Origin: an uncultured Anaerolineaceae bacterium
Lineage (GTDB): Bacteria; Chloroflexota; Anaerolineae; Anaerolineales; Anaerolineaceae
DNA: 41,155 nt
Assembly (NCBI GenBank): GCA_927443345.1
Contig: CAKMKJ010000009.1
Span: 1 to 41,155 of the forward strand
Reading direction: 5' to 3'
The translations under genes and the position numbers were made by a program. Shown here piece after piece: positions 1 to 41,155 of this stretch. Below the pieces are notes generated by a model. That model made no database searches and had not been told where the DNA came from. It worked only from the letters and a program-made list of their open reading frames with translations. How positions within the stretch are numbered: position 1 is the stretch's first letter; each line of letters opens with the position of its first letter.

Positions 1-157
1 CTCTGGTTAGGGCAAAATATATCTGCGAAGAGTATTGATACCCTTGGTCACTGTGGAGGATCAGTCCATCAGTGACCACTTCTTTTTGTAAAGCTTTTTT
101 CAAGGTATTTGCCACCAACCCTAGAGAATTTTGTTTTGCAATTATGAAAGGATACAA
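1..157 (-). pseudogene. IS3-type transposase (integrase core) fragment, off left edge
   Basis: The minus strand reads open from 157 to the window edge, with a stop codon directly upstream at 160-158. The translation contains LILHSDQGYQYSSQIY, which matches the HSDxGxQYxS signature around the second catalytic Asp of IS3/IS150-type DDE transposases. It is preceded by a helix-like stretch, NSLGLVANTLKKAL, as expected before that motif. The N-terminal part and first catalytic Asp are missing, because the frame stops just before a palindrome at 162-237. The 3' part lies outside the window, so the last Glu cannot be checked. It is probably a truncated remnant; an intact gene interrupted near here is possible. 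Confidence 0.7.
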
Positions 158-161
158 TTAA

Positions 162-237
162 AAACAAGACAGACACCTTATCAACTTAGGTGTCTGTCCA
201 TCTAACTCACTAGGGTCTTTCTTTTTCTGTCTTGTTT
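162..237. repeat. Nested inverted repeats (IS-end or MITE-like)
   Basis: A perfect 11-bp stem (168-178 with 188-198, core GACAGACACCT) has a 9-nt loop. A further 12-bp inverted repeat, AAACAAGACAGA at 162-173, pairs with 226-237. The structure sits exactly where the transposase fragment loses its reading frame, so it may be the terminal inverted repeat of an insertion sequence or a small non-autonomous element. No flanking target duplication was found. Confidence 0.5.
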
Positions 238-242
238 AAAGG

Positions 243-860
243 GGGCAGTTCATAGTTCTGGTTTTTTTGATTATGGCATTCAGGAAGGCACCCCTCTCCA
301 ACAAGGTGGCGAGGGGCAGGGGGTGAGGCTGTTTAGATCGCAACACATGGTCCCCGCCGGCGGAGGAATAGTTATTCATGTGTTTGGTTTTAATGCTTAA
401 CCACGAAACTCTCAAAAAAAATTGTAAATACACAAAAATATATAAAAAAACTAGGGCAAATAGTTCTGGTTTTTTTGATTATGGCATTCAGGAAGGCCCC
501 CCCCTCTCCAACGCGTTGGAGAGGGGCAGGGGGGTGAGGCTGTTTAGATCGCAACAAATGGTCCCCGCCGGCGGAGGAATAGTTATTCGTGTGTTTGGTT
601 TTAATGCTTAACCACGAAACTCTCAAAAATTTTGTAAATACACAAAAAAATATAAAAAAACCAGGGCATATAGTTCTGGTTTTTTTGATTATGGCATTCA
701 GGAAGGCACCCCTCTCCAACGCGTTGGAGAGGGGCAGGGGGTGAGGCTGTTTTGATCGCAACACATGGTCCCCGCCGGCGGAGTAAATTTCGTGGTTTCG
801 GGGTAAGTACTTAACCACGAAAAACACCAAAATTTCTAAACACACAAAAAATAATCTAAT
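243..860. repeat. Tandem array of three ~210-bp units
   Basis: Units begin at 243, 454 and 664 (periods 211 and 210) and are nearly identical. Each starts with a GGGCA-TAGTTCTGG segment and a T-run. It then has a CCCCTCTCC...GGAGAGGGG palindrome (291-316, 501-526, 709-734; the last two are perfect 26-bp palindromes with an ACGCGT centre), a GGGTGAGG stretch, a second palindrome CCGCCGGCGG, and a tail of TTAACCACGAAA followed by A-rich CACAAAAA. The third unit lacks the middle GAATAGTTATTC segment. Open frames across the array exist only because the unit happens to lack stops. I see no gene here. Confidence 0.9.
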
Positions 861-899
861 AAAGCCAAGGTAAAAACCATGGTTTATAAATTACTATCT

Positions 900-1090
900 C
901 GACAGTCGCCCCTCTCTATCCGAAGGATGGAGAGGGGCTGGGGGTGAGGTGAGGTTTAGGACCACGAACCACGAATAATTCGACCCCTTAAAAGCCGGGG
1001 CACAAAGACCGTGAATTTTCTAAAAACACGGAAAAATGAAATAAAGGAAAACCATGAAATCCAGGGCAAGAAGTCCTGGTTTTTGATTTT
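900..1090. repeat. Decayed fourth copy of the 210-bp repeat
   Basis: A palindrome of the same type (909-937, CCCCTCTC...GAGAGGGG) is followed by GGGGGTGAGG, CCACGAA motifs and an A-rich tail. At 1064-1085 there is a GGGCAAGAAGTCCTGG plus T-run that matches the beginning of the upstream units. It is clearly related to the array but diverged. Confidence 0.65.
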
Positions 1091-1110
1091 GTTTCATTAA
1101 TATGTACAAT
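1083..1110 (+). promoter_or_regulatory. Probable sigma-70 promoter for the SDR gene
   Basis: TTGATT (1083-1088) and TACAAT (1105-1110) are separated by 16 bp, with a TG just before the -10. They lie about 40 bp upstream of the ATG at 1152, and the decayed repeat copy ends at the -35. Confidence 0.45.
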
Positions 1111-1151
1111 AAGTAAATTGATGTGAATTTTCTATTTGAGGGTGATTTTAT

Positions 1152-1910
1152 ATGACTGTTTCAGCAGAAAAAGTGGTTCTCATTACCGGCGCTTTGAGTG
1201 ATATCGGCCGAGCGACTGCCCAGGCCTTTGCCAAAACGGGATATTCCGTGGCGCTCAACCACCGCAGCAAACCGGATGATGCCGCGCGTTTCGCGGACTA
1301 TTTGGTGAGTGAGATTGGAGCGCCTCAGGTCTTACCTTTTCAGGCGGATATCCGCGTGAGGGCAGAAGTGGCGGCCATGTTTGAGCAGATCTACGCGCGG
1401 TTTGGCAGGCTGGATGTACTGGTCAACAATGCCGGCATCAACCGTGACAGTGCGTTTCTTGAGATGACGGATGAGGAGTGGGAGACGGTCACCGCGACGG
1501 TCTTGAAGGGAACTTTCATGTGCTCTCAAGAGTTCGCCCGTCGTTACACAGGCACCAGCGGCAGCATTATCAACTTCGGCGCGACCACCGCCATCACCGG
1601 ACGCAAAAACGGCGCAAATTACTGCCCTGCGCGGGCCGGGGTGCTGACATTGACAAAGTGCATGGCGTTGGAGCTGGCGCCGAATATCCGCGTTAACACG
1701 GTCACACCAGGGCGCATTGACACCGAAGAAGTGCGGCTGCGTTATCACACCGACGACCCCGAAACGCGCAAATCGTTTGAGCGTGACGTCCCACTGCAGC
1801 GCATGGGAGAACCCGCGGATGTTGCATCCATGATCATCTACCTGGTGGAGAGCGGCGAGTACATCACCGGTCAGAATATGATTGTGGATGGCGGACTATT
1901 GATGAGGTAA
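1152..1910 (+). CDS. Short-chain dehydrogenase/reductase with degenerate active site
   Basis: This is a 252-aa protein of normal length for the FabG-like classical SDR family, which are cytosolic NAD(P)-dependent oxidoreductases. The cofactor motif TGALSDIG (residues 12-19) and NNAG (92-95) are present, and the end VDGGLLMR matches the family. The catalytic tetrad is unusual. Tyr157 is kept, but the usual Lys four residues later is Arg161, the Ser 13 residues before the Tyr is Ala144, and the Asn of the usual NLKGTF motif is Val117 (VLKGTF). Such a protein may bind a nucleotide without normal reductase activity, or it may be decaying. A RBS-like GAGGGTG lies at 1138-1144. Fragments of its 3' end recur at 2365 and 2823. 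Confidence 0.85.
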   Translation: MTVSAEKVVLITGALSDIGRATAQAFAKTGYSVALNHRSKPDDAARFADYLVSEIGAPQVLPFQADIRVRAEVAAMFEQIYARFGRLDVLVNNAGINRDSAFLEMTDEEWETVTATVLKGTFMCSQEFARRYTGTSGSIINFGATTAITGRKNGANYCPARAGVLTLTKCMALELAPNIRVNTVTPGRIDTEEVRLRYHTDDPETRKSFERDVPLQRMGEPADVASMIIYLVESGEYITGQNMIVDGGLLMR

Positions 1911-1949
1911 ATGGCAAGTTTTTTACCACCTAATCAAAAGGAGAGAAAA

Positions 1950-2366
1950 ATGGTGAGTGAAAAAGAGCAACAAGATATTAACCTGATCATTCGCGATGCC
2001 ATCGGATGGGCGCTAAACAAGGATTTTGATCGACTCTATTCCATCGTGGCAAATGATGATGCTTTTTTTATTTTTCACCCTGATTCTCGCAGCACCATCC
2101 ACGGATTTGAGGCTTTTAAGCAGATGGCTGAGCGTGCGTTTAGAAATGACTCCTTCAAAGCCACGGATTTTGTACTCAAGGAACTACATCTCAATGTTTC
2201 AAAATCAGAGTGCTGTGCCTGGTGGGCATGCTTGCTTGACGACCACTACGAGTGGGACGGAGCTCCCGGCGGTTGGGATGATGTTAGGTGGACAGGAACC
2301 CTCGAAAAGAGGGATGATCGATGGGAAATTGTTCAGATGCATTTCTCTTTCCCAAGAAATGATTGA
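1950..2366 (+). CDS. NTF2-like / SnoaL-like domain protein
   Basis: A 138-aa protein. The start at 1950 is chosen over an earlier frame-open ATG at 1911 because AAAGGAGAG (1937-1945) sits just in front of it. The pattern is typical of calcium-dependent SnoaL/DUF4440-type proteins: an N-terminal helix (EQQDINLIIRDAIGWALNKD), a mid HPDSRSTIHGFEAFK segment like the substrate-cone loop, and a C-terminal GTLEKRDDRWEIVQMHFS strand pair. Family members are small cone-shaped folds acting as isomerases, hydrolases or accessory binding domains, and no specific reaction can be read from the sequence. It lies 39 bp after the SDR gene and its stop codon abuts a decayed copy of the SDR 3' end. Confidence 0.75.
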   Translation: MVSEKEQQDINLIIRDAIGWALNKDFDRLYSIVANDDAFFIFHPDSRSTIHGFEAFKQMAERAFRNDSFKATDFVLKELHLNVSKSECCAWWACLLDDHYEWDGAPGGWDDVRWTGTLEKRDDRWEIVQMHFSFPRND

Positions 2367-2466
2367 CCCCCCGAACGTGACAACCATGATTTTGTATCAG
2401 TTGGAGAGCGGCGAGTTCATCACCGTGCAGAATATGATTGTGGATTGCTTTTTGTTAATGAGATAA
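2365..2466 (+). pseudogene. Decayed SDR 3'-end fragment (copy 2)
   Basis: Read in frame from 2365, this encodes 33 residues and a stop that align without gaps to the last 33 residues of the SDR at 1152-1910. About 21 of 33 are identical, including LESGEFIT and QNMIVD and the final LLMR. It has no start codon or RBS and begins inside the stop codon of the preceding NTF2-like gene, so it is a remnant rather than a gene. Confidence 0.8.
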
Positions 2467-2470
2467 AATG

Positions 2471-2512
2471 CTTTAACCACTAAAAACACCAAAAATCATT
2501 AAAAACACTAAT
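2471..2512. repeat. Dispersed CCAC-AAA/ACAC A-rich repeat
   Basis: TTAACCACTAAAAACACC followed by AAAAATCATTAAAAACAC closely resembles the tail of the 210-bp units (for example 811-850). It is an interspersed intergenic repeat of this genome, with no coding potential. Confidence 0.5.
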
Positions 2513-2621
2513 TTTCTTTTTCTTCAATACATAATCCAAGAAACTCAACCAAAGACTTCAAAATGGACCGTTACAGCAGACCATCGCTTACAAATTAGTT
2601 ACTTAGTCGAAAGGAAAAACA

Positions 2622-2822
2622 ATGAAAAAAATCATTCTGAACGTTTTAGGCGTTTTGCTCATCCTTGGGGGTGGGGTATGGATTCTGCAAGGCATCAATG
2701 TGCTGCCTGGCAGCTTCATGACCGGACAAATCAAGTGGGCGATCTATGGCGGTATATCTGCAGTGGTGGGCATCGCTTTGTTGGTGTTGGCTAACCGGAT
2801 TAAGACTTCTTTGCATAAATAG
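2622..2822 (+). CDS. Small two-helix membrane protein
   Basis: A 66-aa protein preceded by GAAAGGAAAAACA. It has two predicted membrane helices: residues 4-22 (ILNVLGVLLILGGGVWIL) and roughly 39-60 (WAIYGGISAVVGIALLVLA). Between them is the short conserved-looking loop NVLPGSFMTGQ. Small proteins with this WILQG-NVLPGSFMTGQ pattern are common in bacterial genomes but have no assigned function that I know of. Its TAG stop lies exactly at the codon corresponding to the Glu of the SDR SGEYIT motif, so a decayed SDR tail follows directly. Confidence 0.75.
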   Translation: MKKIILNVLGVLLILGGGVWILQGINVLPGSFMTGQIKWAIYGGISAVVGIALLVLANRIKTSLHK

Positions 2823-2873
2823 TACATCACCGTACAAAATATAATCGTGGATGGCAGGTTGTAAATGAGGTAA
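2823..2873 (+). pseudogene. Decayed SDR 3'-end fragment (copy 3)
   Basis: The codons read YITVQNIIVDGRL, stop, MR, stop. This aligns with the last 16 residues of the SDR (YITGQNMIVDGGLLMR), with one internal TAA. Several differences from the SDR are synonymous or conservative (CAA/CAG, ATC/ATT), so this copy is old or came from a related gene. It directly follows the stop of the small membrane protein. Confidence 0.7.
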
Positions 2874-2975
2874 TAACAATTTTTCCCTCTCGCCATGATC
2901 TGGCTCGGAAAAGCATAAACTGTGCCACGAAAATTTTGATATGCACAATAAAAAATTTCATTCAGGTGGTATTTG

Positions 2976-3632
2976 ATGCGCATCTCTCTTATACAGCCCA
3001 AAATCATCCGCGGTGACATTGATCACAATCGTGTTGTCATTCAAAAATTGGTAGATTCAAGCAAAGGGGACTTGCTTGTGCTTGGGGAATACGCCTTCAC
3101 CGGCTCACTTGTGCTCGACGAAAATGCTGATGTTCATGCATGGGCGGAAGATTGCGCAAAAGCCGTGTCACAAATGGTGATACCTAAGGGTAAAAATCTT
3201 ATGGCGAATGTGCTGGTTGAATCAGATGGAAAACTTTACAATGCATGCAGGTTACTGCCCACTTCTGATTGCACTTTCAAACTGTTCCCGGATCAAACTG
3301 AACTGAATTCCGGAATAGTCCCTGGCGCAGAACACAAAGTGTTTGAGCTTTTTGGCAAGCGATTTAAGGTATTGATTTGTTATGACCTTCCACATATAAG
3401 CGAAATTCCCACTGATCATCTGGATTTTTTGCTTTTCATTTATCATTTCACCGAAAACAACTTCGCGCGCGTCATTAATGAAGTCAAGGCGGTATCACAG
3501 GCGCGGAATTTACGTGTGCTTGCCAGTAGTTTAATCAGTGACATGAACAATGGCTTTAGCTCGTATATTGATGGTCAGGATGTCGTCTCACTATCAAACA
3601 CAGAAGGTATATTGGAAGTCGAGATCATTTAA
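2976..3632 (+). CDS. Carbon-nitrogen hydrolase (nitrilase superfamily)
   Basis: A 218-aa cytosolic protein. The ATG at 2976 is preferred over a TTG one codon earlier; AGGTGG lies about 6 bp upstream. The three nitrilase-superfamily catalytic residues can be placed at family spacing: Glu38 in VLGEYAFTG, Lys102 in CTFKLFPDQTE and Cys135 in VLICYDLP. These enzymes hydrolyse or condense C-N bonds in amides, nitriles and carbamoyl compounds. At ~220 aa it is shorter than usual (~260-300), mainly after the Cys, so it is a compact form. Its substrate cannot be inferred. Confidence 0.85.
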   Translation: MRISLIQPKIIRGDIDHNRVVIQKLVDSSKGDLLVLGEYAFTGSLVLDENADVHAWAEDCAKAVSQMVIPKGKNLMANVLVESDGKLYNACRLLPTSDCTFKLFPDQTELNSGIVPGAEHKVFELFGKRFKVLICYDLPHISEIPTDHLDFLLFIYHFTENNFARVINEVKAVSQARNLRVLASSLISDMNNGFSSYIDGQDVVSLSNTEGILEVEII

Positions 3633-3902
3633 CCAATAGGTTTTTAATCAATTGCTAGTTATGAATATACGAGTAAGGTTATCTAAATTGAATGTATTTG
3701 AATAGGATCATTGGTTCTGCGGAAGTTGTGAAAATTCCTGTTTCTCGTACGATCATGTTCCCGAGAAGTGCAAGCAGGAGGTTACGGATTACAAAGCGGA
3801 TATCTAAGAAAAGCATGTCTCTCGCAGCACCACTTGCTTCATTTGTGTGCGCCAAAACCGCGAGGGCGTAAAGAAGATCATATATAAGTCGAAGGGGCTG
3901 AA
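3633..3902. other. Gap with a possible Cys-rich gene remnant
   Basis: There is no intact gene in this 270-bp gap. On the + strand, 3706-3906 is one frame interrupted by a TAA at 3805. It starts DHWFCGSCENSC, has four Cys before the stop and a CFIC afterwards, and its final TGA overlaps the ATG of the next gene (ATGA). That overlap is what a real upstream operon partner would have. No start codon or RBS is seen (a TAG precedes it at 3703). A minus-strand 87-codon frame overlaps the same DNA but has no convincing RBS. It is read here as a probable pseudogene remnant, with low confidence. Confidence 0.3.
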
Positions 3903-4547
3903 ATGAAAATTCTATGTTTATCTGCTTCGAACATTGAACCATTCAAAGATCTCAGTGTTTCAACTCGCACCTGCGAGATGATCAGCGAAATGGTGCAGGC
4001 AAGACAGACCGATGCCGAGGTGCGCATCCTTCCACTGATTGATTATGAGATTAAACCCTGCCGCATGTGCGGCAAGTGCCTTGAAGCGGGCGATTGCGTG
4101 CGTGATGAAGCTTTCAATGCAGTCTACGTTGCCTTAAAAGAGGCGGATCGTATCTTTATCATCTGTCCGCAATACGCCACCATTCCATCCAAGTTGGTGA
4201 TGCTGCTTGAGAAGTTCCAGGAGATCGCATACCTCAACTGGTGTGCATACAACAGTTATATGTTTCCCCTGGCCAACAAAAGAGTGGGGCTGATCGTCCA
4301 CGGCGGGCAGACGGAAGATGCGCTGCCGGTTTACAAGGCAAATTTGTTGGCACCGCTGGCGTCGATTATCAGGTCAGTGGGTATGCATGTAGTCGGCGTG
4401 GATGAAGACTGGCAGGACGGGGCAGCTTTTGGTATTACCAGTTTGGTCAAACCGGAAGATTCAATCTTTGTGAAGATTGAGCACGATTGGGGGATGATCC
4501 ATGGTCGAGTGGAACCGTTGGTTGAAAAAGTCCTCTCGATAAAGTGA
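3903..4547 (+). CDS. Flavodoxin-like NAD(P)H:FMN oxidoreductase family protein
   Basis: A 214-aa protein with GAAGGGGCTGAA before the ATG. It opens MKILCLSASN, the first beta strand and phosphate loop of NADPH-dependent FMN reductase/flavodoxin-fold proteins. A CRMCGKCLEAGDC cluster near residues 53-66 follows, as in iron-sulfur flavoproteins and WrbA-like relatives. Next comes an ICPQYATIPSKLVMLLEKF segment, the typical flavin-contacting loop and helix. The second half is less conserved. It probably binds FMN and performs a redox step, substrate unknown. The spacing of the cysteines suggests metal or cluster binding, but this is not certain. Confidence 0.8.
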   Translation: MKILCLSASNIEPFKDLSVSTRTCEMISEMVQARQTDAEVRILPLIDYEIKPCRMCGKCLEAGDCVRDEAFNAVYVALKEADRIFIICPQYATIPSKLVMLLEKFQEIAYLNWCAYNSYMFPLANKRVGLIVHGGQTEDALPVYKANLLAPLASIIRSVGMHVVGVDEDWQDGAAFGITSLVKPEDSIFVKIEHDWGMIHGRVEPLVEKVLSIK

Positions 4548-4679
4548 TAGTGCTTTTGATTATAATGAGATTAATTATTCCTTCAAGAATTACAAGTGAC
4601 GGCAGGCGACCGCCAAACAAAAAATTCGCGCAAAACCGTCAGATTTTTTATGTTGGGTTATTAACGAAAGGATTGCATA

Positions 4680-5021
4680 ATGTTTTTTCACAATGACGAT
4701 CAAGACTATCACGAGATTATGCCAGGGATCAAAGGCAAGACGTTGGTTTATGGCGAAAAGTCACTGTTGGTTGAGTTCTTAATGTCAAAAAACAGTAAAT
4801 TGGAATTGCATTCACATCCAGAAGAACAAAACGGTTATTTGGTGTCAGGTCGTATGCGTCTGTATTTTAACGGAGAAGTTCATGAAGTTTTCCCCGGCGA
4901 CAGTTGGAATGTGCCTGGCAATCTGGAGCACAGCGGCGATGTTCTTGAAGATTCCGTCATAGTTGGCGTGTTTGCGCCGGTAAGGCAGTCTTACCTGCCT
5001 TACCATCCGCACAAGGGATGA
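4680..5021 (+). CDS. Cupin domain protein
   Basis: A 113-aa single-domain cupin with GAAAGGA upstream of the ATG. Cupin motif 1 is seen as ELHSHPEEQNGYLVSG, with two His and a Glu as likely metal ligands. Motif 2 is PGDSWNVPGNLEHSG, with the fourth ligand His. Small cupins act as metal-dependent isomerases, dioxygenases or ligand sensors. The gene ends 3 bp before the methyltransferase start (TGA 5019-5021, ATG 5025), so the two are probably co-translated and may act in one pathway. Confidence 0.85.
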   Translation: MFFHNDDQDYHEIMPGIKGKTLVYGEKSLLVEFLMSKNSKLELHSHPEEQNGYLVSGRMRLYFNGEVHEVFPGDSWNVPGNLEHSGDVLEDSVIVGVFAPVRQSYLPYHPHKG

Positions 5022-5024
5022 TCC

Positions 5025-5786
5025 ATGAGTGACGAAAAGCGAATCACCCCGCGTTATATCGGACCTGACACCTCGGCGCGCACGGAGAAGATGAGCCGCG
5101 CCGAAATTCAGGGCAGGTTTGACAAAGAAGTGGCGGCGCTTTACAGCCAGCGCGATCCGATCTGGCTGCCAGAGTTCAGGCAAATGTTTGCCCTGGTACC
5201 CGAATTGCTCAAACCGCATGTCAAGCCTGGCAGCGTGATCCTCGATGTGGGGGCCGGCACAGGCAATCTTTCACGCAGCGTGCTGGAGGCAATCCCGGAT
5301 GTGCGCTGTGTGCTGATGGATTTTTCGGCCAACATGCTGTCGGCGGTTCCGCTGGTGCTGGCACCGTTTGCTGGGCGTTTTGAAACGCTGGTGGCAGATT
5401 TCATTGACGCAGATTACGGCGTTGCGCAATACGAGGCCATCATTTCCAGCTTCGCCATCCATCACTGCCGCGGCAGGGCGGAGTATGGCGGCTTATATCA
5501 GAAATTCGAGCAAGCGCTCAAAGCGGGCGGCATATTCGTCTGCTGTGACGTGGTCGCCGGTGCGGATGAGTCGCTCAGCCAACTCAACGAGAACGGCTGG
5601 CGCGCTTTCTTGAAGGAACAGGGATTAGTGGATGCCGAAGTGGATCGCATCCTCTCCAACTATCATGTGGAAGATTCGCCGATTGACTGTCCGTTACACT
5701 TGGAGCTGCTGAAAGAAGCCGGTTTCTCGATTGTGGATGTGGTTTGGAAGCGCAGTAATTTTGCGATCTACGTGGGTATCAAGTAA
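5025..5786 (+). CDS. Class I SAM-dependent methyltransferase
   Basis: A 253-aa protein. Motif I VILDVGAGTGNLS (residues 71-83) is the S-adenosylmethionine-binding loop of Rossmann-fold methyltransferases. The acidic end of strand 2 (CVLMDFSANML) and motif IV-like IISSFAIHHC follow in the right order. The C-terminal part (LKEAGFSIVDVVWKRSNFAIYVGIK) matches the beta 6-7 hairpin of small-molecule methyltransferases such as the UbiE/trans-aconitate type. Substrate unknown. It is coupled to the upstream cupin gene with a 3-bp gap. Confidence 0.88.
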   Translation: MSDEKRITPRYIGPDTSARTEKMSRAEIQGRFDKEVAALYSQRDPIWLPEFRQMFALVPELLKPHVKPGSVILDVGAGTGNLSRSVLEAIPDVRCVLMDFSANMLSAVPLVLAPFAGRFETLVADFIDADYGVAQYEAIISSFAIHHCRGRAEYGGLYQKFEQALKAGGIFVCCDVVAGADESLSQLNENGWRAFLKEQGLVDAEVDRILSNYHVEDSPIDCPLHLELLKEAGFSIVDVVWKRSNFAIYVGIK

Positions 5787-5929
5787 AGTTTTTTCCTCAT
5801 TTGAAGAAGATTGTGAATCTCCTGCGTGGAAAACTTGCAGGAATTCGTGTTTAAACAGTGATAACATTGCTTTTTAGATATTGATACTATTCAGGGATTT
5901 TTCGCGAATCTTTGTTAATTGAGGGAATG

Positions 5930-6475
5930 ATGATTAAGAACATATTTCGAGTGCTTTGTCTGGCGATAATATTAATCAGTGCAGCAGCCTGCAATAAAGA
6001 GGACGGTGCTTCATCTGCAGGTGATGTTTATACCGTGACTGATGTCCAAAATATAAGTCTCGCCCAGCAAGACGCGGGTTTCACCATCAAACTACCGCAC
6101 ACGCTGCCGAAAGATTATTTATTCCAAAGTGTCGTACACAACCCTGATCAGCAAGGCATCACGGTTCAATATTTTTGGAATGATGATGATTTTTCAGGCG
6201 AAATGTTGTTTTTGACCCAGCAGCTTGTCAATCCGCAGGTCAACTATGCAAAAGAAGCCATAGTTGAAGATGTCTTATTGGGCAACCTGTGGGCCAAGTT
6301 TGTGCAGGGTAGTGATGATAATGGCGTGTGGCAAAATCAGGCACCTGTATACTGGCTGAGATGGCAGGCGCACGGTTATTACTTCACCCTCATTTTCAAC
6401 GGCAACGAAACCAGCAGCAAAGGTTGGATCAGCAAAGAGCAGTTGGTAAAACTGGCAGAACAACTTTTATGGTAA
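5930..6475 (+). CDS. Putative lipoprotein, unknown function
   Basis: About 181 aa. The second of two adjacent ATGs (5930) is preferred because GAGGG at 5921-5925 would be too close to the first (5927). The N-terminus IKNIFRVLCLAIILISAAAC is a signal peptide ending in a lipobox-like AAC, so the mature protein is probably anchored outside the membrane. The rest is a globular domain (GFTIKLPHTLPKDYLFQSV, then a C-terminal GWISKEQLVKLAEQL helix) resembling DUF4367-like outer domains that read out membrane or envelope state. That resemblance is weak. Confidence 0.7.
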   Translation: MIKNIFRVLCLAIILISAAACNKEDGASSAGDVYTVTDVQNISLAQQDAGFTIKLPHTLPKDYLFQSVVHNPDQQGITVQYFWNDDDFSGEMLFLTQQLVNPQVNYAKEAIVEDVLLGNLWAKFVQGSDDNGVWQNQAPVYWLRWQAHGYYFTLIFNGNETSSKGWISKEQLVKLAEQLLW

Positions 6476-6500
6476 CCGGCTAATTGAAGGTGAGAATTTT

Positions 6501-7028
6501 TTGATTGAGACTGAACGATTATTAATCCGCAAGTTCACGCCGTCTGATGCGGTGGATTTGTTTGCGTATCTCAGTCTGCCCGAGGTTTACCGATTTGAAC
6601 CAGGTGAACCGACCACCCTGCAAGAAGCCTCTGATCTTGCTAGAGAAAGGGCAGAAGCAGACAACTTTCTGGCGGTGGTCTTAAAAGCAAGCGGCAAGAT
6701 GATCGGGCATTTATATTTTGAGCAGCGGCAGCCGCCCGAGTTCCGCACATGGGAGATCGGCTATATCTTCAACCCCGCTTATCAACGCCTGGGCTATGCA
6801 TCAGAAGCGGCGTCCGCGCTGGTGGATTATGCCTTTGCCAACCTGAGTCCGCACCGCATCATGGCCAGGTGCGACCAGAAGAACCCGGCCTCATGGAAGC
6901 TGCTGGAAAAGATCGGTTTTACGCGTGAAGGTGCGTTCAAACAGGTCGCTTACTTCTGCATGGATGAAGTGGGCAATCCCATCTGGATTGATGCCTTTGA
7001 GTATTCGAAATTGGAAAAAGGTCGATAA
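6501..7028 (+). CDS. GNAT family N-acetyltransferase (RimJ/RimL-like)
   Basis: 175 aa. TTG start at 6501 with GAAGGTGAG at 6486-6494 and no competing ATG. It opens MIETERLLIRKFTPSDA, the hallmark start of RimJ/RimL-type GNAT enzymes. It continues with WEIGYIFNPAYQRLGYASEAA, the acetyl-CoA pyrophosphate-binding loop region, and NPASWKLLEKIGFTREG, the conserved C-terminal helix and strand. It would transfer acetyl from acetyl-CoA to an amine: a protein N-terminus, an antibiotic or a small molecule. It is 4 bp upstream of the next gene, so probably cotranscribed. Confidence 0.9.
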   Translation: MIETERLLIRKFTPSDAVDLFAYLSLPEVYRFEPGEPTTLQEASDLARERAEADNFLAVVLKASGKMIGHLYFEQRQPPEFRTWEIGYIFNPAYQRLGYASEAASALVDYAFANLSPHRIMARCDQKNPASWKLLEKIGFTREGAFKQVAYFCMDEVGNPIWIDAFEYSKLEKGR

Positions 7029-7031
7029 GGC

Positions 7032-7565
7032 ATGATCATCATCATTAATGGATCAGTTGGGGTGGGTAAAACCAGCGTGGCCGACCAACTGCATTACAAG
7101 TTCGAAAAATCAGTCCATCTGGATGGCGACGCCATCGGGGATGTGCATCCGTTTATCATCTACGACGACGCGCGCATCAGTTATCTTTACCGCACACTGG
7201 CACACTTGATCGATTTTCATCAGCAGAATGGCTACCGCTGTTTTGTGATCAATTATGTGTTTGAAAGCGCGGAATCCTTGCAGGAACTACTTGACCTGTT
7301 GAAACCGCTTGACCCGGATATCCATTCCTACTGGCTGACCTGCAGTGAAGAGGAGCAGACTCGGCGCATCCGCGGGAGGGGAAGGGACGAGATCAAGTGG
7401 GAACTGGAGCGCTTCATCGAACTGCACAAGATTCAGGTCGCAGCAGCGCAGCGTGGCTTTATCGGTAAACAAATCGACACCAGTGGAATGAGTGTGCCAG
7501 AGGTGGCCGACGAAATCTGGGAAGATGTCTTTTCCTTAAATGGATTATTTGAAATATTAAGTTGA
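7032..7565 (+). CDS. P-loop nucleotide kinase-like (AAA_33) protein
   Basis: 177 aa. Walker A GSVGVGKT at residues 7-14 immediately follows strand 1 (MIIIIN). HLDGDAIGD is an acidic segment like the substrate-contact region of shikimate/gluconate kinases and chloramphenicol phosphotransferase-like proteins. An Arg-rich lid, RRIRGRGRDE, follows around residue 110. This is a compact nucleoside-monophosphate-kinase fold, probably phosphorylating a small molecule. Adjacency to an acetyltransferase would fit a small-molecule modification pair, but this is inference only. Confidence 0.8.
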   Translation: MIIIINGSVGVGKTSVADQLHYKFEKSVHLDGDAIGDVHPFIIYDDARISYLYRTLAHLIDFHQQNGYRCFVINYVFESAESLQELLDLLKPLDPDIHSYWLTCSEEEQTRRIRGRGRDEIKWELERFIELHKIQVAAAQRGFIGKQIDTSGMSVPEVADEIWEDVFSLNGLFEILS

Positions 7566-7608
7566 AAGGTATTTTCGATTTCACAAGTTGTTTATCACGG
7601 AGGGAATC

Positions 7609-8010
7609 ATGCCACAGAACAAATTTCATGGAATACTTGTAAATATGGCATTTACAGATATTACCTATCCAACACAATTTACACTTTTTGGGCAACAAAA
7701 ATCAGGCGATTGGATCTTATACGGCATAGAGATTTCAAGAGAGCGTCTAGATCATTCGATAGCTCAAATTCAAACAAATATGCGGGAAGACGAACCATTC
7801 TATGCCCACCTTTATGATGATGAAATGCTCGTGGTAATCTTCAAAAATAGGGTTTTTATAGTCACAAGTCACTCTTCAAGTTGGGGAGAAATTAAACGCT
7901 ATGGAAAAGAGTTGAACATTCCTCAAGAACAACTCGATTTTTGGCCGAACCGTTTTCAAGATGAACCTCATTATTTTGAACCGGAGAGTTTAAACTACAA
8001 AAATATCTAA
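7609..8010 (+). CDS. Hypothetical protein
   Basis: 133 aa. The ATG at 7609 is chosen because GGAGGG at 7599-7604 is ideally placed; an in-frame TTG at 7588 is weaker. No signal peptide or membrane segment is present. The sequence is rich in aromatic residues (FWPNRFQDEPHYFEPE near the end) and looks like a soluble alpha/beta domain (FTLFGQQKSGDWILYGIEI, MLVVIFKNRVFIVTSHS). I do not recognise the family. Local base composition is lower in GC than the neighbours on its left. Confidence 0.65.
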   Translation: MPQNKFHGILVNMAFTDITYPTQFTLFGQQKSGDWILYGIEISRERLDHSIAQIQTNMREDEPFYAHLYDDEMLVVIFKNRVFIVTSHSSSWGEIKRYGKELNIPQEQLDFWPNRFQDEPHYFEPESLNYKNI

Positions 8011-8095
8011 AATCCCTTTTGATTAAAAATTTTTGTTGAACAATCAATAAACCTGAATTATTTATAAAGTAAAAAAAGGGATGCAATAAAAAACA

Positions 8096-8538
8096 ATGAA
8101 CACTCTACTACTTGTCGAAGCCAATCGACAGTCTACAGACAGACTGGAAAAATTCATTGATGATTTATCCACTAAGCAGTTAACTTCTGTATTGCCCAAC
8201 AATTGAACGATGTCAGTCACTTTGGTGCACCTGGCTTTTTGGGATCAGCGCGTCATCCATTCGATCAAGATGGCCAAAAAGGAGGGTAAAGTCATCCGCA
8301 CCGAATTGGATGCTCAACTGAATGACATTATCGAACCCTTTTTCGAGCCATCCCGCCCGATGAAGCGATAAAATTGGTGCTCAGCAGCGCAGAAATGGTA
8401 GACCAGTTACTTAAGGTATGTTCACACAAAATGCTCAATCAATTGGAAGAAGAAAGTGCGCGCTGGGTCGATCGCTTACTGCATCGTATTGACCACCTGG
8501 ATGAGATTGAAAGGCTGCTTAAGGCTGCATCCAGATAA
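8096..8538 (+). pseudogene. DinB/DfsB-like four-helix protein, broken by stop and frameshift
   Basis: The + strand from ATG 8096 encodes a DinB-superfamily-like helical protein of about 147 codons with two lesions. First, an in-frame TGA at 8204-8206 lies where the family has a Trp (NNW followed by VSVTLVHLAFWDQRV), consistent with TGG to TGA. Second, a -1 shift near the T-run at 8341-8346 moves the frame from EPFFEP to RAIPPDEAIKLVLSSA. Downstream, the frame runs to TAA 8536-8538 with a coherent helical end (RLLHRIDHLDEIERLLKAA). The conserved VHLAFWD block is the metal-site helix in DinB proteins. Assembly error could mimic the frameshift. Confidence 0.7.
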
Positions 8539-8683
8539 TGTTACGCAAGAAGTTTCAATAGAAAAACCTCTCGTTTCTGCAATATCTTTGATGATGCAGT
8601 AGAAATTAGTGGCGTTCTGTATTACACTTAAGCGACAGCCAAGACTTGTTTAGGAAAAAAACCATTAAACACCGGAGATATTT

Positions 8684-9919
8684 ATGAGATCCGACATTGA
8701 CCAATTGATGCAAGACCAGGGCATGGATGTGCTGCTGGTGACAGGTTCGGCTCAACACAACGCCATGATGACCTATTTTACCGGAGCGGTGCATGTTTCG
8801 GATGGCGACCTGATTAAGAAACGCGGATGTGATGCCGTGCTCTTTTGCAATGCGATGGAAAGAGAAGAAGGGGCTATCAGCGGATTGAAAGTAATTCCGT
8901 ATTCCAAATATCCCATGTCAGAACTGGCAGCAGAAGCCCACGGCGATTTTGTCGAGGCGTATGCCATCCGCTATGAGAGAATGTTCAAAGAACTGGGTAT
9001 CGAATCAGGCAGCGTGGCGGTCTACGGCCAAAAAGACGTCGGTTTGATGCACTCAGTCTTTTTACGCCTTGAAAAACGCATGCCCCGATTGAGCTTCACG
9101 GGTTTTATGCGTGATGAGATCATGTTGCAAGCCATGATGACCAAGGATGACGATGAACTTGAGCACATCCGCCAGATGGGCAAGATTACCACGGATGTGG
9201 TTGGGCGCACGGCTGATTTTCTGACTGGTCACAAAGCTGAAAAAGGGATGCTGGTGCACGCGGATGGAAGTCCGTTGTTGATTGGCCAGGTCAAACAGAA
9301 GATCAACCTGTGGTTGGCCGAGGCCGGCGCCGAAAACCCCGAAGGCACCATCTTCGCCATTGGCCGGGATGCTGGTGTGCCGCATAACATGGGCAAAGCA
9401 AGCGATGCCTTGCGCCTTGGTCAAACCATTGTTTATGACATTTATCCGTGCGAGCCAGGCGGAGGTTACTTTTATGATTTCACCCGCACTTGGTGTTTAG
9501 GATATGCCTCTGATGAAATTTTGAAACTGTATGAAGATGTGAAATCCACATATGATATTCTGGTGGCCGAACTCAAGGTGGGGCAGAATTTCTGTGATGC
9601 GCAAAAACGCACCTGCGAATTGTTTGAGGCCAGAGGGCATGTTACCATCATGACCAATGAAGCCACGCAGTCAGGTTACGTTCATTCGGTGGGACACGGC
9701 ATCGGTTTGCAGGTGCACGAAAAGCCTTGGTCGACCATGATCCACCCGTCGCCCACAGATGTGCTGGCTCCAGGGTCCGCTTTCACCATCGAACCTGGTC
9801 TGTACTATCCCGAAAAGGGCATGGGCGTGCGCATCGAGGATTCATACACGGCACGGGCAGATGGTAAGATTGAACTGTTGGCTGAATATCCGTATGATTT
9901 AATTTTGCCGATTAAATAG
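8684..9919 (+). CDS. M24 family metallopeptidase (Xaa-Pro peptidase-like)
   Basis: 411 aa, ATG preceded by CGGAGA. An N-terminal creatinase-like domain (roughly residues 1-160) is followed by a pita-bread M24 domain. Metal-site motifs are in order: IVYDIYPCEPGGGYFYDFTRTW region (two Asp), HSVGHGIGLQVHE (His), EPGLYYPEKG (Glu) and VRIEDSY (Glu). These are the five ligands of aminopeptidase P/prolidase. It would cleave X-Pro dipeptides or N-terminal residues before Pro in the cytosol. It is 27 bp upstream of tsaD. Confidence 0.9.
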   Translation: MRSDIDQLMQDQGMDVLLVTGSAQHNAMMTYFTGAVHVSDGDLIKKRGCDAVLFCNAMEREEGAISGLKVIPYSKYPMSELAAEAHGDFVEAYAIRYERMFKELGIESGSVAVYGQKDVGLMHSVFLRLEKRMPRLSFTGFMRDEIMLQAMMTKDDDELEHIRQMGKITTDVVGRTADFLTGHKAEKGMLVHADGSPLLIGQVKQKINLWLAEAGAENPEGTIFAIGRDAGVPHNMGKASDALRLGQTIVYDIYPCEPGGGYFYDFTRTWCLGYASDEILKLYEDVKSTYDILVAELKVGQNFCDAQKRTCELFEARGHVTIMTNEATQSGYVHSVGHGIGLQVHEKPWSTMIHPSPTDVLAPGSAFTIEPGLYYPEKGMGVRIEDSYTARADGKIELLAEYPYDLILPIK

Positions 9920-9946
9920 CTGTATTTTCGAGATTAAGGATTGACC

Positions 9947-10969
9947 GTGCAAATTGTCAGAGTTTTAGGAATTGAATCATCCTGTGATGAAACCGCTGCA
10001 TCAGTGGTTGAAAACGGACGCTGTATGCGTTCGAATGTCATCGCCTCCCAGATTGATTTGCACAAACAATACGGTGGAGTTTTTCCTGAGGTGGCTTCAC
10101 GGCAGCATATTCTATCCATTTATCCAGTGGTTGAAGAAGCGCTGCAGCGTGCGCATATGAGCCTCGAAAATATTGACGTAATCGCGGTTACTCGCGGCCC
10201 CGGCCTGGCCGGATCGTTGGTGGTGGGTATGAACACCGCCAAAGGGCTGGCATTTGGCAAAGGCTTACCGCTGGTAGGCGTGAACCATCTTGAGGGCCAT
10301 ATTTATTCTTCATGGATTTATCCTGCAGAAACCCCGCAGCCGCCTCCTGAACCTGAATTTCCATTGTTGGCGCTGTTGGTATCAGGCGGACACACCGAAC
10401 TTAACCTGATCACAGATCACCTCAAATATCAACGCCTTGGCGCTACCCTGGATGATGCTGCCGGCGAAGCCTTTGACAAGGTAGCCCGCCTGGTTGGGCT
10501 GCCTTATCCCGGCGGACCATCCGTGCAAAAAGCAGCCGCAGAGGGCAACCCCACGGCGTTTGAGTTTCCACGTTCGCGGCTGGACGGCACCTGGAACTTC
10601 TCGTTCAGCGGATTGAAGACCGCAGTGCTGCGCGTGGTGCGAAAGCTGCAAGAAGAAAACAAAGTGCTGCCGGTGAACGACCTGGCGGCCAGCTTTCAGG
10701 CCTGCGCTGTGGATGTGCTTTTTACAAAGACCATGAAGGCGGCGCGTGAATTTAATGTCAAAGCTATTGTAGTGGCGGGTGGTGTTTCAGCCAACCGCGC
10801 TTTGCGTGAGGCTTTCACCGGACAAACAGAATTTCCGGTGCATATTCCGCCGCTCTCGCTGTGCACAGATAACGCAGCCATGATCGCTACCGCTGGTTAT
10901 TATCACTATATCAATGGGCAGGTTGATCCGCTTGACCTGGATGTACTGCCCACCTGGCCATTAAGTTGA
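9947..10969 (+). CDS. tsaD: tRNA N6-threonylcarbamoyladenosine (t6A37) synthesis protein TsaD
   Basis: 340 aa. The GTG at 9947 is preferred over a TTG at 9941, because AAGGA at 9936-9940 abuts the TTG but is 6 bp from the GTG. Recognised by GIESSCDETAASVV at the N-terminus, the iron ligand segment NHLEGHIYS (H-x3-H), SGGHTEL, the DDAAGEAFDKVARL stretch and VVAGGVSANRALRE. TsaD, with TsaB and TsaE, transfers the threonylcarbamoyl group to A37 of ANN-decoding tRNAs. TsaB and TsaE are not in this window. Length is normal. The gene lies between a peptidase and an OsmC-like gene, with 16 bp to the latter. Confidence 0.97.
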   Translation: MQIVRVLGIESSCDETAASVVENGRCMRSNVIASQIDLHKQYGGVFPEVASRQHILSIYPVVEEALQRAHMSLENIDVIAVTRGPGLAGSLVVGMNTAKGLAFGKGLPLVGVNHLEGHIYSSWIYPAETPQPPPEPEFPLLALLVSGGHTELNLITDHLKYQRLGATLDDAAGEAFDKVARLVGLPYPGGPSVQKAAAEGNPTAFEFPRSRLDGTWNFSFSGLKTAVLRVVRKLQEENKVLPVNDLAASFQACAVDVLFTKTMKAAREFNVKAIVVAGGVSANRALREAFTGQTEFPVHIPPLSLCTDNAAMIATAGYYHYINGQVDPLDLDVLPTWPLS

Positions 10970-10985
10970 ACAATTAGGAGAAAAT

Positions 10986-11408
10986 ATGGACGCCAAAGTC
11001 ACCTGGAAAAGTGGTCTAAATTTTACTGGCAAATCAAAGTCGGGTTTTGATGTGCCGATGGATGCCAGTGTGGATCACGGCGGAACTGGATTGGGCAGCA
11101 GCCCCATGGAATTGATCCTCGTCGGTCTGGGCGGCTGCACCGCCATGGACGTGATCTCGATCTTGCAGAAGAAACGGCAGGATGTCACATCGTTTGAAGT
11201 TGTGCTGCATGGCGAGCGCGCCGCGGATCACCCCAAAGTGTATACCGAAATTACCATGGAATACATCGTCACAGGTCACGGGGTTGATCTTGAGTCGGTA
11301 GAGCGGGCGGTTGATTTGAGCGAAGGGAAGTATTGCTCGGTGAACGGCATGCTCAAGCAGAGCGTGAAGATTAATACCAAGTGCACGGTAAAGGAAGCAT
11401 TATCGTAA
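10986..11408 (+). CDS. OsmC family protein (YhfA-like)
   Basis: 140 aa with TTAGGAG before the ATG. OsmC-fold redox cysteines are visible at Cys51 (GLGGCTAMD) and Cys117 (GKYCSVNG), the arrangement of OsmC/Ohr proteins. It is closer to the YhfA-like branch (SSPMELILVGLGGCTAMDV). The function is presumably thiol-dependent detoxification of peroxides, but YhfA-branch members have no firmly established substrate. It is the last gene of the tsaD run and is followed by a hairpin. Confidence 0.88.
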   Translation: MDAKVTWKSGLNFTGKSKSGFDVPMDASVDHGGTGLGSSPMELILVGLGGCTAMDVISILQKKRQDVTSFEVVLHGERAADHPKVYTEITMEYIVTGHGVDLESVERAVDLSEGKYCSVNGMLKQSVKINTKCTVKEALS

Positions 11409-11431
11409 GGGCGTATAGCCATACGCCCTTA
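11406..11431. terminator. Hairpin between convergent genes
   Basis: An 11-bp stem (TAAGGGCGTAT with its complement, 11406-11416 and 11421-11431) has a 4-nt loop. It begins in the stop codon of the OsmC-like gene. No long T-run follows, so termination efficiency is uncertain. Confidence 0.55.
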
Positions 11432-11482
11432 CCTTGAACATACGAAGTGAGGACACAGCGCGCGGTGTACCTATACTATATT

Positions 11483-12472
11483 TTATTGTGCGTTAAGGGT
11501 CGCTAAAATAGCATCCATGGTTTGAAGGGCGGTCAGGTTACGCCAGGTGAAGCCCATTTCCATACTCTCTGGATTATCAAAAAGCGCTTGTGATTGTTTT
11601 TCAATGCGCGAAAGATGAAACCCGTCGCCGCCGTCAGTCATTAACCCTGCATTGGGAAGTTTGGCCGCAGCCGCACCGAAGTTCCACAAAGGCAGATCGT
11701 ACTCTTCGGCGATTTTGATCACCATGTGGTTGATCTGTCGTTCCTGGGTGAGAAGCTCAGACCGTGTAGCCAAAACTGGCACAATATCAAGGTAAAGCAC
11801 ATACTCGATAATTTGACGCATATATTTATCATACATGTCGAGACTGCCATCCCAAGATTCTTCCATGCTAATGATGGCGAATGAGGGATTGTGATCTCGA
11901 AGTTCACAGACCAGGGGGGTTTCATCACTTTTGCACACCCCTTCTTTTTTGGCATAAGTTTCAACTGCGGGGGTCCACATTGTGTTTTGAACAGCGATAA
12001 TGTTCAAACCGCCTCTTACCGCAAGGCTTTTACGGCCCCATGAGCCGGCGAAATAATCAATGGTAGGCTGAAGGTAGGTATATTCGTCACCAAGGCTGTA
12101 TGTGCCGCCGTCAAACATGGCCAAAAAATAGGTCGGAATATTCTGGCAGTCGCCGATCTTGGAAAAGCGATGGGGATCGCGTCCTGCAGCCAATCCGCGC
12201 TGATAAACTTCTAGCATGGCAGGCGAAAGCTCGGGGATGATAGGCATCTCCAGCCAGGAGACAGGTGAAACAGTTGCAACAGCAGTTTCAGCAGTTGAGG
12301 CAGTTTCTGTCGCAGCGGGTGTGGTTTCGGTGGGGTTTACGGTGGCTTTGGTTTCAACCACAGCGGTTTCACTCGCAACAGGAGTGATCTCTACAGGTGG
12401 GTTGCCGGCATTCGTGCAAGCAGTGATAAAAACCATTAAAAATGCCAGACTGATGAACCTTCTAACGTGCAT
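11483..12472 (-). CDS. SGNH/GDSL-like lipoprotein with Cys in place of Ser
   Basis: 329 aa. The signal peptide ends in a lipobox at Cys19 (VFITAC), followed by a Thr/Ala/Glu-rich linker to about residue 70, so the protein is surface-anchored. The catalytic domain shows block I as FSKIGDCQN, where GDSx is expected and Cys109 replaces the Ser. Block V is DGFHLS, with Asp283 and His286 at the DxxH spacing. SGNH proteins deacetylate or hydrolyse esters of polysaccharides and lipids. A Cys nucleophile is possible but unusual. AAGGAG precedes the ATG, 24 bp after the M23 gene, so it ends the operon. Confidence 0.7.
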   Translation of the reverse strand: MHVRRFISLAFLMVFITACTNAGNPPVEITPVASETAVVETKATVNPTETTPAATETASTAETAVATVSPVSWLEMPIIPELSPAMLEVYQRGLAAGRDPHRFSKIGDCQNIPTYFLAMFDGGTYSLGDEYTYLQPTIDYFAGSWGRKSLAVRGGLNIIAVQNTMWTPAVETYAKKEGVCKSDETPLVCELRDHNPSFAIISMEESWDGSLDMYDKYMRQIIEYVLYLDIVPVLATRSELLTQERQINHMVIKIAEEYDLPLWNFGAAAAKLPNAGLMTDGGDGFHLSRIEKQSQALFDNPESMEMGFTWRNLTALQTMDAILATLNAQ

Positions 12473-12496
12473 TTCGAACTCCTTAATTGGTTAATC

Positions 12497-13996
12497 TTAC
12501 TTTAAACCTGCCGTGATTGCGGACCTTCCTGAAGCTGAATCACTGGCAGTGATCACGTTGCCCTTGCGGGTAAGCGTACCTAAATATGGCCTGACACCAA
12601 TCTTGGCGATCCAGCCTTCCATATTGAAGGGCACAGCACTGTCTGCTTCCATCCACTCGCCGTTGTATTTACGGGCAATATGTACATGTGTACCGGTTGA
12701 GGCACCGCCTTCACATGATGGATGACCGATTGTATCACCGGTTTTTACCATTTTACCCTGACTGACCATATCATTTGAGCCTAAATGCAGGTAATAGATC
12801 ACCCAACCGGTGCGTTCATTGCCATCCATGTCGAGATCTAAAACAGCAATGGCAGGTTCGGTGCGTATGATCTGACCGTCAGCCATAGCGACAACAAACT
12901 CATCAGTTGTCGAACATCCACCGCCCGCTGTGGCAGGGGCAAAATCCAGTGCGCCGTAAGGTTCGCCAGATCCCCACCACGATTCGTGCGGGCCGCCGGT
13001 AAATGCCCAGGTTTTACCCACCGCAAAAGGAAGCACCAGATCAGGCTGCTGCAGGTTGCCAGGGATATGGGGCTGAACTTCTATCCAGGGATCGCCAAAC
13101 AACGATTTGTAGGTTTGGTAGAATCCATTTTCATGGATGGCGTAGTCATAATCTTGGAGACTCAGCTTTTGTGAAAAATAATGTTGGAATGCAACTGTGG
13201 CGGCGTTTTGCCACGGATCGGGTATTTCGAGGGTACCGTCGGTGCGGTTAATTTCATCCAGACTGCCGTTGCGCCAGCGGTAATATCCATTGTTGAGTAA
13301 GCTGGCCGCCCACACCAACTGCAGATAAAAGCCTCTATACAATTGATTTTCGTAACCTAATGGATACACTCTTAAATTATCTGCCAGTTCGGGTTGAGAG
13401 AGTGCACCAGTCTGATACTCAGCCAAAGCCAATAGCACTCGCGGACTGATGGAATAGTTGAGTGCCACCAGATCTATTAGTTCGCCGCCGGTGCGCATTT
13501 TATCGTCTGCAAAGACGGTGTAGTTTTTTAGCCAGCCTGGTTGAGAATTGACGTATGAAATGGTGTCAAACCCTGTTTGGGCAGGCCCATTTACATATAA
13601 CGCATCAGGTAGAATTTGGAATTGACTGCCCCAAAGTGCTTTGTAATAGATGGGTATTTTTAATTGAAAACCGGCCTGCAAAGTGGTGATGGTTTTGGGC
13701 AGCAGCGGATTAGCTTCAAGAATTTCAGCGACATTGGTATTGAAGTGATTGGCGATGGCTGCCAGATTGTCACCGTTCTGTGCGGTGTAGTCCACCAGTG
13801 TACCCGGTGGATAGACGGGACGGGAGGGGTACGGGGTGGAAGAATCCGCCTCGAGAGTAGACTGGGTTGGGCTGACAATAGGCGGCACTACCATGGTGGA
13901 TTGAACTTCGGTGCAGGCAGACAGCAGCCCTACAACCATTAGAATATTTAGTGCAAAAAGAAGTCTATTTTTTACACTGTGTTGCTTTGAATCCAT
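12497..13996 (-). CDS. LysM and M23 peptidase-like lipoprotein (paralog 1)
   Basis: 499 aa. The start at 13996 is chosen because it gives a clean signal peptide with lipobox LLSAC (Cys28); an upstream in-frame ATG would overlap the next gene. A LysM domain (VDYTAQNGDNLAAIANHF... to LKIPI) binds peptidoglycan-like glycans. A family-specific middle domain follows, then an M23 domain. Metal-site elements: GGPH and, 14 residues later, the Asp of ALDFAP; YYLHLG; and GTHVHIARKYNGEW (HxH). The His-to-Asp spacing matches the LasA/beta-lytic (M23A) type, not the HxxxD of lysostaphin. An acidic LDMDGNERTGW segment is shared with the next two paralogs. Confidence 0.85.
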   Translation of the reverse strand: MDSKQHSVKNRLLFALNILMVVGLLSACTEVQSTMVVPPIVSPTQSTLEADSSTPYPSRPVYPPGTLVDYTAQNGDNLAAIANHFNTNVAEILEANPLLPKTITTLQAGFQLKIPIYYKALWGSQFQILPDALYVNGPAQTGFDTISYVNSQPGWLKNYTVFADDKMRTGGELIDLVALNYSISPRVLLALAEYQTGALSQPELADNLRVYPLGYENQLYRGFYLQLVWAASLLNNGYYRWRNGSLDEINRTDGTLEIPDPWQNAATVAFQHYFSQKLSLQDYDYAIHENGFYQTYKSLFGDPWIEVQPHIPGNLQQPDLVLPFAVGKTWAFTGGPHESWWGSGEPYGALDFAPATAGGGCSTTDEFVVAMADGQIIRTEPAIAVLDLDMDGNERTGWVIYYLHLGSNDMVSQGKMVKTGDTIGHPSCEGGASTGTHVHIARKYNGEWMEADSAVPFNMEGWIAKIGVRPYLGTLTRKGNVITASDSASGRSAITAGLK

Positions 13997-14021
13997 CAAA
14001 TTGCCAGCCTCTTTTTTGTTT

Positions 14022-15647
14022 TTACGGTTTTGGAATCGAAATGTGAGATTCTTTGCCGCCATTTTCATCGCGGATAATAATGGTATCACCTTTTGTCATC
14101 GTGCCATCATAACTTTTTATGCCGTTAACCGCAATATAGCCGCTCAAGTTAAAAGACATGGGTCCGTCAGCTAGAATCCACTCTCCATTATACTTGCGGG
14201 CGACATGGGTGTGTGTTCCGGTTGAGACGCCGCCTTCACAAGAAGCGTGACCGATATGGTCGCCAGTTTCAACCCGTGTCCCCACGGCCACACGATCTTT
14301 AGTGGCGATATGCATGTAGAAAATATTCCAGCCGGTGTTTTCGAGACCGTCGTTATCAAGGTCCTGGATGACAGCGCCGTTTTCCGCACGGACGATTACA
14401 CCGGGAGCCATGGCGACCACCCATTCGGGGTTATCAACGCAGCCTGATTTCGATGAAGGAGGTGCAAAATCCAGGGCAGCCAAAGCACCATCTGGTCCCC
14501 AGGCAGAATGCGGTCCGCCGGTAAATGCCCACACCCGGCCAGGAACGAAGGGAAGCTCCAGTTTGGGCTGGGTGAGCTCAGGCGAATATAGAGGTCCGAT
14601 GGAATCAGCCCTGACGAAGGGATCGCCATACATCTTCCTTATTAAATCTGTAAAACTGTCATTGCCATAAAGCGCGCTCACCCAATCTGCTCTGTTATAT
14701 AACTGGGCGAACAAATATTGTAAACCGGCAGAACCGGCATTCAAACCAGGGCTGATGCGCAGAACTGTGCCGTCGCTGAAGGGTAGTGTCGAGAGAGTGC
14801 CCGCTCGCCAGCCGTAATATCCGAGAGAAAGTTGCGAGACCGCCCATGAAAGCTGACGGTAAAGCCCCTTTTCTTCAAGTTTGACATACCCCATGGGATA
14901 TTCGGTTTCAGCCAGGTTGGCTGGTTGACCATAGACCCAATGGCTCTTGTATTCAAGCAGCGCCAGCAGCAGACGAGGATTGATGGAGTTTTCGCGGCAG
15001 ACGCGTTTAATGATATCTGCTCCTGCGGTGGGGCCGCCGGAGAGTTCTTCTTTATAGGTACTCAAGAATCCGCCGGCCTGGTTGGCAAATGCGGATATGT
15101 CAAAATCTAGGGCCGTAGGTGAAAAAACGACCTCGCTGTCTGGGATGACGGCGATGGAATCGAAAACATCATGTAATACGTTGGGGATGATCAACAGAAT
15201 ACCCGGGTTGATCAATCCAGTTTCAGGTACGGTCTGGCTGTAGACAATCTGATCTGCGCTGACGCCGAAACGTCCGAGTATGGAAGGAAGCGTATCGCCT
15301 GATTGTGTGTAATATTGGATGGGGGGTCTGGGTGTGGCCAGAGGATCAAGCGTAGCCGTCGGGGCGGGGGTGGCGGAGTTTAATGGAAGTTCTGTAAAGG
15401 TGGGGATTGGGGCTTGTGTGGAAGTCATAGCCGGTGAGGCGGTCGGTTGGGTGGTCGTGAGGGCGGCAGTCGTGACAAGAGGTGCCAGAGGGGTGGTGAT
15501 TTTGCCTTGAGACTGAGCAATGGCTGTCAATTCAACAGGGCTGACATAACCTTGCGAACAGGCCAGACTAGCCAGCACGAATGAGGCTGTCACGCAAATG
15601 GTTTGTAGCTTATTAGCGCTGAATCTGGTTTTCTGCAATGCGACCAT
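14022..15647 (-). CDS. LysM and M23 peptidase-like lipoprotein (paralog 2)
   Basis: About 541 aa from ATG 15647; a GTG at 15662 is also possible, and no strong RBS decides. The signal peptide ends at Cys30 (VLASLAC), a weaker lipobox than in its paralogs. LysM (QYYTQSGDTLPSILGRFG... to LLIIPN) follows a Thr/Ala/Pro linker. The M23 part repeats the pattern TGGPHSAWGPDG...ALDFAP, with 13 residues from His to Asp. It then has IFYMHIA, ASCEGGVSTGTHTHVARKYNGEW and an acidic LDNDGLENTGW loop. It overlaps the 3' end of paralog 3 by 35 bp and is 25 bp from paralog 1, so it is translationally coupled. Confidence 0.85.
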   Translation of the reverse strand: MVALQKTRFSANKLQTICVTASFVLASLACSQGYVSPVELTAIAQSQGKITTPLAPLVTTAALTTTQPTASPAMTSTQAPIPTFTELPLNSATPAPTATLDPLATPRPPIQYYTQSGDTLPSILGRFGVSADQIVYSQTVPETGLINPGILLIIPNVLHDVFDSIAVIPDSEVVFSPTALDFDISAFANQAGGFLSTYKEELSGGPTAGADIIKRVCRENSINPRLLLALLEYKSHWVYGQPANLAETEYPMGYVKLEEKGLYRQLSWAVSQLSLGYYGWRAGTLSTLPFSDGTVLRISPGLNAGSAGLQYLFAQLYNRADWVSALYGNDSFTDLIRKMYGDPFVRADSIGPLYSPELTQPKLELPFVPGRVWAFTGGPHSAWGPDGALAALDFAPPSSKSGCVDNPEWVVAMAPGVIVRAENGAVIQDLDNDGLENTGWNIFYMHIATKDRVAVGTRVETGDHIGHASCEGGVSTGTHTHVARKYNGEWILADGPMSFNLSGYIAVNGIKSYDGTMTKGDTIIIRDENGGKESHISIPKP

Positions 15648-17142
15648 CCCAGGCGGTGACACTCAGACCGTCACGAGAGAGAGTTCCATCATACTCCGCT
15701 CCGTCGCCTGAAGAGATCCAGCCTTCCAAATTAAATGGCAGATGTGTATCTGCCGATATCCATTCACCATTATACCTTCTCGCGAGGTGCAGGTGTGTGC
15801 CATTAGATACCCCGCCTTCACAAGAGGGGTGTCCGATGCGGTCACCGGTTTTAAGATAAGTGCCGGCTTTGACACGGTCGCGTGATTCAATATGCGCATA
15901 GAGAAGCGTCCAACCGGTTTGTTCCAGACCGTCGCCATCCAGGTCAAGCAGCACAGCGCCGTCTTTGGCGCGCACCACTAATCCATCTGCAGCGGCAACC
16001 ACCCAGGCGTCAGATTGAACACAGCCAAAGGCTTCACCAGGTGGAGCGAAATCCAAAGCTGCCCAGGCAGATCCGCTGCCCCATCCGCCGTGCGGTCCGC
16101 CGGTGAAAGACCAGGTTGATCCTTCTTCGAAGGGGAGGACTAACGCAGGTTGGGTCAGGTCAGCCGGAACCAAATTTTCTATGGCCATGTCAAAGGGGAT
16201 GCCAAAGAAGTTGGTGTAAGAGCTGAAGACACCGGTTTCTGAGACAGCCAGTTGAAATCCGGATTGGTCGTGAAGCTGCGCCATCAGGTATTGCACAGCG
16301 GCAGTGCCGGGGTTGATCAAGGTTGAAAGCTGCACGAGATTGCCATCCGCGAGGATGACATAAGGCAGCGCGTTGATCTGGTAGCGGTAGTAAGCCTTGT
16401 TGAGCGTGTCGGCCGTCCATGCGAGTTGGCGGTAAAGCCCTTCGCGGTTGGTTTCATAGCGTCCCATCGGATATGTAGTGTATGAAGGGTCAAGCTGAGC
16501 ACGGGTGACCCAGCGGGTTTGATATTCCAGCAAGGCCAACAACAAGCGCGGATTTACCGAGTATTCATAGCTGATGCGCTGCACGATCTTTGCGCCTGTG
16601 AGGGTGACATCCTCGATCTGCTCCGTGTAGGTGCTCAAGAAGCCGCCTTTTTGTGAGACGAATGCGCTGATATCCAGTGTGGCGCTGACAGGGCCGTAAA
16701 CCAGTTCGCTGTCTGGGATGATCTTGAAATCTGATATGGCTGCCGCAGGCTGCGGCGCAGGGATGGTGAGAATCATGCCGACTTCGAGTGTATTGGGGTC
16801 AATTTGCGAGTTGGCGTTTATCAGTGCGACCAGCGGCAGGTTGTAACGCGCGGCAATTAGTGCAAGGTAGTCTCCGTATTGCACGGTGTAAGACGCCGCT
16901 TCAGTGCGAATGGCAGGCAGGCTATGACCGCTGTCTGGTGTGGGTGTGAAGTAAAGCGAGCCTTCCGGGCGCGGTGTGGGAAGCAGTGCCAGCAGGGAGG
17001 AGGGCAGGTTTTTAACTTGTGAATCTGAAGCCGCAGGTGTATCCAGCAGCCACGGGCGAGTGTTAGGGGCAGAAACGACGCATCCGCTGAGTAAGAGCAG
17101 CACAGTGAAGAGTGAGACCACTGCCGCAGTGTTGATTTTCAT
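15613..17142 (-). CDS. LysM and M23 peptidase-like lipoprotein (paralog 3)
   Basis: 509 aa, ATG with GAGAGGG upstream on the minus strand. Lipobox LLSGC at Cys21, Thr/Pro linker, LysM at about residues 85-130 (YTVQYGDYLALIAARYN... ILTIPAP). The middle domain has the recurring PRLLLALLEYQTRWV and LYRQLAWTAD. The M23 domain near residues 335-485 has TGGPHGGWG...AALDFAPP (His to Asp 13 residues), LLYAHIES, LDGDGLEQTGW and GTHLHLARRYNGEW. These proteins are probably outer-face lipoproteins acting on peptidoglycan or another cell-envelope polymer. The ATG overlaps the stop of the HIT gene (ATGA), so it is co-translated with it. Confidence 0.87.
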   Translation of the reverse strand: MKINTAAVVSLFTVLLLLSGCVVSAPNTRPWLLDTPAASDSQVKNLPSSLLALLPTPRPEGSLYFTPTPDSGHSLPAIRTEAASYTVQYGDYLALIAARYNLPLVALINANSQIDPNTLEVGMILTIPAPQPAAAISDFKIIPDSELVYGPVSATLDISAFVSQKGGFLSTYTEQIEDVTLTGAKIVQRISYEYSVNPRLLLALLEYQTRWVTRAQLDPSYTTYPMGRYETNREGLYRQLAWTADTLNKAYYRYQINALPYVILADGNLVQLSTLINPGTAAVQYLMAQLHDQSGFQLAVSETGVFSSYTNFFGIPFDMAIENLVPADLTQPALVLPFEEGSTWSFTGGPHGGWGSGSAWAALDFAPPGEAFGCVQSDAWVVAAADGLVVRAKDGAVLLDLDGDGLEQTGWTLLYAHIESRDRVKAGTYLKTGDRIGHPSCEGGVSNGTHLHLARRYNGEWISADTHLPFNLEGWISSGDGAEYDGTLSRDGLSVTAWDGRIAENQIQR

Positions 17143-17498
17143 GCGATCCCTCTCGAGAGCAGTGAGTCATCCATTTGTTTGCCCCCCAGGAGGTGGATGT
17201 GAAGATGGAAAACGGTTTGTCCACCGCCCTTTCCGGTGTTGAGCGCCAGACGGTAGCCATGATCAGAGACCCCCATTTTTTCGGCCATCGCTTTGGCGGT
17301 CAAGAGCAGGTGCCCTAAAAGCGTTTCATCCGCGGAGGATATGTCGTTTAAGGATGGGATGTGGTTGCGCGGCAAGACGAGCAGATGCAGCGGCGCGAGA
17401 GGGTTAATATTGGTGATGACCATACACAGGTCATCTTCGTAGATGATTTCCGCGGGGGCGCTTTTGGCAATAATGTCGCAAAAGATGCAGTTTGTCAT
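17139..17498 (-). CDS. HIT family hydrolase/transferase
   Basis: 119 aa, cytosolic. It opens MTNCIFCDIIAKSAPAEIIYED, typical of Hint/HinT-type HIT proteins; CIFC is the common N-terminal pair. The histidine triad is FHLHIHLLGG near the C-terminus, with the GKGGGQTVFHLH phosphate-contact stretch before it. HIT proteins hydrolyse phosphoramidates and dinucleotides. It is the first gene of the operon with the three M23 lipoproteins, sharing ATGA with paralog 3. The functional link to envelope proteins is not obvious and may be operon drift. Confidence 0.92.
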   Translation of the reverse strand: MTNCIFCDIIAKSAPAEIIYEDDLCMVITNINPLAPLHLLVLPRNHIPSLNDISSADETLLGHLLLTAKAMAEKMGVSDHGYRLALNTGKGGGQTVFHLHIHLLGGKQMDDSLLSRGIA

Positions 17499-17598
17499 AA
17501 CTAATTAAGGTTGCAAGTTCCTTGCCTATGAAAATATGCGCATTTTACCCCATTCGAAGTTTCATGGCTCAGGGGCGCAAAGACCACGCTGCGAACCA

Positions 17599-17711
17599 CA
17601 CGAAATACACAAAAAAATAAATGCAAAAAATCAAAATTCTATTTCAGTTAAGTAATATCGTAAGCGTGGGGTTCTTTCAGATTTTTATTTTTCCTTTTAG
17701 TGTATTTCGTG
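17599..17711. repeat. ~113-bp element bounded by 12-bp inverted repeats
   Basis: CACGAAATACAC at 17599-17610 is the exact complement of GTGTATTTCGTG at 17700-17711. The inner part is AT-rich without coding signals. It could be a MITE-like unit or just two copies of a common repeat in opposite directions. Confidence 0.45.
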
Positions 17712-18029
17712 GTAAACAGGTTTTCTCCGCGTTCTCGCAGACTTGGCGCACCCGAGCGAAGCGAGTGGTGTTGCGTCTTCTCTGGCACTTGCAGCCTCAT
17801 CGTCCCGATGTCCTTCGGGAGGGCAATTGTGCGAGAGATAAGGTTTTTCAAAAACTTTGTGAAGACTTCGTGGTTAATAGGTTTTGTGGGACAGTCACGT
17901 AGAATAGGTTGAAAAATATATAGCCGCATTTATGATCATGAAGACGAAAAAAAATTACAATTAGCGGCATGATAAAGTGAAACGCAGATTCATCTCGCTG
18001 AAATTGACAGACCAAAAGCCATTAATAAA

Positions 18030-18059
18030 AGAACAGAGGCGATGAGTAGCCTCTGTTCT
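18030..18059 (-). terminator. Rho-independent terminator for the beta-helix gene
   Basis: A perfect 11-bp stem AGAACAGAGGC (18030-18040 with 18049-18059) has an 8-nt loop and is followed on the minus strand by TTTTATTAAT. It lies about 20 bp after the gene ending at 18079. Confidence 0.8.
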
Positions 18060-18078
18060 AATTCTACCTTCAGAAAAA

Positions 18079-20082
18079 CTATGGAATACAACCTGCCTGG
18101 ATTATCGATGTTTGGCCTGAGGAGCCTGCCGTATTAAAAGCCTCAACACTGTAAGTATAGGGGCCGCCGTATGGAGGGGCGTCAGCATGCGAAGTTGAGT
18201 TTACGCCAAGTGTGGCCAATAAAGCGCCGTCGCGATAAACACGGAAGCCTGTCTCGTTGCTGCTCGTGTCTAACCATCTCAAGGTGAGCGAGTAGATCTG
18301 CCCATTGCATGCCAGGTTTTCAAAGTAAAGCTGTTGCGGTGCGCTGGGTATTTGCACTGAAACAGTAGGGGTGGCGGTAATGGTCGGTGTCGGGGTGGGC
18401 GGCGCCGGGATGACTGGAAGGTTTGAAATTGTGCCTACAGATTCCATGGCAGAGGCAGAAACCCAGCATTTTGGTTCGTTGTCTGGTTTGATCTGCAGCC
18501 AGGTAGAATTGGCATTCCTGCCGATGAGAGATGCTTTGGTTCCTTCGGGAAGCGCAAGATAGACTGCATACACTGTACCGGGGCCGTAACGGCAGTTGGC
18601 GCTGGTGATAAAACGCACAAAGGGTGAAGGTGTCGCGCTCGCCTGGATCTGGGTTGGCAGCACAGGCAGTGTTTCTTGAGGCGTTGTCTCAAGCAAGATC
18701 GCCAGCGGGGTATTGGTGGGTGCCAAAGGGGGTTCACCCAGAATAGGCTCGCGTTCATAGGCTCCGGCATCACAATTTGCGCCTTGCGGACGTGCTATCC
18801 CGCGCTGGTCTGTTGTTATACCAACTGCACAGGGGATCGAATCAATAACAGGGCTGTCATCCAGCAGGGCATGGGTGGGCAACCCGCTGCCGTTTACCTG
18901 AAGGGTTGAATCAACACCGGGGTAGAAATCCCAGGCGGCACGTTCTTCAGATTGCGGCTCACGGCAGGTGTTATCCGAATCGATATTGTTCAAACTGGTA
19001 ATGCGGGTGGTTGGCGCATCGCTGTAAATGGTTTGTAATTCACAATCCCGGCCATTGTAGACCAGCAGGCTGTTGGTGAGGTTGACGCGCAGGTCTAATA
19101 CATCAAGAGCTATCAACCCGGCACCAGGTTGGTTGGCAATGGTGACGTGTGTGAGGGCTGTTTCAGAATTTCTGCCAGCATAAAGCCCATTGCCGTCATT
19201 ACCGCTGATGGTTGAGTTGACCATTGAAAGCAGTTCACCCCCATTGCGGATCGTGTCAGAACTTGCCTCTGTGCTGGTATTGTTGTAAATGCTTGAATTT
19301 GTGATGTTGATAATTCCACCTTCTGTTACAGTGGAATCAGTCCCCATATTCAATATGGCGGAGGGATAGCCGCCGGTTGCATGATTATCAAAAATCGCCA
19401 CCCCATCCAGTTCGATATTAGCTCCCCGGTTGATGATGGGCGTGCCGTTATTGCCGGAAATTTCAGAGTTGCGGATCGATATATAAACACCGTCACCATA
19501 GGCCGAAATAGGATTATCGCCATTATTGATGATCTGGCTGTCAGAGATCGAGATGTTTGCAGTCACATCCAGATCATTGGCGTAGACTGCATTTAACCGG
19601 ATGTCTTGAAGGGTGACCTGGTTGAGGATCAATCTGCCACGCCCAACGCGGATGCCGATTTCACCTCCCTGGATGGTGAGGTTCTCAAAGCGAACCACGC
19701 CCCCGGCTGGCGGTAATGAAACAAAAATATGGTCATTAGATTCGGGGTTTGGTCCTGGAAGCCGGTTGATGACCACCGCACCCTCTCCGGTAAAGGTCAT
19801 CGATTGATAAAGAATTGGGATTTCGCTTTCGTCGTAGGTGCCGGCTGCAATATTGATGATCGCAACAGGAAGTTCGTTTGCTACAGTGACCACACGCTGA
19901 ATGCTGCGACATGCCGTCTCAGCTGTCTGGCAGTCATTGCTATCGCTGCCGGTAATGGCTGCAAATAAAACAGCATCTTCCAAACCGTCAAGCCCGCCTA
20001 TCGGAAGATTACATCCGGATATTAATACCAATAAGACCGTAAAAGTCAGTAATCTGGAAAACAAAAAACGTGCACTTGCCAT
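18079..20082 (-). CDS. Beta-helix lipoprotein with SH3-like and Fn3-like C-terminal domains
   Basis: 667 aa, ATG with GGAGGTG upstream. The signal peptide ends at lipobox LISGC. Residues about 40-410 form a right-handed parallel beta-helix of the right-handed-repeat (pectate-lyase-like) type, with recurring N-rich turns (ITNSSIYNNTS, VNSTISGNDGNGLYAG). A Thr/Pro linker follows, then an SH3-like segment (NCRYGPGTVYAVYLALPEG...CWVSASA), another linker and a terminal Fn3-like domain (RWLDTSSNETGFRVYRDG...SVEAFNTAG). The choice-of-anchor-like architecture suggests binding of envelope or extracellular polysaccharide. Its SH3-like NCRYGP segment also appears in the lipoprotein at 27680-28588. Confidence 0.85.
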   Translation of the reverse strand: MASARFLFSRLLTFTVLLVLISGCNLPIGGLDGLEDAVLFAAITGSDSNDCQTAETACRSIQRVVTVANELPVAIINIAAGTYDESEIPILYQSMTFTGEGAVVINRLPGPNPESNDHIFVSLPPAGGVVRFENLTIQGGEIGIRVGRGRLILNQVTLQDIRLNAVYANDLDVTANISISDSQIINNGDNPISAYGDGVYISIRNSEISGNNGTPIINRGANIELDGVAIFDNHATGGYPSAILNMGTDSTVTEGGIINITNSSIYNNTSTEASSDTIRNGGELLSMVNSTISGNDGNGLYAGRNSETALTHVTIANQPGAGLIALDVLDLRVNLTNSLLVYNGRDCELQTIYSDAPTTRITSLNNIDSDNTCREPQSEERAAWDFYPGVDSTLQVNGSGLPTHALLDDSPVIDSIPCAVGITTDQRGIARPQGANCDAGAYEREPILGEPPLAPTNTPLAILLETTPQETLPVLPTQIQASATPSPFVRFITSANCRYGPGTVYAVYLALPEGTKASLIGRNANSTWLQIKPDNEPKCWVSASAMESVGTISNLPVIPAPPTPTPTITATPTVSVQIPSAPQQLYFENLACNGQIYSLTLRWLDTSSNETGFRVYRDGALLATLGVNSTSHADAPPYGGPYTYSVEAFNTAGSSGQTSIIQAGCIP

Positions 20083-20136
20083 TTAACACCTCCATAACAC
20101 CTATAAAAAAATGCCACCAATTATGCGGTTAATAAA

Positions 20137-20165
20137 AGTATAGCATGTCAAAAAAGCAAAAACAA
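20137..20165 (-). promoter_or_regulatory. Probable promoter for the beta-helix lipoprotein gene
   Basis: On the minus strand, TTGTTT (20165-20160) and TATACT (20142-20137) are spaced 17 bp apart, about 55 bp upstream of the ATG. The -10 is close to consensus and the -35 only partly so. Confidence 0.4.
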
Positions 20166-20211
20166 TCCCGGATATTGATAAAGTTAGGCATAATATTATG
20201 GAAATAAAAGC

Positions 20212-20243
20212 AAAACCCCGCGGATTTTGATCAGCGGGGTTTT
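20212..20243 (-). terminator. Terminator of ino1
   Basis: The 10-bp stem AAAACCCCGC (20212-20221) pairs with GCGGGGTTTT (20234-20243) and is followed on the minus strand by a T-rich stretch. It lies 18 bp after the ino1 stop. T-runs on both sides could let it act in both directions. Confidence 0.8.
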
Positions 20244-20261
20244 TGATCGTTAAATTTTCAA

Positions 20262-21353
<1,092 letters not shown>

Positions 21354-21410
21354 TGGGTGTTTCCTCCTTTAAAGAGAGACGGTTTGACTGAGAATAATAA
21401 AGATAAAACC

Positions 21411-21444
21411 GTTGGAGCGCAATCACTCCAACTTGTCGATTATA
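21411..21444 (-). promoter_or_regulatory. ino1 promoter with inverted repeat at the start of transcription
   Basis: On the minus strand TATAAT lies at 21444-21439. A 7-bp inverted repeat GTTGGAG...CTCCAAC (21411-21417, 21426-21432) covers about +1 to +20, where a repressor or a 5' mRNA hairpin would act. No good -35 is seen. Confidence 0.35.
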
Positions 21445-21557
21445 ACAGAGGAGAGGTGAATTTATACCCAATTTGCATGGATGTGCATAAGTTTGTGCGT
21501 AAATTGCGCAACCGTGTGCGTTGGCGTGTGCGGCAGGCGTGGGCAAACACAAAAGTC

Positions 21558-21586
21558 TTGTCGAAAGGGGGCGGGACGGGTATAAT
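21558..21586 (+). promoter_or_regulatory. Promoter of tRNA-Pro
   Basis: TTGTCG (21558-21563) and perfect TATAAT (21581-21586) are spaced 17 bp apart, with transcription expected a few bases before the tRNA 5' end at 21597. The spacer is G-rich, which resembles the discriminator-like composition of stable-RNA promoters. Confidence 0.75.
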
Positions 21587-21596
21587 CGCACTTGTT

Positions 21597-21671
21597 CGGG
21601 GCGTGGCTCAGCCCGGCTAGAGCACCCGGTTCGGGACCGGGAGGTCGGCGGTTCAAATCCGCCCGCCCCGA
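21597..21671 (+). tRNA. tRNA-Pro (anticodon CGG)
   Basis: A 75-nt cloverleaf. The acceptor stem is CGGGGCG (21597-21603) with CGCCCCG (21664-21670), discriminator A at 21671. The D-arm is GCTC...GAGC. The anticodon stem CCCGG/CCGGG encloses loop TTCGGGA with anticodon CGG at 21632-21634. The T-arm GGCGG/CCGCC has loop TTCAAAT. CCA is not encoded. It reads proline codon CCG. It has its own promoter and directly borders the AT-rich region, and pieces of its 3' half recur downstream. Confidence 0.96.
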
Positions 21672-21679
21672 CAATTACA

Positions 21680-21721
21680 TTACTGTCATCGCGAGACAGA
21701 TTCATCGTCGAAGCGATCCCC
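21680..21721. repeat. REP-like dispersed repeat
   Basis: TGTCATCGCGAGACAGATTC followed by GTCGAAGCGATCCCC resembles the widespread GTCATTGCGAG...CGAAGCAATC type of intergenic repeat. It forms part of the junction after the tRNA. Confidence 0.4.
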
Positions 21722-21876
21722 AACTAAACCAATTTCTATAATATAATATCGTTTCCAAGGGCAAGATTTTTCATTGCTCCCATAATGTTTACCAGTTTGG
21801 GGATTTAATTGGTATTTTTTCCTAATTAGAATTTCATTCCAGTTTTTACTCTTGAGTTCAACAATCCAGAGGAAAA

Positions 21877-22185
21877 ATGGATCAATATGATGGAAATTAT
21901 GTCTGGTTGCTGGTTGACCCTCCAACACCTTCAAGTTGGATACCATCTCACAAAGAATGCTTGAACTATAAGTACATCAAGATGTCACAATTATGTCGAA
22001 TTGATCCAAAACGCATAGGTCGGAAAATGCGTGCTTGTGAAGCTTTTGGAGGGGACAGTGGAAGAAACGAGGTGCAAGAGGACAGGAAAGCCAGAACGGT
22101 GAAACATGGAAAGAGCGTTCGTAAATATGTACTCACTCCTGCTGCGATTGATTATTTGAAAGAAGTAGGGATCACGGATTGGTGA
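21877..22185 (+). CDS. Hypothetical protein in AT-rich island
   Basis: 102 aa. AGAGG sits before the ATG. Soluble, basic in the second half, ending SVRKYVLTPAAIDYLKEVGI, a short helical tail reminiscent of a DNA-binding wing-and-helix end but not diagnostic. Two pairs of residues (GRKMRACEAFGG) suggest a turn-helix pattern. No family recognised. It may be a fragment, since it sits just inside the tRNA junction in low-GC DNA. Confidence 0.5.
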   Translation: MDQYDGNYVWLLVDPPTPSSWIPSHKECLNYKYIKMSQLCRIDPKRIGRKMRACEAFGGDSGRNEVQEDRKARTVKHGKSVRKYVLTPAAIDYLKEVGITDW

Positions 22186-22429
22186 TCATTGTTTTATCTG
22201 AAAATCACCATTTCCAAGAAACGCACAGCAGCACAATTTAATTCCTGGCAAAGCTATTAAACCCTTGAATAATTTGGAGAGATCGTTACAAAGCTGCTTA
22301 CTTTCCAGTCACAATATAAAGCCATGACGATTAAACTTGATTCAGCGATCTCTGGATTAGTTGATTTTCTAAAAGAGCATGGAATCACTTTGCCAAAACA
22401 ATATTTTTTTTTCGAAAGGGGAAACGGAA

Positions 22430-22981
22430 ATGAAGAAAAAATCAATAAAACCAATAAAACCAATTACTAAATACATTATTTATCCCGTGATTGCGGGAGT
22501 AATTATATTTGTTCTTCAACTCATTATCCCCAATATCTGGAAGAATTTGGCTAAAGTAGTTAGCGCTATTTTTATTTTCTTGGGATCTTCTGTATTAATA
22601 AAATGGTGGGTGTTTATTTTATTGTTATTAGTTGTTTTGCTTTTTATTACCGGAATTATTTTCTTAATGATAATTTTCGGTAAAAAACCAGGATTGCATT
22701 GGTCTGATTATAAACAAGACGGTATTGACGGAGTGTTATGGAAATGGGATTATGATGGTAATACTTTAGCGGCAGATGGTTTTTCCGCATTTTGTCCCAA
22801 TTGTAAAAAAAGGTTGTTATATAGTTATGAAGGATATAATTCTAAATATTACTGTGACCGATGTGATGAATTCCGTTTTATCAAGCGTGGGAATCATGAA
22901 GATATAATCGCAAATCTTTATCGTGAGATAGAACGTCGAATACATACTGAAGAATGGAAGGAAAATTTTCAAAAACGATGA
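22430..22981 (+). CDS. Two-helix membrane protein with C-terminal zinc ribbon
   Basis: 183 aa. The ATG at 22430 is preferred over an upstream in-frame start at 22379, because AAAGGGG at 22415-22421 precedes it. The N-terminus is basic (MKKKSIKPIKPITK). Two membrane helices follow (about 18-35 and 60-85). The C-terminal domain holds CPNC and CDRC about 25 residues apart, a classic zinc-ribbon knuckle pair, with LHWSDYKQDGIDGVLWKWDYDG before it. Such proteins may be cytosol-facing sensors or nuclease partners; none is identified. AT-rich and codon-biased unlike the core genome, which suggests acquisition. Confidence 0.75.
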   Translation: MKKKSIKPIKPITKYIIYPVIAGVIIFVLQLIIPNIWKNLAKVVSAIFIFLGSSVLIKWWVFILLLLVVLLFITGIIFLMIIFGKKPGLHWSDYKQDGIDGVLWKWDYDGNTLAADGFSAFCPNCKKRLLYSYEGYNSKYYCDRCDEFRFIKRGNHEDIIANLYREIERRIHTEEWKENFQKR

Positions 22982-22986
22982 CAGAA

Positions 22987-23016
22987 TCGGATAGTTTTTC
23001 ATGACCGGGAGGTCGG
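22987..23016 (+). repeat. Direct repeat A with tRNA-Pro 3' fragment
   Basis: The last 14 bp, GACCGGGAGGTCGG (23003-23016), are identical to 21635-21648 in the tRNA anticodon arm and variable loop. The whole 30-bp unit matches 25217-25246 at about 26 of 30 positions. It lies in non-coding DNA just after the zinc-ribbon gene. Confidence 0.75.
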
Positions 23017-23031
23017 TAAAAAAATTATCTT

Positions 23032-23057
23032 ATGGTGATTATCTATGAAATCACCAT
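23032..23057. repeat. 9-bp inverted repeat upstream of the xylanase-like gene
   Basis: ATGGTGATT (23032-23040) pairs with AATCACCAT (23049-23057). Similar AATCACC motifs occur near 22199 and 25173. It could be an operator or hairpin for the downstream gene. Confidence 0.35.
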
Positions 23058-23171
23058 TAATGCGTTTTTCCATTTATAAGGCAGTTGGTCTCGATAAATG
23101 AGCAACTTATTGTCCAATTGAGAAAAATTTTTGTAAGTAATAAATATTATCCAACAAAATTGAGGAACAGA

Positions 23172-25079
23172 ATGAAAAAAATTGCCTATTCTTTGTTTGT
23201 CATTGTTTTTCTAATTTGTTCATGCAATCCTACTAATAAAACTATAAATGAATCAGAATTTACTATTCCAATATCAACTGATATCAATCCAACACCAACA
23301 GAACAACCAAAAGTAACAACAATTGTAGATTCATTTATGTTTTACAATCCAACTTCGAAAAATTATCACGAATTGGTAGAAATACCTGTTGGGACTAAAC
23401 TCACTCCATTAGGGAAATTTGGGGAATTCATTAAAATAGAATACTTGAATTCAATTGGTTATGTCCCCTCAGTTAAACTATCAGAATTAACTATGAAAGT
23501 CCCTGAAATTTCGAGAGCAGAAATTGAACCTTTAAAAATAAATTTAATAGATTATGTTTATGAAATTAATTCTTTTAAAGAAAATGGAAAATTAATAATT
23601 GATAATATGGATTCTGATCAATATGCCGGAAATGACATAGGACCTTTTGATATTTCAGAACCGGTATCAATAGATCTTCAGTTTTCATCAGAAGGTCAAA
23701 CACAAGGAGTTGTGATCCTTTCAGGAAAATTGCCAGGTCTTCATTGGTGGGAAAATCGAAATTCGATGTTGATAAATGGAAATGGAAGAATTGACTTTTA
23801 TAATGGACAATCAGAGAATTCCTATTACTCTATTGAGCTCCCTCAAATAGCTGGTCAACGGATTTATATACAGGCCCAAGATATTTTTGGCAAAATAATC
23901 CTAATTAAGGATGACAAAGGAAAAATTGTTGCAACTTTGGATATTCCATATTTATCTGGTGGATTATTAAAAAATGGATTGTTTCCGGATAATGTTTTCT
24001 TTTTTCAGACCGTGGCAACACCTCATAGTAAATTAATGGTTCATAAATTCGACCTCTTACTGATCCCAGATGGAATATATCAACCAGAAACACCAACTCT
24101 ACGGGAGTTGGCCGATGAAAAAGGCAAATTATTAGGAACTGTTGTTGATTATGGACCTATGATTTTCAATTCAAAATATCAGGATCTAATTAAAGATAAT
24201 TTCAATGGGGCAACCATAACTTTCCATTGGTCTCAAATAGAACCTGAAAAAGGCGTATTCGATTTTTCAGCCGTTGATGTTGCTGTCGATTTTGCAATTC
24301 AAAATAATATGAAAATAACAGGATTACACCTGATTTATGGATGGACAGAATTAATGCCTGATTGGTTGGTAAATGGTAATCACTCAAAGGAAGAGCTGAA
24401 AAAAATCCTTTTTGAATATATAAATACCGTAGTCAGCCATTATAAGGGGAAGATTTATATTTGGAGCATCGCAAATGAATCCATAGGAAATATGATTTGT
24501 TGTGGAGGTGATTTTTGGTATAAAAAATTGGGTGAAGAATATATTGAATCATCATTTAAATGGGCCCATGAAGCTGACCCTAATGCATTGTTAATGCTAA
24601 ACGAATGTGATAATCAAAGTATTGAACATGAATATAATAAATTAAATGTTGAGCAAATGATTGACTTTATTACTACATGGAGGATTGACGGCACCCCGAT
24701 TGATGTTGTGGGAACTCAAATGCACGTCCTTTCTCCTTGGTCAAACAATGTGATTCCTACAAAAGAAGATTTTACTGAGACATTAAACCTGTTTATTGAT
24801 AATGGAATGCCAGTTTACATTACTGAATTTGATGTCAATCTTAATGCGTACCCTGGAGACCAAGAAACACGGTGGGAATATCAAGGAACAATATACAGAA
24901 ATATCCTAGAAACATGTTTGGAAATTCAAGAGTGTAAGGGGTTTAGTTTATTTGGATTATCAGATTATCTTACTTGGTATGATTATCTTCAAATACCTAA
25001 CGCTGAGCCTTTACCATTTGATGTCAATTTCCAACCTAAACCAGCTTATTATGCAATGTTTGATGTTTTATCAAAGTAA
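23172..25079 (+). CDS. GH10-type endo-beta-1,4-xylanase-like lipoprotein
   Basis: 635 aa from ATG 23172, with TGAGGAAC upstream; an earlier in-frame start at 23085 lacks an RBS and would hide the signal peptide. Lipobox: LICSC. An SH3-like repeat (FMFYNPTSKNYHELVEIPVG...) follows a Pro/Thr linker, then a jelly-roll-like domain (residues ~150-310). The catalytic (beta/alpha)8 domain has acid/base Glu436 in IWSIANESIG and nucleophile Glu552 in YITEFDVN, spaced as in family GH10. It probably cleaves xylan or a similar glycan outside the cell. AT-rich, bounded by repeats of the tRNA tail. Confidence 0.85.
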   Translation: MKKIAYSLFVIVFLICSCNPTNKTINESEFTIPISTDINPTPTEQPKVTTIVDSFMFYNPTSKNYHELVEIPVGTKLTPLGKFGEFIKIEYLNSIGYVPSVKLSELTMKVPEISRAEIEPLKINLIDYVYEINSFKENGKLIIDNMDSDQYAGNDIGPFDISEPVSIDLQFSSEGQTQGVVILSGKLPGLHWWENRNSMLINGNGRIDFYNGQSENSYYSIELPQIAGQRIYIQAQDIFGKIILIKDDKGKIVATLDIPYLSGGLLKNGLFPDNVFFFQTVATPHSKLMVHKFDLLLIPDGIYQPETPTLRELADEKGKLLGTVVDYGPMIFNSKYQDLIKDNFNGATITFHWSQIEPEKGVFDFSAVDVAVDFAIQNNMKITGLHLIYGWTELMPDWLVNGNHSKEELKKILFEYINTVVSHYKGKIYIWSIANESIGNMICCGGDFWYKKLGEEYIESSFKWAHEADPNALLMLNECDNQSIEHEYNKLNVEQMIDFITTWRIDGTPIDVVGTQMHVLSPWSNNVIPTKEDFTETLNLFIDNGMPVYITEFDVNLNAYPGDQETRWEYQGTIYRNILETCLEIQECKGFSLFGLSDYLTWYDYLQIPNAEPLPFDVNFQPKPAYYAMFDVLSK

Positions 25080-25216
25080 TTATTTTTTCCGTCAAAACAT
25101 ATTTTTATTATCTTTCACTCACAATATTGTGTTATGAAAGAAAATGCTTAATTATATAATTGCCAAAATTATGAAATATCACCGTTTATCAATTATGAAG
25201 CAAAATGGGTATTCTA

Positions 25217-25250
25217 TTGGATAAATTTTCATGTCCGGGAGGTCGGCGGT
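25217..25250 (+). repeat. Direct repeat B with tRNA-Pro 3' fragment
   Basis: CCGGGAGGTCGGCGGT (25235-25250) is identical to 21637-21652 of the tRNA, covering the 3' anticodon stem, variable loop and 5' T-stem. Upstream it matches repeat A at 22987. GTGCCCCGA follows, resembling the acceptor end. It marks the right end of the AT-rich stretch. Confidence 0.8.
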
Positions 25251-25293
25251 CACGTGCCCCGAAGGGGTATCAAAACCCTATAGAATATTTCCC

Positions 25294-25321
25294 TTGACAA
25301 AAAGAACAAAAGTTCTATAAT
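25294..25321 (+). promoter_or_regulatory. Near-consensus promoter with no close gene
   Basis: TTGACA (25294-25299) and TATAAT (25316-25321) are spaced 16 bp apart. The next ATG is 285 bp downstream. TTGACAAAAAGAA is also found at the promoter at 32424. It could drive a non-coding RNA or the membrane protein at 25606. Confidence 0.65.
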
Positions 25322-25605
25322 GATCTAGCTAAATGCGGTCGCCCTTTCTTTCGCATAAAGGTTTAGGATTCGTGCATAAAAACAAAAAACAAAGAACCAA
25401 TCAAAACCACTTTTTTGACTTCAAAATATTCGTTTTACCTGTGCCCGAGCAGAGCGAAGGGTATTCGTTTCTGATTTTTTTCTGAAACAAAAACGAATAA
25501 ATATAGATGAGATAAGGTGTAACATTGGCGAAATTTATATAAGAAATTCTTTAAAACCAATATGGTTTTAACATTTCCTCCCTATAATATCCACTGGAGC
25601 CGGAT

Positions 25606-25965
25606 ATGAAAAATAAGGCAATGCGGTTCATTATCATAATTCTCGTCATTACTGTCGTAACAGGCATTATCGTTTTGGTCATCGGCTTGATCAGCAAATG
25701 GCAGACCGATGTGCAGTATAGCGACGGGTATTTTTATGGTGGCGGGGTGCTGCTGTTGATCGGGCTGGTCAACGCCATGGGGGCGAGATCTGATGACCGG
25801 GTGGGCGGCATGGCTGATGGCCGCATCAGCACCCAGGAAAGGGAATCCAGTTACCATCTAATATCAGAAGACATTGCCAAAGCGAACCACCGCATGATTT
25901 ACATGGGCATTTCTGGGCTGCTGCTTTGGGGCGTGGCGGCGCTTGTTCCGCTGATCATGAAGTAG
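25606..25965 (+). CDS. Hypothetical membrane protein
   Basis: 119 aa, ATG 25606 with a weak AGCCGG upstream. Three hydrophobic segments: residues 6-30 (MRFIIIILVITVVTGIIVLVIGLI), 43-57 (FYGGGVLLLIGLVN) and 99-118 (YMGISGLLLWGVAALVPLI). The hydrophilic loop (GARSDDRVGGMADGRISTQERESSYH) between the second and third is probably cytosolic. No family recognised. GC content returns to core levels here. Followed by a bidirectional terminator. Confidence 0.7.
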   Translation: MKNKAMRFIIIILVITVVTGIIVLVIGLISKWQTDVQYSDGYFYGGGVLLLIGLVNAMGARSDDRVGGMADGRISTQERESSYHLISEDIAKANHRMIYMGISGLLLWGVAALVPLIMK

Positions 25966-25978
25966 AACATCAATAACA

Positions 25979-26005
25979 AAACCGTTGATCAAAAATCAAC
26001 GGTTT
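25979..26005. terminator. Bidirectional terminator
   Basis: The 11-bp stem AAACCGTTGAT (25979-25989) pairs with ATCAACGGTTT (25995-26005) around a 5-nt loop. It lies between the convergent genes ending at 25965 and 26034, with A/T tracts on both sides. Confidence 0.8.
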
Positions 26006-26033
26006 ATATTACTAATAGCTTTGTGAAATATGA

Positions 26034-26450
26034 TTAACTCAATTTAGCGGTCAATTTCATCTCAACTGCTGAAAGCGCTTGCGAAACCGGGCAGCCTTTT
26101 TTGGCTTCTTCAGCGAACTCGATGAAGGTTTTCTCATCAATGCCAGGCACTGTACCAACGGTTGATAGTTCAAGCAGCGTGATCTTGGGTCCGTCGCCCA
26201 GATGCACTTTCACCGTCGTGGCAATAGACGTGGGTGTATGCCCCGCTTTTGAAAGGATGGCCGAAAGAAACATTGAGAAACATCCCGCATGCGCCGCGCC
26301 GATCAACTCTTCCGGATTGGTGCCGGGGCCGTTTTCAAAACGGGATGCATAAGTGTAAGCGCCTTCATACGCACCAGATCCCAGGCGCATGCTGCCTTTA
26401 CCTTCAACCAGATTGCCCTGCCATTTAGCAGAAGATTCGCGAATTGTCAT
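26034..26450 (-). CDS. osmC: OsmC/Ohr family hydroperoxide resistance protein
   Basis: 138 aa with TTGGAGGT before the ATG. OsmC-subfamily start SAKWQGNLVEGKGSMRLGSG and the GTNPEELIGAAHAGCFSM motif place the peroxidatic Cys at residue 57. The resolving Cys is in AKKGCPVSQAL near residue 120. Reduces organic hydroperoxides using a dithiol donor. The gene is distinct from the YhfA-like OsmC at 10986. It stands alone with its own terminator. Confidence 0.9.
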   Translation of the reverse strand: MTIRESSAKWQGNLVEGKGSMRLGSGAYEGAYTYASRFENGPGTNPEELIGAAHAGCFSMFLSAILSKAGHTPTSIATTVKVHLGDGPKITLLELSTVGTVPGIDEKTFIEFAEEAKKGCPVSQALSAVEMKLTAKLS

Positions 26451-26705
26451 GATTTACCTCCAAGTAAATCTTTTGAATATAAGTTAACCGTCAAGACTTT
26501 ATCATTGAAGCCAAAAAAATCAACTCTTCATTTATGTCTATATTTATTAGATGGTAAATGCACCAAAGAAGTTACATTATTGCTTAATGATTCAAAGATG
26601 AATCTTCAAGAGAGCAACGCAAGTGAAAAAAAATTAACAAAAACAGGATCGTCTGACTTGAGACAATCCCGTTTTGAATAGGTCATAATAGACCTGAACC
26701 CAGGC

Positions 26706-27101
26706 TTAAATGAAATAGGCGTGCACTTTTTCTGAAATCTGGCGGTCAGTCATCTTGTCTGCCGTATCCACGGACGCGATTTTGCTGCCAAGTTTTTCTG
26801 ATTTCAACAGGGCGGCAAATTCCAATTTCGCTTCGCCTGGGCCAAAGATCAAGATGGAATCTGTCTCGCGGATCTTGTAGGCAATCTCTGAATAATATCT
26901 ATTCAGGCTAAGATTATGCACCTGATTTTTATCTGCCACGGAGGGTGATTTTGAAGGTGTTGCAGCCGCGAGGACATTTTCTGAATAACGGGCGCTATCA
27001 TCCAGGTTGGATAGGATTATCTGGACGGTTTCTTTCTTGTCAACTAGAGTGACCACGACTGCCTTCTGATGATCGACCCACATGCCAGTTTCTGTTTTCA
27101 T
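26706..27101 (-). CDS. Conserved hypothetical, host-factor-like (eRF1_3-like fold)
   Basis: 131 aa, AAAAGGAGCG before the ATG. It opens MKTETGMWVDHQKAVVVTLVD, typical of a small bacterial family resembling the C-terminal eRF1/aRF1 domain. Then come RYYSEIAYKIRETDSILIFGPGEAKLEFAALL and a C-terminal ISEKVHAYF helix. The IFGPGEAK turn resembles a nucleotide- or RNA-contact loop. Members are often stress-related, but no function is proven. Cytosolic. Confidence 0.65.
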   Translation of the reverse strand: MKTETGMWVDHQKAVVVTLVDKKETVQIILSNLDDSARYSENVLAAATPSKSPSVADKNQVHNLSLNRYYSEIAYKIRETDSILIFGPGEAKLEFAALLKSEKLGSKIASVDTADKMTDRQISEKVHAYFI

Positions 27102-27136
27102 GAAGCGCTCCTTTTTTCTTTAACTGCCTAAAAATT

Positions 27137-27280
27137 CTATTTCCTTTTTATCGGCATGGGAATGGCTTCGTTGCGGGCAGCTTGTTTCATGCGGCGGATG
27201 TGTTTGCTCTCACTTTTGGATATTTTTTTCATCTTCATTTTTTCAAATTTACTTTGTGGGGTTTTTACTAAATCGCTCAT
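27137..27280 (-). CDS. Small basic protein (47 aa)
   Basis: Below usual length cut-offs. ATG at 27280-27278 preceded on the minus strand by GGAGACC, stop TAG at 27137-27139. Sequence begins MSDLVKTPQSKFEKMKMKKI and ends PMPIKRK, and is Lys/Arg-rich throughout. It may bind RNA, DNA or ribosomes. It lies 35 bp upstream of the gene at 27101-26706, on the same strand, and is probably cotranscribed with it. Confidence 0.6.
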   Translation of the reverse strand: MSDLVKTPQSKFEKMKMKKISKSESKHIRRMKQAARNEAIPMPIKRK

Positions 27281-27618
27281 CTTTGGTCTCCATCAACAAC
27301 CACTATATCTTGCACTAATTTGACAGGGTATGAAATCCCGAGAAACCCACTTCACGCAGAAAAGGGATTCAAAACAGCCAAGCCTTACACTCTTAAATTT
27401 AGGGCGTCTGTGTGGAACTCCATTACCCCCAAAAAAGGGAATGGAAATGAACTCTAAATTTGTAGATTGGCGATATCCTTGCCAACCTCAATTAACATGC
27501 AGGGAAAGGGTATTGCAACTCTATATACTGGTTATAACACGCTTCTGATATTCACGCCTGAACACTTTTATGAAGAAATCCAAAGAGGGCTCAAAAAGAC
27601 CCACGAACAAGTGAATAA
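27281..27618. other. Intergenic region, no gene seen
   Basis: Frames open across this stretch have no RBS, no family signal and biased composition. TTGACA at 27318-27323 has no -10 at proper spacing. Nothing else was recognised. Confidence 0.5.
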
Positions 27619-27648
27619 AACAGGGTGCAGTCAACAAGGCACCCTGTT
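27619..27648 (-). terminator. Terminator of the SH3-like lipoprotein gene
   Basis: The 10-bp stem AACAGGGTGC (27619-27628) pairs with GCACCCTGTT (27639-27648) around a 10-nt loop, with a TTTTATT tract following on the minus strand. It is about 30 bp past the stop at 27680. Confidence 0.8.
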
Positions 27649-27679
27649 ATTGAAAAGAATACTTACGAAAGATGCTATG

Positions 27680-28588
27680 TTACGGTGTGACCGGAATTAC
27701 TCTCGACATCACAGTACCCGTTTGATTCTTCTCGGAATACACGCTGATGGTTGCCAGCAGGGTGTGACCGGTTGGGTCATAAGAGAATTCGCCAGGGCTG
27801 AAACTGGTAGCCTGACCGGGTTCACCCGTGGTGAGATCTGATTCTTCTTTAGTGAGGCTGCAGCCAGAATATCCGCTGAAATAGTTAGAGGAATGTGTCA
27901 CTGTTATCCCCTGGGTACTGTCGACAATTACAATTTTTACAGACTGCCAGGTGGTGTTGCCGGTATTGGTGATATTGAATACTAGAAAATATTTGTTTGA
28001 GCAGGTTTGCAGAGAATTGTAGCTCACGTTAAAACTGGCTGCGGAGGTGGGGGTAATGGTGGGAGCATAAGTGGGTTGAGCAGTGAAAACAGGTAGACTA
28101 TTTTCGTTGCCAGTTTTATATGAAGTGCCTTTCCAGACCCAGCAGTAATGGTTGGAGGTGTCGAAATAGCGTACATAAAAGAATTCGCCGTCCTGGCTGC
28201 GGGCAAGCGCTTGAAGTTGAACACCTGCATCCACGGTGGCGGCAATGCCAAAAGTGGTGGCCGGGCCGTAGCGGCAATTGGTGGCGGCGTCAAAATTGAG
28301 CCAGACTCCGCTGAGGGGAGTGGCGGTTTCAGATGGGGTGGCGGTGAAAGAGGGTGTGGATGTGACCGCCGAGGTATTAGTGGGCTTGGGCGTGGCGGAT
28401 TTTTCTGCAATGATCGCGTTTAACGTGCTGGCGATCTGAGTCACCTGAAGATTCAAAGCTTCGATTGTGCTGGCCGCTGCAGGATCCATGGTGGGGGTGG
28501 CGGTGTTGGCAGCGCAGGCGCTGAGCGCCAGGGCAAGAACTATGCTGATCGAGATAATTTTCCAAATGTTTTTCATTTTTTTACTCAT
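27680..28588 (-). CDS. SH3-like domain lipoprotein
   Basis: 302 aa from ATG 28588; a second ATG four codons later is equally plausible and neither has a strong RBS. Lipobox LALSAC. A short coiled-coil-like helix (STIEALNLQVTQIASTLNAIIAEK) and a Ser/Thr/Pro linker precede an SH3-like domain (NCRYGPATTFGIAATVDAG...YCWVWKGTSY). A C-terminal immunoglobulin-like NEW1/DUF-type domain (VFNITNTGNTTWQSVKIVI) follows. It probably binds peptidoglycan or other surface polymer. The NCRYGP motif is shared with the beta-helix lipoprotein. Confidence 0.8.
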   Translation of the reverse strand: MSKKMKNIWKIISISIVLALALSACAANTATPTMDPAAASTIEALNLQVTQIASTLNAIIAEKSATPKPTNTSAVTSTPSFTATPSETATPLSGVWLNFDAATNCRYGPATTFGIAATVDAGVQLQALARSQDGEFFYVRYFDTSNHYCWVWKGTSYKTGNENSLPVFTAQPTYAPTITPTSAASFNVSYNSLQTCSNKYFLVFNITNTGNTTWQSVKIVIVDSTQGITVTHSSNYFSGYSGCSLTKEESDLTTGEPGQATSFSPGEFSYDPTGHTLLATISVYSEKNQTGTVMSRVIPVTP

Positions 28589-28723
28589 TGTTATTCTGAA
28601 TCTGATAGATAATTTGTTTATGTTGCCAACCCTAATGATAACCCTATTTTTTTATGTTTGAGTTGCTAGTATAATTTTATTGTTGTTATCTAGAATTCAT
28701 AAATCGTTATTAAGGAAACATAA

Positions 28724-30799
28724 ATGAAATCGAACTCCTTGCGCGTATTCTTTCAAAAATATAGGAAAGCGCTTTTCCTCTTGTTTTTTGTTTCCGCGTT
28801 AGCTTATTTACCTAACATAACAAAATTCACCCTTTATAAAGATGATTGGTACTACATCGTGGATGGTTTCTTTGGCGGTCCAAAAATTTTCCGCGAGATG
28901 TTTTATATTGACCGGCCCTTACGCGGATTTTTGTGGGAATATCTTTTTACTTTTTTGAAAACCGATCCTTTACCATACCAAATCCTGGCTTATGTGTGGC
29001 GGCTGATCAGCGGCATGCTCTATTTCTGGCTGCTCAATCTGGTTTGGCCAAAACACGAAAAAGCCAATTTGTGGATCTCTATGCTTTTCCTGCTTTATCC
29101 CGGCTATTTATGGTGGGTTTCAGGGGTCGAGTACCAACCTTATATATTGACACAGTTGTTACAGGTGTTTTCATTTGTGACCATGTTGCTGTTCTTAAAA
29201 GCCAATAGCCTCTTCAAGAAGCTGTTTTTCTTGGGCTGTTCTGCTGTTGCTGGCTGGATCGGTCTGATGTTTGTGGATTATACGATTGGCATGGAGCTCT
29301 TTCGCATAGTTATTTTGTTTTTATATGTTAGCCATGAACTGCCTGTTGCCACAATCGCAGCAAAAATTAAAAAGACAGCATTATGTTGGCTGCCGTTTAT
29401 TATCATTCCTGCAGTTTTTATGATCTGGCGAACCTTCTTCTTTAATAATGCCCGAAGCGAAACGGATATCAGCCTGCAAATGGGGCAGTTTTTCGCCACA
29501 CCCATTCAGGTTGGTTTTTTGTGGCTTCAAAGCCTTATCAAAAGTTTCTTCAATATAAATCTCATTGGCTGGATCAAACCATTTGCAGATAATTTCTTTA
29601 CACTTAAATTAGTTGAGTTTTTGATCGCTGCAATTTTAGTTTTTTTCACAATATTTGTGGTCAAAAAAATGGTTACCAAGAGTTATCTTTCTGACCCGGA
29701 TGAGACTGGGTCAGCTCCAAATTCGAGGCAATGGGAAAAAGAAGCCTTATTTGGTGGTGTGATAGGTGTCATTGGGGGAATCGTTCCAATCGTGCTGATG
29801 AACCGTGAAGTGACCATTGTGAGTTATTCACATTATTTGTTGAATCCCCTCATGGCTGCTGCACCGATCCTTTTTGTGATCATAAACTGGGTCAGATCTC
29901 AACACTTGCGCCAGGGGATTTTACTTTCGGTGATTGGATTTCTGGTGGTTTCTAATTACAGTTATTCTGTAAGTATTGTTAAAGAGGAAACAACGATTGC
30001 CAATTTTTGGCAGCAAGTGTATATCCGTGCTCCGCGCATGGTGCCTGACACGACTTTTTTGGTAAATTTACCAAACGGATACGCGGTTGATAATTGGGAT
30101 GCTATCTGGGCGCCGGTAAACTACCTTTATGCGCAGCCGGATAATATTGATGTTTCAGAAGGAGCGGTGCACTATCCGTATGCGGGGTTGAAGCCTGAAA
30201 TTGAGACCTCCAAGAATATATTAATGAACAGCGAATTAGGCATTGGTTACCGCACGCACCTGTTTTATACGCGTTACGATCACCTGGTGGTAATCAGTCA
30301 ACCTACATTAAGTTCGTGTGTGCATATCATCGATTCGCGTTGGCCGCGTTTATCGCTTTTTGACAGCGACCAGGTGTTAATGTTCGCCTCACAATCGGAT
30401 ATATCCAATATCATTTCACCTCGAGCGTATGCGAATTACGACGAGAAGATATTTGGCAAACTGGATGAAGATAACTGGTGTGCCATTTATCAGAAAGCCG
30501 AATTGGCGCTTCAGCTTGAACAATGGGAAAAAATAGCCGGGTTTAAATCAGAAGCCGAAACGAAAGGGTATAAACCAGGCGATGAAATTGAATGGATGCC
30601 ATTCTTGCAGGGCGCCATCTATTTTGGAGACACCGATCAGATAAAGGTAATCATGTCACAGATCACTCAACCCTTCGTGGCGTCACAGGCTTGCACAACG
30701 TATGAGGCCATGCAGCAGGGGGGGTATTATTCCGACAAAACATCTATGGATGAAAACAAATTATTGGTTTGTCCACTGGAGGAAGTGGTCACAGAATAA
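28724..30799 (+). CDS. Multi-pass membrane glycosyltransferase-like (GT-C) protein
   Basis: 691 aa, ATG with AAGGAAAC upstream. About ten membrane helices occupy residues 15-430, then a soluble C-terminal domain. The first outer loop carries KDDWYY (Asp40-Asp41), where GT-C enzymes such as PMT/ArnT place their catalytic acidic pair. It is followed by RPLRGFLWEY. These use polyprenyl-phosphate sugars to glycosylate proteins or lipids outside the membrane. The soluble tail (YAVDNWDAIWAPVNYLYAQ...) is not recognised. A lone gene, with TATAAT at 28670-28675 as a likely -10. Confidence 0.65.
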   Translation: MKSNSLRVFFQKYRKALFLLFFVSALAYLPNITKFTLYKDDWYYIVDGFFGGPKIFREMFYIDRPLRGFLWEYLFTFLKTDPLPYQILAYVWRLISGMLYFWLLNLVWPKHEKANLWISMLFLLYPGYLWWVSGVEYQPYILTQLLQVFSFVTMLLFLKANSLFKKLFFLGCSAVAGWIGLMFVDYTIGMELFRIVILFLYVSHELPVATIAAKIKKTALCWLPFIIIPAVFMIWRTFFFNNARSETDISLQMGQFFATPIQVGFLWLQSLIKSFFNINLIGWIKPFADNFFTLKLVEFLIAAILVFFTIFVVKKMVTKSYLSDPDETGSAPNSRQWEKEALFGGVIGVIGGIVPIVLMNREVTIVSYSHYLLNPLMAAAPILFVIINWVRSQHLRQGILLSVIGFLVVSNYSYSVSIVKEETTIANFWQQVYIRAPRMVPDTTFLVNLPNGYAVDNWDAIWAPVNYLYAQPDNIDVSEGAVHYPYAGLKPEIETSKNILMNSELGIGYRTHLFYTRYDHLVVISQPTLSSCVHIIDSRWPRLSLFDSDQVLMFASQSDISNIISPRAYANYDEKIFGKLDEDNWCAIYQKAELALQLEQWEKIAGFKSEAETKGYKPGDEIEWMPFLQGAIYFGDTDQIKVIMSQITQPFVASQACTTYEAMQQGGYYSDKTSMDENKLLVCPLEEVVTE

Positions 30800-31067
30800 A
30801 AATAGAAAAAAAAATACCTTGTCCTAATGAACTCAATGCATTTTAGGTTATGTCTATCTAAATTAAAAATATATTAAATCCGGACATTTTTTCTAATATG
30901 TAATCTCACATATTGGTGTAGAGTCAAAATGAGACTTATATATGAGTAAGAATCTATCGATGGTGAAGGTTTTTTGGAGGCCACAACTTTGCAATAATGA
31001 AATCTTCATAAAATCATGAATTTTTACGATTACAATGCAGATGGACTAATTGTTTAGGAGGTCCATC

Positions 31068-31442
31068 ATGAATACTGACTTTAACTTTGTACGTGAATTT
31101 CTGTTCTCAGTAGAACGGGAAGAGACTGATCCGATCACGCCACTCACCAAAGATCAATTGGGATTTTCTGATATTCCGGATGGAATGTTCAGCAGGCAGG
31201 TAACCCTTTTTGGCCGAGCTGGATTGCTGGAATTAATTAACCAAAAAACGGAACTTGGCAGCCGATTCTTCGCCGCAAGATTAACCAATGAAGGCCGCGA
31301 ATTTCTTCATGAAATACGCGACGAAGAAATCTGGAAGCGCATTTTGAGTATTCATACTGAAGATGTTCAAACTTTTTCTCTTTCGGTTTTGCTTGCTCTT
31401 GCGCAACGGGTTGTGGAATTGAATCGAAAGAGAGAAGGATAG
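31068..31442 (+). CDS. DUF2513-like winged-helix protein
   Basis: 124 aa. ATG 31068 is selected over an in-frame start at 31050 by TAGGAGGT at 31055-31062. The pattern NFVREFLFSVEREE...GRAGLLELI...AARLTNEGREFLHEIRDEEIWKRI matches DUF2513-type proteins, small winged-helix proteins often found near phage or plasmid genes and regulatory functions. Soluble, with no partner visible on either side. Confidence 0.75.
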   Translation: MNTDFNFVREFLFSVEREETDPITPLTKDQLGFSDIPDGMFSRQVTLFGRAGLLELINQKTELGSRFFAARLTNEGREFLHEIRDEEIWKRILSIHTEDVQTFSLSVLLALAQRVVELNRKREG

Positions 31443-31509
31443 ATCAAGGATGTGTCAGAAGAAGATATCTTAAGTGAGACGGATTCTCTATTTACTAATG
31501 ATACAAACG

Positions 31510-31540
31510 AACACTCCCCACCAGTCAGGCGGGGAGTGTT
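31510..31540. terminator. Hairpin between convergent genes
   Basis: The 10-bp stem AACACTCCCC (31510-31519) pairs with GGGGAGTGTT (31531-31540) around an 11-nt loop and is followed on the + strand by TTTG. It serves the DUF2513-like gene on the + strand and could also stop the small minus-strand gene. Confidence 0.7.
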
Positions 31541-31556
31541 TTGAATACAAGATAAA

Positions 31557-31727
31557 TCATAAACCTTTGATCATGTTGCCCAAAGCCAGAACCACAAAGC
31601 CCAGCACCATGAAGGCAGTTGCGAAGGTACTCACAACGCCTAATGGTAGTACAGTTGCGGCGGCTCCCAAGACAACGAGCAGGATCGAAATCCAAAAAGT
31701 AACTTTTTTCGGTGGGGTTAACTTCAT
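31557..31727 (-). CDS. Small two-helix membrane protein (56 aa)
   Basis: Too short for common cut-offs but well supported. ATG 31727-31725 has AAGGAG a few bases upstream on the minus strand, and the frame runs to TGA at 31557-31559. Begins MKLTPPKKVTFWISILLVVL; helices at about residues 9-28 and 33-51, separated by a short PLG turn, ending GNMIKGL. The protein resembles small hairpin membrane proteins in Chloroflexi, function unknown. Confidence 0.8.
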   Translation of the reverse strand: MKLTPPKKVTFWISILLVVLGAAATVLPLGVVSTFATAFMVLGFVVLALGNMIKGL

Positions 31728-31816
31728 GTCATTCTCCTTAATCTAATTCCCATTTCCCAATAGGTGCCATTGTCGTTTGTACATTAATAGTATACAACCC
31801 TCATCAATAGGATGAA

Positions 31817-32236
31817 CTACTCAAACCAGAGCCCGTTTTGAACACCGGGATCCGTTTTATCCACCACAATACGGTAAATCACAACTTTTTTGTCGTAAGT
31901 AACTTTGTAGCGCACAGCGTAATAATCACCAATGTCTTGAACATTAACCAATTCAACAGATTCTGATTTTCCAAGCGGATCGAAAATGGTATAGATTTTA
32001 TCCATATCAGCCGTTTTGATGGAGTTAAGCATGACGTCAGAGAAATGGCTTGAAAATGTATCATAATTTTTGTTCTCAATGCCGGTGATCAAATCTTTGA
32101 CTATGGCATCCGTTTTATCGAGGATGGCGTCACGATCAGCCCCCTCCTCGACATAAACAGGCGTCGCTTGCGTGCCACATGCAGATAAAATAATTGCTGA
32201 TAATAAACTTACAAAAATGATCAATCGAGTTTTCAT
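31817..32236 (-). CDS. Small lipoprotein with DUF3887-like domain
   Basis: 139 aa, GAAAGGAAT before the ATG. Lipobox IILSAC. The mature part starts with a charged helix (DAILDKTDAIVKDLITGIENK), then NYDTFSSHFSDVMLNSI, the DUF3887 and NTF2-like signature. It ends with beta strands (YYAVRYKVTYDKKVVIYRIVVD). This points to a surface-exposed NTF2-like binding domain. No operon partners. Confidence 0.72.
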   Translation of the reverse strand: MKTRLIIFVSLLSAIILSACGTQATPVYVEEGADRDAILDKTDAIVKDLITGIENKNYDTFSSHFSDVMLNSIKTADMDKIYTIFDPLGKSESVELVNVQDIGDYYAVRYKVTYDKKVVIYRIVVDKTDPGVQNGLWFE

Positions 32237-32423
32237 TTTTTATTCCTTTCTTTATATGATTTACGAAAGCAGTATACACCCAACCATGAAGCGAATAATC
32301 TTTCTATTAAGCGAATTAATATATTTCAAACAATTGGTGTTAATTGAAGGTACGAAAAAATATTGTAAAAATATTGATATTATTAATAATTAAATAAAAA
32401 TAATTTATAAAATGTGAATACTA

Positions 32424-32452
32424 TTGACAAAAAGAATAACTATTGCTAAACT
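32424..32452 (+). promoter_or_regulatory. Promoter of the DUF4097-like gene
   Basis: TTGACA (32424-32429) and TAAACT (32447-32452) are spaced 17 bp apart, about 50 bp before the ATG at 32500, inside a strongly AT-rich region (32237-32499) with no ORF of note. Confidence 0.65.
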
Positions 32453-32499
32453 ATTTTAGATTTATTGATTTTTTAGAAAAAGAATATTGAGAGGCAGTG

Positions 32500-33621
32500 A
32501 TGAAACAAACCATAATCCCGATTAAATCGGATGCGCATGTTTTTATCAAATGTAGTGCAGATTTGTCTGTTGAGGGCAGCGCAGAATCCACTTTGGTGGT
32601 AATCGTTGATCAAGGTGACAGCCTGCGAATGCGGGAGGAAAACGGCGTTTATCGGATTCAATCTGACACTGACTGCCGCTTGATTTTGCCAGATGCTGCG
32701 ACGGTGACGGTTGAAAAAACCGGCGGTGACAGTCAATTACGGAATCTAAAAAGCCGCGTGGTTATTGGCAAGGTAGGTGGTGATTTAAAGCTGGATTCCA
32801 TCAACGGCGCTTCTGTGGAATCGGTGGGTGGCGACTGTCATATATACGCTGCGATAGGCGCTGTTGAACTTGTTCGCATTGGCGGCTCTCTTATAGCTGA
32901 TGGAGGAGAATCCATTTTTGCGAGCGGAGTAGGTGGAGATGCTCGCATTTATAATTTCTCAGGCAAGATAGAAGTAAACGCAGGCGATGAAGTCATTATT
33001 CAAATTTCACAAACCAACGTACCCGAGATTCGCGTAAAAGCCGGATCAGACATTGAGCTTTATCTGCCTGAAAGTGCAAATTGCCAATTAGACTTGAAAA
33101 GCAGCGGTGAAAGCATAGAAGTTCATGCTGCCGGTCAGGATGTTGAATTGGAAAGTCGTGAATTTTCCGTTCCTCTGGGGAATGGCGGAGCCACGGTAGC
33201 ACTCACTGCTGGCGACAGCATCCAGGTCACTGATCGAGAAAAAATCGCAAACGATGAAAACGATTCGGTATGGGATGAGGATCATTGGAAGAATTTTGGA
33301 TTCAACATCGGCCAAACGGTTCGTTTGGGATTAAAAATTGCCGGTGGTTCAGTTGATATGGCGCTCAAGCAAGCTGAAAAAGCAACCAAGGAAGCCAGTC
33401 GCGAAGTGGAACGCGTTTTTAGAGAACTGGATGGAAAACATTACCGCCCTGGCTCACACAGCAATCTGGTTGGTTTTTCTATGGGGGAAAGCCAACCTGC
33501 TTCACCCAATGCAAAAGCCGGACCCAGTGATGAAGAACGGATGCTGGTGCTGAAGATGCTTCAGGAAAAAAAGATTACGGTTGAAGAAGCCGAAAAATTG
33601 TTAAATGCGCTGGACCGCTGA
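32500..33621 (+). CDS. DUF4097-like beta-helix protein with C-terminal SHOCT-like motif
   Basis: 373 aa. The ATG is taken over the preceding GTG because GAGG is 5 bp away. Residues 40-240 have repeated VGGD/GGSL turns (VGKVGGDLKLDSINGASVESVGGDCHIYAA), the signature of DUF4097 parallel beta-helix proteins. A helical region follows (MALKQAEKATKEASREVERVF), then a short C-terminal helical hairpin (EERMLVLKMLQEKKITVEEAEKLL), SHOCT-like. No signal peptide, so probably cytosolic. The gene pairs with the one 10 bp downstream, which starts with a similar motif. Confidence 0.8.
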   Translation: MKQTIIPIKSDAHVFIKCSADLSVEGSAESTLVVIVDQGDSLRMREENGVYRIQSDTDCRLILPDAATVTVEKTGGDSQLRNLKSRVVIGKVGGDLKLDSINGASVESVGGDCHIYAAIGAVELVRIGGSLIADGGESIFASGVGGDARIYNFSGKIEVNAGDEVIIQISQTNVPEIRVKAGSDIELYLPESANCQLDLKSSGESIEVHAAGQDVELESREFSVPLGNGGATVALTAGDSIQVTDREKIANDENDSVWDEDHWKNFGFNIGQTVRLGLKIAGGSVDMALKQAEKATKEASREVERVFRELDGKHYRPGSHSNLVGFSMGESQPASPNAKAGPSDEERMLVLKMLQEKKITVEEAEKLLNALDR

Positions 33622-33631
33622 GGTGGAGAAA

Positions 33632-34261
33632 ATGACAACTGACGAAAATAAACTTGAGATATTGCGAAAAGTAGAAAACGGCACGCTATCTATTGAAGAA
33701 GGTGCTGACCTGATTGGCATACTTGAAAGCGCGAAATCTGAGCCAGAACCACAACCTTTCGAACCGATCTCTAGCAATGGAAAATTGAGCTCCATGGAAC
33801 CCATCGAAAAGCATGAAGCCTCAGGTTGTTGGAAAGCAGCCTGGAGCATGTTTTTGGTAGGTGGGGCGATACTTTCGGGCTTTTCTGCCTATTGGGTTTA
33901 TCAGGGATATATGAATAAAGGGTTCAGTTGGGGGTTTTGGCTCTCATGGATCCCCATGGTGATTGGTTTTGGATTGATGTTTTTCGGCTGGGCGCTGATG
34001 GAATCTCCGTGGATGCATGTAAAAGTACGCGCAAATGAAGAAGGAAAGAAATACAATTTTATTTTCAGCATGCCAATACCTTTTAATATTGGGCGTTGGG
34101 CGATGAGTACTTTCGGTCAGTATATGCCAGATGAAGTAAAAAGTAAGGATATTTTGAATGTTCTGGATCAAGCTGAAGCTTCGATCAATAGAGGAGAAAC
34201 TTTTCAGGTTCAGGTTGATGATGAGAAAGACGGAACTAAAGTAGATATTTTTATCAATTGA
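33632..34261 (+). CDS. Membrane protein with N-terminal SHOCT-like motif
   Basis: 209 aa. ATG 33632 is chosen over an in-frame start at 33605 within the upstream gene, because GGTGGAG precedes it. Residues 5-32 (KLEILRKVENGTLSIEEGADLIGILES) resemble the end of the upstream protein. Two membrane helices lie around residues 72-90 and 100-120. The rest (WMHVKVRANEEGKKYNFIFSMPIPFNI) is a soluble C-terminal domain. The shared motif suggests the two proteins contact each other through their hairpins, an inference. It ends at a strong terminator. Confidence 0.7.
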   Translation: MTTDENKLEILRKVENGTLSIEEGADLIGILESAKSEPEPQPFEPISSNGKLSSMEPIEKHEASGCWKAAWSMFLVGGAILSGFSAYWVYQGYMNKGFSWGFWLSWIPMVIGFGLMFFGWALMESPWMHVKVRANEEGKKYNFIFSMPIPFNIGRWAMSTFGQYMPDEVKSKDILNVLDQAEASINRGETFQVQVDDEKDGTKVDIFIN

Positions 34262-34280
34262 TCATTTTTCACTCCTTATG

Positions 34281-34307
34281 ACCGGCGCTGATGCGCCGGT
34301 TTTTTTT
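34281..34307 (+). terminator. Strong Rho-independent terminator
   Basis: The 8-bp GC stem ACCGGCGC (34281-34288) pairs with GCGCCGGT (34293-34300) around a 4-nt loop and is followed by an eight-T run. It is 20 bp after the previous stop and just upstream of a -10 for the next gene. Confidence 0.9.
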
Positions 34308-34316
34308 CAAGTCCGG

Positions 34317-34322
34317 TATAAT
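34317..34322 (+). promoter_or_regulatory. -10 element giving a near-leaderless transcript
   Basis: A perfect TATAAT lies 6 bp before the ATG at 34329, so the mRNA would begin at or within the start codon. No classic -35 is visible; the T-run of the terminator takes its place. Confidence 0.5.
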
Positions 34323-34328
34323 CCATTT

Positions 34329-34901
34329 ATGAAATGGAATCACGTTATTGGCATAATCTTTTGTTCATTGGCAATAATAATTTTGATCGTTTCTATATGG
34401 CCGATTTCTTCCTTCTCGTCCCATATTGATTTTTCATTACCGGATGACTTGTCAGGAAAATTGGAATTTATCCAACCAAGACAAATGCGAGTAGGGGATG
34501 AGGCTGAGATTAGTCTGAAAGTCGTATTTAACCAAGACCACGCAGATAGTGTACCGCTCACCTTATTTAGCAAACTTGAATTGGATAATCTGGAAGTAAC
34601 TCCGCGAGAAGAAGGAAAAGTAACGGTTGACCCCTCTAAACCTGTGGTTTATATCTGGAAGGTGATACCGCATAATGCAGGAACATATAATGGTACATTG
34701 TGGCTTTTTGCTGAATCAAATACGGGTGATAGAGACCTGATTCTGGCACGACCTATTGAACTGGTCGCTAAATCTTTGTTTGGTGTTTCTTATCAGATGG
34801 CAAGAATAATTGGTTTCATTGGGTTGATCACTGCTTTTTTTATAATATTCTTTCCAATTATTTGGCAAAAGCTGCGTAGTTTGACGTACAATCTTATGTA
34901 G
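34329..34901 (+). CDS. Two-helix membrane protein, unknown function
   Basis: 190 aa. ATG 34329 is preferred; a longer frame from 34278 would run through the terminator. N-terminal helix (VIGIIFCSLAIIILIVSIW), an outer domain of about 115 residues with a beta-sandwich pattern (RVGDEAEISLKVVF, PVVYIWKVIPHNAGTYNGTLWLF) and a C-terminal helix (MARIIGFIGLITAFFIIFF). No RBS, consistent with leaderless expression. It lies 70 bp upstream of nuoA on the same strand but is probably a separate unit. A 13-bp palindrome ATGCAATTTGCAT follows the stop (34902-34914). Confidence 0.65.
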   Translation: MKWNHVIGIIFCSLAIIILIVSIWPISSFSSHIDFSLPDDLSGKLEFIQPRQMRVGDEAEISLKVVFNQDHADSVPLTLFSKLELDNLEVTPREEGKVTVDPSKPVVYIWKVIPHNAGTYNGTLWLFAESNTGDRDLILARPIELVAKSLFGVSYQMARIIGFIGLITAFFIIFFPIIWQKLRSLTYNLM

Positions 34902-34971
34902 ATGCAATTTGCATTTGTATATGATAAAATAACTCAAGTTAGTAATATTATTCGTGTTTGAGGAGTGGCAA

Positions 34972-35328
34972 ATGCTTAACGAGTGGTTATATCTGGGGAT
35001 ATTTCTTGTCATTGCTCTCGCAATCCCTGCTGCAGCTTTGCTTATTGCAGGAATGCTTTCTCCCAAAAAGCCAAACCCAATCAAAGATTCGACCTACGAA
35101 TGCGGTATGGAAACCGTAGGTGTCTCATGGGTGCAGTTTAAAGTGCAATATTATATTTATGGATTGATCTTCCTGGTTTTTGATGTAGAAATTGTGCTGC
35201 TTTATCCCTGGGCAGTTGCTTACAATAAAGTGGCTCTTTTTGGCGTTATTGAGCTGATACTTTTTATAGTAATTTTGGCCAGCGGTTTGTTGTATGCATG
35301 GCGCAAAGGCGCATTGGAATGGGTATAA
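34972..35328 (+). CDS. nuoA: NADH-quinone oxidoreductase subunit A
   Basis: 118 aa; ATG 34972 chosen by GAGGAG 6 bp upstream. Three membrane helices; the loop after the first holds YECGMETVG, the conserved NuoA/ND3 signature near the quinone site. Then VQYYIYGLIFLVFDVEIVLLYPWAV, with the conserved Asp/Glu pair in helix 2. First gene of the membrane-arm operon, followed by nuoH, not nuoB, with a 22-bp gap. Confidence 0.95.
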   Translation: MLNEWLYLGIFLVIALAIPAAALLIAGMLSPKKPNPIKDSTYECGMETVGVSWVQFKVQYYIYGLIFLVFDVEIVLLYPWAVAYNKVALFGVIELILFIVILASGLLYAWRKGALEWV

Positions 35329-35350
35329 GCACAAGCATTGGAGTTAATCA

Positions 35351-36577
35351 ATGAACTTTATTTATGATCCTGTTCCGTGGGTGATAAACTGGTTGACCCA
35401 ACTACTTTTAAGTTGGGGACTTTCAGAAAATTTTGTAACCACCCTTTTGTATCTCGTTGGTGCTGTTTTGATTTGTCTTGGTGCCATGCTTTTTACCACC
35501 ATGCTTATCTGGGCAGAAAGAAAGATCGGCGGCCGTTTTCAAGACCGCCTTGGCCCCAATCGGGTTGGACCGTGGGGGATTTTTCAATCCATTGCAGATA
35601 TGTTGAAGATTTTTACCAAGGAATACATTAACCCTGTTGGCATCGACAAGATTCCATTTAACTTAGCACCAATTTTGGCTGTCGCAGCCGTGTTGGCTGT
35701 TTGGGCTGTGATTCCTTTCTCTCAGACAGTGTTCGGTTCTAACATTAATGTAGGCATATTATTTATTATCGCAATTGGCGGTTTAGGCGAGATGGCAATC
35801 ATCCTGGCTGGATTTGGTTCCAATAATAAATATGCGTTGTTGGGAGCATTCCGGGCAGTGGCCCAGCTCATCAGCTATGAAGTACCCATGGTGATCGTCT
35901 TGTTGATCCCAGTAATGTTCAGCGGATCTATGGGACTGAATGATATTGTTCAGGCACAGACGATTCCCTTCATAGTCTATGCACCAGTGGCTTGCATGAT
36001 ATTTTTTATCTGCTCCATCGCAGAAAATGGTCGTGCACCGTTTGATTTACTTGAAGCTGATTCAGAATTGGTCGCAGGATACAATATTGAATATTCCGGT
36101 TTGAAATTCGGCATGTTCTTCGTGGCCGACTTTCTGCATGCCTTCACTTCAGCCATCGTTTTCACCACCATTTTCCTCGGAGGCTGGCAGGGTCCTGGTG
36201 TGGAGCAGATACCCGTTCTCGGCGGAGCATACATGCTGATCAAAACACTGCTGGTTTATTTCTTGATGCTGGCGATCCGCTTTACTGTACCGCGCTTCAG
36301 AATTGATCAGATGATGGCTCTCAACTGGAAAATCCTGACTCCGTTGGCGTTGGTCACAGTGGTCATGACCGCCCTGGTGGATAAAGCAATCCCTCATGAA
36401 ATGACAGCCATACGAATTGGTGCTTTACTTGTCGCAAATTTAATCTTATGGCTTCTGGCTGACCGCATGATCACGACCTTTAGCAAACGCAATCCTGTTC
36501 AAGTGGTGACTGGCAAGTTGCGACCATTGGCACGCCCTGAAATTCTTTCGGTTGCCGAAAAGGAGACTGCTCAATGA
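35351..36577 (+). CDS. nuoH: NADH-quinone oxidoreductase subunit H
   Basis: 408 aa, with GGAGTTAATC upstream. NuoH/ND1 hallmarks: AERKIGGRFQDRLGPNRVGPWG (residues 55-76), the charged quinone-cavity loop; and NGRAPFDLLEADSELVAGYNIEYSG, the second conserved acidic loop. Eight membrane helices. It links the quinone site to the antiporter-like subunits. It is somewhat longer than the E. coli protein (325 aa) because of N- and C-terminal extensions (the last ~45 residues include RNPVQVVTGKLRPLARPEI). Confidence 0.96.
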   Translation: MNFIYDPVPWVINWLTQLLLSWGLSENFVTTLLYLVGAVLICLGAMLFTTMLIWAERKIGGRFQDRLGPNRVGPWGIFQSIADMLKIFTKEYINPVGIDKIPFNLAPILAVAAVLAVWAVIPFSQTVFGSNINVGILFIIAIGGLGEMAIILAGFGSNNKYALLGAFRAVAQLISYEVPMVIVLLIPVMFSGSMGLNDIVQAQTIPFIVYAPVACMIFFICSIAENGRAPFDLLEADSELVAGYNIEYSGLKFGMFFVADFLHAFTSAIVFTTIFLGGWQGPGVEQIPVLGGAYMLIKTLLVYFLMLAIRFTVPRFRIDQMMALNWKILTPLALVTVVMTALVDKAIPHEMTAIRIGALLVANLILWLLADRMITTFSKRNPVQVVTGKLRPLARPEILSVAEKETAQ

Positions 36578-37095
36578 CAGGCATGCAGTTAATATTTCTC
36601 ATAGCGGCCGCTGTTGTAGTGTCGTCAGCATTTATGAGTGTCACCTCTAGACGGATGATACATGCAGCTTTGTGGTTTGTTTTGGCTTTACTCGGCGTGG
36701 CGGTAATTTATGCCTTGCTGGAAGTAAGTTTCTTTGCGGTTGTGCAAGTGCTGGTTTATGTGGGTGCAATTGCCATCTTGATTATTTTCGCCACGATGCT
36801 TACCAGGCGAGCCCTTGAAGATCATGGTAAACAGTTCAATCGAGCCACACTTATGACCCTGGTAATTGTCAGTGTTATTTTTGCCGGGTTAGTGTTTTCG
36901 CTAAGGTCGTGGCCACAGATTCAAAGCATGACAGCGCCACTTTCTGCGGATCAACTTGATGTTGGCGTTCTTGGGTTGGCTCTCACCGCACCTGACGGAT
37001 TCGCGCTGCCTTTTGAAGTCACTTCGATCCTATTATTGGCTGCTTTAATTGGCTCTATTTACGTGGCTTATGAACGGAAGGAGAAAAAGAAATGA
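36574..37095 (+). CDS. nuoJ: NADH-quinone oxidoreductase subunit J
   Basis: 173 aa; ATGA overlap with nuoH. Five membrane helices and the ND6 helix motif VLVYVGAIAILIIFATMLT, where a conserved pi-bulge and Gly-Ala couple proton transfer. C-terminus is short and basic (YERKEKKK). Normally nuoI lies between H and J; here the two genes overlap directly. Confidence 0.95.
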   Translation: MTGMQLIFLIAAAVVVSSAFMSVTSRRMIHAALWFVLALLGVAVIYALLEVSFFAVVQVLVYVGAIAILIIFATMLTRRALEDHGKQFNRATLMTLVIVSVIFAGLVFSLRSWPQIQSMTAPLSADQLDVGVLGLALTAPDGFALPFEVTSILLLAALIGSIYVAYERKEKKK

Positions 37096-37406
37096 TTCCG
37101 TTGTACTGGTATCTTCTCCTTGCCGCTCTGCTCTTTTGTATTGGTTTGTTTGGGGTTATCACGCGCAAGAACGCGGTGGGCATACTGATTTCGATTGAAT
37201 TGATGCTTAATGCTGCAAATATCAACTTGCTGGCTTTCTGGCGTTATTTATATTCCGAGACCGGCGACTTGCGCGGACAAGTGTTCGTAATCATAATCTT
37301 TGTGGTTGCTGCTGCAGAAGCCGCTGTTGGTCTGGCGATGATTATCTCTGCTTACAGGCAGAAACAAACGGTTGTTGCCAACGAAATTGACTCGATGAAA
37401 GGTTAA
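37092..37406 (+). CDS. nuoK: NADH-quinone oxidoreductase subunit K
   Basis: 104 aa; ATGA overlap with nuoJ. Three membrane helices with the two buried glutamates of the ND4L proton path: Glu36 in ILISIELMLNAAN and Glu76 in VVAAAEAAVGLAM, at positions like those of E. coli NuoK (36 and 72). Length normal. Confidence 0.96.
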   Translation: MIPLYWYLLLAALLFCIGLFGVITRKNAVGILISIELMLNAANINLLAFWRYLYSETGDLRGQVFVIIIFVVAAAEAAVGLAMIISAYRQKQTVVANEIDSMKG

Positions 37407-37410
37407 TCCA

Positions 37411-39597
37411 TTGAATTCGATCCTTTCACTAAATGAACTAATTTGGTTGATCCCTTTGCCGCCATTGGTGGCTTTTGTGGTAATTCTTTTATTGGTCAAA
37501 AAGTTTAATCGAGCCAGTCACTGGACGGCTATTTTGGCCGCAGGACTTTCGTTTGTGGGCAGTATGATCGTCTTTATCAAGGCAATCACTGCAACCGGGC
37601 TGGCAAAGGCACCCTTTGGCAGTGAAATAAACTGGCTGCCTACCGGAGATACCTGGCTAAAGATTGGTGTCATGGTAGACCCCTTGTCGGCAGTGATGCT
37701 TTTCTTTGTCGCCTGGACGATATTAATGATCATTATTTATAGCGTGGGCTATCACAACTTTGGACAGCCTAAAGGTGACCGCGACCGTCCAGGTCTGCCG
37801 CCACAAGGAGCCGAGGTTTCAGAACACGGTAAGACGCACCGCGTGCTTTCGATTGAACCGATGTATGCCCGCTTTTTCGCGCTTATCAGCCTCTTTGCTT
37901 TTGCCATGTACTTGCTGGTGGTGAGCGACAATCTGTTAACGCTCTACATCGGCTGGGAGATCATGGGTTTATGCTCCTATTTGTTGATTGGATTCTGGTA
38001 CGGTAAAGAATCCGCACGTAAAGCAGCCATCAAAGCGTTTATCACCACTCGCATTGGTGATGTTTTCATGCTGCTAGGTCTGGCGGCTTTGTATACACTG
38101 ACCGGCAGTTTAAGCTTTAATGAGATCCTTTCCAACCCGGCGGTTCTTGAAACCCTTTCCACCAGTATCTCACCAGTCTTGGGTCTGACGTGGGCAGGTT
38201 TGGTTGGATTGCTGCTGTTTATCGGCACAATCGGTAAATCCGCTCAGTTTCCGCTGCACGTTTGGCTGCCTGACGCCATGGAAGGGCCCACACCAGTATC
38301 TGCCATGATCCACGCGGCTACGATGGTTTCGGCAGGTGTGTATATGGTGATCCGCTTTTTTCCGCTGATATCAGCGGGATGGCATCAAGGAGACGTGCTC
38401 AATCCGACCATGACTATTATGGCAAGTATTGGCGCGTTCACAGCCCTGTTTGCAGCTACGATTGCCATGGCACAAAACGATGTCAAAAGGGTGTTGGCTT
38501 TTTCGACTATTTCGCAGTTGGGATATATGATCGCAGCGTTAGGCATTGGTGCTTACACAGCAGCGACTTTCCACCTGGTGACCCACGCTTTCTTCAAAGC
38601 ATTGCTGTTCCTGGGTTCCGGTTCGGTGATCCACGGCATGGAACACGGGGTTCTGCACAGCGGCAAGCACATTGATCCGCAAGACATGCGCCAGATGGGA
38701 GGGCTGCGAACCAAGATGCCGCGCACCTTCTGGTCTTTCCTGGCCGGCGGATTGGCGCTCTCGGGTTTTCCATTAATCACAGCAGGTTTCTGGTCTAAAG
38801 ATGAAATCCTTACAGGCGCATTTTTAGGTTCACATATGGCAGTTTTTATCATGCTTGCGTTGGCAGCCCTATTGACCGCATTTTATACGGCTCGGCAGAT
38901 AACTCTGGTTTTCTTTGGCGAACCGCGCAGCGAAGCGGCCAAACATGCTTCAGAGACCAAGCCAGTGATGACGACTCCTCTGTTGATTCTGGCGTTTTTT
39001 GCCCTTACGTTGGGCTGGGTGGGAATTCCAAAGGAATTCCCGATTCTTGGTCCGATTTCTCCAGCCTGGTTCCAAACCTTTATGGGACAAATGGTTGAAG
39101 GCGCACACGCAGAAGGGCACTCACTTGTTCCCGTGTTAACCTCCCTGGTGGTTTCACTGGGTGGCTTAACTTTGGGATGGCTGGTTTATCGCAGATTTAA
39201 ATCCGCAAACCAGCAAGACCCCTTGGAAAAAGGTCTAGGTTATTTCTTTAAGGTCTTCCAGAACAAGTATTGGGTGGATGAGTTTTACGAGGTGGTCTTT
39301 ATCAGACCTGCGGGTTGGTTTGCAGATAAAATTTCATACCAATTTTTTGACCTAACCCTCATTGACGGCGCACTGCACGGCATTGGGCGCATCGGAAATG
39401 GATTGGGCAAGCTCTTTCGCTTCGGGTTTGACCAACCTGTTGTCAACGGTGCCGGGGATGGGGTGGCAGCCAGCACCAAAGGACTGGGTAATCTGCTGCG
39501 GCGCATGCAAAACGGCAAGATCCAGCACTATATGGGATTGGCGATATTGTTCATCGTGTTGATTACTATTGCGGTAGTTTATTTTGTGCAAATCTGA
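37411..39597 (+). CDS. nuoL: NADH-quinone oxidoreductase subunit L
   Basis: 728 aa from TTG 37411, with AAAGG about 7 bp upstream; no ATG fits better. Antiporter-like subunit with Glu183 in the GWEIMG motif and Lys276 in GTIGKSAQFPLHVWLPDAMEGPTPVSA, the proton-pumping pair. The C-terminal part includes the long lateral helix and last transmembrane helix. Compared with E. coli NuoL (613 aa) there is a hydrophilic insertion around residues 118-148 (GQPKGDRDRPGLPPQGAEVS...) and an extended loop before the lateral helix. Confidence 0.95.
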   Translation: MNSILSLNELIWLIPLPPLVAFVVILLLVKKFNRASHWTAILAAGLSFVGSMIVFIKAITATGLAKAPFGSEINWLPTGDTWLKIGVMVDPLSAVMLFFVAWTILMIIIYSVGYHNFGQPKGDRDRPGLPPQGAEVSEHGKTHRVLSIEPMYARFFALISLFAFAMYLLVVSDNLLTLYIGWEIMGLCSYLLIGFWYGKESARKAAIKAFITTRIGDVFMLLGLAALYTLTGSLSFNEILSNPAVLETLSTSISPVLGLTWAGLVGLLLFIGTIGKSAQFPLHVWLPDAMEGPTPVSAMIHAATMVSAGVYMVIRFFPLISAGWHQGDVLNPTMTIMASIGAFTALFAATIAMAQNDVKRVLAFSTISQLGYMIAALGIGAYTAATFHLVTHAFFKALLFLGSGSVIHGMEHGVLHSGKHIDPQDMRQMGGLRTKMPRTFWSFLAGGLALSGFPLITAGFWSKDEILTGAFLGSHMAVFIMLALAALLTAFYTARQITLVFFGEPRSEAAKHASETKPVMTTPLLILAFFALTLGWVGIPKEFPILGPISPAWFQTFMGQMVEGAHAEGHSLVPVLTSLVVSLGGLTLGWLVYRRFKSANQQDPLEKGLGYFFKVFQNKYWVDEFYEVVFIRPAGWFADKISYQFFDLTLIDGALHGIGRIGNGLGKLFRFGFDQPVVNGAGDGVAASTKGLGNLLRRMQNGKIQHYMGLAILFIVLITIAVVYFVQI

Positions 39598-39612
39598 GAG
39601 TAGGAAACCCTT

Positions 39613-41145
39613 ATGACCTTTCTTTCAATTCCGATTCTCGCCTGGTTGATTTTGATCCCTGTTTTGGGTGGGCTGTTGTTATTATTGATTCCTGGCAAAA
39701 AAGTCGCACTGCTGCGCTGGAGCGCTTTGTGTATCAGCTTGATTCCGTTAGTAATGGTTGTGGTGTTGTGGGTAAATTATCAACCCAAGGCAGACGCGCT
39801 ATTTCAATTCGAGATGAACATCCCATGGTTTGCGGCGATAAATTCAAATATCCATTTCGGTATTGATGGTATATCGTTGGTGATGGTGCTATTGACTGCT
39901 CTTTTAACGCCGTTAGCGATTCTGACCTCTTTCAATATTAAAGTGAATGTCAAAGCTTTCATGGTGCTGTTCCTGCTTTTGGAAACAGGCATTCTTGGCG
40001 TTTTCGTCTCACTTGACCTGCTGGTATTCTTCCTCTTCTGGGAAATCGGTCTGGTACCAATGTATTTCTTAATCAATCTGTGGGGTGGCGAGAAACGCAA
40101 TTATGCTTCATTAAAATTCATTATATTCACTATAGGCGGCTCGCTTGGACTGTTGTTGGCCATCCAGATGATTGGAGTGGTGTCGGGGACATTCGATTTC
40201 GTTGAAATCCTATATGCCTGGCCTGCGCTGCAAAGTGGCACACTCTTTGGCCTTCCACTCGAGACTGTCAAAGCGATAGCCTTCTGGGCTTTCGTAATCG
40301 CTTTCGCCATTAAGGTTCCGGTGTGGCCTTTTCACACCTGGCTGCCGGATGCTCATACAGAAGCGCCCACCGGTGGAAGTATGATCCTGGCAGGTGTGCT
40401 GTTGAAACTTGGTGCATACGGTTTCTTGCGTTTAGTGCTGCCGCTCTTCCCGGTTGAATCTGCAAAATTCGCGGGCTGGTTGGCGGTTTTAGCTGTAGCT
40501 GCCATTGTTTTTGGCGCGCTTTCGGCTGCCAGTCAGAAAGATTTCAAACGTCTGGTGGCTTATTCTTCCATCAACCACATGGGATTCGTGATCCTGGCAG
40601 TGGCTGCGGCAGCCTGGGCTGGCGGCAGCACTGACCCGGCGATCAAGCAAAGCAGTGTCATCGCAGTCAATGGCGCGGTGCTGCAGATGTTCAACCATGG
40701 ATTGAGTGCGGCGGGCATGTTCTTTCTGGTAGGTGTGCTATACGACCGGACTCATACGCGCATGCTCGACAAATTTGGTGGGTTGTTTGCCATTGTCCCG
40801 ACTTATGGTGCCATTTTGATCTTTCTTTCGATGGCCTCATTGGGATTGCCAGGTTTAAATGGATTTGTATCTGAATTTATGATTGTACGAGGTGTTTGGC
40901 CAATCTTCATGTTGTTGACGGCTATCAGCATGGTCGGACTTTTGTTTACCGGTGTGTATGTGGTAAAGGCACTCAAACTGGTGCTTCAAGGCCCGTTCAA
41001 TGAAACCTGGGCTGGCAAAATTTCAGAAATTAACTTGCGCGAACTTTTTGTCATTGTGCCGTTGATGATCTTGATTTTGTCTATTGGTATATGGCCAAGC
41101 TGGATTCTAAATATAATCAACCAGACCGTTATGCGCTGGTTTTAG
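39613..41145 (+). CDS. nuoM: NADH-quinone oxidoreductase subunit M
   Basis: 510 aa, ATG with GAGTAGGAAACC upstream. Antiporter-like subunit; the key pair is at the same numbers as in E. coli: Glu144 in FLFWEIGLVPMYF and Lys234 in FAIKVPVWPFHTWLPDAHTEAP. Complete, ending TAG at 41145. AGGAGC right after (41146-41151) would be the RBS of the next gene, expected to be nuoN, beyond the window. Confidence 0.96.
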   Translation: MTFLSIPILAWLILIPVLGGLLLLLIPGKKVALLRWSALCISLIPLVMVVVLWVNYQPKADALFQFEMNIPWFAAINSNIHFGIDGISLVMVLLTALLTPLAILTSFNIKVNVKAFMVLFLLLETGILGVFVSLDLLVFFLFWEIGLVPMYFLINLWGGEKRNYASLKFIIFTIGGSLGLLLAIQMIGVVSGTFDFVEILYAWPALQSGTLFGLPLETVKAIAFWAFVIAFAIKVPVWPFHTWLPDAHTEAPTGGSMILAGVLLKLGAYGFLRLVLPLFPVESAKFAGWLAVLAVAAIVFGALSAASQKDFKRLVAYSSINHMGFVILAVAAAAWAGGSTDPAIKQSSVIAVNGAVLQMFNHGLSAAGMFFLVGVLYDRTHTRMLDKFGGLFAIVPTYGAILIFLSMASLGLPGLNGFVSEFMIVRGVWPIFMLLTAISMVGLLFTGVYVVKALKLVLQGPFNETWAGKISEINLRELFVIVPLMILILSIGIWPSWILNIINQTVMRWF

Positions 41146-41155
41146 AGGAGCATCA

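Follow-up and report, generated by a model that had tools for sequence, protein, structure and literature searches.

Stacked, integrase-free relics as the probable origin of repeated tRNA-Pro(CGG) ends in an Anaerolineaceae genome

A 41,155-nucleotide stretch of DNA of an uncultured Anaerolineaceae bacterium (contig CAKMKJ010000009.1), analyzed here as a whole and called the window, carries a tRNA-Pro(CGG) gene whose 3' part recurs twice downstream, among AT-rich genes. This raises the question of what built the locus: one integrating element, several of them, a copying event within the chromosome, or coincidence.

The tRNA gene, its partial copies and the AT-rich modules

The features of the region are given below (window coordinates, strand, description).

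20262-21353, minus: inositol-phosphate synthase gene (PF01658, E 3.1e-36), left chromosomal flank, common to relatives G001, G012, and G013
21597-21672, plus: intact tRNA-Pro(CGG) gene (ARAGORN; Rfam tRNA, 64.1 bits), putative attachment site (attB/attL)
21637-21672, plus: 36-bp segment that starts on the 3' side of the anticodon stem and ends with the tRNA, present at both ends of the G012 prophage
21877-22185, plus: 102-aa ORF, module A, no family found
22379-22981, plus: 200-aa ORF, module A, zinc-ribbon-like membrane protein judged by eye only, no Pfam, PHROG, or PADLOC match
22986-23016, plus: inner junction M, probably of attR type; element arm, GGAT at 22989, core at 23005-23016, no tRNA tail
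23172-25079, plus: GH10 lipoprotein gene of module B, encoding 635 aa when started at ATG 23172 (PF00331, E 1.3e-65; lipobox judged by eye)
25216-25250, plus: outer junction F, probably of attR type; element arm with GGAT at 25219, then the core at 25235 and CGGT, retained from the tRNA tail; orthologous junction in G001
25606-25965, plus: gene of a 119-aa membrane protein, right chromosomal flank; its counterparts in G001 and G012 lie right of their fillings

The tRNA-Pro(CGG) gene is the only tRNA that ARAGORN indicated in the window, and an Rfam scan returned no family besides tRNA at the gathering score. Its core, CCGGGAGGTCGG, occurs exactly at 21637, 23005, and 25235 only, which agrees with the first-pass annotation, made from the letters of the DNA alone, that the tRNA tail recurs at two downstream places. 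The inner copy, M, shares 14 identical bases with the tRNA (GACCGGGAGGTCGG, from 23003) and the outer copy, F, shares 16 (CCGGGAGGTCGGCGGT, 25235-25250). Outside the tRNA part the two copies had been described as equal at 26 of 30 positions; the count is now 27 of 31 ungapped positions (22986-23016 against 25216-25246), including 15 of the 19 that precede the common core. The genome-wide search that had been proposed for this repeat located a 21-mer (one N) common to M and F at these two places of the genome (3.67 Mb, 94 contigs), and it revealed no second set beyond one further place with three mismatches.

Since the identity to the tRNA spans just 14 and 16 bases, chance, or an unrelated short repeat resembling a tRNA, has to be considered. 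Such an origin is scarcely credible: even one tRNA 12-mer, on either strand, was present in only 12 of 2000 first-order Markov resamples of positions 21673-25600, whereas the window itself has two separate places of this kind, and the same core is used by two prophages of relatives (see below). A hairpin located to the right of F (CCCCGAAGGGG) was considered as part of an att structure and dropped, as it may be a worn tRNA tail or a terminator; the GCCCCGA to the right of F is possibly such a worn tail.

The copies delimit two segments, module A (from the tRNA to 23005) and module B (from 23005 to 25235), both small, with one or two genes each in the same direction. The GC content amounts to 0.31-0.35 over 22001-25500 compared with 0.47-0.51 over 19501-22000, as expected from the AT-richness pointed out previously. 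The zinc-ribbon-like gene and the GH10 gene had both been placed between the two copies; this is correct for the GH10 gene, located between M and F, whereas the zinc-ribbon-like gene is localized between the tRNA and M. The 200-aa protein was present in one of the 147 genomes of the family, namely its own, and without a second copy, while elsewhere in the genus (16 genomes) the GH10 protein found only partial matches of 25-29% identity; the AT-rich, lineage-restricted cargo therefore looks foreign. In an alignment of the GH10 protein to xylanase 1vbr, the NE and TE motifs, which presumably hold the catalytic Glu residues, are preserved.

A phage or defence identity of this cargo was tested against PHROGs and PADLOC and rejected for all three module ORFs; two PHROG rows of unknown function appeared at E 0.09-0.1, and none of the three ORFs matched a PHROG of phage structural genes. 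Likewise, searches covering known families gave no integration or transfer genes in the modules, the 102-aa ORF had no match in phage records, and the 102-aa and 200-aa ORFs had no confirmed relative in viral contigs.

The locus in relatives and its integrase-bearing prophages

The tRNA core was searched in 60 relatives and in the genome of the window, and 19 of these 61 genomes matched at no more than three mismatches. In the comparison of the locus among close relatives, recommended in the first-pass annotation, three genomes of the same genus (G001, G012, and G013) showed 86-88% nucleotide identity with the window from the inositol-phosphate synthase gene through the tRNA; in G013 the right flank holds a 96-aa form of the 119-aa membrane protein, and synteny ends at window position 25784. 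Each of the four genomes has a different filling at this one locus: two small modules in the window, approximately 4.7 kb including a Bmp-type lipoprotein gene in G001, a prophage in G012, and genes for Vsr, an ATPase, a C5 methyltransferase, and a SocA/Panacea antitoxin in G013. As four different fillings lie between the same flanking genes, we read the tRNA-Pro locus as an insertion hotspot. In G013, foreign cargo is present at the locus and no second att copy was found there. An att copy outside the tRNA was recorded in 2 of the 14 locus sets scanned, some of which stop at a contig end, i.e., in G001 and G009. The repeat of G009 was rejected as a junction of the same type, as it begins at a more 5' position and encloses a surE gene. 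A scan of named genomes with arm plus core gave a single matching record, apparently G001 itself, and records of the window's own genome were possibly excluded from that scan.

The G012 filling is a tailed-phage-like prophage of 36.9 kb, integrated into the same tRNA in a genome of the same genus and with the same flanking genes as the window. The tRNA core is found there at oriented position 5076 and recurs at 42005, i.e., 36,929 bases on; its attL and attR have 36 bases in common, which run from the core to the tRNA end, and after the second copy the right flank known from the window resumes. Beside the tRNA there is a gene for a 412-aa integrase of the tyrosine type (phrog_1, E 1.8e-13; for PF00589 26.9 bits, just below the cut-off of 27.1), and the element encodes terminase and major head families as well as a weak tape-measure match (E 8.2e-4). 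The second prophage, of 34.3 kb, was found in G015, where an integrase 46% identical to that of G012, and above the PF00589 cut-off (34.1 bits), adjoins a tRNA-Pro(CGG) gene; the far repeat, with 39 shared bases, is found at a distance of 34,326 bases (contig position 108134), and terminase and major head families are encoded between the repeats. With these two prophages, whose far repeats lie at the same core as M and F, and with a locus filled differently in four genomes, integration at the 3' half of the tRNA, which the first-pass annotation had put forward as a common kind of target, is well supported by the compared sequences.

Tyrosine recombinases at tRNA-Pro, which it had been advised to look for in relatives, are thus present in G012 and G015, and G004 has a broken integrase copy, interrupted by three stops, at a distance of 0.7 kb from the tRNA. 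An integrase of G002, 53% identical to that of G012, stops 65 bases short of the end of its contig; that end reads like the tail of this tRNA or like the inverted arm described below, but a tRNA-Pro is present on another contig of G002, so that the case is suggestive only. Altogether, the G012 integrase had matches in 23 of the 61 genomes. A tRNA scan covered 26 of the 30 integrase loci returned plus 7 other stretches; three of the 26 loci are at tRNA-Pro (G012, G015, and G004), nine at tRNA-Met (including one locus of the window's own genome), one at tRNA-Asn, one at tRNA-Gly, and 12 at none.

The window's own genome has ten PF00589 matches, distributed over contigs C2, C11, C31, C49, C52, C60, and C74, and none on the contig of the window, in line with the earlier remark that no integrase is present. 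Integrase remains were also not detected in the window when the G012 integrase served as a tblastn query (E up to 10). The own integrase closest to that of G012 is 38% identical and located about 1.2 kb from a tRNA-Met; none close to the tRNA-Pro type was found in this assembly, whose completeness of 98.8% means that one may have been missed.

A further idea is that the tRNA-Pro anchors a cassette-like array, in which small integrase-less modules, each ending in a short att core with an element arm, would be gained and lost through the integrases of visiting phages, somewhat like cassettes at integron attI. We consider such an array very unlikely. An integron cassette array as a class was rejected, as the contig has no PF00589 match, so there is no integron integrase beside an array either.

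Junction anatomy and the origin of the two copies

In all five junctions compared (M, F, G001, G012, and G015), the tetranucleotide GGAT precedes the core at a distance of exactly 16 nt; F and the G001 junction are common by descent and not independent. It is absent from this position in the four tRNA copies compared, which read AGCA. Because the attR of the prophages shares this spacing with M and F, the two copies are best read as putative attR-type junctions of the G012/G015 integrase type. Both prophage arms also contain an inverted copy of the 3' part of the tRNA (12/14 positions in G012 and 13/14 in G015), equalled in 1 and 0 of 500 shuffled arms, respectively. Such a copy was not found in the arms of M, F, and G001, for which 162, 390, and 283 of 500 shuffles were as good, and the match of these arms to those of the prophages is thus limited to GGAT and its spacing.

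The repeats begin just 3' of the anticodon loop. In F and in G012 the repeat starts at the first core base, and in M and G015 two bases earlier; two tRNA bases before the core (GA) are accordingly kept in M, as in G015, and absent from F. In other words, each copy in the window begins where the repeat of an integrase-bearing element begins. GGAT and the ATCC of the tRNA are roughly symmetric about the first core bases, from which we infer that strand exchange may be placed there.

These details are relevant for the possibility that a single element was integrated once, with F as its attR and M as a later copy of F, generated by local duplication or conversion. The likeness of M and F exceeds the likeness of either to the G012 arm, and M has no tRNA tail. 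Against this, the 22 direct-repeat families, of which the 20 largest were considered, showed no wider duplication around M and F, and the GA preceding the core in M is not in F. A single integration is considered unlikely.

Our preferred explanation, to which we assign a probability of about 0.77, is tandem accretion: at least two elements would have been integrated at a phage attachment site in tRNA-Pro, both of them now stripped of the integrase (CIME-like relics or prophage remnants), with cargo left behind. In this genus, a clade of phage tyrosine integrases would use the tRNA-Pro(CGG) gene for attachment and exchange strands close to the anticodon stem, on its 3' side, so that the incoming element restores the tRNA at one end and leaves the other as element arm, core, and old tRNA tail. 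In the lineage of the window, at least two landings may have occurred in succession, the later one adjoining the tRNA; the integrase and most of the rest of both elements would then have been deleted, probably with loss of mobility, and cargo blocks A and B remained, closed by attR-type junctions. The 'serially built' island of the first-pass annotation fits the two junctions. A fresh tandem junction should carry a tRNA tail, which M lacks; a deletion starting inside the tail and running into module B would leave none.

For tandem accretion we counted the prophages of G012 and G015, the GGAT spacing, the four fillings, the integrase relic of G004, and the AT-rich, lineage-restricted cargo. Counted against it were the window without an integrase relic or a recognized phage gene, the missing inverted arm, the tail-less M, and G013 without a second att copy. 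It should be stressed that the missing integrase gene or remains lower the probability of a relic and do not exclude it, since a relic need not keep its integrase.

The first-pass annotation had also suggested a satellite-like island dependent on an integrase encoded elsewhere, i.e., integrase-less satellites or cassettes still mobilized in trans by a tRNA-Pro phage integrase, with M and F kept as working att sites. The small modules would suit such cassettes, as would the 12-bp core, which is perfect in both copies despite the missing or worn tail. Nevertheless, this proposal gained no positive support and appears quite unlikely: the own genome yielded no integrase of the tRNA-Pro type, the tRNA tail and inverted arm of both prophages are absent, and the 200-aa protein occurs only once in the family. 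As the tRNA tail is gone at M and mostly gone at F, it is doubtful that M and F are functional att sites. The anatomy requires no more than a deletion that removed the integrase once the element had integrated.

Known systems and significance

Dehalococcoides likewise belongs to Chloroflexota, and the CcrB-like enzyme of its ssrA islands is of the serine type. These islands are the closest precedent: several stand in tandem, flanked by the RNA gene and by copies of its 3' end, a conserved element motif immediately precedes each copy, and 15 of 31 islands have no integration module and were discussed as possible cis-mobilizable elements or fixed relics (PMC3146451). The tandem stacking at an RNA gene, the 3'-end repeats, a motif upstream of them (in the window limited to GGAT), and a lack of integration genes are features common to both systems, and the vcr island of Dehalococcoides has a low G+C content (PMC3146451). 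The systems differ in that the islands target ssrA, with a 20-bp repeat, an exchange in the T-loop, and a CcrB-like enzyme (PMC3146451), whereas here the target is tRNA-Pro(CGG), the prophage repeats are of 36 and 39 bp, the integrase is of the tyrosine type, and tailed-phage genes are present.

The second parallel concerns CIMEs, which arise by decay plus accretion of ICEs and IMEs and keep att sites without integration genes (PMC5704250). Decayed elements devoid of integration genes and stacked at one target gene are seen in both cases; in contrast to that account of CIMEs (PMC5704250), the tRNA tail is mostly or entirely gone from the junctions of the window, and the parents would be prophages and not ICEs or IMEs. 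The prophages of G012 and G015 share the junction core and the GGAT spacing with the window. Unlike it, they encode an integrase as well as head and packaging proteins; their tRNA tails are full, and their arms contain the inverted tRNA copy.

A literature search of partial coverage returned no title about the tRNA-Pro site of genomes like these. The proposed mechanism, with worn phage att sites beside a tRNA, is of an ordinary and familiar kind, met here in an understudied group. The analysis indicates an attachment site, a junction core, and a likely integrase clade for temperate phages of a poorly studied lineage, and it exemplifies how two short repeats in one contig become readable once relatives are compared. 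Across close relatives, a prophage, defence-like genes, and surface proteins are found together at a single tRNA-Pro locus.

Insertion and integrase at tRNA-Pro in relatives

In the relative genome G009 (locus L028, 5724-7217), a 1.4-kb insertion carrying a surE gene is bounded by tRNA-Pro and a repeat of the tRNA 3' half, and the start of this repeat is shifted towards the 5' side relative to the phage junctions. Because the sequence to the right of this repeat resembles that adjoining the single tRNA in relatives G004 and G006, an empty site for the surE insertion seems to exist. In relative G008, an additional tyrosine integrase (L128, 174-1337) is encoded approximately 0.65 kb away from tRNA-Pro(CGG), and it gave no match to the 412-aa integrase of the G012 prophage used as a query.

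Defence-like cluster in G013

In the same-genus relative G013, the hotspot shared with the window is occupied by a defence-like cluster.

Gene content of the G013 cluster
L026 5693-11101: Vsr; response-regulator-like protein; HATPase protein; C5 methyltransferase

Palindrome right of the outer junction

At 25294-25321 of the window, the LexA/DinR-like palindrome AGAACAAAAGTTCT is overlapped by a putative TTGACA/TATAAT promoter. This piece is also present in same-genus relative G001, and in G013 two copies of it flank a pair of genes, one of them encoding a SocA/Panacea antitoxin, as if this piece too had undergone duplication.
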